64,000 bases of DNA. Source: Terriglobia bacterium (GTDB taxonomy: Bacteria; Acidobacteriota; Terriglobia; JAIQFV01). Position 1 is the first letter of the stretch; every line of letters begins with the position of its first letter. The notes beneath the pieces are model-generated. The model had not been told where the DNA came from, made no database searches, and worked only from the letters and a program-made list of their open reading frames with translations. The translations under genes and the position numbers were made by a program. Positions 1 through 64,000 of the stretch are shown here, one piece after another. The stretch spans positions 62,001-126,000 of the forward strand of contig JAIQFV010000012.1 in NCBI GenBank assembly GCA_020073085.1, given 5' to 3'.

Positions 1-4
1 GTCT

Positions 5-2917
5 CTATTTCTTCCCCCGCGTCACTTGCTCAAGCAGATAGATGTAGGAGCGGTATACTTGTCCCGTGGCGCGGGCCATGCCAATCTCGCAGGTGCGACT
101 GCTCGAGTAGAAGCCGTCCTGCCTTCGATCTCCAAGCTCTGCGGCTTCCAGTCGCGTCGCGGATTCCGTAAGCTCAGGGAACAGGAACCCCCGGTCACCT
201 GCAAATCCACAACAGCCCGCATTGAGCGGAACCACCACCTTTTCGCTGCATGCCGAAGCAAGTGCATTGAGCTTGGGCACAAGATTCATCTTGATCAATG
301 AACACACGGGATGCAACGCAACCGATTTCACTTTCTGGGTGACAGTCAGCCGGGGCAGAAGTTCATCGTGGACAAAGGTGACACTGTCCAGGATCTTCAG
401 TTGGTCGAATTTTTTCTGATTGTCGGGCGTCAAGTGCGCTCGGCCGGTGGTGAGGCCGTAGACACACGGACTGGTATCCACCACGACAGGCAGATTACCT
501 CGCTCGGACCAATCCCAGAAACGCTCGATAGCGCGGTTCAGAGAAACCTCGTGGGCCGCCTCATATCCTTTGGAGGAGAAGGGGACCCCGCAACAAGTGC
601 CGCCCACTTCGGACGGAATAAAGATCTCCACTCCGGCGCGGCGCGCGACGGCAACGAAAGCTTCCATGAGCGACAGATCGTCGGGTTCACCCGGCAGACG
701 GCCCAGCACTCGCGAGATGCATGCGGGATAATAGACCGCTTGTGCCCCGCTCTTCTTTGTGGCTGGAAGCCGGCGTGCCCGCCGCGGGACATCCTCTGTC
801 CAGAGCGGCACGGGTTCTTTTGTCACGGCGCGAAGGGCTCGGGTGATTGCTGTCAAGGTTCCGGGACCAAACACCGACTGAAGCCCATGACCCAGCGAGA
901 GTCCGAATCGCATCGAGTGTTCCACGAGTCCGAAATGTTCTGCCAGGTAGCGGGCGAAGCCCTGTGCCGAAGGCGAATGGCGCATTTTTCGCAGGCGCTT
1001 GGTGAGTTGTCCGGTGTCGATCGAGACCGGGCAAGCAGTGGCACACAGTCCGTCCACGGCACAGGTGTCCAGCGCCATGTAAGGAAAATCGGCCTCCAAA
1101 CCGGACAGGAGTCCCCGATCGCCATCACTCTCCTTTAGTCGCTGGATCTCGCGGCGGACCACGATCCGCTGGCGCGGCGTCAGCGTCAGGTCGCGGCTCG
1201 GGCACTTGGATTCACAGTAGCCGCACTCGATGCACTTGTCGACCTCCTCCTCGACCACGGGCATACGTTTCAGGCTGGCCAAATGGGCTGCAGGATCGGG
1301 GTTGATGATCACGCCCGGGTTCAGCAGATTGTCGGGATCCACGAGCTCCTTCAGCCGTTTCATGATCCCATAGGCCTCGCCGCCCCACTCCGCCTCCACA
1401 AACGGGGCCATGTTCCGGCCGGTGCCATGCTCTCCCTTGAGCGCGCCATCATAGCGTTCAACCACCAGTCGCACCACGTCGTCCATGAAACGTGCGTACT
1501 GATCCACGGCCGCCTGATTGTTGAACGATTGCGTGATGACGAAATGCAGATTGCCGTCCTTGGCATGACCGAAGATGATCCCCTTCTCATATCCGTGCTT
1601 TCCGAAGAGTTGCTGCAGCTCCAGGGTGGCATCAGCGAGTCGCTCAATAGGAAAAGCGACGTCCTCGATGATGACCGTCGTACCACTCTCGCGCACCGCG
1701 CCCACCGAGGGAAACATGCCCTGACGGATCTTCCACAACGCCGCCTGCTCCGCGGGCTCGTGGGTGAACAGCGGAGGTTCCAGCAAATGGAGCCCCTGGA
1801 TCGCTTCGTGTGCTCTGGTTTCAAGGGCCGACCGCTCCGCTTCTTCCGCCGCCTGGAATTCAGCAAGCACCCCGGTGGCACCCTCCGCAAGCTTCGGGAT
1901 GGAGGGGGGGATCCCCGGCTGGTCCTCGACTGAGCGAAGGGAGGCGCGGTCCATGATCTCAAGGGCTGCAGCCCCGGCGTCGCGAAGAGGAACAATTGAC
2001 GCAGCCGCGGCATAAAGATCGGGAAACAGCAACAGGCCGGTGTATTTGACAGGAAGGTCCGGCACCGTGTTGAGTACCGCCTCGGCGATGAATGCCAGCG
2101 TTCCTTCGGCCCCAATGAGCAAGTGTTGAAAGATGTCCAGCGGGCGATCGAAGTCGACGAAGGCGTTCAGGGAGTAGCCGGTGGTGTTCTTCATGCGGTA
2201 CTTGTTGCGGATACGCTGGTGGAGTGCCGGGTTGGCTCCAATCTGTCGCTTGAGCTCCAGCAGACCCTCCACGAGGTGCGGTCCCGCCACGCGAAACATC
2301 TCGTCGGCGCGCGGATCGGCCGTGTTGATGACGGTGCCCGAAGGGAGGACAAAGGTGAGGGAGTCAAGGGTATGGTAGGCGTTCTGGGCAACGCCGCAAC
2401 ACATCCCGCTGGAATTATTGGAAAGGATGCCGCCCATCATGCAGGCATTAATGGAAGCCGGATCGGGCCCCATCTTGACGCGATAAGGGCGCAGGGCGTG
2501 GTTAACGTGGCCACCGATCACGCCCGGCTGGAACCGAACCTTCCGGCCCTCCTCTTCCACCCGTAACCAACGCCAGTAATGTCCCACCTCGACCAGGATT
2601 CCGTCGGTAATCGCCTGTCCGGACAGGCTGGTGCCTGCGGCGCGAAACGTCAGCGCAAGGAGGTGTTCGTGACTGAATCGAAAGAGGGACTGGATTTCCT
2701 CGACCGACCGGGCCAGCACGACCGCGCGGGGGATCATGCGATAGAAGCTTGCGTCCGCCGCAAAGGCGATCCGGTCGATAGGGCGAGTGAGGATGCGCTG
2801 GGAGTCGATTATTCGAGAGAGCGCCTGCTTCAGTCCTTCGGGAGTGAAAGATGTATCCGCCGCAGGTTGAGAGACCTGAGCATCACGTTTTTGAGTTAAT
2901 TCTGCGGGGCTGGTCAT
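5..2917 (-). CDS. FAD- and Fe-S-binding oxidoreductase, probable respiratory D-lactate (or glycolate) dehydrogenase
   Basis: 970 residues. A PCMH-type FAD domain (about residues 30-260, with a glycine-rich GTSLSGQ and GGILSNNSSG) is followed by a FAD-oxidase C-terminal domain (GHAKDGNLHF, GEHGTGRN), then a GlpC-like half: two ferredoxin-type cysteine clusters (CIECGYCESKCP and CAVDGLCATACP) and CCG motifs (GGTCCGVPF, NAGCCGFAG). This GlcD-GlpC fusion is the layout of the respiratory D-lactate dehydrogenase Dld-II known from Shewanella, where it sits beside lldP and the lactate genes lldEFG; the same neighbours are seen here. It should oxidise a 2-hydroxyacid at the inner membrane and pass electrons to quinone. 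Substrate (D-lactate versus glycolate) is inferred from context only. The stop codon lies 5 bases from the window edge, so the gene is complete. Confidence 0.9.
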   Translation of the reverse strand: MTSPAELTQKRDAQVSQPAADTSFTPEGLKQALSRIIDSQRILTRPIDRIAFAADASFYRMIPRAVVLARSVEEIQSLFRFSHEHLLALTFRAAGTSLSGQAITDGILVEVGHYWRWLRVEEEGRKVRFQPGVIGGHVNHALRPYRVKMGPDPASINACMMGGILSNNSSGMCCGVAQNAYHTLDSLTFVLPSGTVINTADPRADEMFRVAGPHLVEGLLELKRQIGANPALHQRIRNKYRMKNTTGYSLNAFVDFDRPLDIFQHLLIGAEGTLAFIAEAVLNTVPDLPVKYTGLLLFPDLYAAAASIVPLRDAGAAALEIMDRASLRSVEDQPGIPPSIPKLAEGATGVLAEFQAAEEAERSALETRAHEAIQGLHLLEPPLFTHEPAEQAALWKIRQGMFPSVGAVRESGTTVIIEDVAFPIERLADATLELQQLFGKHGYEKGIIFGHAKDGNLHFVITQSFNNQAAVDQYARFMDDVVRLVVERYDGALKGEHGTGRNMAPFVEAEWGGEAYGIMKRLKELVDPDNLLNPGVIINPDPAAHLASLKRMPVVEEEVDKCIECGYCESKCPSRDLTLTPRQRIVVRREIQRLKESDGDRGLLSGLEADFPYMALDTCAVDGLCATACPVSIDTGQLTKRLRKMRHSPSAQGFARYLAEHFGLVEHSMRFGLSLGHGLQSVFGPGTLTAITRALRAVTKEPVPLWTEDVPRRARRLPATKKSGAQAVYYPACISRVLGRLPGEPDDLSLMEAFVAVARRAGVEIFIPSEVGGTCCGVPFSSKGYEAAHEVSLNRAIERFWDWSERGNLPVVVDTSPCVYGLTTGRAHLTPDNQKKFDQLKILDSVTFVHDELLPRLTVTQKVKSVALHPVCSLIKMNLVPKLNALASACSEKVVVPLNAGCCGFAGDRGFLFPELTESATRLEAAELGDRRQDGFYSSSRTCEIGMARATGQVYRSYIYLLEQVTRGKK

Positions 2918-3325
2918 AGCGAGGTCATGGGAGGTTGGTTCAGCTCGAAGGGAACTAAATCAATTTTCTGAAGATCTTGGAATTCAGGCCGAATCCTTAC
3001 CTCGCGGTCCTCTCAACGGTTGAGCATACCACCAACTTTGCAACTAAAAAAACTTCGGTATTGATGGGGCCTCATCCCCTCCGGGAAAACCATTGGATTC
3101 CTATACAAGTATCATTGAAATTGTTGCAAGAGCGTGCGCGCCTTACTGTAGGGGCGTCCGCCGTGGTGGACGCCCCTACTGAGAAGAATCCACGATTTCT
3201 CCCTCTAACTGTATTTCCAACATTCGCAATAACTCCCGAAGAATTTTCTCAGGAGCAGCCCACCATGACCGGACCCATCAAGCGGCCTGAGGGGAGGGGC
3301 AGCCCGGCGCCGCCCCTCCCTGAAG
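2918..3325. other. intergenic region with one strong hairpin
   Basis: 408 bases between lldP and the dehydrogenase, both read leftwards. No coding signal is seen. It holds a perfect 12-bp stem with an 8-base loop at 3148-3179 (arms GTAGGGGCGTCC and GGACGCCCCTAC). The same hairpin type recurs at about 16153-16178, so it is a dispersed repeat more than a gene-specific terminator. Confidence 0.7.
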
Positions 3326-5128
3326 TTACTTGGGTATCAGGCCGGTGAACACGTAGGCCTGGAGTAAAGCGATCAAACCAATCACAGCGGCCCCGGCGAT
3401 GGAGTGCCACCACACCGTGCGGAATATCGGCCCCAGGGCATGGGAGCGTTCGTACGGATCGTCGTAACACGCGGCACAAGCCACCATGATCGACTGCGCG
3501 TCAATCATCTTTCCCATGACGCCGCCGGTCGAGTTAGTGGCCACAATCAGGATCTCGTTGAGGTGGAGTTGCTGGGCGGTGATCCGTTGCAGGCTGCCGA
3601 AAAGGGCGTTCGAAGCGGTGTCCGACCCGGTCAGAAACACGCCGAGCCATCCAAGGTAAGCAGCGAAGAACGGGTACATCACACCCGCACTGGTGAATGC
3701 CAATCCCAGGACGGCATCCGTGCCGGCATACCGCGTGAGGAAACCCAACCCAAGCACCTGGCCGATCACCAGCACGGGAACCTTCATGCGCTGCAGAGTT
3801 CGGATGGTGGCTTCCCACCACTGCTTGGAGCTTAACCCCAGCACCAAACCCGAGAGGAGCGCTGCCACGAACACCCCTGTCCCAGCCGCGGAAAGCCAGT
3901 TGATCCTGAAGGTGGCTGCCTCCGGAGGGGCGTTGGGCGGGGCGACAGGGGGCATGCGCTGGACCTTTTTGTGGAGGTCCGGCATCTCCCATACCGGCAC
4001 GGAAAGCGGGCCGGAAAAATTGGACCCGAGGATGGTCGTCTTAATCTTCGTTCCGGCGAAAAGATTATCCAGACGGGTTTTGTTGGCCGGAAGGCCCCAA
4101 AGGGCGCAACAGAGGATGAGGATCGCCCAAGGCGTCCATGCATGCGCCGTCTGGCCGAGGGTGTAAGGATATTCCCACTCGGTGTCAGTCGCGTGAGCCG
4201 CCACCCCCTTCGCATTGGCTTTGTTCTTCGCCCCCTGCCGCTCCGACCTCAGCAAAAATCTCGTCTTGGGGTGCCAAACGAAGCGCAAGAAGAGCGCCGT
4301 GCAAATCACGGAGAAAACTCCCGAGACGACATCGGTCATGAGGTGTGTCGCACTATGTGAGGAGGCGAACCACTGCATCACGGCAAAGGAGAGGCCCGAA
4401 CACAAGGACCCGGGCCACACCTCCCAAGCCTCTTTCCATGTTCCTCCTTCCATTAACACGAAGGTCGTGACCAACCAGAAGGGAACCAGCACGGAGACGA
4501 ACGGGAGTTGGTGACCCACCATCGTCGACAGCTTGAGCTGATCGAGGCCGCTCACCGCCGCGAGCGTCACGATCGGGGTCCCAATGGCCCCATAGGCCAC
4601 GGGGGCCGTGTTGGCCAGCAGGTTCAGAACGGCTGACTGGAAGGGCGAAAAACCAAGACCCACCATCACCGCCCCTGCAATAGCCACCGGAGTCCCAAAG
4701 CCCGAGGTCCCTTCGATGATCGCCCCGAAGGAGAAGGCAATCAGAAGAACCTGGAGGCGACGGTCGAAGGAGATGTGGATGATGGACTCCTTGACGATCT
4801 CAAACTTTCCAGTGATGACGGTCATGGTGTAAAGAAACATGGCCGCCAGCACAATCCAGATAATTCCCAGGTACCCTGAGAAAGTACCCAGGACAAACGC
4901 TGAGATCGCTGAGCCGAGCGGCATCCGGAATGCGACGCAGGACACCAGGAAAGCCGCCAGGACGCCGTAAAAAGCTGCGTAGGGAGCGCTGATGCCCAGA
5001 TGCCTTGCACCCTGTTTATCGCGGTGGGGATGGAGCGCGATAAAGTACAGCAGGACAAGGATGGGCAGGGCAGCCACAAGGGTGGAAAGCGCGGCATTGC
5101 CAAAGGGATTATAGTTCTGATGGTACAT
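3326..5128 (-). CDS. lldP: L-lactate permease (LctP/GlcA family)
   Basis: 600 residues if started at the ATG at 5128, which has GGGGAGGTG five bases upstream; an upstream GTG at 5161 has no such site. The protein is a polytopic inner-membrane carrier with about a dozen or more hydrophobic segments and family signatures such as FGAIIEGTSGFGTPVAI and GVFLTGSDTASNALFG. The family imports lactate (and often glycolate) with protons. It lies downstream of lutABC and upstream of the lactate dehydrogenase-like gene, so it should feed both oxidation routes. The 372-base gap to lutC suggests it may have its own promoter. Confidence 0.95.
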   Translation of the reverse strand: MYHQNYNPFGNAALSTLVAALPILVLLYFIALHPHRDKQGARHLGISAPYAAFYGVLAAFLVSCVAFRMPLGSAISAFVLGTFSGYLGIIWIVLAAMFLYTMTVITGKFEIVKESIIHISFDRRLQVLLIAFSFGAIIEGTSGFGTPVAIAGAVMVGLGFSPFQSAVLNLLANTAPVAYGAIGTPIVTLAAVSGLDQLKLSTMVGHQLPFVSVLVPFWLVTTFVLMEGGTWKEAWEVWPGSLCSGLSFAVMQWFASSHSATHLMTDVVSGVFSVICTALFLRFVWHPKTRFLLRSERQGAKNKANAKGVAAHATDTEWEYPYTLGQTAHAWTPWAILILCCALWGLPANKTRLDNLFAGTKIKTTILGSNFSGPLSVPVWEMPDLHKKVQRMPPVAPPNAPPEAATFRINWLSAAGTGVFVAALLSGLVLGLSSKQWWEATIRTLQRMKVPVLVIGQVLGLGFLTRYAGTDAVLGLAFTSAGVMYPFFAAYLGWLGVFLTGSDTASNALFGSLQRITAQQLHLNEILIVATNSTGGVMGKMIDAQSIMVACAACYDDPYERSHALGPIFRTVWWHSIAGAAVIGLIALLQAYVFTGLIPK

Positions 5129-5500
5129 AACACCTCCCCGCACCGATTCCGGCGATGTCACACTGGCTTGGTGCCGGACCGGGAACTCTTGCTAGAGGTA
5201 GCACAGACGGGGAAGCACTTCCTGCTCCCGTCCTGGAACTCGAATCAGGGTTCATCTCAAACCTCCGGATTTGTTTCTCCCGTTCCTCTTACCGGGAGGC
5301 GTTGGGTGGAGTGGTTGAACAACCAGCTAGTTGAAAGTACGGGATCAAGCCAGGGATCGCATCAGGCCACTTAAGAAGGTTTGAGATTCAGACCTCAACA
5401 TTTATTAACAGAACGGGGGCATCTACTGTGTTGCTCCGTGCCCATGGGACGGCGTCGCCCGCATCGTCCGCTTCGGCGTCGAGACTTCCGACGCTTCTCC
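5129..5500. other. intergenic region upstream of lldP
   Basis: 372 bases between the end of lutC and the start of lldP. No gene is seen. An imperfect palindrome, CAACCAGCTAGTTG, lies at about 5320-5333 upstream of lldP and could be an operator for a GntR-type (LldR-like) regulator, but this rests on one weak dyad only. Confidence 0.4.
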
Positions 5501-6139
5501 TCATTCCACAACCCAGACGTGCAGAACCTTGGGGCCATGTACTCCGATGGTCACCGTTAATTCGATGTCGGCGGTGCGGCTCGGGCCGGTGACAAAGACC
5601 ATGTAATGCCGTTGCTTCGCCTCCGCAAACACCTCGTGCAAATCGGCCCGCAGGGCGCTGGGGTGAACAATCGCCAGGTGAATGCGGGGCACGAGCGAAA
5701 CCTGCCGCGGTTGCGACGGGGAGGAAAACAGTCCGAGGGTCCCGGTCTCCGGCAGGGCAAAGTCCGCTTCCGTGATGCCCAAATCGACATCCGCCAGGGC
5801 CGCGGCACCTGCATCCGGGGCTACGACTTCAACCCCCAGGGCACTCAAACGGGCGGCGACACCCAACTTCCCCAACCGCGTTGTATTCCACAGGGTGGCT
5901 TTTCGAACCGATTGCGATTCGACCAGCTCCTGAAGGGCCCCGTCAATTTCTCCGGCTGACACACGGCGTGTCACTCCGGTGAGGGCGGAGATTTCGCTCA
6001 ACAACCGATCAATCTCCGCATCCGTTGGGCCGGCCACACGCGGGGCCAGGAGCGGGGGGCGGTTTGAGATCGACGCTCCCGGTGCACGACCCAGCGCTCC
6101 CCGGACATTGCTCAGAATCGTTCCTCGGCTGTCGTTCAT
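5501..6139 (-). CDS. lutC: lactate utilization protein LutC (LUD domain)
   Basis: 212 residues, a single LUD domain as in LutC/LldG (features include the ADFALPETGTLGLFS stretch and a C-terminal GVHGPKVLHVWVVE tail). LutC is one of three subunits of the LutABC Fe-S lactate dehydrogenase complex, which oxidises L-lactate to pyruvate in the cytoplasm or at the membrane. The ATG is one base after the lutB stop (TGACATG), which indicates translational coupling and a lutABC operon. Confidence 0.93.
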   Translation of the reverse strand: MNDSRGTILSNVRGALGRAPGASISNRPPLLAPRVAGPTDAEIDRLLSEISALTGVTRRVSAGEIDGALQELVESQSVRKATLWNTTRLGKLGVAARLSALGVEVVAPDAGAAALADVDLGITEADFALPETGTLGLFSSPSQPRQVSLVPRIHLAIVHPSALRADLHEVFAEAKQRHYMVFVTGPSRTADIELTVTIGVHGPKVLHVWVVE

Positions 6140-6140
6140 G

Positions 6141-7574
6141 TCAGTTTCTCTTTAAACCGCTCTGGTGTAGTGACCACCACCCCCGGAATCGGGCGTTGAA
6201 TGCAGGAAGGGGCCGGGACATTGTCCAACGATTGAGCGGTGGCGGAAGGGCCGGCAGCCAACCGTCGCGGCGAAACGGAATCTGGACCAGCTTGAGCAAG
6301 GCGCACATGAAGCGGTAGAGCCACGGCCGCGTCAGTATGATGGCGCCCGCCCGGGCTCCCCATCGGGCGAAACGTGAAGAAATTGGAGGTTCGATCTCAT
6401 CACCTTCAGAAACCCGTCGTCGGAGATGCAACAAGATCTGAGGGATGGGGAGCTTTACAGGGCAGATGTCGCCACAGGCCCCACACAACGAGGAGGCAAA
6501 AGGCAGATCTCCCGCAATCTTTGTGCCCATCAATTGCGGGGACAGGAGGGAGCCAATGGGACCGGAGTAGACCCAGCCATACGCATGGCCGCCCACGTGG
6601 TTGTAAACCGGACAGACGTTCAGGCACGCGCCACAGCGGATGCACAGCAGCGTCTCCCGGGTCAGCGGATCCCGCAACGCCGCAGTGCGGCCGTTGTCGA
6701 GCAGGACGAGGTGAAACTCCCGCGGGCCGTGCTCCGCCTCGGAACGCCGGGGCCCGGTGATGAATGAAGTATAGGTGGTGATTTTCTGACCGGTGGCACT
6801 GCGGGCCAGCAACTTGAGCAGAACAGTCAGGCTTTCCCAGTCCGGGACAATCTTGTCGATCCCGGCCACCGCCACGTGGACCCGGGGCAGCGTTGTGCAC
6901 ATCCGTCCGTTGCCCTCATTCGTCACCATGACCAGGGTACCCGTCTCCGCCACCAGAAAATTGGCGCCCGAGATCCCCATATCGGCGGAGATGAATTCCT
7001 GGCGCAATTTTTGCCGCGCGATTTCCGCCAGCCGGATCGGATCCGCGGGGGCGTCCATGTGCAGCTTATCCGAGAACAGGTCGGCGATGTCCTCTTTGGT
7101 CAGATGGACGGCCGGCACGATGATATGGGACGGGCCGGTGCCCGCCATCTGGACAATGTACTCCCCCAAGTCGGTCTCCAAAGCTCGAATGCCCACGGCC
7201 TCGAAGGCATGGTTCAGGCCAATCTCCTCGGTCGCCATTGACTTCGCTTTGACCACCGACTTCACCTGATGCTGGCGCGCGATGGAGAGAACAATCTCGC
7301 GGGCTTCTGCTGCCGTCCGCGCCCAATGAACATGCCCTCCGGCCTCGGTAACGCGCTGCTCCATCTGTTCCAGGTAGTAGTCCAGGTGGTTGATCGCATG
7401 GAGTCGAATGTTATGCCCGGCTTCCCGCAACTCCTCCCAGTTTTCAACCTGGCCGACCACACCGGCGCGCGTTCCCAGGAACCGGGTGGTCGCCTTGCGA
7501 ACCGACGTCACGATCTGCCGCGGCACCCGCTGCGTGTTGCCGCGAAAGTCAATCGGAGCTGGGCTGGGATTCAT
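6141..7574 (-). CDS. lutB: lactate utilization iron-sulfur protein LutB
   Basis: 477 residues from the ATG at 7574, preceded by AAAGGTG; a TTG at 7613 is a less likely start. An N-terminal LUD domain (NFLVAETGTLVMVTNEGN) is followed by two 4Fe-4S clusters, CIRCGACLNVCPVYNHVGG and CGACGDICPVKLP, then a DUF3390-like C-terminus. This is the standard LutB/LldF layout and length. It pairs with LutA and LutC in L-lactate oxidation. It lies between lutA (58 bases upstream) and lutC (1 base downstream). Confidence 0.95.
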   Translation of the reverse strand: MNPSPAPIDFRGNTQRVPRQIVTSVRKATTRFLGTRAGVVGQVENWEELREAGHNIRLHAINHLDYYLEQMEQRVTEAGGHVHWARTAAEAREIVLSIARQHQVKSVVKAKSMATEEIGLNHAFEAVGIRALETDLGEYIVQMAGTGPSHIIVPAVHLTKEDIADLFSDKLHMDAPADPIRLAEIARQKLRQEFISADMGISGANFLVAETGTLVMVTNEGNGRMCTTLPRVHVAVAGIDKIVPDWESLTVLLKLLARSATGQKITTYTSFITGPRRSEAEHGPREFHLVLLDNGRTAALRDPLTRETLLCIRCGACLNVCPVYNHVGGHAYGWVYSGPIGSLLSPQLMGTKIAGDLPFASSLCGACGDICPVKLPIPQILLHLRRRVSEGDEIEPPISSRFARWGARAGAIILTRPWLYRFMCALLKLVQIPFRRDGWLPALPPPLNRWTMSRPLPAFNARFRGWWSLHQSGLKRN

Positions 7575-7632
7575 GCTCGACACCTTTGCTGATCGGCCCG
7601 GAGCACGGGTCAAGTCCCGGTTTTGGTAAGGA

Positions 7633-8364
7633 TTACTGTCCCGAAGTCAGAACTTCAACGAGATGTAAGGCCTTCAGACGCGACCCGGTCTTCCTCATTC
7701 CCCCGGCAATATTCATCAGGCATCCCGCATCGCAGGCAACCACCGCTTCAGCGCCGCTCGCCTCGATTGCGCGGATCTTGTCTTCCATCATGGACCGGCT
7801 TACTTCGGGATAAATCACGCTGAACACCCCGCCGAAGCCACAACAGGTTTGTTCGCCCTCCAACGGCACCAGTTCCAGGCCGCGCACATTCTTGAGGAGT
7901 GTCTTGGGTTCATCGGAAATACCCAATCCACGCAACAAGTGACACGAGGCATGGTAGGTGACCTTGTGGGGGAAACGGGCTGCCAGATCGGTGACGTGCA
8001 GTTCTTTGACCAGGAATTCGCTGAGCTCTCGCACGCGGGCGGCCACTTCCAGGGCGCTCGTGTGCTCAGGCGTTCCGGCGGGAAAGAGTTCGGGATAATG
8101 ATGGCGGACGAGGTCAACGCAGGAGCCCGAGGGAGAGACAATGAGGCCTTTTGTCCGGGCAAAAATGTCGAGCCATTTGCGGGCCACGACACGGGCCTCA
8201 CTCTGAAAACCGCTGTTGAAGAAGGGTTGGCCGCAACAGGTTTGTTCTTCTGGAAACTCCACTTCCACGCCGAGGCGCTCCAACAATTCAACCGTCCGTT
8301 CAAGGACGCCGGGGAAGAACTGCTCCGCCAGGCAAGTGATGAACAGTTGAATTTTCGCCGCCAT
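7633..8364 (-). CDS. lutA: lactate utilization protein LutA (CCG-domain Fe-S oxidoreductase)
   Basis: 243 residues from the ATG at 8364, which gives the canonical LutA opening (AAKIQLFITCLAEQF) and length; in-frame ATG codons further upstream (8406) would add about 14 residues. Two CCG modules are visible: EEQTCCGQPFFNSG with YHASCHLLRGLG, and GEQTCCGFGGVFSV with DAGCLMNIAGG. The family carries Fe-S or disulfide-type redox centres. First gene of the lactate cluster. A small dyad (TTGCCC-ATTC-GGGCAA, 8418-8433) sits just upstream and could lie in the leader. Confidence 0.93.
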   Translation of the reverse strand: MAAKIQLFITCLAEQFFPGVLERTVELLERLGVEVEFPEEQTCCGQPFFNSGFQSEARVVARKWLDIFARTKGLIVSPSGSCVDLVRHHYPELFPAGTPEHTSALEVAARVRELSEFLVKELHVTDLAARFPHKVTYHASCHLLRGLGISDEPKTLLKNVRGLELVPLEGEQTCCGFGGVFSVIYPEVSRSMMEDKIRAIEASGAEAVVACDAGCLMNIAGGMRKTGSRLKALHLVEVLTSGQ

Positions 8365-8626
8365 AGTGCGACCGGTTTCTTGAGGTTTGGAATTTTCCAG
8401 CGCCATTAAAACACAGGTTGCCCATTCGGGCAAGTGGATGTCGGAGCGTATCGTTAGCACAGGACATGTCCGGTGTAATCCCGTCGCCACGGTGACAAAG
8501 GGCTGATCGGGGGGGTGTTAAGCAGCGCCTTGGGCGGAGAGAAGCGTTAAATTCCACACTCCGACTCCATGGGCGGCAGGGGAAGGTGGTCAGGATGCAT
8601 TCGATGAACAGTGCTCTGCGATGAGT

Positions 8627-9046
8627 TCAGTTCACCGGAATCGCTTCGACGTGGCTGAGCGTGACTTGGGTTGCGGTTCTCAGGGTATTGTGGATCTCTG
8701 CCACCTGATCGGTGTGAATCATGAGCTCCCGGATTGCGTCCTCACTTGTGCGGGCCATCACTCGGGCGCGGTAAGTGACATTCATGGCAGCGGCTCCCTC
8801 AACCCCAAAATCACCGGTCACTTCAACCTCTACCCTTTCAATGCCTATCCCCCGCTTGGTGCCTTCGCGGTAAAGATCATTGCAATAACAGGTGGCCAAC
8901 GCAAGGAACAGCAACTCTCCTCCATTGACACTCGAGCCGAACCCATCAGGCTTGGGAGGAATGCGGAGGGAGTGACTATGATCATTGGTTGCCAAAGTCA
9001 CCCGATGCTGGTGGCGACCGTTCTCAACGTGGGCGGTGATTCTCAT
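8627..9046 (-). CDS. OsmC family protein
   Basis: About 139 residues. The ATG at 9046 has GGAGAG five bases upstream. The sequence shows the OsmC fold signature: GSSVNGGELLFLALATCYCNDLYREG carries the conserved cysteine in a helix following the Gly-rich turn, with the second half ending in AIRELMIHTDQVAEIHNTLR. OsmC/Ohr proteins reduce organic hydroperoxides using two cysteines; here C-Y-C is seen in the second site, but the usual first catalytic cysteine is not obvious, so peroxidase activity is uncertain. It is upstream of, and separate from, the lactate cluster. Confidence 0.8.
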   Translation of the reverse strand: MRITAHVENGRHQHRVTLATNDHSHSLRIPPKPDGFGSSVNGGELLFLALATCYCNDLYREGTKRGIGIERVEVEVTGDFGVEGAAAMNVTYRARVMARTSEDAIRELMIHTDQVAEIHNTLRTATQVTLSHVEAIPVN

Positions 9047-9189
9047 CAAATCTCTCCTCTGAATGGATAGCCGTTCTCCAGTCCTTTGGACGTCTGAAAG
9101 AGAGTGCTTGTCCCAAGGGATTGTCTACGGGCTTTCCGGCGACTGCGACCACCTCTTGCTGGAGGTGCGCGGTCCATGACTCCAGCCTC

Positions 9190-9411
9190 TGGCAGCCCCA
9201 CTTAAAGACCGGGCCCCTCAGCGGCAATCCTCAGAAACTCGATCTCTCGTTCGTGAGCATTACCAACCTCGCCAGTCCGGGTGCCAGCCATATCCATCAT
9301 CTCGTGGTCACGTTCGACGACCACGCTCACTTCACCCAAAACTGGACGTGGCGGGAGAACGGGAAAGACCAGAGCGGCGCCTTTCGCTTCACCCGCAAAA
9401 AGTCGTCTTGA
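9190..9411 (+). pseudogene. C-terminal remnant of a DUF1579-like protein
   Basis: The frame ending with TGA at 9411 encodes a stretch that looks like the tail of DUF1579-like proteins: LSFVSITNLASP, then HIHHLVVTFDDHAHF, then TQNWTWRENGKD and an F-F-T-R-K-K ending. The match seems to begin near codon PLSGNPQ; nothing recognisable precedes it and no ribosome-binding site supports the ATG at 9121. It is best read as a truncated relic. It lies next to repeat- and MITE-rich DNA, which may explain the loss of its 5' part. The family assignment is from memory of the motif pattern. Confidence 0.5.
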
Positions 9412-9559
9412 GATGGTAAGAAGATAGGACGGATCCAGGGCCGAATGGCGCTTACCCCCGCAGTCTGTGACGTGACGACGGAGTTGCGTCCAATGCCGCC
9501 TCGGCGGTGTTGGAATCGTGCAGCTCACCGCTTGAGCTGTGGAAAGGGAATTATTCTAC

Positions 9560-10350
9560 CCCGAATTCCGATGTTGAATGCCATGATCAAGGTCGGAGGG
9601 AGATTCAATCCCCATTATTATAGAGGATGATAAATTATTGTGACGCCGCCCGTGCAGGAATTGCCACATTGGTGGGGTCTTGGGTGGCCGAGTCGTGTCA
9701 CTATGTTTTATCATCCTCTATAGATGATTTTCGAATATCGCTTTAGGCCCGGAGGGCTCTCAGATTGTAGCCCCACCTGAAGCTCCGTCCCGCGTTCTTT
9801 GTGGGGCGGAGCGAGGGTGGGGTACCGGTCTCCCGATCACATCGGAGCCCCGCTTGCGGGGCGAAAGAATCTGTCGAGTGGATCTTCGGACAACCCTACA
9901 TTAATTCCATGGCATGTTCCTCTCCGCTGTGCTTTCTTTCCACTCCCCGTTCCCTTCTCGCTTTACGAATGAGTGGAGCCCGACTCCACCGGTTGGATTC
10001 ACGAACCGATATCTGGACCCGGGAGGCCTTTCCTGGCTGCGGGCGCGCCTGCGGAAGATCTCCTTTCCGCAATAGAGAGGAACTCTTTCCGAGTGCAAGG
10101 AATCGAATAGGACGTTCGGTATACTTGGCTCTGGGACATCGTTTCGCCCCGCCAGCGGGGCTCTCACTTTTTCTCTCCTCGGTACCCCGCCCTCGCCCCG
10201 CAAAGAGAAAAAGCGCGGGGCTCAGGCGGGGCTACAATCTGACAGCCCTCCGGGCCTAAAACGAAGCTGCCTGTCCCCGCAGTTCAGCGGTTCATTGGCA
10301 CCATGGCCCCTCCGGGCCTAGAGCGACAGCCGCCTCGCTCGAAAAGCATC
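9560..10350 (+). repeat. long-terminal-inverted repeat element, copy 1
   Basis: The core (9744-10258) begins TAGGCCCGGAGGGCT and ends AGCCCTCCGGGCCTA. The two ends are inverted copies of each other for roughly 130 bases, including a GTAGCCCC(A/G)CCTGA block and an inner GCCCCGC-GCGGGGC hairpin. Flanks shared with the other copies extend it to 9560 (CCCGAATTCCG) and to 10350 (GCCTCGCTCGAAAAGCATC). Related copies are at 29739-30420 (same orientation) and 23998-24533 (reversed, truncated). No conserved open frame is seen. It may be a non-autonomous mobile element or a structured RNA. Confidence 0.8.
9619..9722. mobile_element. 104-bp MITE-like element inserted in the repeat
   Basis: Terminal inverted repeats of 26 bases match at 23 of 26 positions; the outer 16 are perfect (TATAGAGGATGATAAA and its complement at 9707-9722). 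The element interrupts the flank of repeat copy 1: the other two copies read through the same place (ATTAGTGGATGC-TTTTCGAA type sequence) without it. It has no coding capacity. A related half-end (GATGATTAAGTATAGTGACAC) occurs at 10762-10782. The parent transposase is not in this window. Confidence 0.75.
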
Positions 10351-10907
10351 GACCGATGGTACAGAGTCAGACATCTCTCCCTCTTTCTCCGGTCCCTTCA
10401 AGGGATAAACAATTCCATTCTTCCTTCATTCCATTCCAATCGATTTGAATCGAAGAGCCGAGCCCTTCGTAGACGCCCTTAGTTTCGGAATTCGGGTATA
10501 CAGCTCCATCCCGCATTGATCGGGGGTGATTCCTTGCAGGATATAGAAGTCCCCCCGAATTCTTCCGATTATCCGGGCTCGATATGCCGGGTTCGGAGCC
10601 CTGCCTTCCGAGCCGCTTTGATTTGACGTTCATCGCAGGAGACAAAAAGTTCCGCTCCCCTGCTCCTCCGGCGAGTTCGCCAGGTATTAAGCTCACCGCT
10701 TCCGTCTGACGTGACAACCCTGTTCCCTTCTTGAGAATCCAAGGCAGCAGAACGGATTGATGATGATTAAGTATAGTGACACCGCTGGAGGAGTTTGGCA
10801 ATGATGTGCGGCTCTGCCGCTTCCGCCGTGGATGACCGGAAACCTCGTGGGGAGTTTGCCCGTAGGGGAAAGGGATGGACATCACGACAACGACACAAGG
10901 AGATCCT
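10351..10907. other. intergenic region, no gene seen
   Basis: 557 bases between repeat copy 1 and the next coding region. No plausible gene is seen on either strand. It contains the half-end related to the MITE (10762-10782) and, at its right end, the AAGGAG ribosome-binding site of the next gene. Confidence 0.6.
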
Positions 10908-12413
10908 GTGAAACGTCTCGTCCGCGCCTTTTTCGCATGCACCTTGTTGGCCGGCATTCCCGCGATTCTATCTGCGCAGTCCCCCCAGCGCTTGGTCGAT
11001 GATTACATCAAGGCCCTGGGCGGCGCCCGGGCGCTCCGCAGTATCGCCAACACGACCTATGCCGGAAAAATTGTCGATCACACCACCAGCGAGACGGGAT
11101 CCTATCGTCTTCAACTGAAAGCGCCGAACCGGATTTATACCGAGATCCTCTGGACAAAGAACCGGTGGAGCGAGGGGTTCAACGGAAAATCCGCGTGGCG
11201 CCAGGATCCCGCCTCGGGCTTGACTACCCTCACCGGCCCGGAGAGCACCCGGCTGAAGACGAACGCCTCTTTTCGCAACGATCATCTGCTCTCTTACAAG
11301 AAGGAGAAAACACGGCTCCGTTTTCTGGGGCGCGACGAAATAAACGGGGTGAGCGCCAACGTGATTGAGGTCACCACGCGGTCCGGTCTCAAATACACGC
11401 TCTGTTTCGATGTGAAGACTTCCCTCCTGATCGCTGAAAAGGATTCCCTCTCGTCCGAATCCAGGGAGCTGGATTTCTCCGATTATCGGGCGGTAGACGG
11501 TGTGAAGGAGCCCTTCCGGTTTTCTTGGAAGGAAGGGTCAAATTCCTACGACGTCACCCTCACCGAGGTGACCCACAATGCAGCCATCGATGCTCGGCTC
11601 TTTGACATTCCCAAGGTCTCTTCGGATCCGATCCCCGACATCGCCTCGCTGCTGGCGGCGGTGACCGCCAACCAGAAGCATCTTGAAGAGATTGTCGAAA
11701 ACTACACCTACACGGAGGTCAGCCGCGAAATCGAGGTCGACAAGAAGGGAACCCTCAAGGACAAATCCGAAGAAGAATCCGAGGTGTTCTACGTCCAGGG
11801 CAAAGAGGTGAAACGACTCATCAAAAAGAATGGCCAGGATCTAAGCGCGGCCGAGCAGAAAAAAGAACAGGACCGCGTGACTAAAGAAATTCGCGAAATT
11901 GAAGAGCGGCACAAGAAGGAAGAGGAACAGGAGAAGCAGGGGAAGAAAAAGAACGATGAGAACGAAGTGACGATTTCCACTTTCCTCAAGGTCGCACGGT
12001 TTGTCAACCCGCGACGAGAGCGTTTCCGCGGTCAAGACGTGGTTGTCTTCGACTTCGAGCCGAAGCCCGGCTATAAATCACAGACCCGTGGAGAAAACCT
12101 CGTGCAAAAGCTGGTCGGCGTTGTCTGGATTGATGAACACGCCAACCAAGTGGTCCGGTTGGAAGCGCGTCTCAGCGATTCCTTCAAAATGGCCGGGGGC
12201 CTGCTGGTCACCATCCTGCCCGGGTCAGCCTTTGTTTTCGAACAGGAACTGGTCAACAATGAAGTCTGGTTGCCGTCCTATGCAGAGGTCAACCTCTCAG
12301 GAAAGTTCCTGTTGTTCAAGAGCGTCTCCGCAAATCTGGTCCTTCATTACAGCCAGTACAAGAAATTCAACGTCGAAACGTTGTCCGAAATCAAGAGTCC
12401 GGGCAAGAAGTGA
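10908..12413 (+). CDS. exported outer-membrane lipoprotein-sorting-like protein
   Basis: 501 residues from the GTG at 10908, which has AAGGAG six bases upstream. An N-terminal signal peptide ends near ILSAQSPQ. The first half (LVDDYIKALGGARAL, then KAPNRIYTEILWTKNRWSEG) resembles LolA-like or outer-membrane lipoprotein-sorting proteins common in Acidobacteria. The middle is a strongly charged coiled-coil-like stretch (about residues 280-350, rich in Lys and Glu) and the C-terminal part is a second beta-rich domain ending GKFLLFKSVSANLVLHYSQY. No catalytic motif is evident. A periplasmic or outer-membrane role is inferred; substrate unknown. Confidence 0.8.
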   Translation: MKRLVRAFFACTLLAGIPAILSAQSPQRLVDDYIKALGGARALRSIANTTYAGKIVDHTTSETGSYRLQLKAPNRIYTEILWTKNRWSEGFNGKSAWRQDPASGLTTLTGPESTRLKTNASFRNDHLLSYKKEKTRLRFLGRDEINGVSANVIEVTTRSGLKYTLCFDVKTSLLIAEKDSLSSESRELDFSDYRAVDGVKEPFRFSWKEGSNSYDVTLTEVTHNAAIDARLFDIPKVSSDPIPDIASLLAAVTANQKHLEEIVENYTYTEVSREIEVDKKGTLKDKSEEESEVFYVQGKEVKRLIKKNGQDLSAAEQKKEQDRVTKEIREIEERHKKEEEQEKQGKKKNDENEVTISTFLKVARFVNPRRERFRGQDVVVFDFEPKPGYKSQTRGENLVQKLVGVVWIDEHANQVVRLEARLSDSFKMAGGLLVTILPGSAFVFEQELVNNEVWLPSYAEVNLSGKFLLFKSVSANLVLHYSQYKKFNVETLSEIKSPGKK

Positions 12414-12443
12414 TGGGTGAACCCGTCCCCAGCTGCGGGACCT

Positions 12444-12608
12444 CTATGGTTTTTCTTCCCTGAATCCCCGCGAAAGTCCTCCCAGCACAACCAGAGCAAT
12501 TGCGAACACGTAAGAGCTGGTCAAGAGTGTGATCGTCTTGGTCAAGAGCAGGACCGCGAGGATTAAACAGATTCCTAGAAATAAATATGCCGCTATCTTC
12601 TTATTCAT
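12444..12608 (-). CDS. small two-segment membrane protein (54 residues)
   Basis: A short frame reads ATG to TAG and encodes a 54-residue protein beginning MNKKIAAYLFLGIC and ending GGLSRGFREEKP. It has two hydrophobic segments separated by a short linker and a positively charged tail, as in small inner-membrane proteins. The ribosome-binding site is weak (GGGG about 13 bases upstream). It converges with the preceding gene. Function unknown; the composition is what makes it look real. Confidence 0.5.
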   Translation of the reverse strand: MNKKIAAYLFLGICLILAVLLLTKTITLLTSSYVFAIALVVLGGLSRGFREEKP

Positions 12609-12640
12609 GAAATTCCACGCCCCATCGGGCTCTCACCACC

Positions 12641-12791
12641 ATTCATCGGGGTTGACCTCATGCCCGGGTCGGTCGTTAACGACCGACCCCTTCGCCACCA
12701 ACCCCGATGAATCGGGGTACGACTTCCAGCTCGCCTGTTCGCGCCGCTAAAGCGGCGGGCTGCAGGAAGCCAAGTCCCCTCAAAGGGGACT
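12641..12791. repeat. cluster of nested perfect palindromes
   Basis: Four hairpins follow one another. A 14-bp stem (ATTCATCGGGGTTG, 12641-12654, with its complement at 12699-12712) encloses a perfect 24-bp palindrome at 12666-12689 centred on GTTAAC. Next come CGCCGCT-AA-AGCGGCG (12742-12757) and AGTCCCCT-CAA-AGGGGACT (12773-12791). They lie between two genes that both read away from or end near them, and could act as terminators, REP-like elements or transposition substrates. Confidence 0.75.
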
Positions 12792-12896
12792 ATCCTATTC
12801 CAGCCGGACTCTCAATTTCCTAACCCAGTGGACAATCATCTTCACACCTACTCGCCTTTGAACTTCGTGGGGCTCCGCCCTCCCTGACGTCAATCC

Positions 12897-13772
12897 TCAA
12901 TGTGCCTCCAGCCAACGGCTCACTCGATCGTAGATCTCATGTTTCTCGGGCTCGTTAAAGAGCTCATGGTACAGGCCTGGGCAGAGCCCAAACTCCTTGT
13001 CGCTTGACCCAAGACGCCTAACGAATTGCTCGGTTGCTCCGGGGCTGGCAATTCGATCTCCGCTTCCCTGAAGAATGAGCATCGGAAGACGGATTCGCGG
13101 GGCCGCCTCCATGACCTCACTCATCGTCTTTGTGGCTTCTGCGAACCAGCGCGCGCTGACCCTAAAATTGACGAGCGGATCGGCGGTGTAAGCGGGCGCG
13201 ACTTCGGGTGAACGGCTGAGATGGAACGGATCCAATCCATTGTGCAATCGCAGGCGAGGCATCCACCGCCCCGCCATTCGGCCGATCATTAATTTGGCGG
13301 GCGGAATCGGGGCTGCGACCCCCAGAAGCGGGGCTGAAATGACCATTCCATCGACGCGCTCCGGGTGAGACGCCGCGTAGGCTAGCGCGATAAGCCCTCC
13401 CATGCTGTGGCCGATGACAAACAGCCGGCGCGACGGGCCCTGGGCTCGCGCGCGGGATATGAACAGATCCAGGTCATCCACGTAATCGCTGAAACGTTCA
13501 ACGTGTCCCTTCAGCCCTTCTGATTTCCCATGCCCGCGGTGATCATAGACGGTCACCGCATAATTATGCAAACCCAGGTGTCCAATGAGCGCACTGTAAC
13601 GCCCGCTGTGCTCGCCGAAGCCGTGCGCCAGGACAATTTCCGCAACCGGGTTGGCATTCGTGTACCGGCGCGTGAAAAGTCGCAGGCCATCCGGCGTGGT
13701 GAGGTATTCGTCGTGGGATTGCAGGAGTTGTAATCCTCCTTCGTGTGAAGGGCCTGGCTGCTCCCTATCCAT
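12897..13772 (-). CDS. alpha/beta hydrolase, monoacylglycerol lipase type
   Basis: 291 residues from the ATG at 13772 (a TTG eight codons upstream is an alternative). Serine-hydrolase fold of the Hydrolase_4 group: oxyanion region AHGFGEHSGRY, nucleophile elbow GHSMGG, acid in LQGSGDRIASP and histidine in GLYHELFNEPE. These three residues match monoglyceride lipases, which release fatty acid from monoacylglycerols or lysophospholipids. There is no signal peptide, so it is probably cytoplasmic. It stands alone. Confidence 0.88.
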   Translation of the reverse strand: MDREQPGPSHEGGLQLLQSHDEYLTTPDGLRLFTRRYTNANPVAEIVLAHGFGEHSGRYSALIGHLGLHNYAVTVYDHRGHGKSEGLKGHVERFSDYVDDLDLFISRARAQGPSRRLFVIGHSMGGLIALAYAASHPERVDGMVISAPLLGVAAPIPPAKLMIGRMAGRWMPRLRLHNGLDPFHLSRSPEVAPAYTADPLVNFRVSARWFAEATKTMSEVMEAAPRIRLPMLILQGSGDRIASPGATEQFVRRLGSSDKEFGLCPGLYHELFNEPEKHEIYDRVSRWLEAH

Positions 13773-13958
13773 CGGGCTGTGCCTGGGAGAGCGCAAAAAG
13801 GTTCAGACCAAATGAGGACGGGCCTTTCTTCTGCCTTCTGACCTCCGACTTCTGACTTCTTCTGCCGCGATGGATGTCCTCAACCAGATCGTCACCAAAT
13901 GTCGAACTATCTCTTCACACATTCCACATTTTAGAATCCAAACGTCTGCGGGAGCAAC

Positions 13959-14393
13959 TTAGAACAAAAAAGGCACCATGCGCTTTGTGCGCGCCATGTA
14001 TTGCCAGTACTCCGGGTAGCGTTCGGCGACAAGTCTCTCCTCACACAACATTCGCACAAGCGCGCCGGCCAGTAAGAGTAAACCAAAGAATATCGACAGC
14101 AGGGACCAGTGCGCCAGAATGCCAGCCCATCCGAACAAGGACACGGATGTGTAGATCGGATGACGGATGAAAGCGTAAGGACCGGTTGTTACCAGCCCGC
14201 CCTTGGTCGGACCGGCACTGGCGTGAAAACTGCGGATTCCAAATGTCAGCCGTGCCCATATCAAGAGGACGAGCGCGCACGCCTGAACGGCCATCATTGC
14301 AGGCGATGCCGAAAAGAGCGAATGGGTGGAAATCAGGCCTGCCAAGGCGAGCACCATGATGGCCAGTCCCAAAATAGAGAGAGTCCTCAACAT
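13959..14393 (-). CDS. isoprenylcysteine carboxyl methyltransferase (ICMT)-like membrane protein
   Basis: 144 residues with about four membrane segments. The C-terminal half carries the phospholipid methyltransferase/ICMT signature: GPYAFIRHPIYTSV followed by EERLVAERYPEYWQYMARTKRMVPFLF. Members use S-adenosylmethionine to methylate small or lipid substrates, but the bacterial ones are mostly uncharacterised, so the substrate is unknown. It is followed 104 bases upstream on the same strand by the CsaA-like gene. Confidence 0.8.
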   Translation of the reverse strand: MLRTLSILGLAIMVLALAGLISTHSLFSASPAMMAVQACALVLLIWARLTFGIRSFHASAGPTKGGLVTTGPYAFIRHPIYTSVSLFGWAGILAHWSLLSIFFGLLLLAGALVRMLCEERLVAERYPEYWQYMARTKRMVPFLF

Positions 14394-14497
14394 AGTGGAA
14401 AGCTCGCTCTTGACGCGCTAAATTGACATTCGAAAAAATCGAGCGGGACACAATCTTTTTCGCTTGCTTCCATGCCGGGCCATTCGCCGGGTTCGCA

Positions 14498-14848
14498 TCA
14501 TCCCGCCCGGGTGCCGTTAGGAACCGGACCTTCCGGGACGGCCAGCACCGGTCGAACGCCATCGGCGTACCCGATATCAAACAGCATGCCTTCCGACAGC
14601 TCCCCCAGCATCTTCTTGGGCGCCAGGTTCACCACAAACAATGCCTGCTTGCCTTCCACCTCATGGGGATCTTGCCGTTCTTGTTTCATACCGGCCAGAA
14701 TGGACCGCTGGAAGTCTCCGAAATCAACAATCAATCGGACCAGCTTTGCCGATTGGGGAACCTCTTCCACCCGCAGGATGGTACCCACGCGAATATCCAC
14801 CTGATTCAGGAGATCGATCGAAATGATGGGCTTGACGGGAGCTGCCAT
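14498..14848 (-). CDS. tRNA-binding domain protein, CsaA-like
   Basis: 116 residues forming a single OB-fold tRNA-binding domain of the type at the C-terminus of MetRS and in CsaA: DIRVGTILRVEEVPQSAKL, then VNLAPKKMLGELSEGML. GAGG lies just before the ATG. Stand-alone members are proposed to be tRNA-binding or chaperone-like; function here is not further constrained. The gene lies in a row of minus-strand genes with 47 bases to the lipoprotein gene. Confidence 0.85.
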   Translation of the reverse strand: MAAPVKPIISIDLLNQVDIRVGTILRVEEVPQSAKLVRLIVDFGDFQRSILAGMKQERQDPHEVEGKQALFVVNLAPKKMLGELSEGMLFDIGYADGVRPVLAVPEGPVPNGTRAG

Positions 14849-14895
14849 AGATCCTCACAAATTCTATTGATAAGTTACTAACCGCTCAACCGGCT

Positions 14896-15417
14896 TCAGT
14901 TCAGAGGCCCCTTCGTCAAAGTGATGTCGTCGACCCACACCGTCCCTTTGCCGTTAATAACGACGTTCAACTTGATCAGTTCAGGCTTTTGTCCCTTCTG
15001 CAAAAAAAATGGTGTTTCCATGGTCGTCCAGTCAATGGTCCCGGAAAGGGGGTTCTGCAAGGCCCTGGAAAAGTACTCCCCGGACCCGGGAAACACACAC
15101 CACATTTCAAGATAAGCCGTGCCGATCACATTCTGTGTTTTCAGATGGGCGCGATAAGTGAGGCGGGCATTTTCAACGTTGACATCCTTGACTTCATACA
15201 ACCTCACGGTGACCGGTTGCGAGGTATCGATTCTTAAGGCGCCATTCCCATCGCTCGAAGTACTCTTGTCAAAGGTAACTCCGGACTGGGTCAGAACCCC
15301 ATCCATGTTTGCGATTGGAATGGATTTGATCACCTCCGAAGGGGTCCTGGCCTTCTGGCAGCTTGTCACCATGAACAGAATGAGGATCGAGCCCCACACG
15401 ACGAAACGCTTCAGCAT
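14896..15417 (-). CDS. lipoprotein of unknown function
   Basis: 173 residues from the ATG at 15417, with GGGAGGGAG upstream. The signal peptide ends in a lipobox-type MVTSC. The mature part looks like a carbohydrate-binding-type beta sandwich (NARLTYRAHLKT, TYLEMWCVFPGSGEYFS, GTVWVDDITLTKGPLN, the last stretch typical of such folds). It lies 20 bases after the ATC-hydrolase-like gene, so the two are probably co-transcribed. The ligand is unknown. Confidence 0.75.
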   Translation of the reverse strand: MLKRFVVWGSILILFMVTSCQKARTPSEVIKSIPIANMDGVLTQSGVTFDKSTSSDGNGALRIDTSQPVTVRLYEVKDVNVENARLTYRAHLKTQNVIGTAYLEMWCVFPGSGEYFSRALQNPLSGTIDWTTMETPFFLQKGQKPELIKLNVVINGKGTVWVDDITLTKGPLN

Positions 15418-15437
15418 GACTCCCTCCCTTATCATCC

Positions 15438-16091
15438 TCAGTTGGACCTTGTCCGCACAAACCGGAAGTCGCAACAATCATCCCCCCGGCCAATCGTTTT
15501 CGTGCGTTCGAATCGAAGATGCGGAGAAACATCTTTGTAGAGCAGATCGTCGCCCCGACAGAATGAGGATGTGAGTTCAGCAGCGCCGAACGACGTCAAA
15601 ACCTCCCAGTAGAAACATCGATGAATCTTGAAGGCGACTTGTTTCGGGCCCACTTCCAGCCATTCGACTTTCCACCCGGCCTCGGGGTAGCTGACGCGCA
15701 TCACGGGCCGGGTGAACCTTCGAATCAAATGATAGAAAAGCGCGAACTTTCCAACCCAGGCCGCTCTCCTCCGGACGGCTTCCACTCGAATCTCGATGAT
15801 CCGGTCCACCACTTCCAGGGCCGGCGCCTGGGTGATCCCCTCCTCGCGAAGGACCTGGTACAAGGCAAGGGCAGGCAGAATGTTCTTTTCCAGGTGCATG
15901 CGTAACGCCCGTTCAGGATATCGAATGCAAAGACCGAGGAGGGCAGAATACCGGGTCTGGACCTTTGCAAGCACTTCCCTGCCTCGGACCTTCCCTAATT
16001 CCTCGGCCAGCCCTTGTTGGAAGCACCGGATGATCTTTCGTGGAAGACTTCTCCCACCCGACTTTGTTGACTCGCTTTCGGGAATACTCAC
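15438..16091 (-). CDS. L-2-amino-thiazoline-4-carboxylic acid hydrolase-like protein
   Basis: 217 residues from a GTG at 16091 that has AAGGGGG five bases upstream. The C-terminal half matches the ATC hydrolase family: a conserved aromatic CFYWE, then FC-DD segment (ELTSSFCRGDDLLY) and the ending LRFERTKTIGRGDDCCDFRF. Family members open the thiazoline ring of ATC to give S-carbamoylcysteine; many relatives, this one likely included, have unknown substrates. The N-terminal half is helical. It lies directly upstream of a lipoprotein gene (20-base gap), an unexplained pairing. Confidence 0.75.
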   Translation of the reverse strand: MSIPESESTKSGGRSLPRKIIRCFQQGLAEELGKVRGREVLAKVQTRYSALLGLCIRYPERALRMHLEKNILPALALYQVLREEGITQAPALEVVDRIIEIRVEAVRRRAAWVGKFALFYHLIRRFTRPVMRVSYPEAGWKVEWLEVGPKQVAFKIHRCFYWEVLTSFGAAELTSSFCRGDDLLYKDVSPHLRFERTKTIGRGDDCCDFRFVRTRSN

Positions 16092-16152
16092 AAAGCCCCC
16101 TTGAAATACAAACGTCAATTAATATGTCACAAGGCCTTTCCGGGTTCAACGT

Positions 16153-16178
16153 TGGGGCGGACGCCGCGGCGGACGCCC
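16153..16178. repeat. short GC-rich hairpin repeat
   Basis: GGGGCGGACGCCG-like hairpin with ends GGGGCG and CGCCCC, and a following TCCACGATGTCTCC. The hairpin and tail are like those at 3148-3195 (GGGGCGTCC... CGCCCC then TCCACGATTTCTCC), so it is a dispersed element. Confidence 0.7.
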
Positions 16179-16229
16179 CGACAACAAACATTCCACGATG
16201 TCTCCGTGCAAGTTCATTTCCATCGAGAC

Positions 16230-17078
16230 CTACTCGGCGCGTTTGAGGCTGGAGTGCTCGGCCAGCATCTTCTGCTGGGTGCGAATCTCGTCCAGTTGAC
16301 CCTTGAAGGCCTCTCTGCCGATATCGTGTCCATTATTGATTTTTCCAAAGAGTCCCACTACGTCGGAAAAGCCTTCGAGATCTTTGGCCTGTTTGGAATT
16401 CGGGCCCAAAGACCCCTCTTGCTTGAGTCGGGCAATTCGAGTGGCGAGGGCTGCCGCCGGGTCTTTGGACGCTGCCACGCCATCCAGATCCGCAATCAGG
16501 CCCGCCAGGTATTGAGCCTCGCTCTTGCGTGAAGCCTCCAGCTTTGCCATTTCGCTGGGAATTCCGAGTGCAGTCCGATCCTCGAACACCACGAGCGAGG
16601 GATACACTTCAACTGCCACCGGGGTTGCACCGGCTGACCGCACGGTAAAATTCCTCGTGATTTGACGTGTCGTCGCGGGAGAGAAAGTTAAGGAGGGGCT
16701 GGCAACCTCCGGCTGATTCTTAGCGATGGCCAGATTCTTGATCAGGTCCTCCCCGCCTTCGCTGGGGGCTCCCCTGCCGTCGGCGAACCGGAGCCAAAGA
16801 TGGTAGTTGAAGGCGGTGATCACCTGGCGGGAATTGTTTTGAAACTCAATTTCGAGGGACACCATCGTGACCCCCGCAGGCAGCGTCGAACTATGGGACG
16901 AATTCACGGCGGCGTGCTTTACTTGAAGGGCCGCCTCAACCGCCGCATTGTGCGTCAGCGCGGGAGGCGAAGCGGGCTGGCTTCCACCTTGCCCCGTGCC
17001 CGGTGCTGAAGGCTCTGTTTGCCCTGCTATGATCAGCGGTGTTAATAGGAGAAGAATCAGGATCGAGTTTTTTCTCAT
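16230..17078 (-). CDS. exported protein of unknown function
   Basis: 282 residues. A signal peptide (SILILLLLTPLIIAGQTEPS) precedes a Pro/Ser/Gly-rich linker, then a beta-rich domain (VTMVSLEIEFQNNSRQVITAF, typical of a FixG/DUF-like immunoglobulin fold) and a helical, charged C-terminus (TRIARLKQEGSLGP, TQQKMLAEHSSLKR). No enzymatic motif is seen. It stands alone between the ATC-hydrolase gene and the accessory island. Confidence 0.7.
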   Translation of the reverse strand: MRKNSILILLLLTPLIIAGQTEPSAPGTGQGGSQPASPPALTHNAAVEAALQVKHAAVNSSHSSTLPAGVTMVSLEIEFQNNSRQVITAFNYHLWLRFADGRGAPSEGGEDLIKNLAIAKNQPEVASPSLTFSPATTRQITRNFTVRSAGATPVAVEVYPSLVVFEDRTALGIPSEMAKLEASRKSEAQYLAGLIADLDGVAASKDPAAALATRIARLKQEGSLGPNSKQAKDLEGFSDVVGLFGKINNGHDIGREAFKGQLDEIRTQQKMLAEHSSLKRAE

Positions 17079-17192
17079 AAAGCATCCGAGGTGAACAGCA
17101 CCGCCGAGGCATGGAGGGCCGCAAGAGATAGTGTATACGTCTGGAAAGGAAAGGAAAAATGGAAAATGAAGATATGAGGGCGGGTATGCAAC

Positions 17193-17933
17193 TTACATCG
17201 CTAACCCGACTTCCTCTCGACCTTTTTTTAGAGGCATCTCATCCCAAGTTCGTCCTTCAAGCTCTCGTCCCGCTTTTTTCTTTCGGACGCCGCCCCATTG
17301 CTTGAAGAAGAACGGCACACCGGCGGACCTGCAGTGGTCGCGGATTGATCGTACCCAGTCCACCCTCATCGGGCGCGCGCCGGGGCCCGATTCACCTCCT
17401 ACAATCACCCAATCAATTCCCCGAAGATCCAGACTCTCCAAAGGTCCAAGAAGCGGTTCAAGGGAGAGAAACTTAATCTTGGCGTCGGTGCTGCGGAGAA
17501 AATCGATGCGACCAACGTAATCCTGGTTTTCGACGCTGACTCCCATCCAAATGTTCTCGGTCCAAGGCAGCAACGAGCTCAGTCTCGAGAGCCGATCTGC
17601 GCGTTTGGTCAGGATTTGAAAGCGGTGCCACCGGGCCTTAGCCATCACCACAAACATCTTCTGAATGAAATCAAACGGAACGTCGAGATGGAAAAGGTCA
17701 CTCATGGAGTTTACGAAGATCGTTTGTGGCCTTTTCCAGCGCAGAGGCAATTCCAACGAATCTTCGTGCAAGGTAAGTATGAAGCCGTTGAGATAATGGG
17801 GCTGGCCCATCGCCTGCAAGCGAAACGCCATACGTTCCGCATAACAGTGCTTGCACCCAGGACTAATCTTGCTGCACCCCGTCAGGGGGTTCCAGGTGGA
17901 TTCAGTCCACTCAATGGAGGAATTGGCAGCCAT
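17193..17933 (-). CDS. Gp37/Gp68 family (three-Cys-motif, DUF5131) protein
   Basis: 246 residues. The N-terminus shows the hallmark [20 protein letters not shown] followed by C-x2-C (cysteines 20, 27 and 30), and the C-terminus the [18 protein letters not shown] and PFFFKQWGG motifs. This family, widespread in phages and mobile regions, is radical-SAM-like in its cysteines; its activity is unknown. By established gene context it is nearly always beside a three-Cys-motif partner (TcmP). Here only a 43-codon scrap of such a partner remains upstream, overlapping this start codon (TAATG). The ribosome-binding site is weak without that coupling. Confidence 0.88.
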
Positions 17934-18064
17934 TAGGAGATTCCCCTACGTCGGTACTTGTTAAAAATATCATTAACTATATCTGCGGCGACTGGCTTCT
18001 GGGAAGCGAACAACAAATCATAGACGAATGCTGCCCCTAAGTTAACCGAAAATGCCCTGCTGCC
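17933..18064 (-). pseudogene. probable 3' remnant of tcmP (three-Cys-motif partner)
   Basis: An open frame of 43 codons ends in a TAA that overlaps the ATG of the three-Cys gene as TAATG. It encodes a tail (FVYDLLFASQKPVAADIVND, then [11 protein letters not shown]) that resembles the C-terminal end of TcmP proteins, in which a LLFAS-type segment closes the protein. It is closed upstream by a stop and has no start, so most of the gene is deleted. Identification rests on position and a short motif. Confidence 0.5.
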
Positions 18065-18212
18065 TCAATTCTGCATCCTGACACCATCGATTTTTCTTAC
18101 ATGATGGGCCGGACATTTCTAAATCAACGAGTGTCTAGAGCATTGAAGCCCTGGCTGTTGTCTAAGGGCGAGATGTATGTATGATAATATATCATTATTC
18201 GATGTATTTATA

Positions 18213-18242
18213 TTGACATACGGTTGATATTGATACTATAAT
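18213..18242 (+). promoter_or_regulatory. consensus sigma70-type promoter with overlapping dyads
   Basis: TTGACA (18213-18218) and TATAAT (18237-18242) are both exact consensus, 18 bases apart, in an AT-rich stretch 30 bases before the XRE-ImmA/IrrE start. Dyads overlap it: GATATT...AATATC around the -10 box, and an ATGAT...ATCAT pair at 18181-18195. These are plausible operators for autoregulation by the downstream XRE protein. Confidence 0.75.
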
Positions 18243-18271
18243 ATCATCGAATTTCCAGGGAGAGGTGGCTC

Positions 18272-19546
18272 ATGTCAATTGACCTCAAGGATATCGGATT
18301 GAGGTTGCGCAGGATTCGAGAGAGCCGGGGTTATACCCAGGAGGAAATCGCCGGGGTTCTCGATATCCCCCGCCCGAGTGTTGTTCAGATCGAGGCCGGA
18401 AAACGCTCTCTCGACAGCATCGAATTAATGAAGTTATCCGCGGAGCTGGGTTTCGATCCAAAAGATCTCTTTGCTGCGAAGACGAGCGAGCAGTTGGATT
18501 CAGTAACGGCTTTGTTCCGGGCCGATCCAGATTTGGCAACTGACAAAAAACTGACCCATACGATTTCCAAGTGGTCAGCATTGTGCCGTCAATTCACCAC
18601 GCTTGAAAGGCTTGTTGGAGTCGATAGAAGTTATGTCTCTCCAGTTCGCTACGATTTGCCTGAAGCACGAAGCAAATGGGAAGCAATCCAACAGGGCACC
18701 ATTGTTGCCGATCATGAAAGAAGCCGGCTCAAATTGGGGACCGGGCCCGTTTCGGAGCTTCCTGAGATTATCGAAGCTCAGGGAGTCAGGGGAGGTGTGC
18801 TGCCGCTAGATGACTCCATCTCGGGTTTGTTCATGGCTGATGAGAAATTTGGACTCAGCGTCCTCATTAATGCCAACCAGAGCGAGCACAGACAACTCTT
18901 TTCCTACGCTCATGAATACAGCCATTTGCTTTTTGATAGAGAAAAGCGAGGTACGATCAGCCGTCTCGCTGACCGCGAGGAACTTACTGAGGTTCGAGCA
19001 AACGCCTTCGCGGCTGCCTTCCTTATGCCTGAACAAGGCGTCAAAGACCTTCTGACTTCTGTCGGCAAGACTCGCGATCTTCCCGCTTTACAAGAAGTGT
19101 ACGACGAAGACGGAAGCATGGTGCGTGCGCAGCGCCGGGGTCCTTCTTTCCCCACCGGGCTTCAGTTTTATGACGTTGCACATCTCGCTTTTTACTTTGG
19201 AGTGAGTTATGAGGCAGCGCTGTGGCGATTGAAGGCTCTCCAGATTCTCTCTGAGGAGGAGAGGAATGAGCTTTTCGAGAAACAAGGATCGGCCAATGCA
19301 TTTCGACGGGTTCTCGGTGAGCGATTTGCCAATCACAGACAGAGATTTGTAAGGCGGGAGCGGGCATTTCAGCACAAACTGTTTACTTTGGCGCTGGAGG
19401 CTTTTCGTCTCGGCCACATCAGCAGAGCCAAGTTGAAAGAAATCGCAGAGGATGTCGAAGTTCCGAATGAAGAATTGAAAAATCTTCTTGGAGGCATTGA
19501 TGTCCACGCGGAGTCAGAGGCGGAGGGGGTACGTTTGCCCAACTAA
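18272..19546 (+). CDS. XRE-family regulator fused to an ImmA/IrrE metallopeptidase domain
   Basis: 424 residues, with GGGAGAGGTGG before the ATG. Residues about 8-65 form an XRE helix-turn-helix (LRRIRESRGYTQEEIAGVLD, then RPSVVQIEAGKRSL). A zinc peptidase domain follows with HEYSH at 214-218 (HExxH) and the helix containing EVRANAFAAAFLMP that supplies the third ligand. Such proteins (COG2856 type) bind DNA, and the peptidase arm can cleave partner proteins. A short spacer of 5 bases leads to a PIN-domain gene, so this looks like the antitoxin/regulator of a toxin-antitoxin pair, made from its own strong promoter. The C-terminal 100 residues have no recognised fold. Confidence 0.88.
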   Translation: MSIDLKDIGLRLRRIRESRGYTQEEIAGVLDIPRPSVVQIEAGKRSLDSIELMKLSAELGFDPKDLFAAKTSEQLDSVTALFRADPDLATDKKLTHTISKWSALCRQFTTLERLVGVDRSYVSPVRYDLPEARSKWEAIQQGTIVADHERSRLKLGTGPVSELPEIIEAQGVRGGVLPLDDSISGLFMADEKFGLSVLINANQSEHRQLFSYAHEYSHLLFDREKRGTISRLADREELTEVRANAFAAAFLMPEQGVKDLLTSVGKTRDLPALQEVYDEDGSMVRAQRRGPSFPTGLQFYDVAHLAFYFGVSYEAALWRLKALQILSEEERNELFEKQGSANAFRRVLGERFANHRQRFVRRERAFQHKLFTLALEAFRLGHISRAKLKEIAEDVEVPNEELKNLLGGIDVHAESEAEGVRLPN

Positions 19547-19551
19547 ACGCG

Positions 19552-20073
19552 ATGTCACCTGCTCCAAGAAAAAGAGAGGTTTGCGTCGACAGTTGTGTGC
19601 TGATCAATCTGGCCATTGTGTCGCGGCTTGACCTCCTCCGAAAGCTGTCGGATTTTGACTTTTGCATTCCCCTGGAAGTCCTAAACGAGATTAAAGATCC
19701 AACCCAAAAGGAACGGGTGAATGCCGAGATTGCGACAGGCGGGTTACGAACAATCAAGATTGAGAGTGTGGAGGAGCTGCAGGCTTACGCCGAATATGCT
19801 GAACAATTTGGCAAAGGCGAGGCCGCCTCGCTGGCCGTGGCCAAGTGTCGCGATTGGGTAATAGCAACCGACGAGATCAAGGACAAGCGGTTGACGCGGG
19901 AAATCACGGAAAGAGGAATCCAGGTTGTTAACACACCCGGGATTTTGCTGAAGGCGATAAAGCAGGGTCTTTTGTCCGAGGAGGAGGCGGATGCAATTAA
20001 GACCGAGCTTGAGCGCAACCGATTCAGGATGAAATTTGAATCCTTCCGAGAAGTCGTGGAAAGTGAGGATTAG
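19552..20073 (+). CDS. PIN-domain protein, probable toxin
   Basis: 173 residues. A PIN fold is suggested by VCVDSCVLINLA with Asp 13, Glu 46, and GKGEAASLAVAKCRD with Glu 90 and Asp 107 and 111 (VIATDEIKD), matching the acidic quartet that binds metal in RNase-type PIN toxins. Start 5 bases after the XRE-ImmA/IrrE stop and order (regulator first) fit a toxin-antitoxin operon. Most PIN toxins cut RNA in the cytoplasm; the target here is unknown. DUF3368-like proteins are the nearest group I recall. Confidence 0.8.
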   Translation: MSPAPRKREVCVDSCVLINLAIVSRLDLLRKLSDFDFCIPLEVLNEIKDPTQKERVNAEIATGGLRTIKIESVEELQAYAEYAEQFGKGEAASLAVAKCRDWVIATDEIKDKRLTREITERGIQVVNTPGILLKAIKQGLLSEEEADAIKTELERNRFRMKFESFREVVESED

Positions 20074-20323
20074 AAAATGGGGTCCACGAAAGCACGAAAG
20101 ACAGATGCTTTCGAACCAGGGCCCAATTCGAACGCAGCCTTGGACGCTTCCCCCACTCAGAGAACACAGAGAACAGCTTGCTCGCTCCGATTGATCGCAC
20201 CACCGAAGAGGAGGAGGTTACATGTCAGAGCCGGCTATTTACTGGAAGGGCAAACTTGGCAGCGGTTACCCACATTGAGTATCAGAGATTTGAATCGGGT
20301 TTAATGTCATCCGGAGACGACTT
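20074..20323 (+). other. short region with possible decayed reading frame
   Basis: 250 bases after the PIN gene. A strong GAGGAGG precedes an ATG at 20221 that opens only 18 codons (MSEPAIYWKGKLGSGYPH). A neighbouring frame (THIEYQRFESGLMSSGDDL) then runs into a TGA that overlaps the next ATG as ATGA. One frameshift would join these two into a longer frame, so a broken small gene is possible; nothing more can be said. Confidence 0.3.
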
Positions 20324-20467
20324 ATGATTACGTTGCGGTTCGTGTGTGTCCGTTGTGGTTATGAATTCGAGGAAAGAGTCTTCGAACCTGGGGAAGCTGA
20401 GGAGAAACAAGTTTCAACTCGGCCCATTCGATGTTCTAAATGCGGTGGCAGTGTCAAAGCGATTTAA
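20324..20467 (+). CDS. small zinc-ribbon protein (47 residues)
   Basis: A 47-residue frame begins MITLRFVCVRCGYEFEE and ends CSKCGGSVKAI. Two Cys-x2-Cys pairs (8, 11 and 37, 40) about 25 residues apart make a zinc ribbon. GGAGA lies seven bases before the ATG. It precedes the TIR gene by 73 bases and probably belongs to its unit. A zinc-dependent nucleic-acid- or protein-binding role is likely. Confidence 0.7.
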   Translation: MITLRFVCVRCGYEFEERVFEPGEAEEKQVSTRPIRCSKCGGSVKAI

Positions 20468-20540
20468 CGCTATGAATATGTAAATGACAGAGTAAAGGCA
20501 GGCTCTTCCACTCTTCATTTGGCAGAGGATAGAAAAGTAA

Positions 20541-21377
20541 ATGTTGCCAGCAAAAGATGTTGTTGCCGTTGAAGACGATTTCATCAAAGTCTTGCAGCAT
20601 GTTCGAGGGACAAAGGAACAAAAGCAGGCTTACTTCTCTTCGCGCGGTATACGTGTTCCTCGCACGAATTACGAGTCCATGTGGGCAGTATTGACGCAGA
20701 GACTTCAGCGTGGCGGCGCGGCGTCTGCGGTCTTTGAGCTGTTGCGGGCTGGGATGCCCAGGCACCTGTCCTTGCTCTTCCGTCAAGTGGACCGAGGAAA
20801 GGCCGTGCGTTTGCGTTCGACAGAACCTGCTATTGTCTTTGATTTCTTCTTCCAGAACGGAAATGTCCGAAAAATCGGAGAACTCTTCATACAAGATCTG
20901 CGGGAGCATGGAGGAAGTCTTGCGACGATACCTCCAAAACGAGCCGTTTCCACAATCAGTGGTAAGCGGTATGAAATCGCTCTTTCTTTCAGCGGTGAGG
21001 ATCGAACTTATGTCGATCAAATCGCTGATATCCTCAAGTCCATGCGCGTGAGAATATTCTACGACGCCTTTGAACGGGTAAGTCTACTTGGGAAGGATTT
21101 GGCTACCCACTTTGCTTGGATTTACGGAAAACGAGCAGACTATTGTGCAATGTTCATTTCAAGAGATTACGTACGTAAGGCGTGGCCAAACTTTGAACGT
21201 CAGCACGCACTGTCACGGGCCATTCTCGAAAAGCGAGAATATATATTGCCGATCCGACTAGACGATTCTGAAGTGCCCGGCCTGCCCCCAACTGTGGGTT
21301 ATCTGGACGCTCGCGGATATACACCAAAGCAAGTCGCACAGGACCTTTTTCACAAGGTTCGCGGTACACAAACCTGA
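20541..21377 (+). CDS. TIR-domain protein with novel N-terminal region
   Basis: 278 residues. Residues 143-270 are a TIR domain: YEIALSFSGEDRTYV, then FYDAFERVSLLGKDL, MFISRDYVRKAWPNFER with the catalytic-type Glu 219 (W-x3-E), and PTVGYLDARGY. TIR domains with this glutamate cleave NAD+ in bacterial immunity (Thoeris, CBASS, TIR-STING and others). The N-terminal 140 residues are mostly helical and not recognised, and would be the sensor or effector-associated part. It sits after a zinc-ribbon gene and 4 bases before a winged-helix-like gene. The N-terminal start has only a weak ribosome-binding site. Confidence 0.85.
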   Translation: MLPAKDVVAVEDDFIKVLQHVRGTKEQKQAYFSSRGIRVPRTNYESMWAVLTQRLQRGGAASAVFELLRAGMPRHLSLLFRQVDRGKAVRLRSTEPAIVFDFFFQNGNVRKIGELFIQDLREHGGSLATIPPKRAVSTISGKRYEIALSFSGEDRTYVDQIADILKSMRVRIFYDAFERVSLLGKDLATHFAWIYGKRADYCAMFISRDYVRKAWPNFERQHALSRAILEKREYILPIRLDDSEVPGLPPTVGYLDARGYTPKQVAQDLFHKVRGTQT

Positions 21378-21381
21378 GCCC

Positions 21382-21828
21382 TTGTTGACAAAAACTTGGC
21401 TGTCCCTATTTTTCTTCCTGCAAATCTTGGTTAATGACAGGAAAGCCATCGAGGAAAGAATTTCTAAGGTGAGGGAAGCAATCGCAGGTTTGCGGGGGCT
21501 CGTTGATCAGGAGATGCCGGACGCCGTGGCTCTTGGACTCACCGATGCCTGCGAGACCGTCCTTAGGTCTAGCCCCTCGCCCCTGACCAGTAAAGAACTG
21601 TGCGAGGGACTTCGGGAGATGGAATTCAATACAGGCAGGTATTCCCGCCCCGAATCTGCCCCAGCGACCATCTTGCAGAGGTTTGAAGAAAAAGGTCTGG
21701 TTATAAGAACCCAGAAAAATGGTCACGCTGCATATGAATGGGATCTTGGAATTCGTGCGGTGGCACCAAGAGGATTCCATAATCGACGACAAATTTCCAA
21801 ATCGCCTGTTGACAAGAAGAAAAAGTGA
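21382..21828 (+). CDS. winged-helix-like protein downstream of TIR
   Basis: About 148 residues from a TTG at 21382; a TTG at 21427 gives 133. The first 45 residues form a coiled-coil-like helix (AIEERISKVREAIAGLRGLV), then a winged-helix type domain (GLTDACETVLRSSPSPLTSK, APATILQRFEEKGLV, TQKNGHAAYEWDL) and a basic tail. The start has no clear ribosome-binding site, so the 5' end may be truncated or coupled to the TIR gene 4 bases upstream. The pattern is common in otherwise uncharacterised Acidobacteria proteins. A DNA-binding regulator role is an inference. Confidence 0.55.
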   Translation: MLTKTWLSLFFFLQILVNDRKAIEERISKVREAIAGLRGLVDQEMPDAVALGLTDACETVLRSSPSPLTSKELCEGLREMEFNTGRYSRPESAPATILQRFEEKGLVIRTQKNGHAAYEWDLGIRAVAPRGFHNRRQISKSPVDKKKK

Positions 21829-21860
21829 AGTAGAAACAAAAAAAGCCAGGGCATCATTTG

Positions 21861-22100
21861 TTGGTGTCTGACCCCCACAATCCTCCACGAGACTGATCCC
21901 AAGCTGCCAACCCGTTCGATTTATCTCGTTTTTGTTCTTGAGGTCATTTGACCTGTGTTGATCAATTACAGGCCATATCGCTTGTAATAACCGAATACAG
22001 GCTCATTGGCCTGTAGTCGCCTTAGTGGACCCCTTGTTCATTTCACAAGCGCCCAGACAAAGAACGTTCAAAAAAAATTGGTGCGTGACCCCCCACAATC
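21861..22100. repeat. paired TTGGTG-type direct repeat with dyads
   Basis: TTGGTGTCTGACCCCC-ACAATC (21861-21882) is repeated as TTGGTGCGTGACCCCCC-ACAATC (22078-22100). Between them are the perfect dyad AGGTCATTTGACCT (21941-21954) and ACAGGC-TCATTG-GCCTGT. The 216-base unit marks the right edge of the accessory island. The motif is of a kind often seen near transposases or REP-type elements, but no transposase is present. Confidence 0.6.
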
Positions 22101-22111
22101 GTTCTTGAAGG

Positions 22112-23707
22112 CTATTCAGCGGTGATCTCAACGATCTTGGACGGGGGTTGGGCGGGCTGATATGTGTTAGGCAATGGGGATCTTCCACGCTTCGGCATGA
22201 ATTTCATCTCCAGCGCCTGACCGATCAGATTCAGAATGGGGCGTCGATTTTCGAAGAGAACCCGCAACCACTCCCGCCGTCTCGTCTGAGGAAAATAGAT
22301 TCCCCGAAAGATCAGGCGGACGAGCAGGTGGATGATGCGATCTTCCAGGGGCCTTGATTTCAGGGCCTTCATGGCGGAAGCAATTGCCGCGGGATTATAA
22401 GACGACACCCAGGCTTGTCTCATCTCTTCCTGAGCCTGGCCGGGCGACATCCCCAGGGGTGAGAAGTTCATGACGAAGGGTTCGAACTCCAACCAATGTT
22501 TCGGCCGGGTCAGCCGGCCCGCCGAAGCCAACTGGGCGTAGAGCGGTGTCGCCGGAAAAGGCGTGAGCAGACCGAACACAGGCAGTCCGGGTGGCCAGGA
22601 TTGAATGACTTCGACCGTGCGATCGGCCACACCGGGTCGATCGCCATCCATTCCAAAAATGAATGACGTGATGGCAGAGAGGCCATGCCGGGCCAGCAGT
22701 TCCAAAACCTCTTTGTACTCATCCGGCTTGTTGAATCCCTTGCTCACACTCTTGAGGTTTTCGGGATCAATGGACTCCAGTCCAATGAAAACCCATCGGC
22801 CGCCGCTCTGTGCGATCAGGGAGACCAGCTCTTCATCTCGCAAGAGGTTCATGCTGATTTGCGCCACCCAGGGAACCTGGGCGTCACGGGCGATGATTTC
22901 CCGCAGCAACGACTTGGTGCGCTTTGGATTGATGCCAAAATTGTCGTCAATAAAGAATGCGGCGATCTTTCCTTTCTTCTTCTTCTCCAGCGCCTTCAGC
23001 ATCAACAACTCGTTGACCACACTTTCGTTCGGTCGAAAGCGGATCGAATCACCGAAGAACCCCGTAACCGTGCAGAAATGGCAACCATAGGGACAGCCGC
23101 GCCCGGTTTCGATGGGAAGCACATGAAAAGCCTCCCAGTGGATGCCGACGAGTGAAAGGATCCGCCGACCCCAGTGAGGAAGCGGCCGGATCATGTTGAA
23201 CTGGTTCAGATCCATGCGGTCCCAGGGGATCACCGGGTAGTCATCGAGTGACGGTTTGACTTCCTTTCCGGCCGCGTCGAGAGGGGCGTAGATTTCTTTG
23301 AGTGTGCCACGTTCCGCATCGGCCACAATCGACGGCCAGGTTTCATCGGCTTCGCCCAGTGCCACGGCATCGGCATGGCGTGGTCCGCCGTCACGCCCCA
23401 AGGCCTCGTCGGGCACCTCGGTGACGTGCGGTCCGCCCATCACCACGGGCACGCCGGCGGCGCGCACCGCATCCGCCATCTGGTAGGCCTTCCTGACCAT
23501 GCGGGTCATCGCGCCAATCCCCACGAGCCCGATGTGATTCTCCTGGATGTACTTCACCAGTTCTGCTTTGTCCAATCGCTGCGCGTTACCGTCCACCAGA
23601 AACACCTGGTGTCGCGGAGGCGTCAGTGATTTGAGAAGAAACATCCAAAGATGCGGCATGAAATTGTTGGTAATTTCGTTGTCCGGATTGTAAAGCAGGA
23701 TATTCAT
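22112..23707 (-). CDS. B12-binding radical SAM protein
   Basis: 531 residues. An N-terminal cobalamin-binding Rossmann domain (DGNAQRLDKAELV, VVMGGPHVTEVPDEAL) precedes a radical SAM barrel with the cluster ETGRGCPYGCHFCTVTGFF (C-x3-C-x2-C) and a C-terminal helical DUF4070-like extension. Such enzymes use cobalamin and SAM for methyl transfer or ring rearrangement; hopanoid-modifying HpnP/HpnR-like proteins are close in layout, but no diagnostic residue decides it. It stands alone, next to a large repeat-rich gap upstream. Confidence 0.88.
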   Translation of the reverse strand: MNILLYNPDNEITNNFMPHLWMFLLKSLTPPRHQVFLVDGNAQRLDKAELVKYIQENHIGLVGIGAMTRMVRKAYQMADAVRAAGVPVVMGGPHVTEVPDEALGRDGGPRHADAVALGEADETWPSIVADAERGTLKEIYAPLDAAGKEVKPSLDDYPVIPWDRMDLNQFNMIRPLPHWGRRILSLVGIHWEAFHVLPIETGRGCPYGCHFCTVTGFFGDSIRFRPNESVVNELLMLKALEKKKKGKIAAFFIDDNFGINPKRTKSLLREIIARDAQVPWVAQISMNLLRDEELVSLIAQSGGRWVFIGLESIDPENLKSVSKGFNKPDEYKEVLELLARHGLSAITSFIFGMDGDRPGVADRTVEVIQSWPPGLPVFGLLTPFPATPLYAQLASAGRLTRPKHWLEFEPFVMNFSPLGMSPGQAQEEMRQAWVSSYNPAAIASAMKALKSRPLEDRIIHLLVRLIFRGIYFPQTRRREWLRVLFENRRPILNLIGQALEMKFMPKRGRSPLPNTYQPAQPPSKIVEITAE

Positions 23708-23997
23708 CTAAAAGTCACCTGTCTCCGAAGTGCAGGATTGAAGAATCTTGTTTTAAACAACACTTCCCCGCGAAAAGGCCGCTCCCCGGCCAGCCATTCT
23801 CCGTCTTAAATGGGGATCTGTTCCCGATCGCCTTGTGGAGCCAGGGAAAAGACTCCTCCGGCGGTTGAATCGTCCCAGTACCTTAGCAGGTTGGAGACCT
23901 GAAATCTATTCTATATTGCTCACATTCCAAAGGGTGGGGTGGGAAGGACCTTGCTGGGGGGGAGGAGAATCCATGAATTCCTTTGGCTGGAGTGGTG
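23708..23997. other. intergenic, no gene seen
   Basis: 290 bases upstream of the radical SAM gene and before repeat copy 2. No coding signal, hairpin or promoter stands out. Confidence 0.5.
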
Positions 23998-24533
23998 ATG
24001 AGAGAAAATGTGAGAGCCCCGCAGGCGGGGCGAAACAATGTCCTCAGGTCCAGGTTTGCCGAACATCCTGTTCGATGCCTTGCACTCGGAAAGAGTTCAC
24101 CCTCTCTTGCACAAAAGAGAGCTTCCCTGGCCGCTCCCGCTGCCAGGAAAACCTCCAGTGTCCCGATGTCGCTTCGTGAATCCAACCGGTGCGGTTGGGC
24201 TCTCCTAATTCGTGAAACGAGAAGGGTAACGGGGGCGGAGAAAAAACATTGCGGAGAAGAACATGCCGGGAATTATTGCACGATTGTCCGAAGATCCATT
24301 CGGCAGATTCTTTCGCCCCGCAAGCGGGGCTCGGATGTCTTTGGGAAAACGCGTACCCCACCCTCGCTCCGTCCCGCACAAAACGCGGGACGGAGCTTCA
24401 GGTGGGGCTACAATCTGACAGCCCTTCGGGCCTAAAGGGACAAAAGCCTCGCTCGAAAAGCATCCACTCATGGGAATCGAATCTTCCTTAGACATTAATC
24501 ATGGAATCATGGCCTTCAACTTCGGAATCCGGG
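23998..24533 (-). repeat. long-terminal-inverted repeat element, copy 2 (reversed, truncated)
   Basis: In reverse orientation this matches copies 1 and 3 from the outer GGTTAAATG-side flank (CCGAAGTTGAAGGCCATGAT in reverse complement at 24511-24530) through the CCTGAAGCTCCGTCCCGCG and GTAGCCCC blocks to GAGAGCCCCGC at about 24012. The far terminal repeat is missing. It lacks the MITE, so it serves as the empty-site reference. Next to it begins the hydrolase gene. Confidence 0.75.
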
Positions 24534-24569
24534 TTAAATGCCCCGCCACAAATCCGCCGCGAATCCGGG

Positions 24570-25517
24570 CTACCTTCCCCCGGCGGAGCCATCCTGCTGA
24601 GATTGATTCAGGAACTCGGTCACGGCATTTTCATAAAGCGGGGGATCGGTCCGGAAGGCTTCACCGTGGCGGGCGCGCGGCACTTCAAGGAACATCTTGT
24701 ACCCTTCCCTGGCCTGATGAAACAGCCCGAGCGCGATGCTGGGGGGCATCCGGTTGTCGGCGCCTCCCGATACAAAGAGGATCGGGCGGTCGCCAATCTG
24801 ATGCACCGCCTCCTCGAGGTCCAGGGCGTCCGCATCAAAATGCGCGAAACGCTCAACCAGCCAGATCGCCGTCATGGGGATCGGAAAGCGGGGAATGTGG
24901 AGAAAGAGCTTCAAATGGTGGTAGGCGGTGTCGCGAAGCGTGAGAAACGTGCTGTCGCAAATCACTCCATCAATGGCCGGCGTTTCTTTGGCCGCCATCA
25001 ACGCCGCGGCCGCACCCATGGAGACCCCCCAGACCATGACAGGCCTGGCCTGAGGATCGAGCCCTGTGGCTTGCGTCACCGCGGCCTCCACGTCCAACCG
25101 CTCGTAATACCCCATGGAAGTCACGGTCCCCCCGCTCGCGCCGGAATGGCGGAGATCAAAGAGAAGGCCGTTGTAACCCAACCGGTGCACAAACATCGCC
25201 TCCCGCAACAGTTCCACCCGGGTCCGATTCAGGCCGTGTACAAAGATAAACGTTCCCCTGGCGTGCTCGGCTGGGACGAACCATCCCTTGAGCGGAATGC
25301 CATCCGAGGAGGTGAACTCAATCGGGCGGTAGTCAACGTGATAGGTGGCGGGCGTCTGACCATCGTCCTTGTCAGGATAATGGTATCGGCGGTGGGTCAC
25401 CACGTTGGCAAGAAAATAGGGGACGTAGACGAGGAAGAAGAAGGCCACCGCCCCGGTGAGACCAATCAAAGACCACTTGAGGATTCTCTTCCAGCGCTTC
25501 CTGGGTTTCTCTGCCAA
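24570..25517 (-). CDS. membrane-anchored alpha/beta hydrolase
   Basis: About 315 residues from the TTG at 25517, chosen because GTGGAG lies seven bases upstream; an upstream GTG (25529) and a TTG (25643) give longer forms. An N-terminal membrane segment (SLIGLTGAVAFFFLVYVP) leads to an alpha/beta hydrolase of the YqkD/FrsA group: HGLNRTRVELL, nucleophile elbow GVSMGAAAAL, acid at SGGADNRMPP and histidine at ARHGEAF. Substrate unknown. It is alone, with the second repeat family upstream. Confidence 0.8.
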   Translation of the reverse strand: MAEKPRKRWKRILKWSLIGLTGAVAFFFLVYVPYFLANVVTHRRYHYPDKDDGQTPATYHVDYRPIEFTSSDGIPLKGWFVPAEHARGTFIFVHGLNRTRVELLREAMFVHRLGYNGLLFDLRHSGASGGTVTSMGYYERLDVEAAVTQATGLDPQARPVMVWGVSMGAAAALMAAKETPAIDGVICDSTFLTLRDTAYHHLKLFLHIPRFPIPMTAIWLVERFAHFDADALDLEEAVHQIGDRPILFVSGGADNRMPPSIALGLFHQAREGYKMFLEVPRARHGEAFRTDPPLYENAVTEFLNQSQQDGSAGGR

Positions 25518-25606
25518 TGAACTCTCCACGGATGAAAATGGAATGTTGACTTCTTGATTCAACCATGAATTTCCTTCCCAGACAACCCGAAACCAAAATC
25601 TTAATT

Positions 25607-25719
25607 TATTAGGAAACCAGGAGTTGAGGAGGCAGGCAACCAATCCGTCGCTTGTCCAGAAAGCACAATGGACTTAAGATCCGGCGTTTTCATCCCCTGA
25701 GTTGCTGGCTTCCTAACCA
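25607..25719. repeat. second inverted-repeat family, copy 1
   Basis: ATTAGGAAACCAGGAGTTGAG (25608-25628) is mirrored by CTGAGTTGCTGGCTTCCTAAC (about 25697-25717), about 70 bases apart. A shared flank (CCGAAACCAAAA) precedes the left arm here and at copy 2 (28054-28174). Confidence 0.6.
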
Positions 25720-25759
25720 TCTTCGTGCCGGGATGAGCATAATGCTGGCTGATGAATCA

Positions 25760-26998
25760 CTAATGGGATCCTCTCGGCACGCCGATGAGTGAGGACGCTG
25801 AATCCGCTGCGACCGAATTCGGTTCCTGGAGGTAACGGGCGAGCAGCCACACCACCACAAGTGTAAAGATCGTGCACAAGGCGGCAACACCCGAGTATCC
25901 CCATCGCACGTAAAGAACGCCTCCCAGGAAGGCTGAGATCGCGATCCCGAGCTGTGAAAAAATGTTTCGAAGGGCGATGAACGAACCCCGCTCACGTTCC
26001 TCCACCAGCTCACTGATGAGGGCGGTGATGGGCCCCTGCCGGAACGCGGCACTCAAACTCAAGAACCCGAACACCACAAAGAGCAGCACCCCCCAGTGAA
26101 GCAGAGGCACCAGCATCATCGAGAGCGCCAGCAGGACATTGCTGGCGATCGAGACGCGGCGTTTGCCCCAACGGTCGGCCAGGATTCCACCCAGGGGCGC
26201 CCCGATGAAGGACACGACCCCGCTCAGGAGAAAGATGATGCCGATCAATCGCACCGGCACCTGGAAGGTGGTGTGCAGCCACACCCCGACGTAGGTGATC
26301 AAGCCCACGATCCCCCCGGACACAAAAAATGCCATGACTACGGCGGCCAGCAGATCGCGCCGGGAAAGAAAGGTCCCAAAAGACTTGATCCGCGTCTGAA
26401 GGAATTCCGCATCCGTTTCGCCGGCCCTAAACTCCATTTTCCGTGCGGGCAGATAAATCCAGTTCGAAATGGCGACCACCAGGGCAATCACGGCGATTCC
26501 CGGAAAAATCGTGCGCCATTCAAACTGATCGGCCGCCAGCGATCCCAGTGGAACCCCCAGGATTAAAGCCGCAAAGTAGGCCGAAGAGATCGTCCCGATG
26601 GCCCGGCCTCGAATTTCGTAAGGAAAAATATCGCTCGCGAGTGCAATCGTGCAGGTCGAGATCGCCCCGGCGCAGAGCCCCACCAGGAAACGCAATACAA
26701 GCAGTATGCCAAAAGAGGCGACCCAGTGGATGAGCAGCGAAAATACCGCAAATGCCAGGGCCGAGCCGATGAGAAAAACCCTCCGTCCGTAATGATCCGA
26801 CAGGGCCCCCGAAACCAGCGAGCTCAAGGCCGCCGCCACCGAGTAAGCCACGACGAGCGTTCCGACCACGGTCACATCCACGTGAAAGGATTTTTGAATG
26901 AGAGGAAGCAGCGGCGAGATGAGCTGGTTGTCAACCAGCCCGAGAAAGAGGAGCAGGAAGAGATTCACCATCACTGCCCATTGAGTTTTCTTGCTCAT
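25760..26998 (-). CDS. major facilitator superfamily transporter
   Basis: 412 residues with about 12 membrane segments. MFS signatures are seen at SGALSDHYGRRVFLIG (loop 2-3), then FVGLCAGAIS and the second-half motif GGILADRWGKRRVSIA. It exports or imports a small molecule; the DHA1 (drug:H+) style seems most likely. The start has a weak ribosome-binding site. It lies between two small enzymes with no evident functional link. Confidence 0.85.
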   Translation of the reverse strand: MSKKTQWAVMVNLFLLLFLGLVDNQLISPLLPLIQKSFHVDVTVVGTLVVAYSVAAALSSLVSGALSDHYGRRVFLIGSALAFAVFSLLIHWVASFGILLVLRFLVGLCAGAISTCTIALASDIFPYEIRGRAIGTISSAYFAALILGVPLGSLAADQFEWRTIFPGIAVIALVVAISNWIYLPARKMEFRAGETDAEFLQTRIKSFGTFLSRRDLLAAVVMAFFVSGGIVGLITYVGVWLHTTFQVPVRLIGIIFLLSGVVSFIGAPLGGILADRWGKRRVSIASNVLLALSMMLVPLLHWGVLLFVVFGFLSLSAAFRQGPITALISELVEERERGSFIALRNIFSQLGIAISAFLGGVLYVRWGYSGVAALCTIFTLVVVWLLARYLQEPNSVAADSASSLIGVPRGSH

Positions 26999-27326
26999 GG
27001 ATTAAACAAACCGCATCCGCGCCCGGGGACGCACTTCGTGAACTCCGAGTGTGACGATTCTCCCGGCCGCAGTTTCTTGGAATAGACACCTTTCGTATTG
27101 CTGGACCCCGGGAGTCTTTTTGATGGTGCTTCCCGGGCGGGGGAGGTTTCCAACAGCACAACGAAGATCGCACTCAGGCCAGGAACACAGGTGCGCCACC
27201 CGTCTAAACAAGATCTTGAGAGAGGTAACCCCCCAACCATCCGCCCTTTTTCGAATGTCCCAAGTCCCATTCCAATCTTCTCCGGGCTTGAGATCATCAG
27301 GCCGTACCCATTTCATGTCGAAAACC
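26999..27326. other. intergenic, one doubtful frame
   Basis: 328 bases between the MFS and AhpD-like genes. A minus-strand frame (ATG at 27316 to TAA at 27002; begins MKWVRPDDLKPGEDWNG) has AAGG upstream, but its codon use is not strongly GC-biased and no family is recognised; it is not called. Confidence 0.3.
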
Positions 27327-27713
27327 TTATGACTTGTGCTCCACCGCCGGCCCGCCTCCGTGGCGAAGCCCTTCAAAGTGGTTCAGCTCCAACCGGACAG
27401 CCAGCCGGTCGGTCTGGTCGATGACGGCGGCCGCATTGATCCCGATCGCAATGGCAATGGCATCGCTGATCTCGTGTTTGGTCGCTCCACTCTGAAGGGC
27501 CTTCTTCACGTGGCCGTCGAGACAGCCCTCGCATCGAGCCAGCAGTGAAGCGGCGATCGAGATCAGTTCCTTGGTCTTGAAATCCAGGGAACTGGGCCGG
27601 TAAGCTTCCTTGTAAAACTCGTAATAGATGTCGCGCAGCTTCGGCTCAACCATGCTGAGCGAGGCGGGGATGAACTTGTTTTTCCCCCGCGGGGGTTTGT
27701 TCTTCTGAGGCAT
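27327..27713 (-). CDS. carboxymuconolactone decarboxylase / AhpD-like protein
   Basis: 128 residues of the CMD family. The catalytic pair is seen in LLARCEGCLDGHVKKAL (C-x2-C with a following His), as in AhpD-type disulfide reductases that detoxify peroxides; true CMD enzymes lack the CxxC. GGGAGGGA precedes the ATG. The tail (HFEGLRHGGGPAVEHKS) is unusual and lengthens the protein. It reads towards the MFS gene. Confidence 0.85.
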   Translation of the reverse strand: MPQKNKPPRGKNKFIPASLSMVEPKLRDIYYEFYKEAYRPSSLDFKTKELISIAASLLARCEGCLDGHVKKALQSGATKHEISDAIAIAIGINAAAVIDQTDRLAVRLELNHFEGLRHGGGPAVEHKS

Positions 27714-28223
27714 TGCTCTTTCCCTCCCAATTGTCGAGAGATTTCATGTCGGGCGTGAAGCCCTTGATGATTCCGTAAAAAGGAAAATCGACTGAAACAA
27801 GGCAACCCAACTGGGCACCGCGACCGGAAGGCGCGATGCTTTTCCTGCGAGCACGGTCTGCATGAAGTGGCTTCCATACTGTAGCAGAGTGTCTGCCGAC
27901 AGAGTGTAATAATTTGCAAAAGTTGCTGGGTTCGACGCGGGTTTCTATCGAACCGCGAACTCAAAACGTAACGGAGTCCAAGGCGTTCCGCATAAGGGGC
28001 ACATGTTTCGTTTCTCCTCCCAATCCGGACGAGCCGAAACCAAAACCAGATTTTATTAGGAAACCAGGAAACCGGGGGATCGGTCGTCGATGGACAGCCC
28101 GCGGCGGCGGGATCATCACGTTCTCTCCCGATTGAAGGTTCTTGACCCCCTGCATTCCTGGCCTCCTAATCATGAATTTTCCCGCCCATGCCCGCACAAA
28201 TTCTGGTGCTTACCGCCTAAAGC
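27714..28223. other. repeat-bearing intergenic region
   Basis: 510 bases with no gene seen. A copy of the second inverted-repeat family sits at 28054-28174, and a GTTCGA-type dyad at about 27930-27953. Confidence 0.5.
28054..28174. repeat. second inverted-repeat family, copy 2
   Basis: The left arm ATTAGGAAACCAGGAAACCG (28055-28074) and right arm CTGCATTCCTGGCCTCCTAAT (about 28150-28170) are mirrored with the same ~70-base spacing as the copy at 25607, and the same CCGAAACCAAAA flank lies upstream. The palindromic ends and repeated flank suggest a small dispersed element. Confidence 0.6.
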
Positions 28224-29612
28224 TCAAACTCGGGCCTCAAAGGGCCACTCCCGGCGGCGAGCCGCGCGAAGAAAAAAGATGAGTGCGCCTGCCGCAGTAA
28301 TGATCAAGGCATAAAGAACGAACCGCATTTCGCTGGCCCGCGAGAAGAGAATAAACACCCATCCTCCCAGGGCAATGACAGCAGGGATAGGATAAAGCCA
28401 CATCCGGAATGGCCGCTTCAAGTCGGGCCTCCGGCGCCTGAACATCATGATCCCGAGGGTCTGGCTCAGAAATTGGACCACCACCCGGATTATCACCAGG
28501 GCTGAGATGACGTCCGTGAGTTTCTTTAAGCTGAAGAAGGCCGCGACAGCCCCCAGAAAAATCAGCGACAGGTAGGGAAATGCATGGCGGGAGTGGAGGC
28601 GGCCAAAAACTTTGAAGAAATCACCTCGCACGGCAGCAGCATAGGGGATTCGTGAATATCCCAGCAGCAGCGAGAACACGGAGGCAAAGGCCGTCCACAT
28701 CACCAGCACCGTAATGACCTGGGCAGCGCGATGGCCGTAAAGTCGCTCCATAAAAATTGAAGCGATGAAATTGTGCACGTGATTAGGATCCGCCACCAGT
28801 GCGACCGCCTCCCTCCAGGGAATCACGCTAATGACGGAAAGGTTCATCAATAAGTAAATTGCCGCGACCGCTGCAATCGACAACAGGACGGCGCGCGGAA
28901 TCGTCCGGCCGGGATCGCGGACCTCATCTCCCAGGAAGCAGATGTTGTAGTACCCCCAATAATCGTACACCGCGAATCGGGACGCGAGGGCCAGTCCGAG
29001 AAAGAATTCCTTCGACAGGTGGAAGGCCTGGGGAGGAAAATCAAGAACCTGCCGGGCATTGAAATGGCCCAGGCCTGCCACCACCATCCACCCCACCGTC
29101 AAGATCACGCCGCCCCACAGCAGGATGGAAAGCTTTCCGATGGCGGTGATCTTCCGGTACAACAGGACCACGGTGAGGACCACGACACCCACCGCCACGA
29201 GTTTGCCTTCAAGCGGTGTCATGCCTTGCCACAGGAAGGCGGTGTATTGTGAAAAGCCAATTGCTCCCGACGCCACCGACAGGGGAGCGCTGAAGAGGAT
29301 CATCCAGATGAACAGGAACGACATGAGGCGGCCCCACCGGTCGGGCCCGTACGCCTCGCGCAAGTAGAGATATGAACCCCCGGACCCGGGCAGCGCCGCT
29401 CCGAATTCCGACCAGACCAGCCCGTCACACATCGAAATCAGGGCGCCAAAAATCCAGCCCAGCATCGCCTGAGGGCCGCCCATGGCCGCCAGAATCGCCG
29501 GCAACGTGATGAACGGCCCCACGCCGACCATGTCGATCATGTTCAGCGTTGTGGCCTGCCACAAGCCGATGCCACGGATCATCCCGGGCGAAGTGTTTGG
29601 GGAGGTAGCCAT
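28224..29612 (-). CDS. APC-family amino acid permease
   Basis: 462 residues, about 12 membrane segments. The N-terminal APC signature is IDMVGVGPFITLPAI, followed by LPGSGGSYLYLREAYGPDRWG and EVRDPGRTIPRA. It imports an amino acid or amine with a cation. It is flanked upstream by the large repeat element copy 3 and downstream by the second inverted repeat; no operon partner is seen. Confidence 0.88.
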   Translation of the reverse strand: MATSPNTSPGMIRGIGLWQATTLNMIDMVGVGPFITLPAILAAMGGPQAMLGWIFGALISMCDGLVWSEFGAALPGSGGSYLYLREAYGPDRWGRLMSFLFIWMILFSAPLSVASGAIGFSQYTAFLWQGMTPLEGKLVAVGVVVLTVVLLYRKITAIGKLSILLWGGVILTVGWMVVAGLGHFNARQVLDFPPQAFHLSKEFFLGLALASRFAVYDYWGYYNICFLGDEVRDPGRTIPRAVLLSIAAVAAIYLLMNLSVISVIPWREAVALVADPNHVHNFIASIFMERLYGHRAAQVITVLVMWTAFASVFSLLLGYSRIPYAAAVRGDFFKVFGRLHSRHAFPYLSLIFLGAVAAFFSLKKLTDVISALVIIRVVVQFLSQTLGIMMFRRRRPDLKRPFRMWLYPIPAVIALGGWVFILFSRASEMRFVLYALIITAAGALIFFLRAARRREWPFEARV

Positions 29613-29738
29613 GAAGCAGCGTGTCTTTTGAGCCGAACGGACTGCCTGTCGGGAGTTAATGAAATTGAAGCCCGGTGGACCGGGCTTAGGACTTTCTTGC
29701 CATCGCTTACCCGCCGGTTACCTGGCGTGCTGTCTTAA

Positions 29739-30420
29739 CCCGAATTCCGAAGTTGAATGCCATGATCAAAGTCGGAGGGGGTTCGATTCGCATTAGTGGA
29801 TGCATTTCGAATAAGGGTCTTGCTGCTTTCGACCCAAAGGGCTCTCGATTATAGCCTCGCCTGAGTTCCTCTTTAGGCCTGAAGGGCCGTCAGAGTATAG
29901 CCCCACCTGAAGCTCCGTTACGCGTTCTTTGCGGGGCGGGGCGAGGGTGGGGTGCCGGTCTCCCCAAGGACATCCAAGCCCCGCTTGCGGGGCGAAGGAA
30001 TCTGTCGAATGGATCTTCGGAGAACCCTATAATAATTCACTGGCATGTCCCTCTCCGCAGTGCTTTCTCGCCGCTTCCCTTCACCCTTCTCGTTTCACGA
30101 AAGAGTGGAGCCCAACTCCAGCGGTCGGATTCATGAAACGATATCGGGACCCTGGAGGTTTTTCCAGCTGCGGGAACGCCCTCGGAAGATTTCTTTTCCG
30201 CAAGAGCGGGCGGACTCTTTCTGAGTACGAAGCATGACATAGGGCGTTCGGCATACTTGGAACTGCGGGCCTCGTTTTGCCCCGCAAGCGGGGCTCTCAA
30301 GGTTTCTCTCATGCATACCCCCCTCGCCCCGCAAAAGGAAAAAGCGCGGGGCTCAAACGAGGCTACAACCTGACAGCCCTTACGGGCCTGGAGTGACACC
30401 GGCCCCGCTCGATTATCGAG
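29739..30420 (+). repeat. long-terminal-inverted repeat element, copy 3
   Basis: Same orientation as copy 1. The core (29874-30390) begins TAGGCCTGAAGGGCCGTCAG and ends AGCCCTTACGGGCCT. The left flank begins CCCGAATTCCGAAGTTG at 29739 and contains the uninterrupted sequence that copy 1 has split by the MITE. A decayed half-end (GGGCTCTCGATTATAGCC, about 29839-29856) also lies to the left of the core. No conserved reading frame is seen. Confidence 0.8.
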
Positions 30421-30541
30421 GACGAGCGATCAGGGTGACCAACCCACGCGATAACCCTTCAATTAACGGAGTCTCAAAACCCGAGTCCTGTGAGGATTCT
30501 TTTCAGCCTCGCTAATCCTCCGTTCACCCATTCCATCAAAC

Positions 30542-33505
30542 CTATTTTCCTGCTTGTTCGCGTGAAAGAGAAATGAGGTTAGCAAAGATGCGGTACCCGC
30601 CACTTACCCCCGCGGGAAACTGGCGAAACCAGGAATACCCGGTGTACACAAAGTTCCCCCTTCCATACCGGGTGTAAAGCATTCCCCCGAGTTGCTCCTT
30701 CTCGCCGGGATCATGGGAGGCCAGCAATGGGGTGTAATGTTCATCCCAGGTCCTCATGAAATTGAGACCGCGTTCCTGCACCCAGCCTTCGAAATCTTTT
30801 TCTGTAATCGCATTAGGAGAGGAGAAGACGGGATTCTTCGCAACCAGGATGTGGACGGGCGCTCGCTCATCCACGATGCGAGCAAGGTCATCGGCGGGGG
30901 GCTCCGCTTCGTGGTCGGGATGTCTGGCCGAGGATCTCTCCCGCACGACCTCCTCACGTTGCCAGCGCAGCAGGGGGTAAGGGCCAAATTGGCGGACCGG
31001 ATCGGTATAGGCCGTTATCTTCTCTGCGCTCTGCGGCCCCTTGAATTCTTCGAGCTCCTTTAACAACGCCGTCCTCTGGGAAATCTGTTCCTCTCTATCC
31101 GGGGAATCCATTTCGAGGCGCGGGACCCGAGCGGGGTCCAGGCCAAAGGACGCCGAGTTGTACTGGACAATCAGCGTGCCGCCTTTTTTGACGTAGTCCA
31201 GCAGTCGTCCGTTGTTTTGATCCAGATCGCGGCGCACATCATAAGCCCGAATCCCGGTGATGATCGCATCAAATCCGTCGAGGGATCCGATGGCGAGGGC
31301 CTGATCATCGAGCAACGTGACACTGACGCCCATCTGTTCCAGCCCTTCCGGAATGCGATCGCCGGTTCCCATGATGTACCCGACCTTTAGTCCCGGGGGA
31401 AGTTTGAGCGGGGTGACATGGGCAACGGTTTCTGCGGGCCGATAAAAATTCTGCTCCCGGATGTGGGGATAGGAGATCCTCTGAAACCCCCGCGAGAAAT
31501 TCTCTTTGCCCACGGTGGCCACCGCCAGTATGCGATAGTCTCCCGTGGACGCGCGGGGAGGAACGCGCAGCACAAACTTCTTCAAAACCACCTGCTCTTT
31601 TCCCGCCGTCGAAAAGGCCGTGGTAATGGGCGATGAACTCCATCCCCTGGGCAGAATCAGTTTGACCACGCCATCGACTTTTTCGGCGCCCTCACTTTCG
31701 AGGCGCACAAAAACGGTCTTCGACTGTGCCAGGGCCGGACTCGCGATGATCAACTCGTCGGGCAGGCTCGATACCGAAAGGACCGGGACCACCTTGAAGC
31801 TCTCGCGCCGTTCTCCGTAGCGCGGGTCCACTTGCATGAACTCGACGGGCCGCACCACTTGAAAAGAGGCGCCGGAGGGATCATCAGCGACGCGAAAGGC
31901 AGCCACAAAAGGGATCTCGGGCGGATTTTCCGCGCGTCCCACGAGGGCCTGATTCGCGACGGCGTATCGATCCCCTTCCCGCGGCAGCCGCAGCCAGTAC
32001 ATTTCGGTCGGCAGTGCGGCCGTGGAAGCGGTGGCGGAAAACTTCCACTCCATTTTTTCGTTGTATCGTAACGGCTTCAGTTCGCCCGAGGTCTTCTTCA
32101 CGGTCCAGTCTCGAACCGACGCGGGTTCAATGGTCACGGGTTCAATGCGGACATCGCTTCGATTCAAAAGCGTTGCGGTGACCGTGACGCCGGAGCCCGG
32201 CGTGAGCGAGGGCTGATCCGAACGAACTTCAAAGCTCAGCCCAAGCGCCGCGATGAGCGCCTCGGTAAAGTCCTCTTCTTTGGATCTCAAGTGCTCTGCC
32301 AGCGCCAGCTGGCGACCCTCACTGAGCGCGCTCGACAAAACCCTCTGGCGCAAGGATCGGAGTGCCTCAATCCCTTTGATCAACGCAGGGACGCTGGCGG
32401 AAGGGTGCTCGTCGGGGGCATGACCGGCCATCTCCATGGCGAGGGAGTCAATCGCGCTCAGTCCGGGGGAGAGGAACGGCACCCGGTCCAGCTCACCTCC
32501 TGCCAGGGCAGTCCAATCGGCCATTCGAGCCTGCATAAACTGATGAAAGGCTTGTTGAGCAATTGCGGGATCAGCCGGGGTTTGCGATGGCTGAGACCCA
32601 GAAGAGAGATCCGGGGGTTCGGATGAACTCGCAGAGGCGATCAGCCGGAGATAAACCGGATGCCGGCCCTTTCGCTGTTCTGCCCCCTGGCCCTGGGACT
32701 GGTGCTGGCTTCGGCCAATCGCCGCAATCTCAGTCATCGACTTACCAAGCTGTGGACTGAATTGTCCCACGTCGAGCGAAAAGCTGCCGGGCTCGTGTGG
32801 GTCGCGCCCCGTCACATAGAGTTTTTGAGCCTGCCAGGGATGCAGCCCTTGCGTCAGTTGCTCGGGAAAGCGGTTGGGATCGGCCGCCGCACGAAACGCC
32901 TCCGGGGTGAGAATTCCGATGGCCTGATGATGTCCATGTCCGTCCTCCGCCGTCCCTCGCCAGACGGAGATGATGATGTCCGGCTGGTAACGCCGGATGA
33001 CGCGAACCATATCTCCCAAAACCACATCCCGCCCCCATTTCTCCAAGGCTTCCTTCGGGTCTTTTGAGAATCCGAAGTCGTAGGCGCGAGTGAAGAACTG
33101 TTGGCAGTGGTCATATCCACGGGCCGCCAGCATTTCCTCGGTCCGCAGGATTCCCAGGCTGTCAAACAGCTCGGGCCCGATGAGGTTTTGTCCCCCTTCT
33201 CCGCGCGTCGCCGAGAGGTAGGCGCAATGCACAAACTGCTCCTGCGACAGATAGGCCAGCAGGGCACTGTTCTCGTCATCGGGATGCGCGCCCGTCATCA
33301 GAACGCGCGCCGCCCTGGGCAGATCATGGGCCCGCTCAGAAAAGGTCGTTGCCTCCTGGGCTTTCGCAATAGGGCCCAGGAGCAGGAGGAGACCGCAAAG
33401 GGCCCGGATCCGGAAAAACCCGGGACGCGGTTTGGAAAGGCCCCTTCGCCCGGAGGGGCGCTCTGGCCGTTCGGAAGGGGGAAACCAGGCTATGGTCATG
33501 GGCAT
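30542..33505 (-). CDS. large exported PIG-L (LmbE) family deacetylase
   Basis: 987 residues from the ATG at 33505, with AGGA about nine bases upstream. A signal peptide (GLLLLLGPIAKAQE) precedes a LmbE/PIG-L domain with the metal-binding AHPDDE motif and HGHHQAIGI (third ligand). Further on is a NEW3-like beta domain (TATLLNRSDVRIEPV, about residues 440-520) and a C-terminal GATase/ThuA-like domain (KVGYIMGTGDRIPEGLEQMG, DGFDAIITGIRAYDVR, GGTLIVQYNSASF). PIG-L enzymes hydrolyse N-acetyl groups on sugars. Fusion to a ThuA-like fold is an uncommon size for the family. Periplasmic or exported. It is 39 bases downstream of a small membrane gene. Confidence 0.85.
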   Translation of the reverse strand: MPMTIAWFPPSERPERPSGRRGLSKPRPGFFRIRALCGLLLLLGPIAKAQEATTFSERAHDLPRAARVLMTGAHPDDENSALLAYLSQEQFVHCAYLSATRGEGGQNLIGPELFDSLGILRTEEMLAARGYDHCQQFFTRAYDFGFSKDPKEALEKWGRDVVLGDMVRVIRRYQPDIIISVWRGTAEDGHGHHQAIGILTPEAFRAAADPNRFPEQLTQGLHPWQAQKLYVTGRDPHEPGSFSLDVGQFSPQLGKSMTEIAAIGRSQHQSQGQGAEQRKGRHPVYLRLIASASSSEPPDLSSGSQPSQTPADPAIAQQAFHQFMQARMADWTALAGGELDRVPFLSPGLSAIDSLAMEMAGHAPDEHPSASVPALIKGIEALRSLRQRVLSSALSEGRQLALAEHLRSKEEDFTEALIAALGLSFEVRSDQPSLTPGSGVTVTATLLNRSDVRIEPVTIEPASVRDWTVKKTSGELKPLRYNEKMEWKFSATASTAALPTEMYWLRLPREGDRYAVANQALVGRAENPPEIPFVAAFRVADDPSGASFQVVRPVEFMQVDPRYGERRESFKVVPVLSVSSLPDELIIASPALAQSKTVFVRLESEGAEKVDGVVKLILPRGWSSSPITTAFSTAGKEQVVLKKFVLRVPPRASTGDYRILAVATVGKENFSRGFQRISYPHIREQNFYRPAETVAHVTPLKLPPGLKVGYIMGTGDRIPEGLEQMGVSVTLLDDQALAIGSLDGFDAIITGIRAYDVRRDLDQNNGRLLDYVKKGGTLIVQYNSASFGLDPARVPRLEMDSPDREEQISQRTALLKELEEFKGPQSAEKITAYTDPVRQFGPYPLLRWQREEVVRERSSARHPDHEAEPPADDLARIVDERAPVHILVAKNPVFSSPNAITEKDFEGWVQERGLNFMRTWDEHYTPLLASHDPGEKEQLGGMLYTRYGRGNFVYTGYSWFRQFPAGVSGGYRIFANLISLSREQAGK

Positions 33506-33544
33506 TGATAGGTTCCTGGAGCTATGGGAAATGACCACGGAGGA

Positions 33545-34021
33545 CTAAGCAGGGTCTCCTGTGGAATCCAGAGACCGCTTTCGGCTTGCTCGAATCTTCC
33601 CGGCAACGTAATAAACCACCAAAAGGACGACACACGCAGCCAGGGATGTGTATAACGGTGTCAGAACAATGTGCCGCATCAGGATATGCTGGGCATCACT
33701 CACGTTGAGGTTGTGATGCCGATAATGAGTCTCCAGAGAGGCGTAGGTGCTCAACAGTGTCGCAATCAGGGTCATGAACCCGTTGACGTAGCCCAATGCG
33801 AATCCCGCCCCCAGCAATCGGTGAAATCGCCCTCCCACTTCTCGCGCCATGGCCACCCCGAGATAGATGGCGAGGATATACACAAAAACTGTAGAACTGA
33901 AGAATTGCGTGACCTGCTTGGGGATCCCGGCAACCTCCAGGGCAAATCGCAAGGGGGTGGCTACAATCAGGATCAGCAACGGCCACTGCAGCCAGTCCAG
34001 CAGGCTTCTTTCGTCATCCAT
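33545..34021 (-). CDS. membrane protein of unknown function
   Basis: 158 residues with four hydrophobic segments and a charged ending (KIRASRKRSLDSTGDPA). It is like DUF-type small membrane proteins from Acidobacteria, with HYRHHNLNVSDAQHILMR as the most conserved-looking stretch. It precedes the PIG-L gene by 39 bases on the same strand and is likely co-transcribed. Its role in that pair is unknown. Confidence 0.65.
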   Translation of the reverse strand: MDDERSLLDWLQWPLLILIVATPLRFALEVAGIPKQVTQFFSSTVFVYILAIYLGVAMAREVGGRFHRLLGAGFALGYVNGFMTLIATLLSTYASLETHYRHHNLNVSDAQHILMRHIVLTPLYTSLAACVVLLVVYYVAGKIRASRKRSLDSTGDPA

Positions 34022-34040
34022 AGTAAGGGACCTTAAGGGC

Positions 34041-34129
34041 AGCGGTCAGCTTTCAGCGATCAGCGGTCAGCTTTCAGCGATCAGCGATCAGCGATCAGCG
34101 GTCAGCTTTCAGCCATCAGCTGTCAGTAG
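34041..34129. repeat. AGCGATCAGCGGTCAGCTTTC tandem-like repeat
   Basis: About 89 bases made of variants of AGCGATCAGC and AGCGGTCAGCTTTC, repeated six or more times. It is a minisatellite-like stretch just upstream of the small membrane gene, with no spacers or CRISPR structure. Confidence 0.85.
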
Positions 34130-34292
34130 TCACCGATTTTCGCTCAGTTCGCAGCTGTGAGCCTGCTGAATGAATAGCTATCGAGGCCCAAAACCCATCC
34201 AAAGCAGGATTTAGGTCGCGCCCATCAATAACGGAGCGCGGTGGGCCATAGCTGGTAGCCGAGCGCTGACGGTTGAATGCTGCTCCCCCTTA

Positions 34293-35084
34293 CTACGTAC
34301 CCGTGCTGCTATAGTTTCTTTCCCCTGCATGCCACATGACGAGGGCAAACCCGAAAAAAATGGCTGCCACGACCGGTATTAGATAGTAGAACTGCGCGTA
34401 TTCATTCCGTCGGAGGAGTCTCACGGAGGGATAAAACGAAGCAAACGCAAAGGGGATAATCCAGCTCAGGAAAAACTGGAGGAACCCGTTGTAAATGGAT
34501 AGAGGATACCGGCCGAATGCCAGCATATTGTAAACTGGCGGGACGACCCCCACCTTGTCTTCAAAGAAAAAAGAAACAGTGGTCAGAATAAGGAAAGTCG
34601 AGACATAAATTACCGCCCCGCAAATCACCATCACGAAACCCAGGGCCAAGTCCGTGGCATGCCACTCCAGGTGGAGCTTGTGTGAACAGTATCCGATGAC
34701 GAGCAGGCCAGTCACCGATTCCTGCGAAGATTCCAGTCGAAAGGCCTCGAAGAGCACTTGGAACATGGAGTGAATCGGCCGCAACAGGATACGGTCAAAT
34801 TTGCCCTGGATAATGTACGTTTCCCCGAACTGATAGAGGTTTAAGCTCAATACATTGAAGAGCCCGAGGGGAATCAGGGAAAATCCGTACAGGAAGAGCA
34901 GCTCGTAAAACGACCACCCTTTGAGACTGGGTATTTTTGAAAAGAGGACCAGTACAAATCCAAATCCCAGCAGCGTCGCCGTGAAGGAAGTGCCGATGGC
35001 GATAAAGAAATCCGCCTTGTACGCCATGCGGACCTTGGCGTATTGGGCAAAGTAGTTGATGAACAAAATAAAATGGCGCTTCAT
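34293..35084 (-). CDS. ABC-2 type transporter permease (DUF990 family)
   Basis: 263 residues, six membrane segments. Features of the DUF990 permease group are seen in YIIQGKFDRILLRPIHSMFQ and PLSIYNGFLQFFLSWIIPFAF. It should pair with the second permease (35409-36212) and the COG4586-type ATPase at 39608 as an export system of unknown cargo. A long tandem repeat lies directly upstream of its start. Confidence 0.85.
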   Translation of the reverse strand: MKRHFILFINYFAQYAKVRMAYKADFFIAIGTSFTATLLGFGFVLVLFSKIPSLKGWSFYELLFLYGFSLIPLGLFNVLSLNLYQFGETYIIQGKFDRILLRPIHSMFQVLFEAFRLESSQESVTGLLVIGYCSHKLHLEWHATDLALGFVMVICGAVIYVSTFLILTTVSFFFEDKVGVVPPVYNMLAFGRYPLSIYNGFLQFFLSWIIPFAFASFYPSVRLLRRNEYAQFYYLIPVVAAIFFGFALVMWHAGERNYSSTGT

Positions 35085-35091
35085 GGATGAG

Positions 35092-35280
35092 AGTTCAAAG
35101 TTCCAAGTTCAAAGTTCCAAGTTCAAAGTTCCAAGTTCAAAGTTCCAAGTTCAAAGTTCCAAGTTCAAAGTTCAAAGTTCAAAGTTCAAAGTTCCAAGTT
35201 CAAAGTTCAAAGTTCAAAGTCCAAGGTCCAAGGTCCAAAACCAGTTCCAAGTTCCAAGTTCAAAGTCCAAAGTCCAAAGT
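35092..35280. repeat. AGTTCAAAGTTCCA tandem repeat
   Basis: About 189 bases built from AGTTCAAAGTTCCA and shortened AGTTCAAAGTTCAA units, between two ABC permease genes. It starts 8 bases before the start codon of the downstream permease. Frames through it encode Ser-Ser-Lys-Phe-type repeats, which are not genes. It resembles intergenic microsatellites common in this lineage. Confidence 0.9.
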
Positions 35281-35408
35281 TAACGATCCTAAGGCTTCTT
35301 CGGGAATCTTGGTTCCGGCTTCTGCTTGTTCCCTCTGGCAACTGCCTTCCTGACACCTGACACTTCTTACCCGGCTCTGTTTACTTCGAGGATTTCAAGT
35401 CCGCACAC

Positions 35409-36212
35409 TCACCCTCCTTGAATAGAGAGTCTTCGAATCGACCTGGCCCACCACCACTCTCCGAGGAGGAAAATGACAATGGCCCAGAAGAGCTGAATGG
35501 CCAGCATCTCAAAGATCTTTCCCCCCTGAACTTTTCCCAGATAAATCAGCACGGGTGTGAAGCTGATATGCTGGAAGGGGAGGTAAGCCAGCACTCGCTG
35601 GAAACCGCGCGGGAAAAACGACATCGGAATTAAAAGTCCCGAGAACAATTCCAAAAGAAAATACTTGGCCCGCAACAGGCCCTGGATCGACTTCAACCGG
35701 ATGGCACAGGTTCCGAAGATGAAATTGATCGTGGCCACAATAAAAAAGGAGAGCACGGTGGAAATGAAGAATGCGACGAAGTGGACCCCGCTCGATGGTC
35801 CGCTCACCGGAAAAACCAGCGAAATCACCACGGCGGCGGGTGCGGTGAGCAGGAACAGGCGGAAGCAGCTCTCGCCGAGTGACTGGGCGATCACGGACCA
35901 CTGGACATGGATGGGCTTGATAAGCGTCATCGAGATTTTTCCCTCCATGACGTCGTTGGCCATATCCTGGTCGATCGTGCTGAAATAGAACGACCGGATG
36001 ATCCAGCCCAAGGAGATGTAAGTCACCATCTGTTTCAGGTTGAATCCCTCGATGCGGTCACTGTTGAGAAAGATCGCCCGCCAGATGAAGTAATACACGG
36101 TGACATTGATGAGATAGGTAATCACCCCGGTATAGTAGCGGAGGCGGTACGCCAGGATGTTCACAAAGCCCACACGGGCGAACTCGAGGTAGGTCTTGAA
36201 CCAGGTCAGCAT
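35409..36212 (-). CDS. ABC-2 type transporter permease (DUF990 family)
   Basis: 267 residues, six membrane segments. GKISMTLIKPIHVQWSVIAQ and IPMSFFPRGFQRVLAYLPFQ are the family's cytoplasmic and loop landmarks. It is the upstream partner of the permease at 34293; the pair with a single ATPase (39608-40681) is the usual COG4587/COG3694-COG4586 transporter. The pair is divided by a 324-base gap filled with tandem repeat. Confidence 0.85.
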   Translation of the reverse strand: MLTWFKTYLEFARVGFVNILAYRLRYYTGVITYLINVTVYYFIWRAIFLNSDRIEGFNLKQMVTYISLGWIIRSFYFSTIDQDMANDVMEGKISMTLIKPIHVQWSVIAQSLGESCFRLFLLTAPAAVVISLVFPVSGPSSGVHFVAFFISTVLSFFIVATINFIFGTCAIRLKSIQGLLRAKYFLLELFSGLLIPMSFFPRGFQRVLAYLPFQHISFTPVLIYLGKVQGGKIFEMLAIQLFWAIVIFLLGEWWWARSIRRLSIQGG

Positions 36213-36333
36213 TTTGTGATCACTTATCCTGAATGCCTCGATACAAAGCTATCTTGGGTTGAAGAAGCAGGATTCTAACACGAAAGAAAAGCAAGGGGGT
36301 CAGGAGTTCAGCCAAGCCGGCCTCTCCCGAAAC

Positions 36334-36356
36334 GGCGGCGAGGTGCTCTCGCCGCC
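36334..36356 (-). terminator. GC-rich hairpin downstream of the sugar dehydrogenase
   Basis: GGCGGCGA, a 7-base loop, TCGCCGCC; it lies 50 bases past the stop of the minus-strand dehydrogenase. The following T-run is weak (GTTTCGG), so a factor-independent terminator is only possible. Confidence 0.45.
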
Positions 36357-36406
36357 GCTCGGCCGCAGGGGTCCACGGGGGGTGCCTCTCCAGCGGAATT
36401 CAAGCC

Positions 36407-39301
36407 TCATCGCGGAGGGGCCGATTTCCCGATGGCGAGTGCCGTCCCGTTATCGGCAAAAAAATTCAGTGTCGCTTGGGTCGGCGCATCAATCGCCAGG
36501 AGGATGAACTGCGTTTGATATCCGCCTCCATCGGCCACCTGGGGAAAAATGATTGGTATGGGCGAGGCCTGAAGAAAATCGGCCACCGGGAAGGTCGACA
36601 TCAAAAATTCATTCCTTGAATTCGTCAGGGAGCGGAGGGTCAAGGCCGCAAAAGGATTGGTCGAACTCAAATCCAGCACTCCCGTAAACCCTGCAGGCAG
36701 TCCGGGGATGAACTGGCCGGCGAACCTGGCGTCGTGTCCGTTGCCGGTGAGGTTTATGGCCCCGCTTCCGGCGGGCGTGCTGCCATCGGGTTGGAAGGCA
36801 TTGAGCGCCACCGTGATGGGGGAGCTGCCGGTCGCCGCGATTGCCATGCCGGTATCGTGGCCTCCTGATTTATCAAGGTAAATCAGTGCATGAGTGGTGG
36901 GAGTCGCCGCGGGAACGCCCGTCTCGCTCACCAGTACCCCGCCCTGGGAAAAGCCGAGAATGCCCGCGCCCTTGGGAGTCGAGGTTCCGTTGTCGGGAGT
37001 TAACTGAACAGACCCGGTGACCGTCGCCGCCGGAGAGCCGTCGCTCACCAGACGGAAGAGCCCGCCGGGAGGAATACTGTACTGGAAGCTATCGTTGGGC
37101 GAGAAGTCTCCCACTCGATGAATGGCCTGGGAGCCGCCTGCGCTGCTGAAGAACCGCAGTGTCCCGGTCTCGATGGCTTGCGAAGTATTCAAGAGAACCA
37201 GCGCGGTCTGGTTACCATTCCCATCTGCAAAGTGTGGAAAGAACAGTTGTCCCGGGGAGGCCGGTTGGCTCACATCCGCGACCGGGGTCGTGGTGAGCAG
37301 CGTGTCACCGCGCTGATTGGTCGTCAGGCGCAGGGCTACGGCGGACAACGGCACAGAGCTGGAAATCTCCAGCGAACCGAATTGGATGGCCGAGGCGAAG
37401 TTTGGAGGAAGAACAAAATCCGGCGCCAGCTGATTCAACTCGGTGATGAACAGCGCGCGATGGGCCGCCGGCGGAATCGCTCCATTGCCCAGAGCGATCT
37501 GATTTCCATTGGCGTCGCGCAGCAGGAATTGCACGCTTGCCGTCGTCCCACCCGGATTGGCCAACGCGATGCCCGTGTTCACGCTGAGGGTCCCGAGCTC
37601 ATTCCGGTCGTCCTTTGCGGCCACGCCGGTTCGAAAATCAATAAACGTTCGCGCGATCGCCGTGGGCGGTGACGCAGGCACCCCGACCTCGCTCACGATG
37701 ACGTTGTTTTGCCTCAGGCTGAAGACGGCGGTCCCCACCAATGAATTCGGAACGCCCAGGGTCACCGTCGCATAACCGGCACGCACTGAGCCCCCCTGCC
37801 CCGGGGTCGTGCTTGAAGCAGCGCCGTCTCCGGGGACGGCCAGGGTCACCTCGGACGTTCCGACCCCGGCGGCGTCCTCTGTGACAGTAAAGCTGAGACC
37901 GGCGACAGAAATGGTCCCCACGCGCGAAGGTCCCGGCGGGTTGGCAGCCACCGTGTAGCTCACTGTTCCGTTTCCTGAGCCGCTGCTCCCTGAATTGAGG
38001 GAGATCCACGGGTCGTTACTTAGGGCGGTCCAGGCGCAGCCGGAGGTCGTGGTCACCGCAATACTGCCCGTCCCGCCGTTCGCCGTAAAAGATTGACTCA
38101 CCGGGGATCTCGAGAACGAGCAGGCCGAGGTGCCGGAGGTGAGCCGGTTCACGACGCCTCCGAGCCCAACCACATAAATTTCTCCCGCCTCGTCTTCCCC
38201 AAAAGACGAGATGTTCAATCCGCTGTTGAGAAGAACGCTTTGCGTCCCATTGTTCAACATCACGATCTCGCCGGAGCAAAAATCACCAAAAACGTAAGCC
38301 CCCGCCGGAAGGCTCCCCCGAGTCCCTCGATAAACATACCCGCCGGTGATCGAACATCGCGCGGGGACGGCGGGAGACGTCTGGGCATGGGGATATTCAG
38401 CGATTGGAAACGTGAAACCACTCGTGTTGGCGCACAAGGCGGGATCATTGTTCGTGCAATGATTTCCCTCAAAGATGCGCCAGCCATAGTTGCCTCCCAC
38501 CGTCACGATGTCGACCTCTTCCCAGTGGTCCTGACCGACATCCCCCACGTAGAGTTGCCCCGTGCCCCGGTCAAATGAGAATCGAAACGGATTGCGCATG
38601 CCCAGTGAAAAAATCTCGGGCCTCCCCCCGCCCGAGAAAAAGGGATTGCTGGGCGGCGAAGAATACGGGACGGATCCGTTGGGATGATCCACATCAATGC
38701 GAAGAATTTTGCCGAGAAGTTCGTTGGTGTTCTGGGCCCGGTTGCCGGGGTCGTTGGCCGAACCCCCGTCCCCCATCCCGATATAAAGAAATCCATCCGG
38801 CCCAAACACGACCATCCCACCGTTATGGTTGACGAACGGCTGGGCAATGACGAGCAGGATCTGCTCTGTGGGATCCGCCACATTCGCGTTTGAAGCCGAG
38901 GCATGATACTCCGCGATGACCGTCGCCCCGTCGCCCGCCCGTGTGTAATCCACGAAGAAGCGCCGGTTCGCGGGGAATTGCGGATGGAACGCCAGACCCA
39001 GCAAGCCTTGCTCTCCGCCAAAGATCACCTTGGAGGAAATGTCCAGAAAAACAGTGGGACTGGAGGCTCCGGGCTGCAGAACTTTGATGAGTCCTCCCTG
39101 CTCCACGACAAAGAGCCGATTGCTCCCATCCTGGGCACTGGTTACAAAGAGCGGGTTGGAGAGCCCGGTCAAAACCGGCACCAGCTGGATAGAAGCCTGA
39201 ACGGGCCCTGCGCCCGAGGTCACCCCGTATGTCTGATCGTTCTTGCAAAGAACTCCCATCAATGTCATAAAAAGGAATAATCCGAATAGTGGCTTGTTCA
39301 T
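36407..39301 (-). CDS. exported PQQ-dependent sugar dehydrogenase with BACON and repeat modules
   Basis: 964 residues from the ATG at 39301, with GGAGG seven bases upstream. A signal peptide ([14 protein letters not shown]) leads to a six-bladed glucose/sorbosone dehydrogenase domain (about 40-400: [39 protein letters not shown]). A BACON-type module follows ([31 protein letters not shown]), then two tandem ~200-residue repeats ([16 protein letters not shown] versus [16 protein letters not shown]). These repeats are typical of secreted Acidobacteria proteins. It should oxidise a sugar in the periplasm or outside. The gene separates the ABC permeases from their ATPase without evident function in that transporter. 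Confidence 0.85.
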
Positions 39302-39607
39302 GGACCTGCCTCCGGCCATAGATTTTGTCACCAAGGCGTCTCTGGACTGGGAGAGAAAACACCTCCCGCGTCCCTCTGTCTCCGGGCGTTCCATCTCACG
39401 CCTTGTCATCCACCAAGGCTACCCGCATGGTTTCAATTTGGAATTTAAGCTAGATCATTATAGCGCTTTTCAAGGTCTCTGCCATCCACGAGAATCCGAG
39501 ACGTGTGAAAGGGCGCAACCACAGGCAAGGATCCCGCAGGCGCGGCTTGGGAGAAACTCAAGAGGGTATCGCGAGCGAAGAGGCGTTCTTCTCCCTCCTC
39601 CAAACAC
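39302..39607. other. intergenic, nothing seen
   Basis: 306 bases between the ATPase and the sugar dehydrogenase, both on the minus strand. No hairpin, promoter or gene was recognised. Confidence 0.5.
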
Positions 39608-40681
39608 TCAACTCGGAGCAACCAGCGCTTCACTGCCCTGCGTGTAAATCTTCTTGACTATTTCTTCGATGGATTCTTCTTCAATCAGGATGTCTCGCAC
39701 CTCGAGGGTGTTGACAATTTGGCGGAGGATCTCTTCGGAGGGGATGCTATTGCGGTCATAAACGATCCGGCACTTCAACTCGTCCATGGGTTCAAGTTTC
39801 AGCCCGTTGGAAGTCGCGCCCGGGGGCGCCGTCAGGTTCTGTGCCATCCGGGCCAGGGCAGCATTCAGCTGGTCGATCTTGGGAATTTCGGTCTTATCCT
39901 TGAGATAAAGGGTTATCTGGTTGATCTTTCCGAGGCGGCGTTTGATTTCCTCCAGAGAACCATCAAACAGGATTTTCCCGTGATCGATGATCATAATTCG
40001 CCTGCAGAGTTCCTCGATGTCCGCCAGGTCGTGGGTCGTCAGCAGGACCGTCGTTTGAAATTGTGGATTGATCGTCTTCAGAAACTCCCGGATGCTTTCC
40101 TTGGCCACCACGTCGAGGCCAATGGTCGGTTCGTCGAGAAACAGCAGCGGCGGATTGTGCAACAAGGAAGCAGCCAGATCGCAGCGCATCCGCTCGCCAA
40201 GCGAGAGCTTCCGAACGGGGGTGTGCAGGAAATCTCCGAGGCGGAGGATCTCATTGAACAACGCCATGCGGGCATCAAAATCCCTTTTCGAGACGTCGTA
40301 GATGCGCCGCAACAGCTTGAACGATTCGATGACGGCGATGTCCCACCACAGTTGCGTCCGCTGGCCGAACACCACTCCAATGGTCTTGGTGTAATGCTTG
40401 CGGTCCCGGTGCGGGACAAAACCGTTCACCTCGATCTTTCCCGTTGAAGGCACCAGGATGCCGGTCAGCATTTTGATGGTCGTCGATTTTCCAGCCCCGT
40501 TGGGACCGATGTAACCAACCATTTCTCCGGTCGAGATGTCGAATGAGATGTGGTCGACGGCTTTGACCTGATGGTACGTCCGCGCGAACAGATCCTTGAG
40601 CGCTCCCGCGACACCCTCGCGGCGTTTGAAGGTTCGAAAGTACTTGCACAGCCCGTTCACGTGGACGATCGTGTCGCTCAT
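39608..40681 (-). CDS. ABC transporter ATP-binding protein (COG4586 type)
   Basis: 357 residues from the ATG at 40681. Walker A (GYIGPNGAGKSTTIKML), signature VRKLSLGERMRCDLAASLL, Walker B with LLFLDEPTIGLD and the H-loop (LLTTHDLADIEE) are all intact. The long N-terminal strand and the C-terminal domain (LEEIKRRLGKINQITLYL) place it with the ATPases that serve DUF990 permeases; both permeases lie a few kilobases downstream, past the sugar dehydrogenase. A TTG-free start and GGAA upstream are weak evidence for translation start. Confidence 0.9.
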   Translation of the reverse strand: MSDTIVHVNGLCKYFRTFKRREGVAGALKDLFARTYHQVKAVDHISFDISTGEMVGYIGPNGAGKSTTIKMLTGILVPSTGKIEVNGFVPHRDRKHYTKTIGVVFGQRTQLWWDIAVIESFKLLRRIYDVSKRDFDARMALFNEILRLGDFLHTPVRKLSLGERMRCDLAASLLHNPPLLFLDEPTIGLDVVAKESIREFLKTINPQFQTTVLLTTHDLADIEELCRRIMIIDHGKILFDGSLEEIKRRLGKINQITLYLKDKTEIPKIDQLNAALARMAQNLTAPPGATSNGLKLEPMDELKCRIVYDRNSIPSEEILRQIVNTLEVRDILIEEESIEEIVKKIYTQGSEALVAPS

Positions 40682-40881
40682 CGGGGTTCCATGGGCTTGC
40701 GGCGAATGCGGTCGATTTGAGAATATTGTAAAACCGTTGGATTCTACCAGAGGAGGAGCAGGGGGGCAATTCGAGGGGTGAGCAGCAGTTCGCCCTTTCT
40801 GAATTCTCCGCCCACGCGACGCAGGAACCGGTCTCATTCACATTTGATGAATGAGCGCAGGGTGTGATTAAATCGATCGCA

Positions 40882-41526
40882 ATGGAAACGCATCGTAATG
40901 GCCCAGCCCGAGAATTTGACTCCCGACGGATCGGCGTGTGGATCCTGGCGGGGGTATTGGCTTGGAGCGCTTGGGTGTCCGGCGGCCAAGCCGGGCCCTC
41001 TCCGGGTTCCGAGGAAAAGGCGGCCCGGGTGGCCTCCATCTTCCAATCGCTGAAGGAGAGACCTCCCGGGGACCAGAGTCCGCCTCCCAGCTCGACGATC
41101 CGAATCACTGAAGAGGAGTTAAATGCTTACCTCGAGCAGGAATACCGGAAGAAACCAAACAGCGGGATGAAATCCGCCACCGTGAAATTGTTCGACGGGA
41201 ACCGGGTAGCGGCGGATTCGATGATCGATGTGGACGAGGTCAAAAGCGACAATTCCATGGGGTTGAAGCTGCTCACCTGGCTGATGAGCGGCAATCAATT
41301 GCTCCACGCGGAAGCCAAGTTGATATTCAAGGGCAATACGGTCACCTACGAACTGGAACGCGCGCAATTGAATGGAGTGACCTTGCCCAATGCCCTCGTG
41401 GAAAAACTCATCGAGGTGTTAGCCCGCAGGCAGTCACAGAAGATTGATGTGACCAAGCCCATCCCGCTTTCCACTTCCATCAAACACGTGGAGATCAAGC
41501 AGGGATTGTTAATCATCGAGACCTGA
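40882..41526 (+). CDS. exported protein of unknown function
   Basis: 214 residues from the ATG at 40882. An uncleaved-looking or signal hydrophobic segment (IGVWILAGVLAWSAWVSGGQ) is followed by a compact alpha/beta region (ITEEELNAYLEQEYRKKPNS, VTYELERAQLNGVTLP) and a Lys-rich end ISTSIKHVEIKQGLLII. It resembles LmeA/YceB-like periplasmic domain proteins, which bind hydrophobic ligands, but only by general pattern. It is divergent from the ABC ATPase with 200 bases between. Confidence 0.6.
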   Translation: METHRNGPAREFDSRRIGVWILAGVLAWSAWVSGGQAGPSPGSEEKAARVASIFQSLKERPPGDQSPPPSSTIRITEEELNAYLEQEYRKKPNSGMKSATVKLFDGNRVAADSMIDVDEVKSDNSMGLKLLTWLMSGNQLLHAEAKLIFKGNTVTYELERAQLNGVTLPNALVEKLIEVLARRQSQKIDVTKPIPLSTSIKHVEIKQGLLIIET

Positions 41527-41597
41527 GGATTGCAGGCGAGGCTGCTCGGCCCTGCCCAGTGCGCCATGAGGAAGCCCCGCACTCATGGATTTTCCCC

Positions 41598-43004
41598 TCA
41601 TTGCTCTCTGCCCGTCTCTGACCGCTTCTCTCTTCGATGAATGAAATAAACCAAGACGCCCGTCAGCAGCCAGAGCAGACCGATCAGGATCGCGCGGCGG
41701 GTCAGATAGAACAGTTCTCCGACCACCCCGGCCAGGGCCAGACAGGTCAGCACGGGCTGTCCCGCCACTGAAAACGGTATCCGGAATGGCCGTTCCTGAT
41801 CGGGTCTCTGGTGCCGCAGAATCAAGACCGAGAGATTGACGAACACGAATACAATCAAGGCCGCGAACACGCCTGCGGAAGCGACGACGGCGATGTTGCC
41901 GATTGCGGTCAAGCCGACCCCGAGCGCGCCCAGGACGAGAGTCGCCACCGAGGGGGAATGAAAGCGGGGATGAATCGAGGCGAGGAATCCGGGGAGGCGG
42001 CCATCCCTTGCCATGGCGAGGCCCACGCGGGGCGCCCCGATCAGGCAGCCCATTCCCGAAGTGGCCGTGGCGGCCATTCCCGCGAGCGCGATGAAGGCGG
42101 GTGCCATCCACGCGAAGAACGACTTCGTCGAGAGGGCAGCCCGCATCGCCGTGGCCAGCGGGGCGTCCAGTTTCGGCAGGAGGTTCCAATCCACCACACG
42201 AACACAGGTCCAGCCCACCAGGGTATAAAGGACCACCACCGTAAGGATCGACGTGACCGTCGCGAGAGGGACGTCCCGTCGCGGGTTCTTTGCTTCTTCG
42301 GCGAGGGTACAAATGGCATCGATGTGCGTTTGCCCGAACGCCACAATGGCAGCCGCCGCGATGACTCCGGCCATTCCCAGCGGCATGAAAGGGGTTTGGA
42401 ATATCGGTGCAGCGAGGCGAGCCGTCTTAAGACCAAGGACAATAAAAACGGCAAGGGCCAGTATTTTGACGAAGACCAGCACGTTAATCACGTGCTTGGA
42501 TAGGGTCAACCCCAGGTAAAGCAGGAGGGTCGTCAAAACGCCCAGCAAGGCGGCCCAGGCCTGCAATGATAATCCGGGAAACACAAAGCGTGCGTACAGC
42601 CCGAAGCCGAGCCACACCGCGGCGCCAATGATCACGTACTGAGTCATCAGGGTCCATCCCACCACCACGGAGACGAATTCTCCCATTCGCGGAGACAGGG
42701 TTGTAAATGCCTCCCGGCAATAAACGTAAGAGGCTCCGGCATTCGGATACATCGCTGCCAGCTCTGAAAAACCCAGGGCCGTCAAGGTGGCGACGCTGCC
42801 CGCAATCAGGAAACTCAGGAAGAGCGCCGGGCCCGCCGGGCCCGCCGCGATGCCGGTGAGGACAAAGATTCCTGCACCGATCAGGGAGGCCACGCCAATC
42901 GACCATAAATCAAAAAAGGAAAGCCTTCTTGAAAGTGCAGGGCGCGGCGCGTGTGAGGATCCCTGCGCGGCCGGGGGCAAAGATGAGGCGTTCTCATTAG
43001 TCAT
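41598..43004 (-). CDS. APC-family amino acid permease
   Basis: 468 residues from the ATG at 43004. About 12 membrane segments; the APC signature is IGVASLIGAGIFVLTGIAAG, with EEAKNPRRDVPLA as the substrate-loop motif. It is close in style to the cationic or neutral amino acid transporter group (CAT-like). It faces the PpiD-like gene and has no linked partner. Import of an amino acid is inferred from the family. Confidence 0.88.
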   Translation of the reverse strand: MTNENASSLPPAAQGSSHAPRPALSRRLSFFDLWSIGVASLIGAGIFVLTGIAAGPAGPALFLSFLIAGSVATLTALGFSELAAMYPNAGASYVYCREAFTTLSPRMGEFVSVVVGWTLMTQYVIIGAAVWLGFGLYARFVFPGLSLQAWAALLGVLTTLLLYLGLTLSKHVINVLVFVKILALAVFIVLGLKTARLAAPIFQTPFMPLGMAGVIAAAAIVAFGQTHIDAICTLAEEAKNPRRDVPLATVTSILTVVVLYTLVGWTCVRVVDWNLLPKLDAPLATAMRAALSTKSFFAWMAPAFIALAGMAATATSGMGCLIGAPRVGLAMARDGRLPGFLASIHPRFHSPSVATLVLGALGVGLTAIGNIAVVASAGVFAALIVFVFVNLSVLILRHQRPDQERPFRIPFSVAGQPVLTCLALAGVVGELFYLTRRAILIGLLWLLTGVLVYFIHRREKRSETGREQ

Positions 43005-43296
43005 GTGAAGTTGAGATCTTGATGACCGGAGGCTTGCAATCGAAATCCGGTTTGATTGTATCAACCCCGGGGTTCAGGAGAAAGCGATTATGGAGATGCG
43101 AACCCGGAAGAAACAAAAAAACCGATGCGGGATATGGGAATCCGCACCGGTTCGAATCGACGCACAGCGTGGCGCTGAGGCAGAATCAGCTCCCCGTGCG
43201 ACGTTCCAGTTGGTTCAAACAAACCGTTCCCGCCCCAAGAAACGGAACCCAGGATCCTCGCTCCCCGGGGCGCCGGGATGGCTCACCCATGGATCA

Positions 43297-45237
43297 TCAG
43301 ACCACCCGGCGATTCAAGGCCGCATTCAGCGCCTTCTCATTGATCTTCACCTTGCCCTCGCGCAATGCGCGGGCGAGCAACTCCTCCTGGAAGGACTGAA
43401 AGGCGTTGCCGCGCTTCTGTTCCTGCAGGGATGCGGTGGTGGCCGCCCTGGCCTTCTCAAAATCCTCCGGCTTTACTTCTTCCTTCGCCTTGATTCGGAA
43501 GACCACGAATTTGTTCCCGAGCTTGAGGGCGCTCGAGGTTTCGCCCACCTTCATCCCAAATGCCACATTGCTGATATCTCGCGTGTCGCCCAGCTTTTTA
43601 TCAGGAGCGTTCCGCTTGAAGGGTTCCGTGGTCTCGGCCTTGAATCCCGCCGATCTGGCTGAAGCCGAAAGATCCCTGGCCGAAGCGGCCGCCTTTGCAA
43701 AGGCCTCGGCTTTCTTCTTCGCCAACGTCGATGCCTGCTCGTCCTTAAACGCCTTCTCAACCCGGGCGCGCACTTCCGAGAGCTCGGGAACGTGCGGCGA
43801 TTCAATCGCCACCACCTCGGGAACCGCGAAACCTGTGCTGATTCGGACGGGCTGTCCGCACCTGTTCAGCGGGGTCCCGAAGATTCTTTTCTCAAAGTCG
43901 GGATTGCTGCCGACCTCCGGCACCGTGTCACCGACCGCGAACAGGGGCGTCTCGCGGACCTCCGCGCCAAACTGCTTGGCGATGGCCTCGAGATCCGCCG
44001 GCTTGGCCGAGGCAGACGCATAAATCTGGTCGGCGAGGGCGCTGCCCTCACGATCCGCCTTTTGTGCCATGAGGGTCGGCCGGATCTGCTCCTTGGCTTC
44101 CTCGAAACTCATCGTGTGGGCCCCCTGATGTTCCATCGCCTTGATGATATGAAAACCAAACCGGGTGGTGACCAGATCACTGACGGCGCCCACGCCCAAG
44201 GAAAGCGCCACTTGTTTGAACTCGGGAACAAAGGGGGTGCTCTCATCCACCCAGCCCAACGCTCCGCCGGATGCTTTCGTGCCGGGATCCTCGGAGTATT
44301 CTTTCGCCAATTGAACGAAATCGGCTCCCGCCCGGGCCTTTGCCAGAACTTCAAGTGCTTTCTGCCTGACCTTCTCAACCTCATCAGGCGACTTACCGGT
44401 CGTACTGAATAGTATGTGGTTGACCCGGGTGCGGTCGTTGACGAAATACCGGATACGGTTTTGATCGTAATACTGCCGCAGATCCTCATCGGTAATCTTC
44501 AGATTGGCACGGATCTTGGTCATGCTGACGAGGAGATATTTTGCCCGGCGTTGTTCCGACGTCATGAATTTCTGCTTGTTGGTTTCGTAATATTTTTTCA
44601 GTCCCGCCTCGTCCACCGGGGCCGATTTCTCGATCTCCACGGGGTCGAACAACACGTAATCGAGCGTGACTTTTTCATTGTTGTTACGGTAGGACTGCGC
44701 CACCTCCTCCGGCGTCACAATGATGGAATCCGTTATCAGGTGGCGGAGTTTTTCGATCAGAATCTGGTCGCGTTCACTGGCCTCGAATTCCTCCACCGAC
44801 ATCCCGGTCTGCTGAATGACGCGGCTATACGCCTGCATGTTCACCCCACCCCCCATTTGCTGGAACAGGGGAATGGAGAGAATTCTTTCTTTTAACTCGC
44901 GGTCGCTGGCGTCCAGCCCGAAGGTCTTCGCCTCTTGAATCAGCAGCTTCTGCGTAATCATCTCGTCGAGCAACTGCCGGGGCACCCCCACCTTCTTCAG
45001 GAACTCGATGTCTTTGGGGTAGTTGGACCCTTTCAGAAAGCGTTTGAAGGCGGTTTCAAAGTCGCGCGAGGTGACTTCCGTTTTCCCTACCTCGGCCACT
45101 GCCGCACTGGAACCGGCATCACTGATCGTGCCGGATGTCGGAATAAAAAAGACCACCATGCCCAGCGCCATGATGCCCGTGATGAATCCCAGAATCCACT
45201 TCATCGCGGCTTTTTGCTTACGGAACAGATCAAGCAT
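43297..45237 (-). CDS. periplasmic folding chaperone with PPIC domain, PpiD-like
   Basis: 646 residues, with AAGGAG before the ATG. An N-terminal membrane anchor (KWILGFITGIMALGMVVFF) is followed by a SurA-like N-terminal domain (ELKERILSIPLFQQMG) and a parvulin PPIC domain (NHILFSTTGKSPDEVEK, then GALGWVDESTPFVPEFKQVA, FGFHIIKAMEHQ) then a second, probably degenerate, C-terminal domain. It should assist folding or release of secreted proteins at the inner membrane. A gap of 729 bases separates it from the mre genes, which are read the opposite way. Confidence 0.9.
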   Translation of the reverse strand: MLDLFRKQKAAMKWILGFITGIMALGMVVFFIPTSGTISDAGSSAAVAEVGKTEVTSRDFETAFKRFLKGSNYPKDIEFLKKVGVPRQLLDEMITQKLLIQEAKTFGLDASDRELKERILSIPLFQQMGGGVNMQAYSRVIQQTGMSVEEFEASERDQILIEKLRHLITDSIIVTPEEVAQSYRNNNEKVTLDYVLFDPVEIEKSAPVDEAGLKKYYETNKQKFMTSEQRRAKYLLVSMTKIRANLKITDEDLRQYYDQNRIRYFVNDRTRVNHILFSTTGKSPDEVEKVRQKALEVLAKARAGADFVQLAKEYSEDPGTKASGGALGWVDESTPFVPEFKQVALSLGVGAVSDLVTTRFGFHIIKAMEHQGAHTMSFEEAKEQIRPTLMAQKADREGSALADQIYASASAKPADLEAIAKQFGAEVRETPLFAVGDTVPEVGSNPDFEKRIFGTPLNRCGQPVRISTGFAVPEVVAIESPHVPELSEVRARVEKAFKDEQASTLAKKKAEAFAKAAASARDLSASARSAGFKAETTEPFKRNAPDKKLGDTRDISNVAFGMKVGETSSALKLGNKFVVFRIKAKEEVKPEDFEKARAATTASLQEQKRGNAFQSFQEELLARALREGKVKINEKALNAALNRRVV

Positions 45238-46998
<1,761 letters not shown>

Positions 46999-47050
46999 TG
47001 GGAAAACTTCAAGCCGCCAGGGCCTCGTCCGGCGGTTGAAGGGTACGACC

Positions 47051-47875
47051 ATGAACGCATTTCTGACTCGAAGAAAAAACTGGGTGACGCTCAGCCTGAC
47101 GCTGCTCACACAGTTGATCCTTTTAGGGGCTCAAGTCACCGACCGTAACAACGTCAGGTTTGTTCGGATCTGGGCCAACTTCCTCATCATCCCGGCGGAA
47201 CAATTCACCTCAGCCACGGTCGATATCACGAGCAACGTGTGGCACCGCTATATTGCCCTTCGACATGCCTCGGAAGAAAACCACCAGTTGAAGGAACAGA
47301 TTCAGGCCCTGTCCCTTGAGAAGAACCGGTTGGATGCGGAAGTCCAGGCAAGCCGGCGGCTGCAGGCGCTCCTCAATTTGAAGGAAGCCGCCCCCTGGGC
47401 CAGCGTGGCCGGTGAAGTCATTGGGAGTTCTCCCAGTGAAGCCTTCAAGTCCATCATCATCAACACCGGAGTCAATGCCGGCCTGAGCAACAACCTGCCC
47501 GTTCTGACCCCAGACGGCGTGGTCGGCCGGATCGTCCGTGTGTCGGCTCACTCTTCCTGGGTGCAACTGATCACCGACAGCGAGAGCGGGGTGGGCGTGG
47601 TGTTTGAGAAGTCGCGCGTTCACGGAGTCGCGAAGGGTTCGGGCGGCAGCCTTTTGGACGTTGAGTATGTGGTGAATGAAGAGAACATTTCGGTCGGAGA
47701 TGCCATCCGGACCTCGGGGGAAGACCAGATTTATCCCAAGGATTTCCTGGTGGGGACGGTGGTCTCGGTGCAATCGGGTAGCGGAATCTTTAAGAAAATC
47801 ACCGCCCTTCCCGCGGCGCAACTGTCGCGACTGGAAGAGGTGTTGGTCATGAAAAAAACATCAAAGCGCGAATAA
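47051..47875 (+). CDS. mreC: rod-shape-determining protein MreC
   Basis: 274 residues. An N-terminal membrane segment (VTLSLTLLTQLILLGAQ) is followed by a coiled coil (NHQLKEQIQALSLEKNRLDA) and the beta-rich MreC core (VIGSSPSEAFKSIIINTG, GVVGRIVRVSAHSSWVQLIT). It links MreB to the periplasmic wall enzymes PBP2 and RodA. Position between mreB and mreD fits. Confidence 0.96.
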   Translation: MNAFLTRRKNWVTLSLTLLTQLILLGAQVTDRNNVRFVRIWANFLIIPAEQFTSATVDITSNVWHRYIALRHASEENHQLKEQIQALSLEKNRLDAEVQASRRLQALLNLKEAAPWASVAGEVIGSSPSEAFKSIIINTGVNAGLSNNLPVLTPDGVVGRIVRVSAHSSWVQLITDSESGVGVVFEKSRVHGVAKGSGGSLLDVEYVVNEENISVGDAIRTSGEDQIYPKDFLVGTVVSVQSGSGIFKKITALPAAQLSRLEEVLVMKKTSKRE

Positions 47876-47933
47876 CACTCCCGCGAGGCAGCGACGGCTT
47901 CGCGAGCGGGGTCCCGGCGGACGGGTTGACTGA

Positions 47934-48422
47934 ATGGAGCGTCTCCGTTATTCGATTTGGGTCATCGCCCTGTTTGTGGTCATCTCGGTGCTGGTGCAGT
48001 CGAAGCTGCCCCTCTGGCTGCCCCGGACCTCGTGGCTGGATCTCCCCCTGATTGTGACCATCTATTTTGGACTGTCCTACCGGGATTCGATCCGCGGGAT
48101 GTCCATCGGGGTGGTGGCCGGGCTGCTTCAGGATGCGCTGTCCCATGGCCCCGTTGGAATTAATGGCCTGACAAAAACCGTGGTGGGATTCTTCACCTCT
48201 TCGGTCAGCGGACGGATTGAAGTGGAGCATACAGCGATTCGCATGACCGCGTTATGGCTATTCAGCGTCGTCGATCTGGGGGTATTTGCGGTGCTGGAGA
48301 AGATCTTTTTTTCTTCGCGTTTTTCTTGGGCCCACTATCACTTTGTGTTCTCCCCGATCCTGAATGCGGTCATTGGCCTCCCTCTCTTCTACCTCGGCGA
48401 CCGACTCCGCAAGAAAGATTGA
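47934..48422 (+). CDS. mreD: rod-shape-determining protein MreD
   Basis: 162 residues, five to six membrane segments, the polytopic MreD type (LPLIVTIYFGLSYRDSIRG, then GLLQDALSHGPVGINGLTK). Low sequence conservation is normal in this family; position between mreC and mrdA supports the call. Inner-membrane part of the elongasome. Confidence 0.9.
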   Translation: MERLRYSIWVIALFVVISVLVQSKLPLWLPRTSWLDLPLIVTIYFGLSYRDSIRGMSIGVVAGLLQDALSHGPVGINGLTKTVVGFFTSSVSGRIEVEHTAIRMTALWLFSVVDLGVFAVLEKIFFSSRFSWAHYHFVFSPILNAVIGLPLFYLGDRLRKKD

Positions 48423-48446
48423 AAACCCTGGTTTAGGCAGTCGAGC

Positions 48447-50345
48447 ATGGATTATCGCGATCTTTTTTCAGATAACACCAAGTCTCAGATCCGGCGGATC
48501 CCTCTGATTGAACGCGGACTGGCCGGAGTGTTCGTCGTGTTGCTGGCCGGTTTCGCCTATCTGCAGCTCGTTGAATCCCCGCGATACCTGGACCTGGCCG
48601 AACGCAACCGCGTCCGCCTGATCCCCCTGGTCGCGCCGCGGGGACGTATTCTGGATCGCGACGGCCGCGTGATCGTGGACAACCGTTCCGCGTACTCCGT
48701 GGCCCTCATGCGCGAGAACGTCAAGAATCTCAATCTCTCCGTCGATGCGATAGCCGAGGGCCTGGGGTTGGACCGGGCCGTTGTGCTCGACCGCATCACG
48801 AAATTCAAACATACCCCCTCCTTTCAGCCGATCATCATCAAGGAAGACGCCGGGAGTGCCGATGTGGCGTTCGTTGAGGCACACCGCCTCGAGTACCCGG
48901 AGTTGGAGATCATATTGCTCCCGCGGCGCAACTATCCCCCGAATGGAATGGCCGCACATCTGCTCGGCTATGTCGGCGACGTGACGCCGGAGATGTTGGG
49001 CAGCAAGGAGTACGCCAATCTTCAGGCGGGCGATGTCGTGGGAAAGTCAGGCGTCGAGTTTACGTACAATGACTTCCTGACGGGCAAAGACGGGTATAAG
49101 CGGGTCATCGTCAATAGCCGCGGACGCGAGATGGGAAAACTCGAACAGCTGGACCCCATCCCCGGAAGGCAGTTGAAATTGACCGTGGACCTGGATTTGC
49201 AGCGTGTCGCCGAGGAATCGATGGGAGACCGCTCCGGTGCAGTGGTGGTCCTGAATCCGCAGACGGGCGAAGTGCTGGCGATGGTTTCTCATCCCGCTTT
49301 CGACCCCAATGAGTTTGCGGGACGTATGGGAGCGGCGCAGTGGCAGGCCATCCAGAACGATCCCAACCGGCCCCTGCTCAATCGCGCCATCCAGGCCCGC
49401 TTCTCCCCGGGTTCTGTCTTCAAGATCATCATGGCCACGGCAGGCATGGAGGCCGGCACCGTGACCCCGGCGACCTCGTACCACTGCGCGGGGTCCATTG
49501 TGCTTTACGGAAATCTGTTTCATTGCCATGGCGGGCACGGCCATGGAACCGTCGGACTTCATCAGGCCATCGTCAATTCCTGTAACATTTTCTTCTACAA
49601 TGTCGGCAAGACCCTCGGGATCGACCGGATCAGCTATTACGCCCACAAGCTCGGGCTCGGGGACAAGACCGGCATCGATCTGCCCAACGAGGATCCCGGT
49701 CTCATCCCTTCTCCGGAATGGAAGAGGAAAGTCCGCTACCAGCCATGGTACCTCGGTGAAACCATCTCCGTCTCCATCGGCCAGGGAGCCGTGGGGGTGA
49801 CACCCTTGCAGATCGTCCGTTCGCTGGGTGGCATTGCCCTTGGAGGGATCTTCCGCCAGCCGCACCTGGTGGACTGGCAGCAAAACGAGGGGTTCGCGAC
49901 ACCGAACACCAACCCCGTCGATGAAAAATTTGATTTGAGACCGACCACCGTGGATGAGATCTCGCGAGGCATGTGGGGCGTGGTGAATGAAGGGGGCACC
50001 GGCACACGGGCGAGGCTGCCCGATGTCGAGGTCTGTGGCAAGACCGGGACCGTCCAGGTCGTTGGCAGTGGAGCCAAGGTCAAGCAAACGGCGGGAAGCG
50101 AGTTTGGAAATCACGGCTGGTTCGTGGCTTTTGCCCCTCGCGAGCGCCCCGAAATAGCCGTGGCGGTCATCGTCGAGCACGGCGGCTATGGCGGTGACAT
50201 TTCCGCCCCCATCGTGCACGACATTCTCAAGACCTATTTCGACAAGAAGCACGTGAAACCCTCGCCCAAGGTGCCCGTGCAATTGACCGCACTGCCGAAC
50301 GACATGGCATCGCACCGGCAGGGGACAAGAAAGATCGAGAACTGA
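48447..50345 (+). CDS. mrdA: peptidoglycan transpeptidase PBP2
   Basis: 632 residues. Membrane anchor (LAGVFVVLLAGFAYLQL) then the dimerisation domain (RGRILDRDGRVIVDN) and the transpeptidase domain with the serine in S323-V-F-K326, SCN motif (VNSCNIFF) and K532-T-G-T. All three active-site motifs are intact. It crosslinks wall during elongation with RodA, MreB, C and D. 25 bases after mreD. Confidence 0.97.
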   Translation: MDYRDLFSDNTKSQIRRIPLIERGLAGVFVVLLAGFAYLQLVESPRYLDLAERNRVRLIPLVAPRGRILDRDGRVIVDNRSAYSVALMRENVKNLNLSVDAIAEGLGLDRAVVLDRITKFKHTPSFQPIIIKEDAGSADVAFVEAHRLEYPELEIILLPRRNYPPNGMAAHLLGYVGDVTPEMLGSKEYANLQAGDVVGKSGVEFTYNDFLTGKDGYKRVIVNSRGREMGKLEQLDPIPGRQLKLTVDLDLQRVAEESMGDRSGAVVVLNPQTGEVLAMVSHPAFDPNEFAGRMGAAQWQAIQNDPNRPLLNRAIQARFSPGSVFKIIMATAGMEAGTVTPATSYHCAGSIVLYGNLFHCHGGHGHGTVGLHQAIVNSCNIFFYNVGKTLGIDRISYYAHKLGLGDKTGIDLPNEDPGLIPSPEWKRKVRYQPWYLGETISVSIGQGAVGVTPLQIVRSLGGIALGGIFRQPHLVDWQQNEGFATPNTNPVDEKFDLRPTTVDEISRGMWGVVNEGGTGTRARLPDVEVCGKTGTVQVVGSGAKVKQTAGSEFGNHGWFVAFAPRERPEIAVAVIVEHGGYGGDISAPIVHDILKTYFDKKHVKPSPKVPVQLTALPNDMASHRQGTRKIEN

Positions 50346-50397
50346 GCGCCGCCGGGTTTTCAGAACGGCGCTTGACCGGGAAAGACCGAAAGGCAAC

Positions 50398-51486
50398 ATG
50401 GCAAAAAGGGGTTCCATTGCTGATTTCGATTGGTGGCTGCTGCTGGCCGTGCTGGCACTGGCCGGAATCGGCCTGATTGAGATTTACAGCTCTACCATCC
50501 ACACCAAGTACGCCGGACTCCATATCCGTCAGCTCTACTGGGTGCTGTTGGGACTGGGGTTGATGTGGATCGCCGTGCTCGTCGATTATCACTTCATCAT
50601 CGAGCATGTGCCCCTGCTGTATTTGTTTGGTGTGCTGCTCCTGATTCTGGTGATGGTCATGGGGCAAACCAACCTCGGATCCAAGCGGTGGCTGGGATAT
50701 GGGGCCTTTTCGATCCAGCCGTCCGAGGTGTTCAAACTCATTCTTGTTTTGACTTTGGCACGCTATTTCAGCGAGCGCCGCAACCGGGAACTCAACTGGA
50801 TCGATTTGTTTCAGGTGGGAATCCTGGTGATCATTCCCTTTGCTCTGATTCTGGCTCAGCCCGACCTGGGAACCGCGCTGACTTTCTTTCCGATTCTGGC
50901 GGTGGGAATGTGGCTTGCCGGCGTCCGCTGGAAAATGGTGGCCACACTGGGCCTCGCCGTCGCGCTGGTGCTGCCCATGGGATGGTTTGTGCTCAAGCCC
51001 TACCAGCGGGACCGTCTCATGACGTTTATCCATTCGGATGCCGATCCGTTGGGTCGCGGGTACCAGATTGCCCAATCTAAAATTGCCGTGGGTTCGGGGG
51101 GACTGTTCGGCAAGGGATTCTTAAACGGCAGTCAGAACCGTCTCGGGTACGTCCCGCATCGCCACACCGATTTCATTTTTTCGGTGGTGGCAGAAGAGCA
51201 GGGCTTCCTGGGAGTGGCCGTCGTGCTTTCGCTGTTTTCCTTCGTCATTTTCAGGTCGATCCGGCATGCGCGAACCGCGCGGGACCGGTACGGAGTCTTC
51301 ATCGTCATGGGGGTCGTCGCCCTGTTTGCGTTCCATGTCATCGTCAATGTGGGCGTGATCATCGGGTTCATGCCAGTGACGGGAATCCCGTTGCCCCTGG
51401 TCAGTTCCGGGGGCTCCGCCATCCTGACGACATTCCTCGCCCTGGGCCTGGTGCTGAATGTCCGCATGCGCCGATACGTCAATTAG
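50398..51486 (+). CDS. rodA: rod-shape-determining protein RodA (SEDS glycosyltransferase)
   Basis: 362 residues, ten membrane segments. SEDS signatures include YGAFSIQPSEVFKLILVL, QPDLGTALTFFPILAVG and the terminal GIPLPLVSSGGSAILTTFLA. It polymerises lipid II into glycan and pairs with PBP2, encoded 52 bases upstream. Last of the elongasome set before the radical SAM gene. Confidence 0.96.
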   Translation: MAKRGSIADFDWWLLLAVLALAGIGLIEIYSSTIHTKYAGLHIRQLYWVLLGLGLMWIAVLVDYHFIIEHVPLLYLFGVLLLILVMVMGQTNLGSKRWLGYGAFSIQPSEVFKLILVLTLARYFSERRNRELNWIDLFQVGILVIIPFALILAQPDLGTALTFFPILAVGMWLAGVRWKMVATLGLAVALVLPMGWFVLKPYQRDRLMTFIHSDADPLGRGYQIAQSKIAVGSGGLFGKGFLNGSQNRLGYVPHRHTDFIFSVVAEEQGFLGVAVVLSLFSFVIFRSIRHARTARDRYGVFIVMGVVALFAFHVIVNVGVIIGFMPVTGIPLPLVSSGGSAILTTFLALGLVLNVRMRRYVN

Positions 51487-51765
51487 CCGCGTTTTAAGTT
51501 GAAGAAAGGATCATGGGCCAGAGTTCGATCCTGCTCTTGTCCGGCCCCACGAAAAGTCCCTCCGCTCCACCGTCATCAAGAGCGATTCACCCGGACCCCG
51601 GCAAGAGGTGAACCCTCAGCCATCCCGGAAACGATAAATTATGCCGTGTCCATTCGAGGGCATTTGATTATATAATCGCTGGCCATAAGCATATCCCTCT
51701 GACACTGGCCCCCGGGACCACGTGCGTTCCCGGATGAGTTGACCTGGAGGGCAGAAGGTCTTTGT

Positions 51766-54648
51766 ATGGAAATCTCGCTTGATCTCGACCGACTTATTCA
51801 GCAGGTGGAAAAACCCGTCCGCTACCTGGGGGGCGAGTGGAACCAGGTGGTCAAGGACCATGCCGCCGTTGACGTGGCCATGGCCCTCTGTTTTCCCGAT
51901 ATTTACGAAATCGCCATGTCGCATATGGGAGTTCGCATCCTCTACTCCCTGTTGAACCGGCGACCGGACGTGGCCTTCGAGCGATGTTTTACCCCCTGGG
52001 TGGACATGATCGAGAAGATGCAGCAGCACCACCTGCCGCTCACTTCCCTGGAAACCCGCACGCCGCTCGATCGCTTCGACATCGTCGGTTTTTCTCTCCA
52101 GTATGAAATGTCGTTCACGAATATCCTGCTGATGCTGGAACTGGGCGGCATTCCGCTCCGGAGTGTCGACCGCGACCTGAGTTTTCCGTTAGTGATTGCC
52201 GGAGGCCCGGTTGCCCTCTCGCCGGAACCGATCGCGGACTTTATCGACGCCTTCGTTATTGGAGACGGTGAAGAAACGCTCGGCGGCCTGATCGATTGTG
52301 TCAAAGACTGGAAGCGCTCCGGGGACGGGATGAATGCTCATGCGGACAAATCCCAGCTGCTGCGCGAGCTTGCCAAGCGGCCGGGCATCTATGTCCCTGC
52401 CCTTTACGACACGGCGGTTCATCCGCTGCACGGCTTGCAGGTCGTGGTGCCGCGCGAGTCCGGGCCCACCGTCAAGCGGCCCACCGGATATGACCCCGTC
52501 TTCTTTCACGGGGTCCTTAATCGAACGCAGCCGGCCGGGGGGCTTGCACCTCCCTTCCCGGTCGTCCGGCAATACGTTGAGGACCTGTCCGCTTATCCTT
52601 TTCCGACCGATCTCATCGTGCCGTTCGGTGAGATTGTGCATGACCGTATCTCCATGGAAATCGCCCGCGGGTGTCTCGATGGCTGTCGTTTCTGCCAGGC
52701 CGGTTACACGTACCGGCCTTTGCGGGAGCGCTCGATCGATGACATTGTCCGAACCATTGTCAAGGCCAGCGAACAAACGGGATTCGACGAAGCGACCATT
52801 GCTTCTCTCTCCACGGCCGACTACTCCTGCTTGAATCCGTTGATGGAAAAATTGATGGATGAGCTGGAGCACCGCAAGATTGCATTGTCGCTCACCTCCA
52901 TGCGGGCCGATTCGATCACTCCCGAACTCACCTCGCAGATGAAGCGCGTGCGTAAGACGGGCCTCACTCTGGCTCCCGAGGCAGGCACCCAGCGCATGCG
53001 CGATATTATCAACAAGAACATCACTGAGGAGTCGGTGCTCAAGAGCGCCACGGCCGCCTTTGACGCGGGATGGGACCTCATCAAGCTTTATTTCATGATT
53101 GGCCTTCCCATGGAAACCGGAGACGATGTCCGGGGAATTTTCGAACTGGGGAAAAAAGTCAGGGATCTCAGCACGCGGTCGAGGCGGTCGGTCAACATCA
53201 ATCTTTCCGCTTCGTCCTTCATTCCGAAACCGCACACCCCCTTTCAATGGTTCGCCTTTTGTGATTTGGAGGAGATCAAAGAGAAGCAGCGCCTGTTGCG
53301 CTCGTGGTGCAAGTCGGCCCGGATCAACTTCAAGCACCACCATCCCGAGACTTCGCAAATGGAGTGCGTCCTGTCGCGCGGGGATCGTCGCCTGGGACGC
53401 GTCATCGAGCGGGCGTATCGAAGCGGATGTCGCTTTGACGGCTGGGACGACCAGTTCCGATATGATTTATGGGTCCAGGCGTTTGAACAGGAGGGTGTGG
53501 ATTTTCGACAATACCTGAGGGCGCTCCCGGTCTTCGATTGCGCCGAGTGGCGGGGATCTACGGAGCCGGAACGGAACGACTGTACCGCCTATATCAAGTC
53601 GCTCTCGACGATCCGCGTGAAACCGCTGGACGCCCCCGTCGACTGGACGCCGCTGCCCTGGGATCACCTCGACGACCGAGTGGACAAGAAGTTCATCGTC
53701 TGGGACTTGAAACGCAGTCTCCAGGCCCGGGTCTCGCCCACCTGCGGCCCGGACTTGTGCTATAATTGCGGGTTGGAGTGCGAATTTGATGGGACGGGCC
53801 CTGGAGTCATTCAATCCGTGGAGCTGAAGAAGCCCGGAATTCAGGGGAACGGTCACGGCCAGAATCACGATCGGGATTTGGAAATGGAGCGTGAAATCCC
53901 CGCCGCGCCGGTTCAGGGTCCGGGAGCCGGGCGTTACCGTGCCTCATTTACGAAAGTGGGTCGATCCAAGTTTCTCTCGCACCTCGATCTGATGCGGCTG
54001 GTCCAGCGCGCCTTTCGTCGTGCGGGGATTCCATTGAAGTACTCTCAAGGCTTCCATCCGCAGCCGGTCGTTTCGTTTGGCCCCGCCCTGTCTGTCGGGA
54101 TCGAGGGCACAGCCGAGCTGGTGGATTTCGAAGCCATGGTCGGGTTGGAGGAAAAATCGTTTCTTTCGGTCATCAACTCCGTGCTCCCTGACGGAGTCCG
54201 ATTCACCCGCTTAAAACCAGTTGACCTGCACGCTCCTGCGCCATCAGCCATCGTCAAGGTAGCACGATATCAAGTGGAACTGGCCACGGACAGGATCCTG
54301 ACGTCGGACAGGTCACAGGACGGGTCCCAGGGAGATCTGAGTTACGATGGGGTGACGCGGCAGTTGGATGCGTTTCTTGCCGCCAAGTCTTTCGTGATCC
54401 AGCGAAAAAAGAAGGACCGGATCGTCCCGACGGATCTCCGGTCGTTCGTAAGGAAAATCGAGGTCAAGGAATCCTCCGGTCGCCTGCTGCTCGAGCTCGA
54501 AATCGAGATGGGCGAGCGCGGTTCGGTCAGGCCTCAAGAAGTTCTAAAATCCATTTTGAACATTTCAGACGAGAACTTTCACGCAATCAAGCGCGACGCG
54601 CTTTTCGCCGAGCGAAATGGAACTTACTCTCCAGCTTTTTCCAGCTGA
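51766..54648 (+). CDS. radical SAM protein fused to DUF2344 (TIGR03960/TIGR03936 type)
   Basis: 960 residues from the ATG at 51766, with GAAGG about eight bases upstream. An N-terminal B12-binding-like region is followed by a radical SAM barrel (C303-x3-C307-x2-C310, in ARGCLDGCRFCQAGYTYRP), a Cys-rich knuckle (CGPDLCYNCGLEC, about 660) and from about 720 a DUF2344 domain (KVGRSKFLSHLDLMRLVQRA). In many bacteria the two parts are encoded separately. Adjacent RNase E/G is a well-known neighbour for DUF2344 genes. The substrate is unknown, probably an RNA or ribosome modification. Confidence 0.93.
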   Translation: MEISLDLDRLIQQVEKPVRYLGGEWNQVVKDHAAVDVAMALCFPDIYEIAMSHMGVRILYSLLNRRPDVAFERCFTPWVDMIEKMQQHHLPLTSLETRTPLDRFDIVGFSLQYEMSFTNILLMLELGGIPLRSVDRDLSFPLVIAGGPVALSPEPIADFIDAFVIGDGEETLGGLIDCVKDWKRSGDGMNAHADKSQLLRELAKRPGIYVPALYDTAVHPLHGLQVVVPRESGPTVKRPTGYDPVFFHGVLNRTQPAGGLAPPFPVVRQYVEDLSAYPFPTDLIVPFGEIVHDRISMEIARGCLDGCRFCQAGYTYRPLRERSIDDIVRTIVKASEQTGFDEATIASLSTADYSCLNPLMEKLMDELEHRKIALSLTSMRADSITPELTSQMKRVRKTGLTLAPEAGTQRMRDIINKNITEESVLKSATAAFDAGWDLIKLYFMIGLPMETGDDVRGIFELGKKVRDLSTRSRRSVNINLSASSFIPKPHTPFQWFAFCDLEEIKEKQRLLRSWCKSARINFKHHHPETSQMECVLSRGDRRLGRVIERAYRSGCRFDGWDDQFRYDLWVQAFEQEGVDFRQYLRALPVFDCAEWRGSTEPERNDCTAYIKSLSTIRVKPLDAPVDWTPLPWDHLDDRVDKKFIVWDLKRSLQARVSPTCGPDLCYNCGLECEFDGTGPGVIQSVELKKPGIQGNGHGQNHDRDLEMEREIPAAPVQGPGAGRYRASFTKVGRSKFLSHLDLMRLVQRAFRRAGIPLKYSQGFHPQPVVSFGPALSVGIEGTAELVDFEAMVGLEEKSFLSVINSVLPDGVRFTRLKPVDLHAPAPSAIVKVARYQVELATDRILTSDRSQDGSQGDLSYDGVTRQLDAFLAAKSFVIQRKKKDRIVPTDLRSFVRKIEVKESSGRLLLELEIEMGERGSVRPQEVLKSILNISDENFHAIKRDALFAERNGTYSPAFSS

Positions 54649-55031
54649 TCTCTGGATAAGGCTCATCACTTTTCTGGAAGCGATTTTGAATGCAGCGACC
54701 TGCATGCACCGCCATCGCTCCGCGTGGACGGGGTGGACTGCACGGGGCCGCGATGCCGGGGAGGGCCGCTGGCACGCTGTATCGGAGTGCCCCCTTGCAA
54801 GGCTTGCCCGGGGCGTTCAGAGTCTCCTGGAAAATAACTTTCATTTCACCACCGTTCCCGCATTGTCCGGTTGCACCGGAAGGCCAGGACCCGGCAGGGG
54901 TCGTGTTGCGGTGGATCTCGGATCGTGGCGTGCTCTGTGCCCGGATGGTCGCGAAAGTTCCTGTCTCGAGGACACCCTGGGGAGAAGCCTTAGCGGCCTC
55001 CCGCGGAAGTGTCTCGGGAAGGAATTCGGCA
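54649..55031 (+). other. leader region of the RNase E/G gene
   Basis: 383 bases between the radical SAM fusion and the first RNase E/G codon. No credible gene is seen; a frame runs open from 54690 into the RNase gene but its sequence is not protein-like and there is no ribosome-binding site for it. A long structured 5' leader is known to mediate feedback control in E. coli rne, so a similar role is possible. Confidence 0.5.
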
Positions 55032-58000
55032 ATGTCAAAGGAAATGATTATCAACACGTCTCCCCAAGAGACGAAGGTCGCGATACTCGAAGAAGACCAA
55101 TTGGTCGAAGTTCACATCGAACGGAGCCTCGAACAAGGCCTGGTTGGGTCCATCTATAAAGGCCGTGTCACTAAAGTCCTCCCCGGCATGCAATCCGCGT
55201 TCGTGAATGTGGGCCTGGATCGCGACGCCTTTCTTTACGTCTCCGATTTCTTTGAAGATGCTGAGGAATACGATTCCATCGTCGCCACGGTGGAAGACAA
55301 GATTGAAAAGCTTGAATCCACTCCGGGTGAGGCGGCCCTCCATGCCCCCTCCCCGATGGTTATCGAAATCCCCACCCGGCTTGACCCTTCTGAAACCCAA
55401 GGCCCCGCCGCGGCCGTTACCACAGCTGGAAAGGCGGTCCCCGAGAAGGTTCCTCCTATTGCTCAAGCGGCCGTAATGGCGCAACCGACGCCGGTCTCTG
55501 AGAAGGCGGCCGAGGCGGAGGCGAGACAGGATCTGGAGAAGGGTGTTCCCGCGGCGTCCGGGCAGGGATCTGCCGAATCCGCCCAAAAATCCCAAGGTGA
55601 ATTTGACCGTCAGTCGCGGGGCCGGTACGGCCGCCGCCGCGGCCGCCGCCGCCCATGGGAACGGCGAAAGGAAGAACCACCCCGGAGTGTTCCGCAGTCC
55701 CCGGCCCAACCACAGGCCCCGATCCCGACCGCGATGGTCCCTCCGCCCGCCCCCGCGCTGGTGAGTACCTTGACCCCTCTTCCCGGAGAATCCCTGTCAA
55801 AATTCCAGCAATCCGCGACAGTGTCCGGTGAAGAACAGCCACCAGCTCACGAATTCCTTTCCCCCGACGCTGTTTATCTTCCCGAGGCTGATCTTCCCGA
55901 GACAGCGGCATCCTCGCCGCCCGGCATGGCGGAAACTCCCCCATTGCCCCCGGTTGAAACCGCCCCTGCGGAAACTCAAGGAGAGGTGACACCTGCTCCA
56001 TCGAGTCAGGCCGGAGGGATGTCGTGGGTTCAAGAAGCGCCCCTGATCCCCAATCAACCCGAGACGTTCGAACAGGTGGAGAAGATCTTGTCCATCCTGG
56101 ATGTCCCGGTCGAACCGGGTCAATCCCCGACACGATTGGAACCAGCCGCGCCACGGGCCACCCCGTTGGAAAAGGATTCCGTCATCCCTCTCGATGTCAT
56201 TGTCCCGGAAATCCCTTCGCCCGTGAGCCCTGCGGTTGCCGAAGCAGCCACCCCGGCCAGTGAAACCGTTGAAATAACTGAGGAGCCAATTTCGTTGCAG
56301 CTGGATGAATCAGGGGCCTCGGCCGATGTTCCCCTGGTCGCAAGATTCTCCAGCACGGACTCCGCCGCAATGGAATCAGGAGCCCAGGTCGCCAGATCGG
56401 AACCGCCAGAAGCGATCAACGCATGGCAAGATACCGTTGAACCTGTTTCTCTTGAATCAGCGGACTCGAGGGTTTCAGAAAGAACCCCGGAGGAAAAGGC
56501 GGAGCCCATAACAGAATCGAAAGGGACCGAGACCGCATTAGAGATTCCGGCTTCCGAAGCACACGAAGGTTCGATTCCCGCGGAAGAACAGGCAACCCCA
56601 GTTCAAGGAGTGTCCAGGGAGCAGGAGACGCCGCCGAGTATTCCGCCCGCTTCCGAACCACCCGTGCCTGCGGGGGCTGACGAGCAAGCCGCGGTCACGC
56701 GTGGGACGACGATCTCAGAAGAATACCCCCTTCCAAGGCCTGAGTCAGAACCGGGCGAAAGCCTCGCCGCGACAATGCTCCACCGCGAATCCACGGAACA
56801 ATCCGACGAACCGCGTTGGCCGGTGTCTGAACAATCCATCGTCAAGGAAGCCAGGACTGTGGAAACGGCTGATCGGGAACCGGTGCCTGCGGTGCCGATC
56901 TCCGAAATCCCTCCGGCGGCCGGATTGACTCTCCAGATGGCCGGTCCGGTGACACCACTGCCGGAAGTGCCTCCCGCCGCTGTCCCTGTAATCGCAGAGG
57001 GACCGGCCTCATCGACCCCCGAAACCTTCAAGCCGAAGTTCAAAGAAGAGTCCAAGAGGGAAAGAACTGGGCCGCGCTTTGAAAAATCCTCAGCTTCGAA
57101 ATTCTCTCCCGCCGCCCGGCGATTCGAAGCGAAAGCGGAGAAGGCCGCTGCTCAACTGGCTCTCCAGCCCGAGGTCTATGGGCCACCGACGCCTTACGAA
57201 TACATGACGGATGGAGAAAAAGCCGAGTACAACGCCCGTCGCGCCCAAGAAAAGACCTCGGCCAAAATCCTCGATTCCTCGCGCAAGTTAGCGGCGCCTC
57301 AGCCCCGGGATTACGCCTTCCAGCGGGGTCGGCGTGGGCGGCGAGGCCGCAACAAACGGTTTGCCGATCATGAGACTCCGTCCGAACAACCTGCACCCCG
57401 GGAGGAGAAGCGGCCGGCGTCCCGCCTGCTCATTGCCGAGTTGTTGAGAGAAGGCCAGGAAATTCTGGTCCAGATCGCCAAGGAGCCGCTCGGAAAGAAA
57501 GGGGCGCGCATTACTTCACATATTGCGCTGCCGGGTCGCTATCTGGTGTACATGCCTACGGTGGATCACATCGGTGTTTCACGAAAGATCGGTAGTGACG
57601 AAGAACGCCGCCGGCTGAAACGCATCATTAATGAATTCGGGGAAGGCCTTCCGGGAGGCTTTATCGTCCGCACGGCGGGCGAGGGCCGGACCGAAGAAGA
57701 ATTGAAGCAGGACATTCGTTTTCTTGCCAACACGTGGGCCGATATCCGTTCCCGCGCGGAGAAGCGGGCTGCCCCGGCGCTGCTTCATCGCGATCTCGGC
57801 GTGCTGGAACGAATTCTGCGCGATCAACTTTCATCGGAATTCTCCGCCATCCGTCTCGACACAGAAACCGAGTACGCCAAGGTTCTCGAATTCGTCAACC
57901 AGTTCCAGCCAGCCCTGGTCGGACGCGTCAAGCTGCATTTCAAGGACACTCCCATTTTTGAGGAATACGGCGTCGACCATGAGATCGAGAAGGCCTTGAA

Positions 58001-58625
58001 GCCCAAGGTGTGGCTCAAGTCGGGCGGATATATCGTCATCAACCAGACCGAGGCGATGGTGGCCATTGACGTCAATACCGGCAAGTTCGTGGGCAAGACC
58101 ACGCGGCTCGAAGATACCATCGTGAAGACCAATATCGACGCGGCCAAGGAAGTGGCGCGGCAGATCCGTCTCCGCGACATGGGGGGGATCATCGTCATCG
58201 ACTTCATCGACATGGAGGAGCGCAAGAACCGGCAGAAGGTGATTCAGGCGCTGGAAGAGGCCATGCGGCAAGATCGGGCTCCCTCAAAGATTCTTTCCTT
58301 CAATGATTTCGGGCTCGTGGCCCTGACTCGAAAGCGGGTCAAACAGTCGCTCGAGAAGATTCTCATGCAGCCGTGCGTCTTTTGTCAGGGTCATGGACTG
58401 GTCAAGAGCGTGCAGACCGTGTGCTACGAAATCCAGGCCGAGGCCAAGAAGATGGCCCCTCTGCTCGATGGCCGGGAGATACGGATCCGCGTTCATCCGG
58501 AAGTGGCCCGGGCCTTGAAAACGTCCGAGCAGACCGTCGTCTCAGAAATCGAAAGCCATACCCGGAAAGACGTGATCATCAAAGCCGATCCCCAAACGTT
58601 TCAGGACCAGTTTGAAATCTTTTGA
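55032..58625 (+). CDS. rng: ribonuclease E/G with a ~700-residue insertion in the S1 domain
   Basis: 1197 residues from the ATG at 55032, where AAGGA lies eight bases upstream. The S1 domain begins as usual (GSIYKGRVTKVLPGMQSAFV, residues 40-75), is interrupted from about residue 90 to 797 by an acidic, Pro/Glu/Ala-rich disordered stretch, and resumes at LLREGQEILVQIAKEPLGKK (about 804). Catalytic aspartates are D1013 (MVAIDVNTGK) and D1057 (IIVIDFIDM); the zinc link C1115-V-F-C1118 (CVFCQGHG) is intact. Two Arg-rich patches in the insertion (RYGRRRGRRRPWERR; RGRRGRRGRNKRF) could bind RNA. RNase E/G cleaves RNA endonucleolytically and typically scaffolds a degradosome. It is about 2.4 times the usual length. 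Confidence 0.93.
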   Translation: MSKEMIINTSPQETKVAILEEDQLVEVHIERSLEQGLVGSIYKGRVTKVLPGMQSAFVNVGLDRDAFLYVSDFFEDAEEYDSIVATVEDKIEKLESTPGEAALHAPSPMVIEIPTRLDPSETQGPAAAVTTAGKAVPEKVPPIAQAAVMAQPTPVSEKAAEAEARQDLEKGVPAASGQGSAESAQKSQGEFDRQSRGRYGRRRGRRRPWERRKEEPPRSVPQSPAQPQAPIPTAMVPPPAPALVSTLTPLPGESLSKFQQSATVSGEEQPPAHEFLSPDAVYLPEADLPETAASSPPGMAETPPLPPVETAPAETQGEVTPAPSSQAGGMSWVQEAPLIPNQPETFEQVEKILSILDVPVEPGQSPTRLEPAAPRATPLEKDSVIPLDVIVPEIPSPVSPAVAEAATPASETVEITEEPISLQLDESGASADVPLVARFSSTDSAAMESGAQVARSEPPEAINAWQDTVEPVSLESADSRVSERTPEEKAEPITESKGTETALEIPASEAHEGSIPAEEQATPVQGVSREQETPPSIPPASEPPVPAGADEQAAVTRGTTISEEYPLPRPESEPGESLAATMLHRESTEQSDEPRWPVSEQSIVKEARTVETADREPVPAVPISEIPPAAGLTLQMAGPVTPLPEVPPAAVPVIAEGPASSTPETFKPKFKEESKRERTGPRFEKSSASKFSPAARRFEAKAEKAAAQLALQPEVYGPPTPYEYMTDGEKAEYNARRAQEKTSAKILDSSRKLAAPQPRDYAFQRGRRGRRGRNKRFADHETPSEQPAPREEKRPASRLLIAELLREGQEILVQIAKEPLGKKGARITSHIALPGRYLVYMPTVDHIGVSRKIGSDEERRRLKRIINEFGEGLPGGFIVRTAGEGRTEEELKQDIRFLANTWADIRSRAEKRAAPALLHRDLGVLERILRDQLSSEFSAIRLDTETEYAKVLEFVNQFQPALVGRVKLHFKDTPIFEEYGVDHEIEKALKPKVWLKSGGYIVINQTEAMVAIDVNTGKFVGKTTRLEDTIVKTNIDAAKEVARQIRLRDMGGIIVIDFIDMEERKNRQKVIQALEEAMRQDRAPSKILSFNDFGLVALTRKRVKQSLEKILMQPCVFCQGHGLVKSVQTVCYEIQAEAKKMAPLLDGREIRIRVHPEVARALKTSEQTVVSEIESHTRKDVIIKADPQTFQDQFEIF

Positions 58626-58782
58626 GAAGCAGTGGGCGGTGGGCGGTGGGCAGTTTGTTAAGCGGACTTGAAATTCCATTCTGTGGGCGAAAGTAGAATG
58701 TAAAGGCGCTCCGGGCCCACGAAGCAGCGGTCTTGAAAACCAGACGCAACACGAAGTGGAAGCATAAAGCGAAAGCAATAAC

Positions 58783-58813
58783 AAATGCCCGATGAGGATT
58801 CATCGGGCATTTT
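58783..58813 (+). terminator. Rho-independent terminator after RNase E/G
   Basis: AAATGCCCGATGA is mirrored in TCATCGGGCATTT with a short loop, followed by TTTT-GG. It lies 158 bases after the RNase stop and closes the mre-rng gene run. It is perfect over 12-13 base pairs. Confidence 0.85.
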
Positions 58814-58881
58814 GGTCTGGCCGGATTGAATCTAAGTAAGGAATCGAGACGCGATCATACACCTCCGAATGGAGCACCCCC

Positions 58882-60078
58882 ATGAATTTTGAGACCTTCG
58901 AACTGGAGCGATTTCAATCCACATGGGAAAACCAGGTGGATTACAACCTCTCGGAGAGCGGTATCCTGCCGATGTCGGTGCGGGAACTGACACAGCTTGC
59001 TTCGGGGACGGCGCGACGCGAGAAGTCTTCCGACCCTTCGATCGCTCGGTTACTCCAGAAATCACTGGGCTACAGCCAGACGAACGGGACGGTCCCTCTG
59101 CGCCGAAGCGTGGCGGCGCTTTACCCCGGCGCCACCGAAGACAACATCGAAATCACCAATGGCGGCTCCGAGGCGAACTTCATCACGATGTGGCGGGTTG
59201 TTGAGCCGCGCGATGAAGTCGTGGTCATGTTGCCCAATTACATGCAGGTGTGGGGCGTCGCCCGGGCGCTTCGCGCGAAGGTGAAGGCCTGGTGGCTGCG
59301 GCCGGTGGCGACCTCCCCCTCACAACGCGGACCGATTCAGTGGGCGCCGGACCTCGAGCAGCTCAAATCGCTGGTCACGAAGAGGACCAAATTGATCGCC
59401 ATCTGTAATCCCAACAATCCCACTGGGGCCGTGTTAACTCGCGACGCCATGCAATCGATTGTTGACCGGGCGCGGTGGGCGGGAGCGTGGCTTCTCGCCG
59501 ATGAGGTGTACCAGGGTGCCGAACTGGGGGGACCCGTTACACCCTCGTTTTGGACTATAGCCGCCGGCTCAAATGCCCCGTATAGGAAGCTCATCGTCGC
59601 CAACAGCCTCTCCAAGGCGTACGGATTGCCCGGCCTGCGCCTTGGCTGGATGGCGGGTCGGCGGGAGGCCATCGACCAGTCCTAGGCCGCACACGACTAC
59701 ACGACCATCGGTCCGGGCACCTTGAACGACGCGCTGGCCACCGTGGCCCTTTCCACCGCCACACGCCGGGCCATCCTCGAGCGCACGCGAACAATCCTTC
59801 GGGCGCAGTGGCCGATTCTGGAAAAATGGATCGCCGCGCACGACCCTCAATTTGTAGCTGCTCCCCCGCAGGCAGGGGCCATCGCATTGCTCCAATACAG
59901 AATGAAGATAAATTCCACCGAGCTTGCCAACCGGCTCCGAAAAAAGAAAAGCGTCCTGATTGTCCCGGGGGACCATTTCCTGTTGGACCACCATGTTCGA
60001 ATCGGATTCGGTGGACATCCTGGACATCTGAAGGAAGGCTTGAAGCGGTTGTCGGAGATGGTCCTTGGGCTGAATTGA
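58882..60078 (+). pseudogene. class I/II aminotransferase interrupted by an in-frame TAG
   Basis: A single 398-codon frame runs from 58882 to 60078 but has one stop (TAG at 59683-59685). Both sides are one fold-type I PLP protein: N-terminal part with GSEANFITMWRVV, a substrate helix, NPNNPTGAVLTRDAMQSIVD and the PLP lysine in NSLSKAYGLPGLRLGWM; C-terminal half resumes AAHDYTTIGPGTLNDA and ends FGGHPGHLKEGLKRLSEMVL. Homologues commonly have Trp just before this HDYTTI, so TGG to TAG is the likely change. Either an inactive gene, a sequencing error, or amber readthrough. Function, if intact, unknown transaminase. The window cannot decide between these. Confidence 0.85.
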
Positions 60079-60169
60079 GGTTAGGCATACGAGATCAGAA
60101 AGAGGGAACGGATGATCTCTTGCAGAGACGCATGGTTGCCGTGAGGAAACGGATTAAAGGTTTTCTGGC

Positions 60170-60320
60170 TTCTTCCTTCTGACTTCTGACATCTGATTTC
60201 CGACTTCCGGCTTCTGTCCGCTGACTTCAAGCGAGGGCGCACAGCGGTGCGCCCCTACGGACGACCTCCGGCTTCCGGCTTCTGACCTCTGACTTCCGGC
60301 TTACCTCCTCCGACACTTTG
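60170..60320. repeat. imperfect CTTCTGACTTC repeats with a hairpin
   Basis: Variants of CTTCTGACTTCCGGCTTCTGAC fill 60170-60300, interrupted by a perfect hairpin GGGCGCAC-AGCG-GTGCGCCC at 60235-60254. Similar runs are at 13830-13862. Intergenic, before the S9 peptidase. Confidence 0.7.
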
Positions 60321-60371
60321 AGCCTTCTTTCTGATAGAATACTCTGCTCAAATTCCACAGATGGAGGCATC

Positions 60372-62525
60372 ATGCGTCCCCTGTTTCTCACCGTAATCAT
60401 GCTCGGTACCTTGTGCATCGCAGGAGTCTCATCCATGAAGGCAGCAGAAAAGCATCCGCTCACGTTCGACGATTTGATGAAAGTGCAGCGCGTGGCAGAC
60501 CCGCACATTTCCCCGGACGGCAAGTGGGTGGCTTACTCCGTCACGGCGGTTGATAAGGAAAAAAACACCAAGAACTCTGACATCTGGGTGGTCCCGAGCG
60601 CCGGGGGCCCGGCACAACAGCTCACCCGCTCTCAAAAGAGTGATGACCGCCCGCAGTGGTCTCCGGATGGCAAGGAGATCGCTTTCATCTCCATGCGCGA
60701 TGGTTCCTCCCAAGTCTGGATCCTCCCGGCCCATGGCGGCGAAGCCAGGAAGGTCACCTCCGTTGCCACCGAGGCCAGCGGCGTTTTGTATTCCCCCGAC
60801 GGAAGACACCTGTTATTCACATCCGATGTCTACCCCGAATGCGATCACAGCGATCCTCAGAAAGCCCTCGAATGCAATGCATCCCGGAAGAAAGCGGCGG
60901 AGGACTCCAAGGTGAAGGCGCACATTGCCACCCGCCTGCTCTTTCGACACTGGACCGAGTGGAAGGACGGCAAACGCTCCCACCTGTTCATCGTGCCGGT
61001 GGATGGCTCCGAGCCACCCCGCGATTTGACGCCGGGGGACCACGATGTTCCACCATTCTCGCTCGGGGGACCCGATGATTACGCATTTTCTCCGGATGGC
61101 AAGGAAATCTGCTACACCTCAAACCACGACCCCCACGAAGAGCGTTCCACCAACATGGATCTGTTCGTGGTCAACGTGACCTCCGGTGAAACCAGGAAGA
61201 TCACCGGCAACCCGGCTTACGACGGCTCGCCCCAGTATTCGCCCGACGGCAAGTTCATCGCCTACCGGGCACAATCCCGACCCGGCTACGAGAGCGATCG
61301 CTTTCAACTGATGCTCTATGATCGGTCGAACGCCCAGCCTCGCAGCCTGACGGAAAATTTCGACCGCTGGGTCGATTCGTTCGCCTGGGCGCCGGATTCC
61401 AAAAAACTCTATTTTGCCTCCGGTGACCGAGGACGCAATTCTATTTTCGAAGTCTCCCTCACCGGCAACGATGTGAAGCGGGTGTACGGGGAACATTCCT
61501 CCGGCGATCTCAACGTCACTCCGGATGGAAAAACTTTAGTGTTCACACGGTCCTCGATGCACGAGCCCGCAGAAATCTACCGCATCGGGACCGACGGATC
61601 GAATGCCACACCGCTTACCCGCCACAATCAGCCGCTGCTCGCGACCCTCGACATGAACGCCGCCGAGGAGTTTTGGAGCGACGGCGCCCCTTCATCCGGC
61701 GGGCCCAAAGTGGATCCCAAGGTGGCCAAAGGATTCCTCGATCCCGGCCAGGTCGATGCGGCCATGCCTGCTCAGAAGAGCGTTGACACCCCGAAAATCC
61801 ATTCCTGGATCCTCACGCCGCCACAGTTCGATGCCGCCAAAAAATACCCGATGCTTTTGTTTGTGCATGGCGGCCCCCAGGGCTCCTGGGAGGACAACTG
61901 GGGCTATCGCTGGAATCCGCAGATGTATGCGGCCGCCGGCTACGTCGTGGTGATGCCGGATCCGCGCGGATCCACCGGATACGGACAGCAACTGATCGAT
62001 GAAATCAACAAAGACTGGGGCGGCCGATGTTTCAAGGATCTCATGCTGGCCACCGATACCGCCGAAAAACTGCCCTATCTCGACAAAACCAGGACGGTGT
62101 CCGCGGGCGCTTCATTCGGCGGTTTCATGATCAATTGGTTCCAGGGTCACACCACCCGGTTTAAAGCGCTGGTGGCCCACGCCGGCGACTTCGACCAGGT
62201 GAGCGGCTATTACGTGACCGAAGAGCTCTGGTTTCCTGAGTGGGAGTTGGGCGGAACCCCCGCCGATAACCCGGAACTCTATGATTTCCTCTCTCCCGGG
62301 CGGTACGTGAAGAATTTCAAGACGCCGGAACTGGTCACCCATGGAGAAATTGACTTTCGAGTCCCGGTGGCCGAAGGCCTGGCAATGTTCTCCGCGCTCC
62401 AACGCCGCGGCATTGAGTCGAAGTTGTTATACTTCCCCGACGAAGGCCACTGGATCCTCAAGCCGCTGAACTCGGAGCTGTTCTACAAAACGGCGATCGA
62501 TTGGTTGAATAAGTTTTCGAAGTGA
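60372..62525 (+). CDS. S9 family peptidase (dipeptidyl/prolyl oligopeptidase type), exported
   Basis: 717 residues from the ATG at 60372, with GGAGG six bases upstream. A signal peptide (LFLTVIMLGTLCIAGVSS) leads to a WD40-like beta-propeller (YSPDGRHLLFTSD and similar repeats, about 40-440) and a C-terminal alpha/beta hydrolase. The catalytic serine is S581 in GASFGG, with D661 in HGEIDFRV and H693 in DEGHWILKP. DPP5/acylaminoacyl-peptidase-type, cutting short peptides in the periplasm. The signal peptide places it outside the cytoplasm. It stands alone. Confidence 0.92.
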   Translation: MRPLFLTVIMLGTLCIAGVSSMKAAEKHPLTFDDLMKVQRVADPHISPDGKWVAYSVTAVDKEKNTKNSDIWVVPSAGGPAQQLTRSQKSDDRPQWSPDGKEIAFISMRDGSSQVWILPAHGGEARKVTSVATEASGVLYSPDGRHLLFTSDVYPECDHSDPQKALECNASRKKAAEDSKVKAHIATRLLFRHWTEWKDGKRSHLFIVPVDGSEPPRDLTPGDHDVPPFSLGGPDDYAFSPDGKEICYTSNHDPHEERSTNMDLFVVNVTSGETRKITGNPAYDGSPQYSPDGKFIAYRAQSRPGYESDRFQLMLYDRSNAQPRSLTENFDRWVDSFAWAPDSKKLYFASGDRGRNSIFEVSLTGNDVKRVYGEHSSGDLNVTPDGKTLVFTRSSMHEPAEIYRIGTDGSNATPLTRHNQPLLATLDMNAAEEFWSDGAPSSGGPKVDPKVAKGFLDPGQVDAAMPAQKSVDTPKIHSWILTPPQFDAAKKYPMLLFVHGGPQGSWEDNWGYRWNPQMYAAAGYVVVMPDPRGSTGYGQQLIDEINKDWGGRCFKDLMLATDTAEKLPYLDKTRTVSAGASFGGFMINWFQGHTTRFKALVAHAGDFDQVSGYYVTEELWFPEWELGGTPADNPELYDFLSPGRYVKNFKTPELVTHGEIDFRVPVAEGLAMFSALQRRGIESKLLYFPDEGHWILKPLNSELFYKTAIDWLNKFSK

Positions 62526-62571
62526 TACGGAAGTGACCACATTAAACAGCGACGCGATGATTCACCGCCGA

Positions 62572-62591
62572 GGGCGCACCTCTGTGCGCCC
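62572..62591. repeat. GGGCGCAC hairpin repeat
   Basis: GGGCGCAC-CTCT-GTGCGCCC, the same stem as at 60235-60254, between the S9 peptidase and the aldo/keto reductase. Confidence 0.75.
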
Positions 62592-62615
62592 CCAAGAAAG
62601 GCGAAGCCTTCATTG

Positions 62616-63587
62616 ATGCAATATCGAAAACTCGGACGAACAGAATTGCAGCTCTCCGAAATTGGATTTGGCGCATGGGGGATCGGAGGGCACTTGTGGC
62701 AGGATTCGAATGACGATGAATCCCTGAAGGCGCTTCACCGTGCCATCGACCTTGGCGTCAATTTCATCGACACCGCTGCCGCTTATGGTGAAGGACACAG
62801 CGAACAACTCATCGGAAAAGTCCTGAAATCGCATCGCGACAAGCGGATCTATGTCGCCACCAAAGTGAACCCGAAGAACTATGTCTGGCCTGCCCAGAAG
62901 GGCGGCGATATCCGGGATGTCTTCCCCCGGAATTACATCGTTGAGCGGACTGAACAGAGCCTCAGAAACCTTGGAGTCGAACGCATCGATCTCCAGCAAC
63001 TGCATGTTTGGAACGACGAATGGGCAGGCGCTGACGAATGGCACTCCGCCTTTGAGAAGCTCCGGCGTGAAGGAAAGGTCTGGCATTTTGGAATTTCGGT
63101 CACAGAACATGATCCCGACGACAGCCTCCAGATGATCGAGACCGGTGAGATCGACGCCGTCCAGGTGATCTACAATATCTTCGACCAGTCCCCGGAGACG
63201 GCGTTGTTTCCCAAGTGCCAGCAAAAAGGCGTTGGGGTGATCGTGCGCGTTCCCTTTGACGAAGGATCGTTGACTGGGACCATTACGGAGCAGACGACCT
63301 TTCCACCCGAAGATTTCCGGACGCGTTATTTCGGCGGCGACCGTAAAAAGCAGGTGGTTCACCGCATCGAAAAGCTCAGGACGCTGCTCGACGGCGAGGC
63401 CAAAACCCTGTCGGAGCTGGCCCTTCGGTTCACGTTGAATCATCCCGCCGTCTCCACCGTGATCCCGGGAATGCGCAAGACGCAAAATGTTGAAGCAAAT
63501 TGCTCCGTGTCCGATGGCCGAAAGCTCGCTTCGGATTTGTCCGCGGCACTTAGAGAGCACGCCTGGCAAAGGAATTTCTATCGGTAG
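62616..63587 (+). CDS. aldo/keto reductase
   Basis: 323 residues from the ATG at 62616 (a TTG codon precedes it). The tetrad is seen in FIDTAAAYGEGHSEQLIG (Asp and Tyr), IYVATKVNPKN (Lys) and QLHVWND (His). NADPH-binding C-terminal segment PAVSTVIPGMRKTQNVEANC. Likely reduces carbonyls with NADPH in the cytoplasm. Substrate unknown. Its C-terminus is normal in length. Confidence 0.9.
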   Translation: MQYRKLGRTELQLSEIGFGAWGIGGHLWQDSNDDESLKALHRAIDLGVNFIDTAAAYGEGHSEQLIGKVLKSHRDKRIYVATKVNPKNYVWPAQKGGDIRDVFPRNYIVERTEQSLRNLGVERIDLQQLHVWNDEWAGADEWHSAFEKLRREGKVWHFGISVTEHDPDDSLQMIETGEIDAVQVIYNIFDQSPETALFPKCQQKGVGVIVRVPFDEGSLTGTITEQTTFPPEDFRTRYFGGDRKKQVVHRIEKLRTLLDGEAKTLSELALRFTLNHPAVSTVIPGMRKTQNVEANCSVSDGRKLASDLSAALREHAWQRNFYR

Positions 63588-63805
63588 GCACACCCCCATC
63601 AAACCTCTGGCGGCCGGATCTCATCAAAATAACCATAAGGATTGGAGGGTGATCCTCTCAGGTGGATTGCCCCCCTTGTTGCCCTTCAAAGTCCGCAATG
63701 GGGCCTGTCTCCTCGGCCGAAGGGAGCAACACCCGAGTGTCTGAACAGAAGGGAACCTGAAATACAAAGCAATGAAATGCATAACTTGCAGTCCCAGGGG
63801 GGCGT

Positions 63806-64000
63806 ATGAGAATTCCTACTAACGATCAAACCGCTCACGGCAAATCGCTGCTGGCCGTGTGCACCATCGCTGTTGTGTTATCCATAGGACTTCTGTCTGT
63901 GATTCCTCAACCGCTGTTCGCCGATCATGGATTCGGACGGGGTGCCTCGTTCGCACGCGGGTTTCCGCAGCACAGGGGATTCAATGAGTTTGGATTCCAT
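63806..64000 (+). CDS. exported protein, 5' part only
   Basis: 65 codons are visible before the window ends. GGGGGG precedes the ATG. The signal peptide is SLLAVCTIAVVLSIGLLSVI with a cleavage region near PLFA; the mature start is Gly, His and Phe rich (DHGFGRGASFARGFPQHRGF). No family can be recognised from this part. Confidence 0.7.
   Translation, partial: MRIPTNDQTAHGKSLLAVCTIAVVLSIGLLSVIPQPLFADHGFGRGASFARGFPQHRGFNEFGFH

Follow-up and report, generated by a model that had tools for sequence, protein, structure and literature searches.

A 64,000-nucleotide stretch of a Terriglobia bacterium genome (the window) holds three copies of a dispersed repeat that is very probably a non-autonomous, MITE-like transposon of ~800 bp, with terminal inverted repeats (TIRs), target-site duplications (TSDs) and a dead REPtron as its cargo. 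The host genome (G000) is a draft of 5.79 Mb in 68 contigs, the window corresponds to positions 62001–126000 of contig C12, and G001 is a congener. The preliminary description of this DNA reported related copies at 9560, at 23998 (reversed and truncated) and at 29739, and their likeness is indeed far above chance (e.g., inverted pairs of 236 nt at 78% and 168 nt at 86%). Copy 1 had been taken to span 9560–10350; it actually runs to 10496, and its outer blocks end in short inverted repeats at 9560–9580 and 10476–10496. The features of the three copies, in window coordinates, are as follows.

9560–10496, + strand: copy 1, whole element, 937 bp including a nested insert
9560–9580, + strand: left terminal inverted repeat of copy 1, CCCGAATTCCGATGTTGAATG (pattern match at G000:C12:71560-71580)
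9619–9722, no strand assigned: nested insert found in copy 1 alone, which lengthens its left side; ends TATAGAGGATGATAAA..TTTATCATCCTCTATA, with TA on either side
9745–9843, + strand: left REP-type unit of copy 1, comprising a small GGCC hairpin, GTAG at 9767–9770 and a long hairpin
9845–9867, + strand: short hairpin of copy 1, GAGCCCCGCTTGCGGGGC, mirrored at 10145–10166
9868–10139, + strand: core of copy 1, read as a decayed, internally deleted IS200-like transposase gene plus a 5′ untranslated part
9967–10131, + strand: recognisable frame remnant of copy 1, E*VEPDSTGWIHEP ... GIE*DVRYTWL (tblastn E 3.9e-4; coordinates set by eye)
10169–10257, + strand: right REP-type unit of copy 1, inverted relative to the left unit, with CTAC at 10232–10235
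10476–10496, − strand: right terminal inverted repeat of copy 1 (pattern match at G000:C12:72476-72496)
23998–24537, − strand: copy 2, with left end, left REP and core, truncated ahead of the right REP; terminal repeat at 24513–24533
29735–30395, + strand: copy 3, with left end, left REP, core and right REP, without the right outer part; terminal repeat at 29739–29759

An alignment of 13 copies, together with the module table, gave the following order, read from the left: left outer block, left REP, short GC hairpin, core, mirrored hairpin, right REP and right outer block. The left outer block (~96 bp) begins with the 21-bp terminal repeat, the core measures ~270 bp, and the right outer block (~180 bp) closes with the terminal repeat in inverted orientation, such that the element ends are TIRs of ~21 bp, CCYGAATTCCGAAGTTRARGG. 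Inverted repeats of ~130 bases had been described as terminal; the repeats are real, but they lie inside the ends, as two subterminal REP-type hairpins with GTAG feet. The inner inverted repeats with their GCCCCGC hairpins were found as described (9738–9780 against 10222–10264, 43 nt, 93%). The nested insert of copy 1 has one full copy in G000 and 30–31-bp end matches in G001 and in genome G002. Elsewhere in the window are two other dispersed repeats, at ~12609–12826 (several matches in G001) and 28019–28220 (many matches in G001), and short tandem arrays of 7-bp units at 34040–34151 and 35092–35239 (CAGCGGT/CAGCTTT and AGTTCAA/AGTTCCA types).

The family is multicopy in its host. The genome-wide copy count and alignment, which the preliminary description had proposed as a check, yielded defined outer ends and at least 20 core copies, 16 full and four partial (C15:11k, C28, C35:6.5k and C38), among 162 BLAST pieces of the repeat; these counts are lower bounds, as contig ends coincide with several copies and 40 of the 81 candidates were scored in the first search. 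All five modules are present in six copies (C12:71k, which is window copy 1, C11:74k, C29:43k, C3:338k, C24:44k and C35:17k) and also in a seventh, C15:11k, with its core mostly deleted. At E<=1e-3, the left outer block accompanies 12 of the 16 full cores, the right block seven, and at least one of them 13, leaving three (L003, L009 and L014) with neither. DNA matches to the family occur in four of 61 genomes, its own included, the fourth (G044) contributing three 32-bp matches. With up to three mismatches allowed, the terminal-repeat pattern matched 36 times in G000, 32 times in G001 and twice in G002, against 1, 0 and 2 matches for reversed-pattern controls. Both ends could be laid out for 10 elements, of which C35:17k has a degraded left end. 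The outer ends also bound gene-less elements of 314 bp (G001 C36 and C52) and 125 bp (G000 C5). The insertion at G000:C5 (L095 902-1026; C5:9201-9325) is orthologous to that at G001:C36 (L136 1208-1521), with flanks 86–88% alike, and differs from it in length (125 and 314 bp, respectively).

Evidence that the outer ends define a mobile unit comes from empty sites. For both full-length copies tested beyond the window, the orthologous site in G001 is empty. At C3:338k, the host reads GATTCAA-element-CTCAAGG and contig C98 of G001 has a single GATTCAAGA (TTCAA and CTCAA, one mismatch, against one TTCAA); at C29:43k, the host reads CTTAA-element-CTTAATTCAAT and contig C52 of G001 has a single CTTAATTCAAT, adjoining a 3-base length difference (CTTAA and CTTAA, against one CTTAA). 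Both clean breaks thus fall at the outer terminal repeats, with a 5-bp duplication. Across eight independent elements, flanking 5-mers agreed at 28 of 40 positions, against 20.6 on average under permutation (p 0.006, modest once eight tested lengths are allowed for), and there was no flank-match signal at 2–4 or 6–9 bp. This set dropped two of the 10 elements, C35:17k with its degraded left end and G001:C36, whose insertion is shared with G000:C5; an earlier, looser score over all 10 was weak and was reached by 46 of 500 permutations. Copy 1 itself is flanked by TCTAC and TATAC, which agree at four of five positions, a decayed TSD.

At the three window sites, G001 has the flanks and not the element, with less clean edges: 9073–10552 (copy 1) and 29697–30545 (copy 3) are absent from G001, and 24001–24552 (copy 2) gives way there to 212 bp of different DNA, with homology starting again no more than a few bases from the left end of the element. 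Because the gaps at copies 1 and 3 exceed the element, loss in G001 is possible at those sites, and we rejected the window copies as clean empty sites. The defined ends, the 5-bp TSD found by the suggested search and the two clean empty sites nonetheless bear out the earlier proposal of a non-autonomous transposon. That the copies are instead parts of larger segmental duplications is hardly credible. Several of them lie at contig ends, where flanks are not comparable (C43, C44, C46 and C49), as such a reading would allow; however, the sequence flanking the full-length copies is unrelated from the very edge of the terminal repeats outwards, and the orthologous flanks in G001 are free of the element. 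The full-length copies therefore have defined ends and do not belong to larger duplicated DNA, the two points on which the preliminary description had staked its proposal.

Judged by its sequence, the core is the remains of an IS200-like (Y1/HUH) transposase gene. The consensus core matches the coding sequence of an intact gene on contig C53 of G001 in two segments, one of 102 bp (72.5%, E 2.8e-13) and one of 41 bp (80%, E 2.6e-7), and its local score against that gene is 66, whereas none of 300 dinucleotide shuffles exceeded 29. With the intact protein as query, tblastn matched 13 of the 16 cores at E<1e-3, whereas the reversed control matched 0 of 16 (best 0.006); the three cores that missed this threshold are L006 (E 0.46), which belongs to window copy 3, L007 (0.026) and L011 (0.005). 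One consensus frame reads NSTGWIHEAISGHWRFSWQ / RERPRKISFPQEWANSFRVQGIE*DVRYTWN*; at the corresponding place, the intact protein reads NSTGWVHEEWPERRRFAWQ, 23 further residues and EEHHRKVSFQEELVTYLKAHGIEYDERYIWM, and an identical 23-residue gap recurs in the alignments of most longer core matches. No intact gene lies inside the element, which has internal deletions and, in many copies, stops. The earlier statement that no conserved frame exists thus holds for an intact frame, but a decayed transposase frame is recognisable.

A structured noncoding RNA gene family, the other identity offered in the preliminary description, is highly improbable. Its side hairpins are strong (−46 kcal/mol for the REP unit), which speaks for such a family, but the window has no Rfam match at gathering scores, the consensus fold of the core reaches only −2.47 kcal/mol with 15 scattered pairs, and the core is decayed coding sequence. 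The covariation check likewise spoke against RNA: an alignment of 14 left-REP copies picked from the module table showed two-sided change in one of 27 REP pairs. The fold of the REP unit fits a DNA hairpin, and RNA is not called for.

The shared deletions bear on when the gene died. None of the 16 aligned cores has a large insertion or deletion at either deletion junction, and since all of them align through both junctions, the deletions probably predate the spread. The converse account, in which several REP-flanked transposase genes decayed independently in place and no spread followed the deletions, could draw on the abundance of Y1 genes (19 matches in G000 and 36 in G001; G002 has 10) and on core L016, which is nearer to the intact protein than the other cores. 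It is nevertheless very unlikely, because both junctions and the outer blocks are common to the aligned cores and the congener has two empty sites. Core L016 (L116 209-482, G000:C43) is the least decayed over the C-terminal part, where it matches the intact protein at 62% across 29 residues, and is possibly an early branch of the family.

The intact G001 locus, on JAIQFY010000032.1 (100% protein match), has the same order of parts as the cargo: REP, short hairpin, gene, short hairpin and REP, the left REP having a degraded GTAG. Its protein scores 78.5 bits against Pfam Y1_Tnp (cut-off 23) and 60.6 bits against the NCBI IS200 model NF033573 (cut-off 55), and falls below the cut-off of the NCBI REP-associated model NF047646 (19.3 bits; cut-off 80). 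In sequence, then, the transposase resembles IS200, and in arrangement, with inverted, GTAG-footed hairpins, a REPtron. The REPtron arrangement, a Y1 gene between inverted GTAG hairpins, is present in the family as a relic and is intact only at G001:C53; two further copies of the gene in G000, cut by contig ends (C15 and C55), have REPs adjoining. By eye, the REP-flanked genes at G001:C53 (L121 1-900) and G000:C55 (L076) adjoin what appears to be the same quinone oxidoreductase-like gene. The source locus of the REP-flanked gene seems to be vertically inherited in both species. Tandem Y1_Tnp domain pairs (a fused double transposase domain) also occur, in open frames of 337, 395 and 374 aa:

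G000:C25:58767-59540 (L080/L086): tandem Y1_Tnp frame
G001:C22:53769-54539 (L085): tandem Y1_Tnp frame
G001:C22:62991-63752 (L087): tandem Y1_Tnp frame

These REP features raise the alternative of a BIME- or REPIN-type unit, in which inverted REPs and the spacer between them would be moved as single-stranded DNA by an IS200-like REP transposase, and the outer blocks would be hitch-hiking flank. The REP hairpins are inverted and have GTAG feet, the REP-foot pattern matches 59 times in G000, 19 times in G001, twice in G002 and 0 times in seven outgroups, and an REP-adjoined gene exists, intact in G001 and in the two cut copies of G000. We consider this account unlikely all the same. Both clean breaks coincide with the outer terminal repeats and come with a 5-bp duplication, and the core of ~270 bp compares with a usual spacer of 20–100 bp in excerpts of PMC3733652, although the inverted orientation does fit. 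The REP transposase mechanism may still explain the many solo REPs.

We therefore return to the TIR/TSD transposon with a dead REPtron as cargo. IS200-type insertion is not known to make a target duplication, from which we infer a DDE-type enzyme at the outer ends. Under the proposed mechanism, such a transposase, supplied in trans, would cut and join the outer 21-bp inverted repeats, each transposition leaving a 5-bp target duplication as at the two empty sites. The cargo would consist of two inverted, GTAG-footed REP hairpins around an IS200-like (Y1/HUH) transposase gene, which would already have been without its N-terminal part and a segment of 69 bp when the copies began to spread; the deletions are shared among the copies, and the order of events is the one we think probable. 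Copying would then need the outer ends and not the enclosed gene, and as a by-product, REP hairpins would be seeded around the chromosome.

The driving transposase might belong to the IS1380 family, which we offer as a weak lead only. Among the 70 terminal-repeat matches in three genomes, inspection by eye found no inward pair 1–3 kb apart that would mark an autonomous partner. The element ends, CCYGAATTCC, resemble CCTAAATTCC of ISEcp1 over about 10 bases, and the 5-bp duplication is also alike: ISEcp1, an IS1380-family element, has inverted repeats CCTAGATTCTACGT / CCTAAATTCCACGT and a 5-bp direct repeat (excerpts of PMC10101111), and the family moves adjacent DNA by misreading ends (excerpts of PMC9330008). 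Of the IS1380-type genes, the one in G001 is complete and the one in G000 is cut at a contig end; the complete copy was rejected as a partner because its ends are different (CCCGGATATCTCACCA / CCCGGATTTCTCACCA).

Comparison with described systems places the family between several of them. Like REPtrons and RAYTs (TnpA-REP), it has a Y1/HUH gene between inverted GTAG-footed hairpins and similar REPs dispersed elsewhere (excerpts of PMC3116915, PMC2817692, PMC6006769 and PMC8266576); unlike them, the gene is dead and deleted, the unit is present in at least 20 dispersed copies, and separate outer ends with target duplication would move it. The excerpted text says that REPtrons do not move as a unit (PMC6006769) and that RAYTs are single copy (PMC3116915). 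With bacterial TIR MITEs, the family shares short TIRs, target duplication, noncoding content and dispersal, as well as short versions (125 and 314 bp), but the full version holds a relic of an HUH-class transposase with its own hairpin ends, and no autonomous partner was found in the genomes searched. According to excerpts of PMC3733652, TIRtrons (TIRYT) are Y1 genes framed by TIRs, with one family of TIRs recurring across the genome and Koribacter versatilis (Acidobacteria) among the hosts, and the GTAG-15 REP dimers of A. variabilis lie within long palindromes. The family resembles these in combining Y1 genes with TIRs and in nesting REP dimers within palindromes; it differs in having REPs and TIRs together and nested, and the sections of that paper on TIRtrons and GTAG-15 describe no target duplications, empty sites or multicopy decayed gene. 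The literature searched, which included excerpts and took in few subscription journals, yielded no case of a REPtron that is dead yet multiplied within a TIR/TSD element.

How REPs spread has long been an open question. This family would provide a concrete case of an REP-flanked transposase relic multiplying through borrowed TIR/TSD ends. REPINs have been proposed to be nonautonomous units derived from an REP-flanked IS200-like ancestor (PMC3116915, in the excerpted text); the family would be a direct instance of the step proposed for them, in which the dead gene can still be read. We suggest tentatively, at somewhat less than even odds, that two unrelated transposition systems are stacked here, a TIR/TSD transposon having captured an HUH REPtron and become its vehicle. 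If so, REPtrons, thought to be immobile as a unit, would be able to multiply and to seed REPs, a second route of REP amplification besides the REP transposase.

Follow-up and report, generated by a model that had tools for sequence, protein, structure and literature searches.

A gene for an RNase E/G protein in the window, the 64,000-nucleotide stretch of Terriglobia DNA analysed here, encodes an enzyme interrupted within its S1 domain by several hundred residues of low complexity. This raises the questions of whether such a segment is a genuine part of the protein and, if so, what it might contribute to an RNA-cleaving enzyme. To our knowledge, RNA degradosomes are known almost wholly from proteobacteria, Bacillus-like bacteria and cyanobacteria. 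Acidobacteriota, the phylum to which the Terriglobia belong, are among the dominant bacteria of soil.

The RNase E/G gene and its catalytic core

The gene (55032..58625, forward strand) encodes 1197 amino acids from an ATG start, directly 5' of which a plausible ribosome-binding site lies within GGAAGGAATTCGGCA, and a genome-wide search of the 5.79 Mb genome returned this open reading frame as the single RNase_E_G match. Pfam searches matched RNase_E_G (PF10150) at residues 833-1103 with 343 bits and RNase_E_G_Thio at residues 1114-1196, and no other Pfam domain in the protein, insert included. Membership of the Rne/Rng family is indicated by TIGR00757, with 497 bits against a cut-off of 326. 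Within this family, the core matches RNase G far better (PRK11712, 520 bits) than RNase E (PRK10811, 269 bits) and, like RNase G, it ends with a small domain. Nevertheless, the score of 520 bits lies under the curated RNase G equivalog cut-off of 594 bits, and the 1197-residue protein differs from RNase G proper, which is compact at approximately 490 residues.

In phmmer searches against solved structures, E. coli RNase E (2bx2) aligned at residues 3-73 and resumed at residues 799-1180, and the Caulobacter enzyme (4oxp) was likewise matched. Because the alignment to 2bx2 jumps from residue 73 to 799, the S1 domain is split, with one half on either side of the insertion. The first part of the core (residues 1-73; 55032..55250, forward strand) comprises the RNase H-like start and the first half of S1, and the second (57429..58622, forward strand) comprises the rest of S1, the 5' sensor, the DNase I-like catalytic domain, the zinc link and the small C-terminal domain. 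An earlier note, made from the sequence of this stretch, had claimed that all catalytic and zinc residues remain, and this is borne out: the DNase I-type catalytic residues D1013, N1015 and D1057 are all retained in the alignment to E. coli RNase E, as is R880-T881 of the 5' sensor, and the zinc link is intact as C1115xxC1118, within a CPxCxGxG-like CVFCQGHG at residue 1115. The protein is predicted to be an endonuclease of the RNase G type that cuts single-stranded RNA.

Position, composition and predicted disorder of the insert

The insertion occupies residues 74-799 (55251..57428, forward strand), as delimited by profile, and consists of approximately 725 low-complexity residues with 14% Pro, 14% Ala and 13% Glu. 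Its net charge is -0.059 per residue, and order-promoting residues make up 18% of the insert versus 32% of the core. These values agree with the description in the earlier note of an acidic, Pro-rich segment with two Arg-rich patches, which were located at residues 195-213 and 765-776. The same note had placed the segment at residues 90-797; it is indeed internal, but these limits omit a conserved acidic helix, AEEYDSIVATVEDKIEKL (residues 77-94; 55260..55313, forward strand), predicted at the entry to the insert and identical in a same-genus relative.

Structure prediction, which the note had proposed as a check, gave an AlphaFold2 model (alignment of 47 rows) with pLDDT mostly <50 over residues 96-800, in keeping with the claim that the S1 domain is split by some 700 disordered residues. 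The exception was a short, family-specific helix, DGEKAEYNARR (residues 727-737; 57210..57242, forward strand), in the region of which dN/dS was 0.11-0.15 between the window and the same-genus relative. A shorter relative of 813 aa, modelled from 27 rows, gave a similar, mostly disordered picture. Overall confidence was low in both models and the second half of S1 was itself badly modelled, so that the location of the loop is not readable from them. Foldseek searches with the predicted structure recovered RNase E only.

Conservation and selection among class relatives

The RNase E gene was extracted from 56 loci of relatives in the class Terriglobia (Acidobacteriota) and from further members in a phylum-wide sample, giving a set of 65 inserts from 10 families. 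All 65 are located at the identical S1 site, with lengths of 253-793 aa (median 434), in proteins of 719-1256 aa. No short-form enzyme, lacking the long insert, was present among the extracted class members. In addition, the class enzymes have no C-terminal extension, with only 0-2 residues past the core model, and the position that the scaffold occupies in RNase E degradosomes is therefore vacant. Some bearers of the insert are isolates, namely Terriglobus albidus DSM 26559, Edaphobacter lichenicola and Granulicella sp. S156, in which it lies in one open frame. The genome G324 carries two RNase E genes (L169 and L170) with inserts of 572 and 771 aa, reflecting either a duplication or a mixed bin.

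Selection was estimated by comparison of the window gene with that of a same-genus genome (G001). The dN/dS was 0.023 in the first part of the core (residues 1-73), 0.015 in the second part and 0.30 over the whole insert. The value for the insert, set against that for the second core part, indicates translation of the insert and selection on its reading frame. The insert is therefore real and more than chance, as it occurs at the same site in every class relative extracted and its reading frame is under purifying selection. The earlier note had allowed for an assembly artefact or for absence from close relatives; neither applies, since independent genomes carry the insert in one open frame and the recommended search of related Acidobacteriota found it throughout the extracted class relatives, in all 10 families. 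An artefact of assembly, annotation or frameshift, or removal of the segment by splicing as an intein-like element, can thus be ruled out with near certainty, given the open frames in relatives that include isolates and the purifying selection on the protein frame; with respect to an intein, Pfam found no further domain in the insert.

Conserved elements within the insert

Between families the insert is unalignable save for short stretches. An alignment of 14 sequences that covered the 10 families left R205, L250, P251, G252, E253, S254, K257 and R770 as its sole invariant positions within the insert. These fall within three elements. The first is an Arg-rich patch, SRGRYGRRRGRRRPWERRK (residues 195-213; 55614..55670, forward strand), with a dN/dS of 0.026. 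The second, overlooked in the earlier note, is a near-invariant motif, LPGESLSKF (residues 250-258; 55779..55805, forward strand), with the class consensus LPGES[LI][AS]K[YF]; dN/dS in the motif region was 0.039. An acidic Pro/Ala/Glu spacer (residues 259-671; 55806..57044, forward strand) then precedes the second Arg-rich patch, RGRRGRRGRNKR (residues 765-776; 57324..57359, forward strand), which lies just before S1 resumes. The spacers around and behind the motif evolve rapidly in comparison, with dN/dS of 0.40-0.43. The patches are 48% Arg and 2% Lys.

A relaxed form of the motif, LPGE[STF][LI]x[KRN], was found in 64 of the 65 Terriglobia inserts (once in 50, twice in 12 and thrice in 2), against an expectation of 0.0015 per set in shuffled inserts, and the remaining insert holds LPGESLSVL and LPGESLSQV. 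The relaxed motif was absent from all 22 inserts of other classes, and LPGES[LI]xKY is thus specific to Terriglobia within the set examined. Searches of 31 class genomes with the back-translated motif gave mostly one match each, located in RNase E, and a reversed-pattern control gave no match in these genomes. Sharing of the motif with other proteins, and hence of a common partner, was considered and rejected, the 31 genomes yielding only scattered single extra matches.

The order of the elements is constant in the class, running from basic patch to motif, long acidic spacer and basic patch. The Arg patch preceding the motif has a median of 10 Arg/Lys per 20 residues, the spacer has a median net charge of -41.5 and is negative in 64/64 class inserts, and the second Arg patch lies approximately 20 residues ahead of the resumption of S1.

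Comparison with known RNase E architectures

Insertions of 50-150 aa within S1 are known in alphaproteobacterial and plant RNase E; in Caulobacter the insert lies at the RNA site and is included in the RhlB-binding N-terminal fragment, and the Arabidopsis enzyme is less active once its insert has been deleted (PMC4245959). The Terriglobia insert resembles those of Caulobacter crescentus (PDB 4OXP) and plant chloroplast RNE in being located inside S1, charged, predicted to be disordered and variable in sequence. However, at 253-793 aa across the class and approximately 725 aa in the window it falls outside their length range, and LPGES[LI]xKY occurs on the Terriglobia side only in the set examined. 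Caulobacter RNase E also has a long C-terminal scaffold besides its S1 insert, whereas the Terriglobia enzyme has none.

The likeness to the C-terminal scaffolds of E. coli, Pseudomonas and Caulobacter RNase E lies in a long segment that is disordered (for the insert, by prediction from shallow alignments), with Arg-rich patches, acidic stretches and clade-specific short motifs; there is no sequence relation, and the Terriglobia segment interrupts S1, whereas those scaffolds follow the catalytic domain. Short RNase E motifs that differ between clades recruit PNPase or helicase in Pseudomonas, E. coli, Caulobacter and cyanobacteria (PMC11964227). Charge patterning in disordered RNase E scaffolds drives BR-bodies (PMC8573418), the driving feature being alternating charge patches (PMC12691583), and the succession of patch, acidic spacer and patch in the insert has this alternating character. 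The resemblance to a scaffolding tail drawn in the earlier note therefore stands, extending to all class relatives extracted, but the internal S1 site is not in itself a novelty (PMC4245959). What is new is the size of the insert, the lack of any extension at the C terminus and a motif particular to the class.

An earlier survey gave the RNase E/G of the Fibrobacteres/Acidobacteria group as 511 aa and forecast, on the basis of size, no degradosome potential (PMC3071783); the Terriglobia enzymes share the phylum but are 719-1256 aa long. This size entry was all that a search of the open literature returned on RNase E in Acidobacteria. The openly accessible papers searched contain no description of a tail-replacing S1 insertion that is up to five times longer than those known and bears a near-invariant, docking-like motif.

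Variation across the phylum

The extracted genomes of other classes display four RNase E/G architectures. These are a compact enzyme with a loop of 22-60 aa; an enzyme with an S1 insert of about 100-550 aa; an enzyme with an N-terminal extension of 370-600 aa and no S1 insert (families f42 and f49; L138, L139 and L142); and a deep, separate subfamily with a C-terminal tail of 150-250 aa (L117, L118, L125, L133, L144 and L148). Many genomes with the tailed subfamily carry two RNase E/G genes. In the tree set, 37 enzymes have an insert only, 13 a tail only, 16 neither and none both. Mutual exclusion of insert and tail, true in this set, was rejected as a general rule, since the tailed enzymes form one deep subfamily and represent nearly a single event.

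On a tree of the core built with a quick method, two changes suffice to account for inserts of at least 100 aa, and the longest inserts belong to Terriglobia and to a sister group with Blastocatellia-type members. The sister-group inserts lack LPGES and contain FERI[VT]D[ED][DE]-like motifs, often repeated (for example, L129, L137, L156 and L272), and FERIxDDE-like sequences are a candidate for a second, Blastocatellia-type, class-specific docking motif. The tree suggests one or two episodes of loop growth, followed by the acquisition of class-specific motifs. In the same Blastocatellia-type examples, an [ML]LKDAxxQ element takes the place of LPGES. A further group (L120, L128, L147, L152 and L153) has ILPE-like motifs in the S1 insert, namely ILPETL, ILPEWL, ILPERL, ILPEKF and ILPDDL.

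RNase Y, an endonuclease, initiates RNA decay in Bacillus and is functionally a counterpart of RNase E (PMC10989914). In profile searches of the phylum it was over the cut-off in 187/297 genomes, but in only 2/61 of those from Terriglobia, and the window genome gave no match above it; for RNase J and for PNPase, that genome gave a single match each above the family cut-offs. A strong RNase Y (E under 1e-213) is retained in G024 and G052, both of family f8, but is missing elsewhere in the class sample. Two class members that retain the enzyme have inserts of 341-358 aa. Within the tree set, RNase Y was absent from 26/28 genomes with inserts of at least 240 aa compared with 5/38 with shorter inserts. 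A link between a long insert and loss of RNase Y was nevertheless set aside as a lead only, since the tree offers 3 independent contrasts, too few to reach significance.

A putative scaffold within the S1 domain

The reading that we favour, with reasonable though far from complete confidence, is that the insert is a degradosome or condensate scaffold grown within the S1 domain and equipped with class-specific docking motifs. An RNase G-type endonuclease would thereby have become an RNase E-type hub through growth of a single S1 loop. The Arg-rich patches of the loop may bind RNA, and the acidic spacer between basic patches would provide an alternation of charge like that which drives condensates of RNase E. 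LPGES[LI][AS]K[YF] would serve as a short docking motif for a partner, most likely a protein of RNA decay such as PNPase, a DEAD-box helicase or RNase J. RNase E assembles as a tetramer, and four loops would consequently surround the RNA channels, bringing between 4 and 8 docking motifs, together with 8 basic patches, close to the S1 face. With the loops adjoining the RNA-binding face of S1, RNA and partner would be held at the mouth of the active site instead of on a remote tail. Against the scaffold, Arg patches and charge patterning are common in many disordered proteins, and the clade-specific motifs could instead serve localisation or turnover of the enzyme and not a degradosome.

An autoregulatory lid is an unlikely alternative, in which acidic stretches would mimic RNA in the S1/RNA channel, with the patches and motif folded back onto the core of the same enzyme or onto an adjacent subunit. 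In Caulobacter, the RNA site is occupied by the partly helical S1 insert, whose acidic side chains have been proposed as RNA mimics (PMC4245959), and the window insert opens with the conserved acidic helix at residues 77-94; however, the most conserved elements, the motif and the Arg patches, lie 100-700 residues from that helix. Fold-back of the motif was sought with AlphaFold and discarded, the motif region being disordered, with no confident structure, in both models and their shallow alignments.

It is less likely still that the insert is a device for membrane or nucleoid localisation with LPGES[LI]xKY as its address tag. The extension of E. coli and Pseudomonas RNase E does contain a membrane-targeting sequence (PMC11964227), but no prominent amphipathic or hydrophobic segment was found in a 30-residue survey of the insert, and the motif is too short and too polar to insert into a membrane. 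Least probable among these alternatives is a neutral, functionless low-complexity expansion of a tolerant loop. Such an expansion would suit the freely varying length (253-793 aa) and the fast-evolving spacers (dN/dS about 0.4), yet the motif is near-invariant over 10 families, the Arg patches are constrained, the order of elements is constant and no short form occurs among the extracted class members. For the motif and patches, neutral expansion is largely refuted.

With the scaffold as the preferred reading, the insert would probably represent a docking platform that has changed its position and serves an RNA-decay complex hitherto undescribed in these bacteria. The finding also suggests that an RNase E scaffold may lie behind, before or inside the catalytic domain. 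A more specific proposal, which we regard as tentative and somewhat short of an even chance, is that Terriglobia turned a compact enzyme of the RNase G type into their mRNA-decay hub solely by means of the S1-loop scaffold, with LPGES[LI][AS]K[YF] as a new docking motif, a different, FERIxDDE-like motif in the same loop of sister classes, and loss of RNase Y alongside. A nine-residue motif at a defined site in culturable species makes the existence and composition of the complex directly testable.

Genomic neighbourhood

Directly upstream of the RNase gene (51766-54645) lies a gene for a fused TIGR03960 B12-binding radical SAM and TIGR03936 protein, which was near the RNase gene in 3/136 of the relatives' loci. 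A conserved operon partner was accordingly rejected as a functional clue, since neither this radical-SAM gene nor the genes downstream accompany the RNase gene in more than 2-3 of the 136 loci. Downstream, an aminotransferase open reading frame (PRK07324-like; 58882-59685) ends at an in-frame stop (59683-59685), beyond which approximately 120 further aminotransferase-like codons continue in the same frame, consistent with a nonsense mutation, a recoded stop or a sequencing error.
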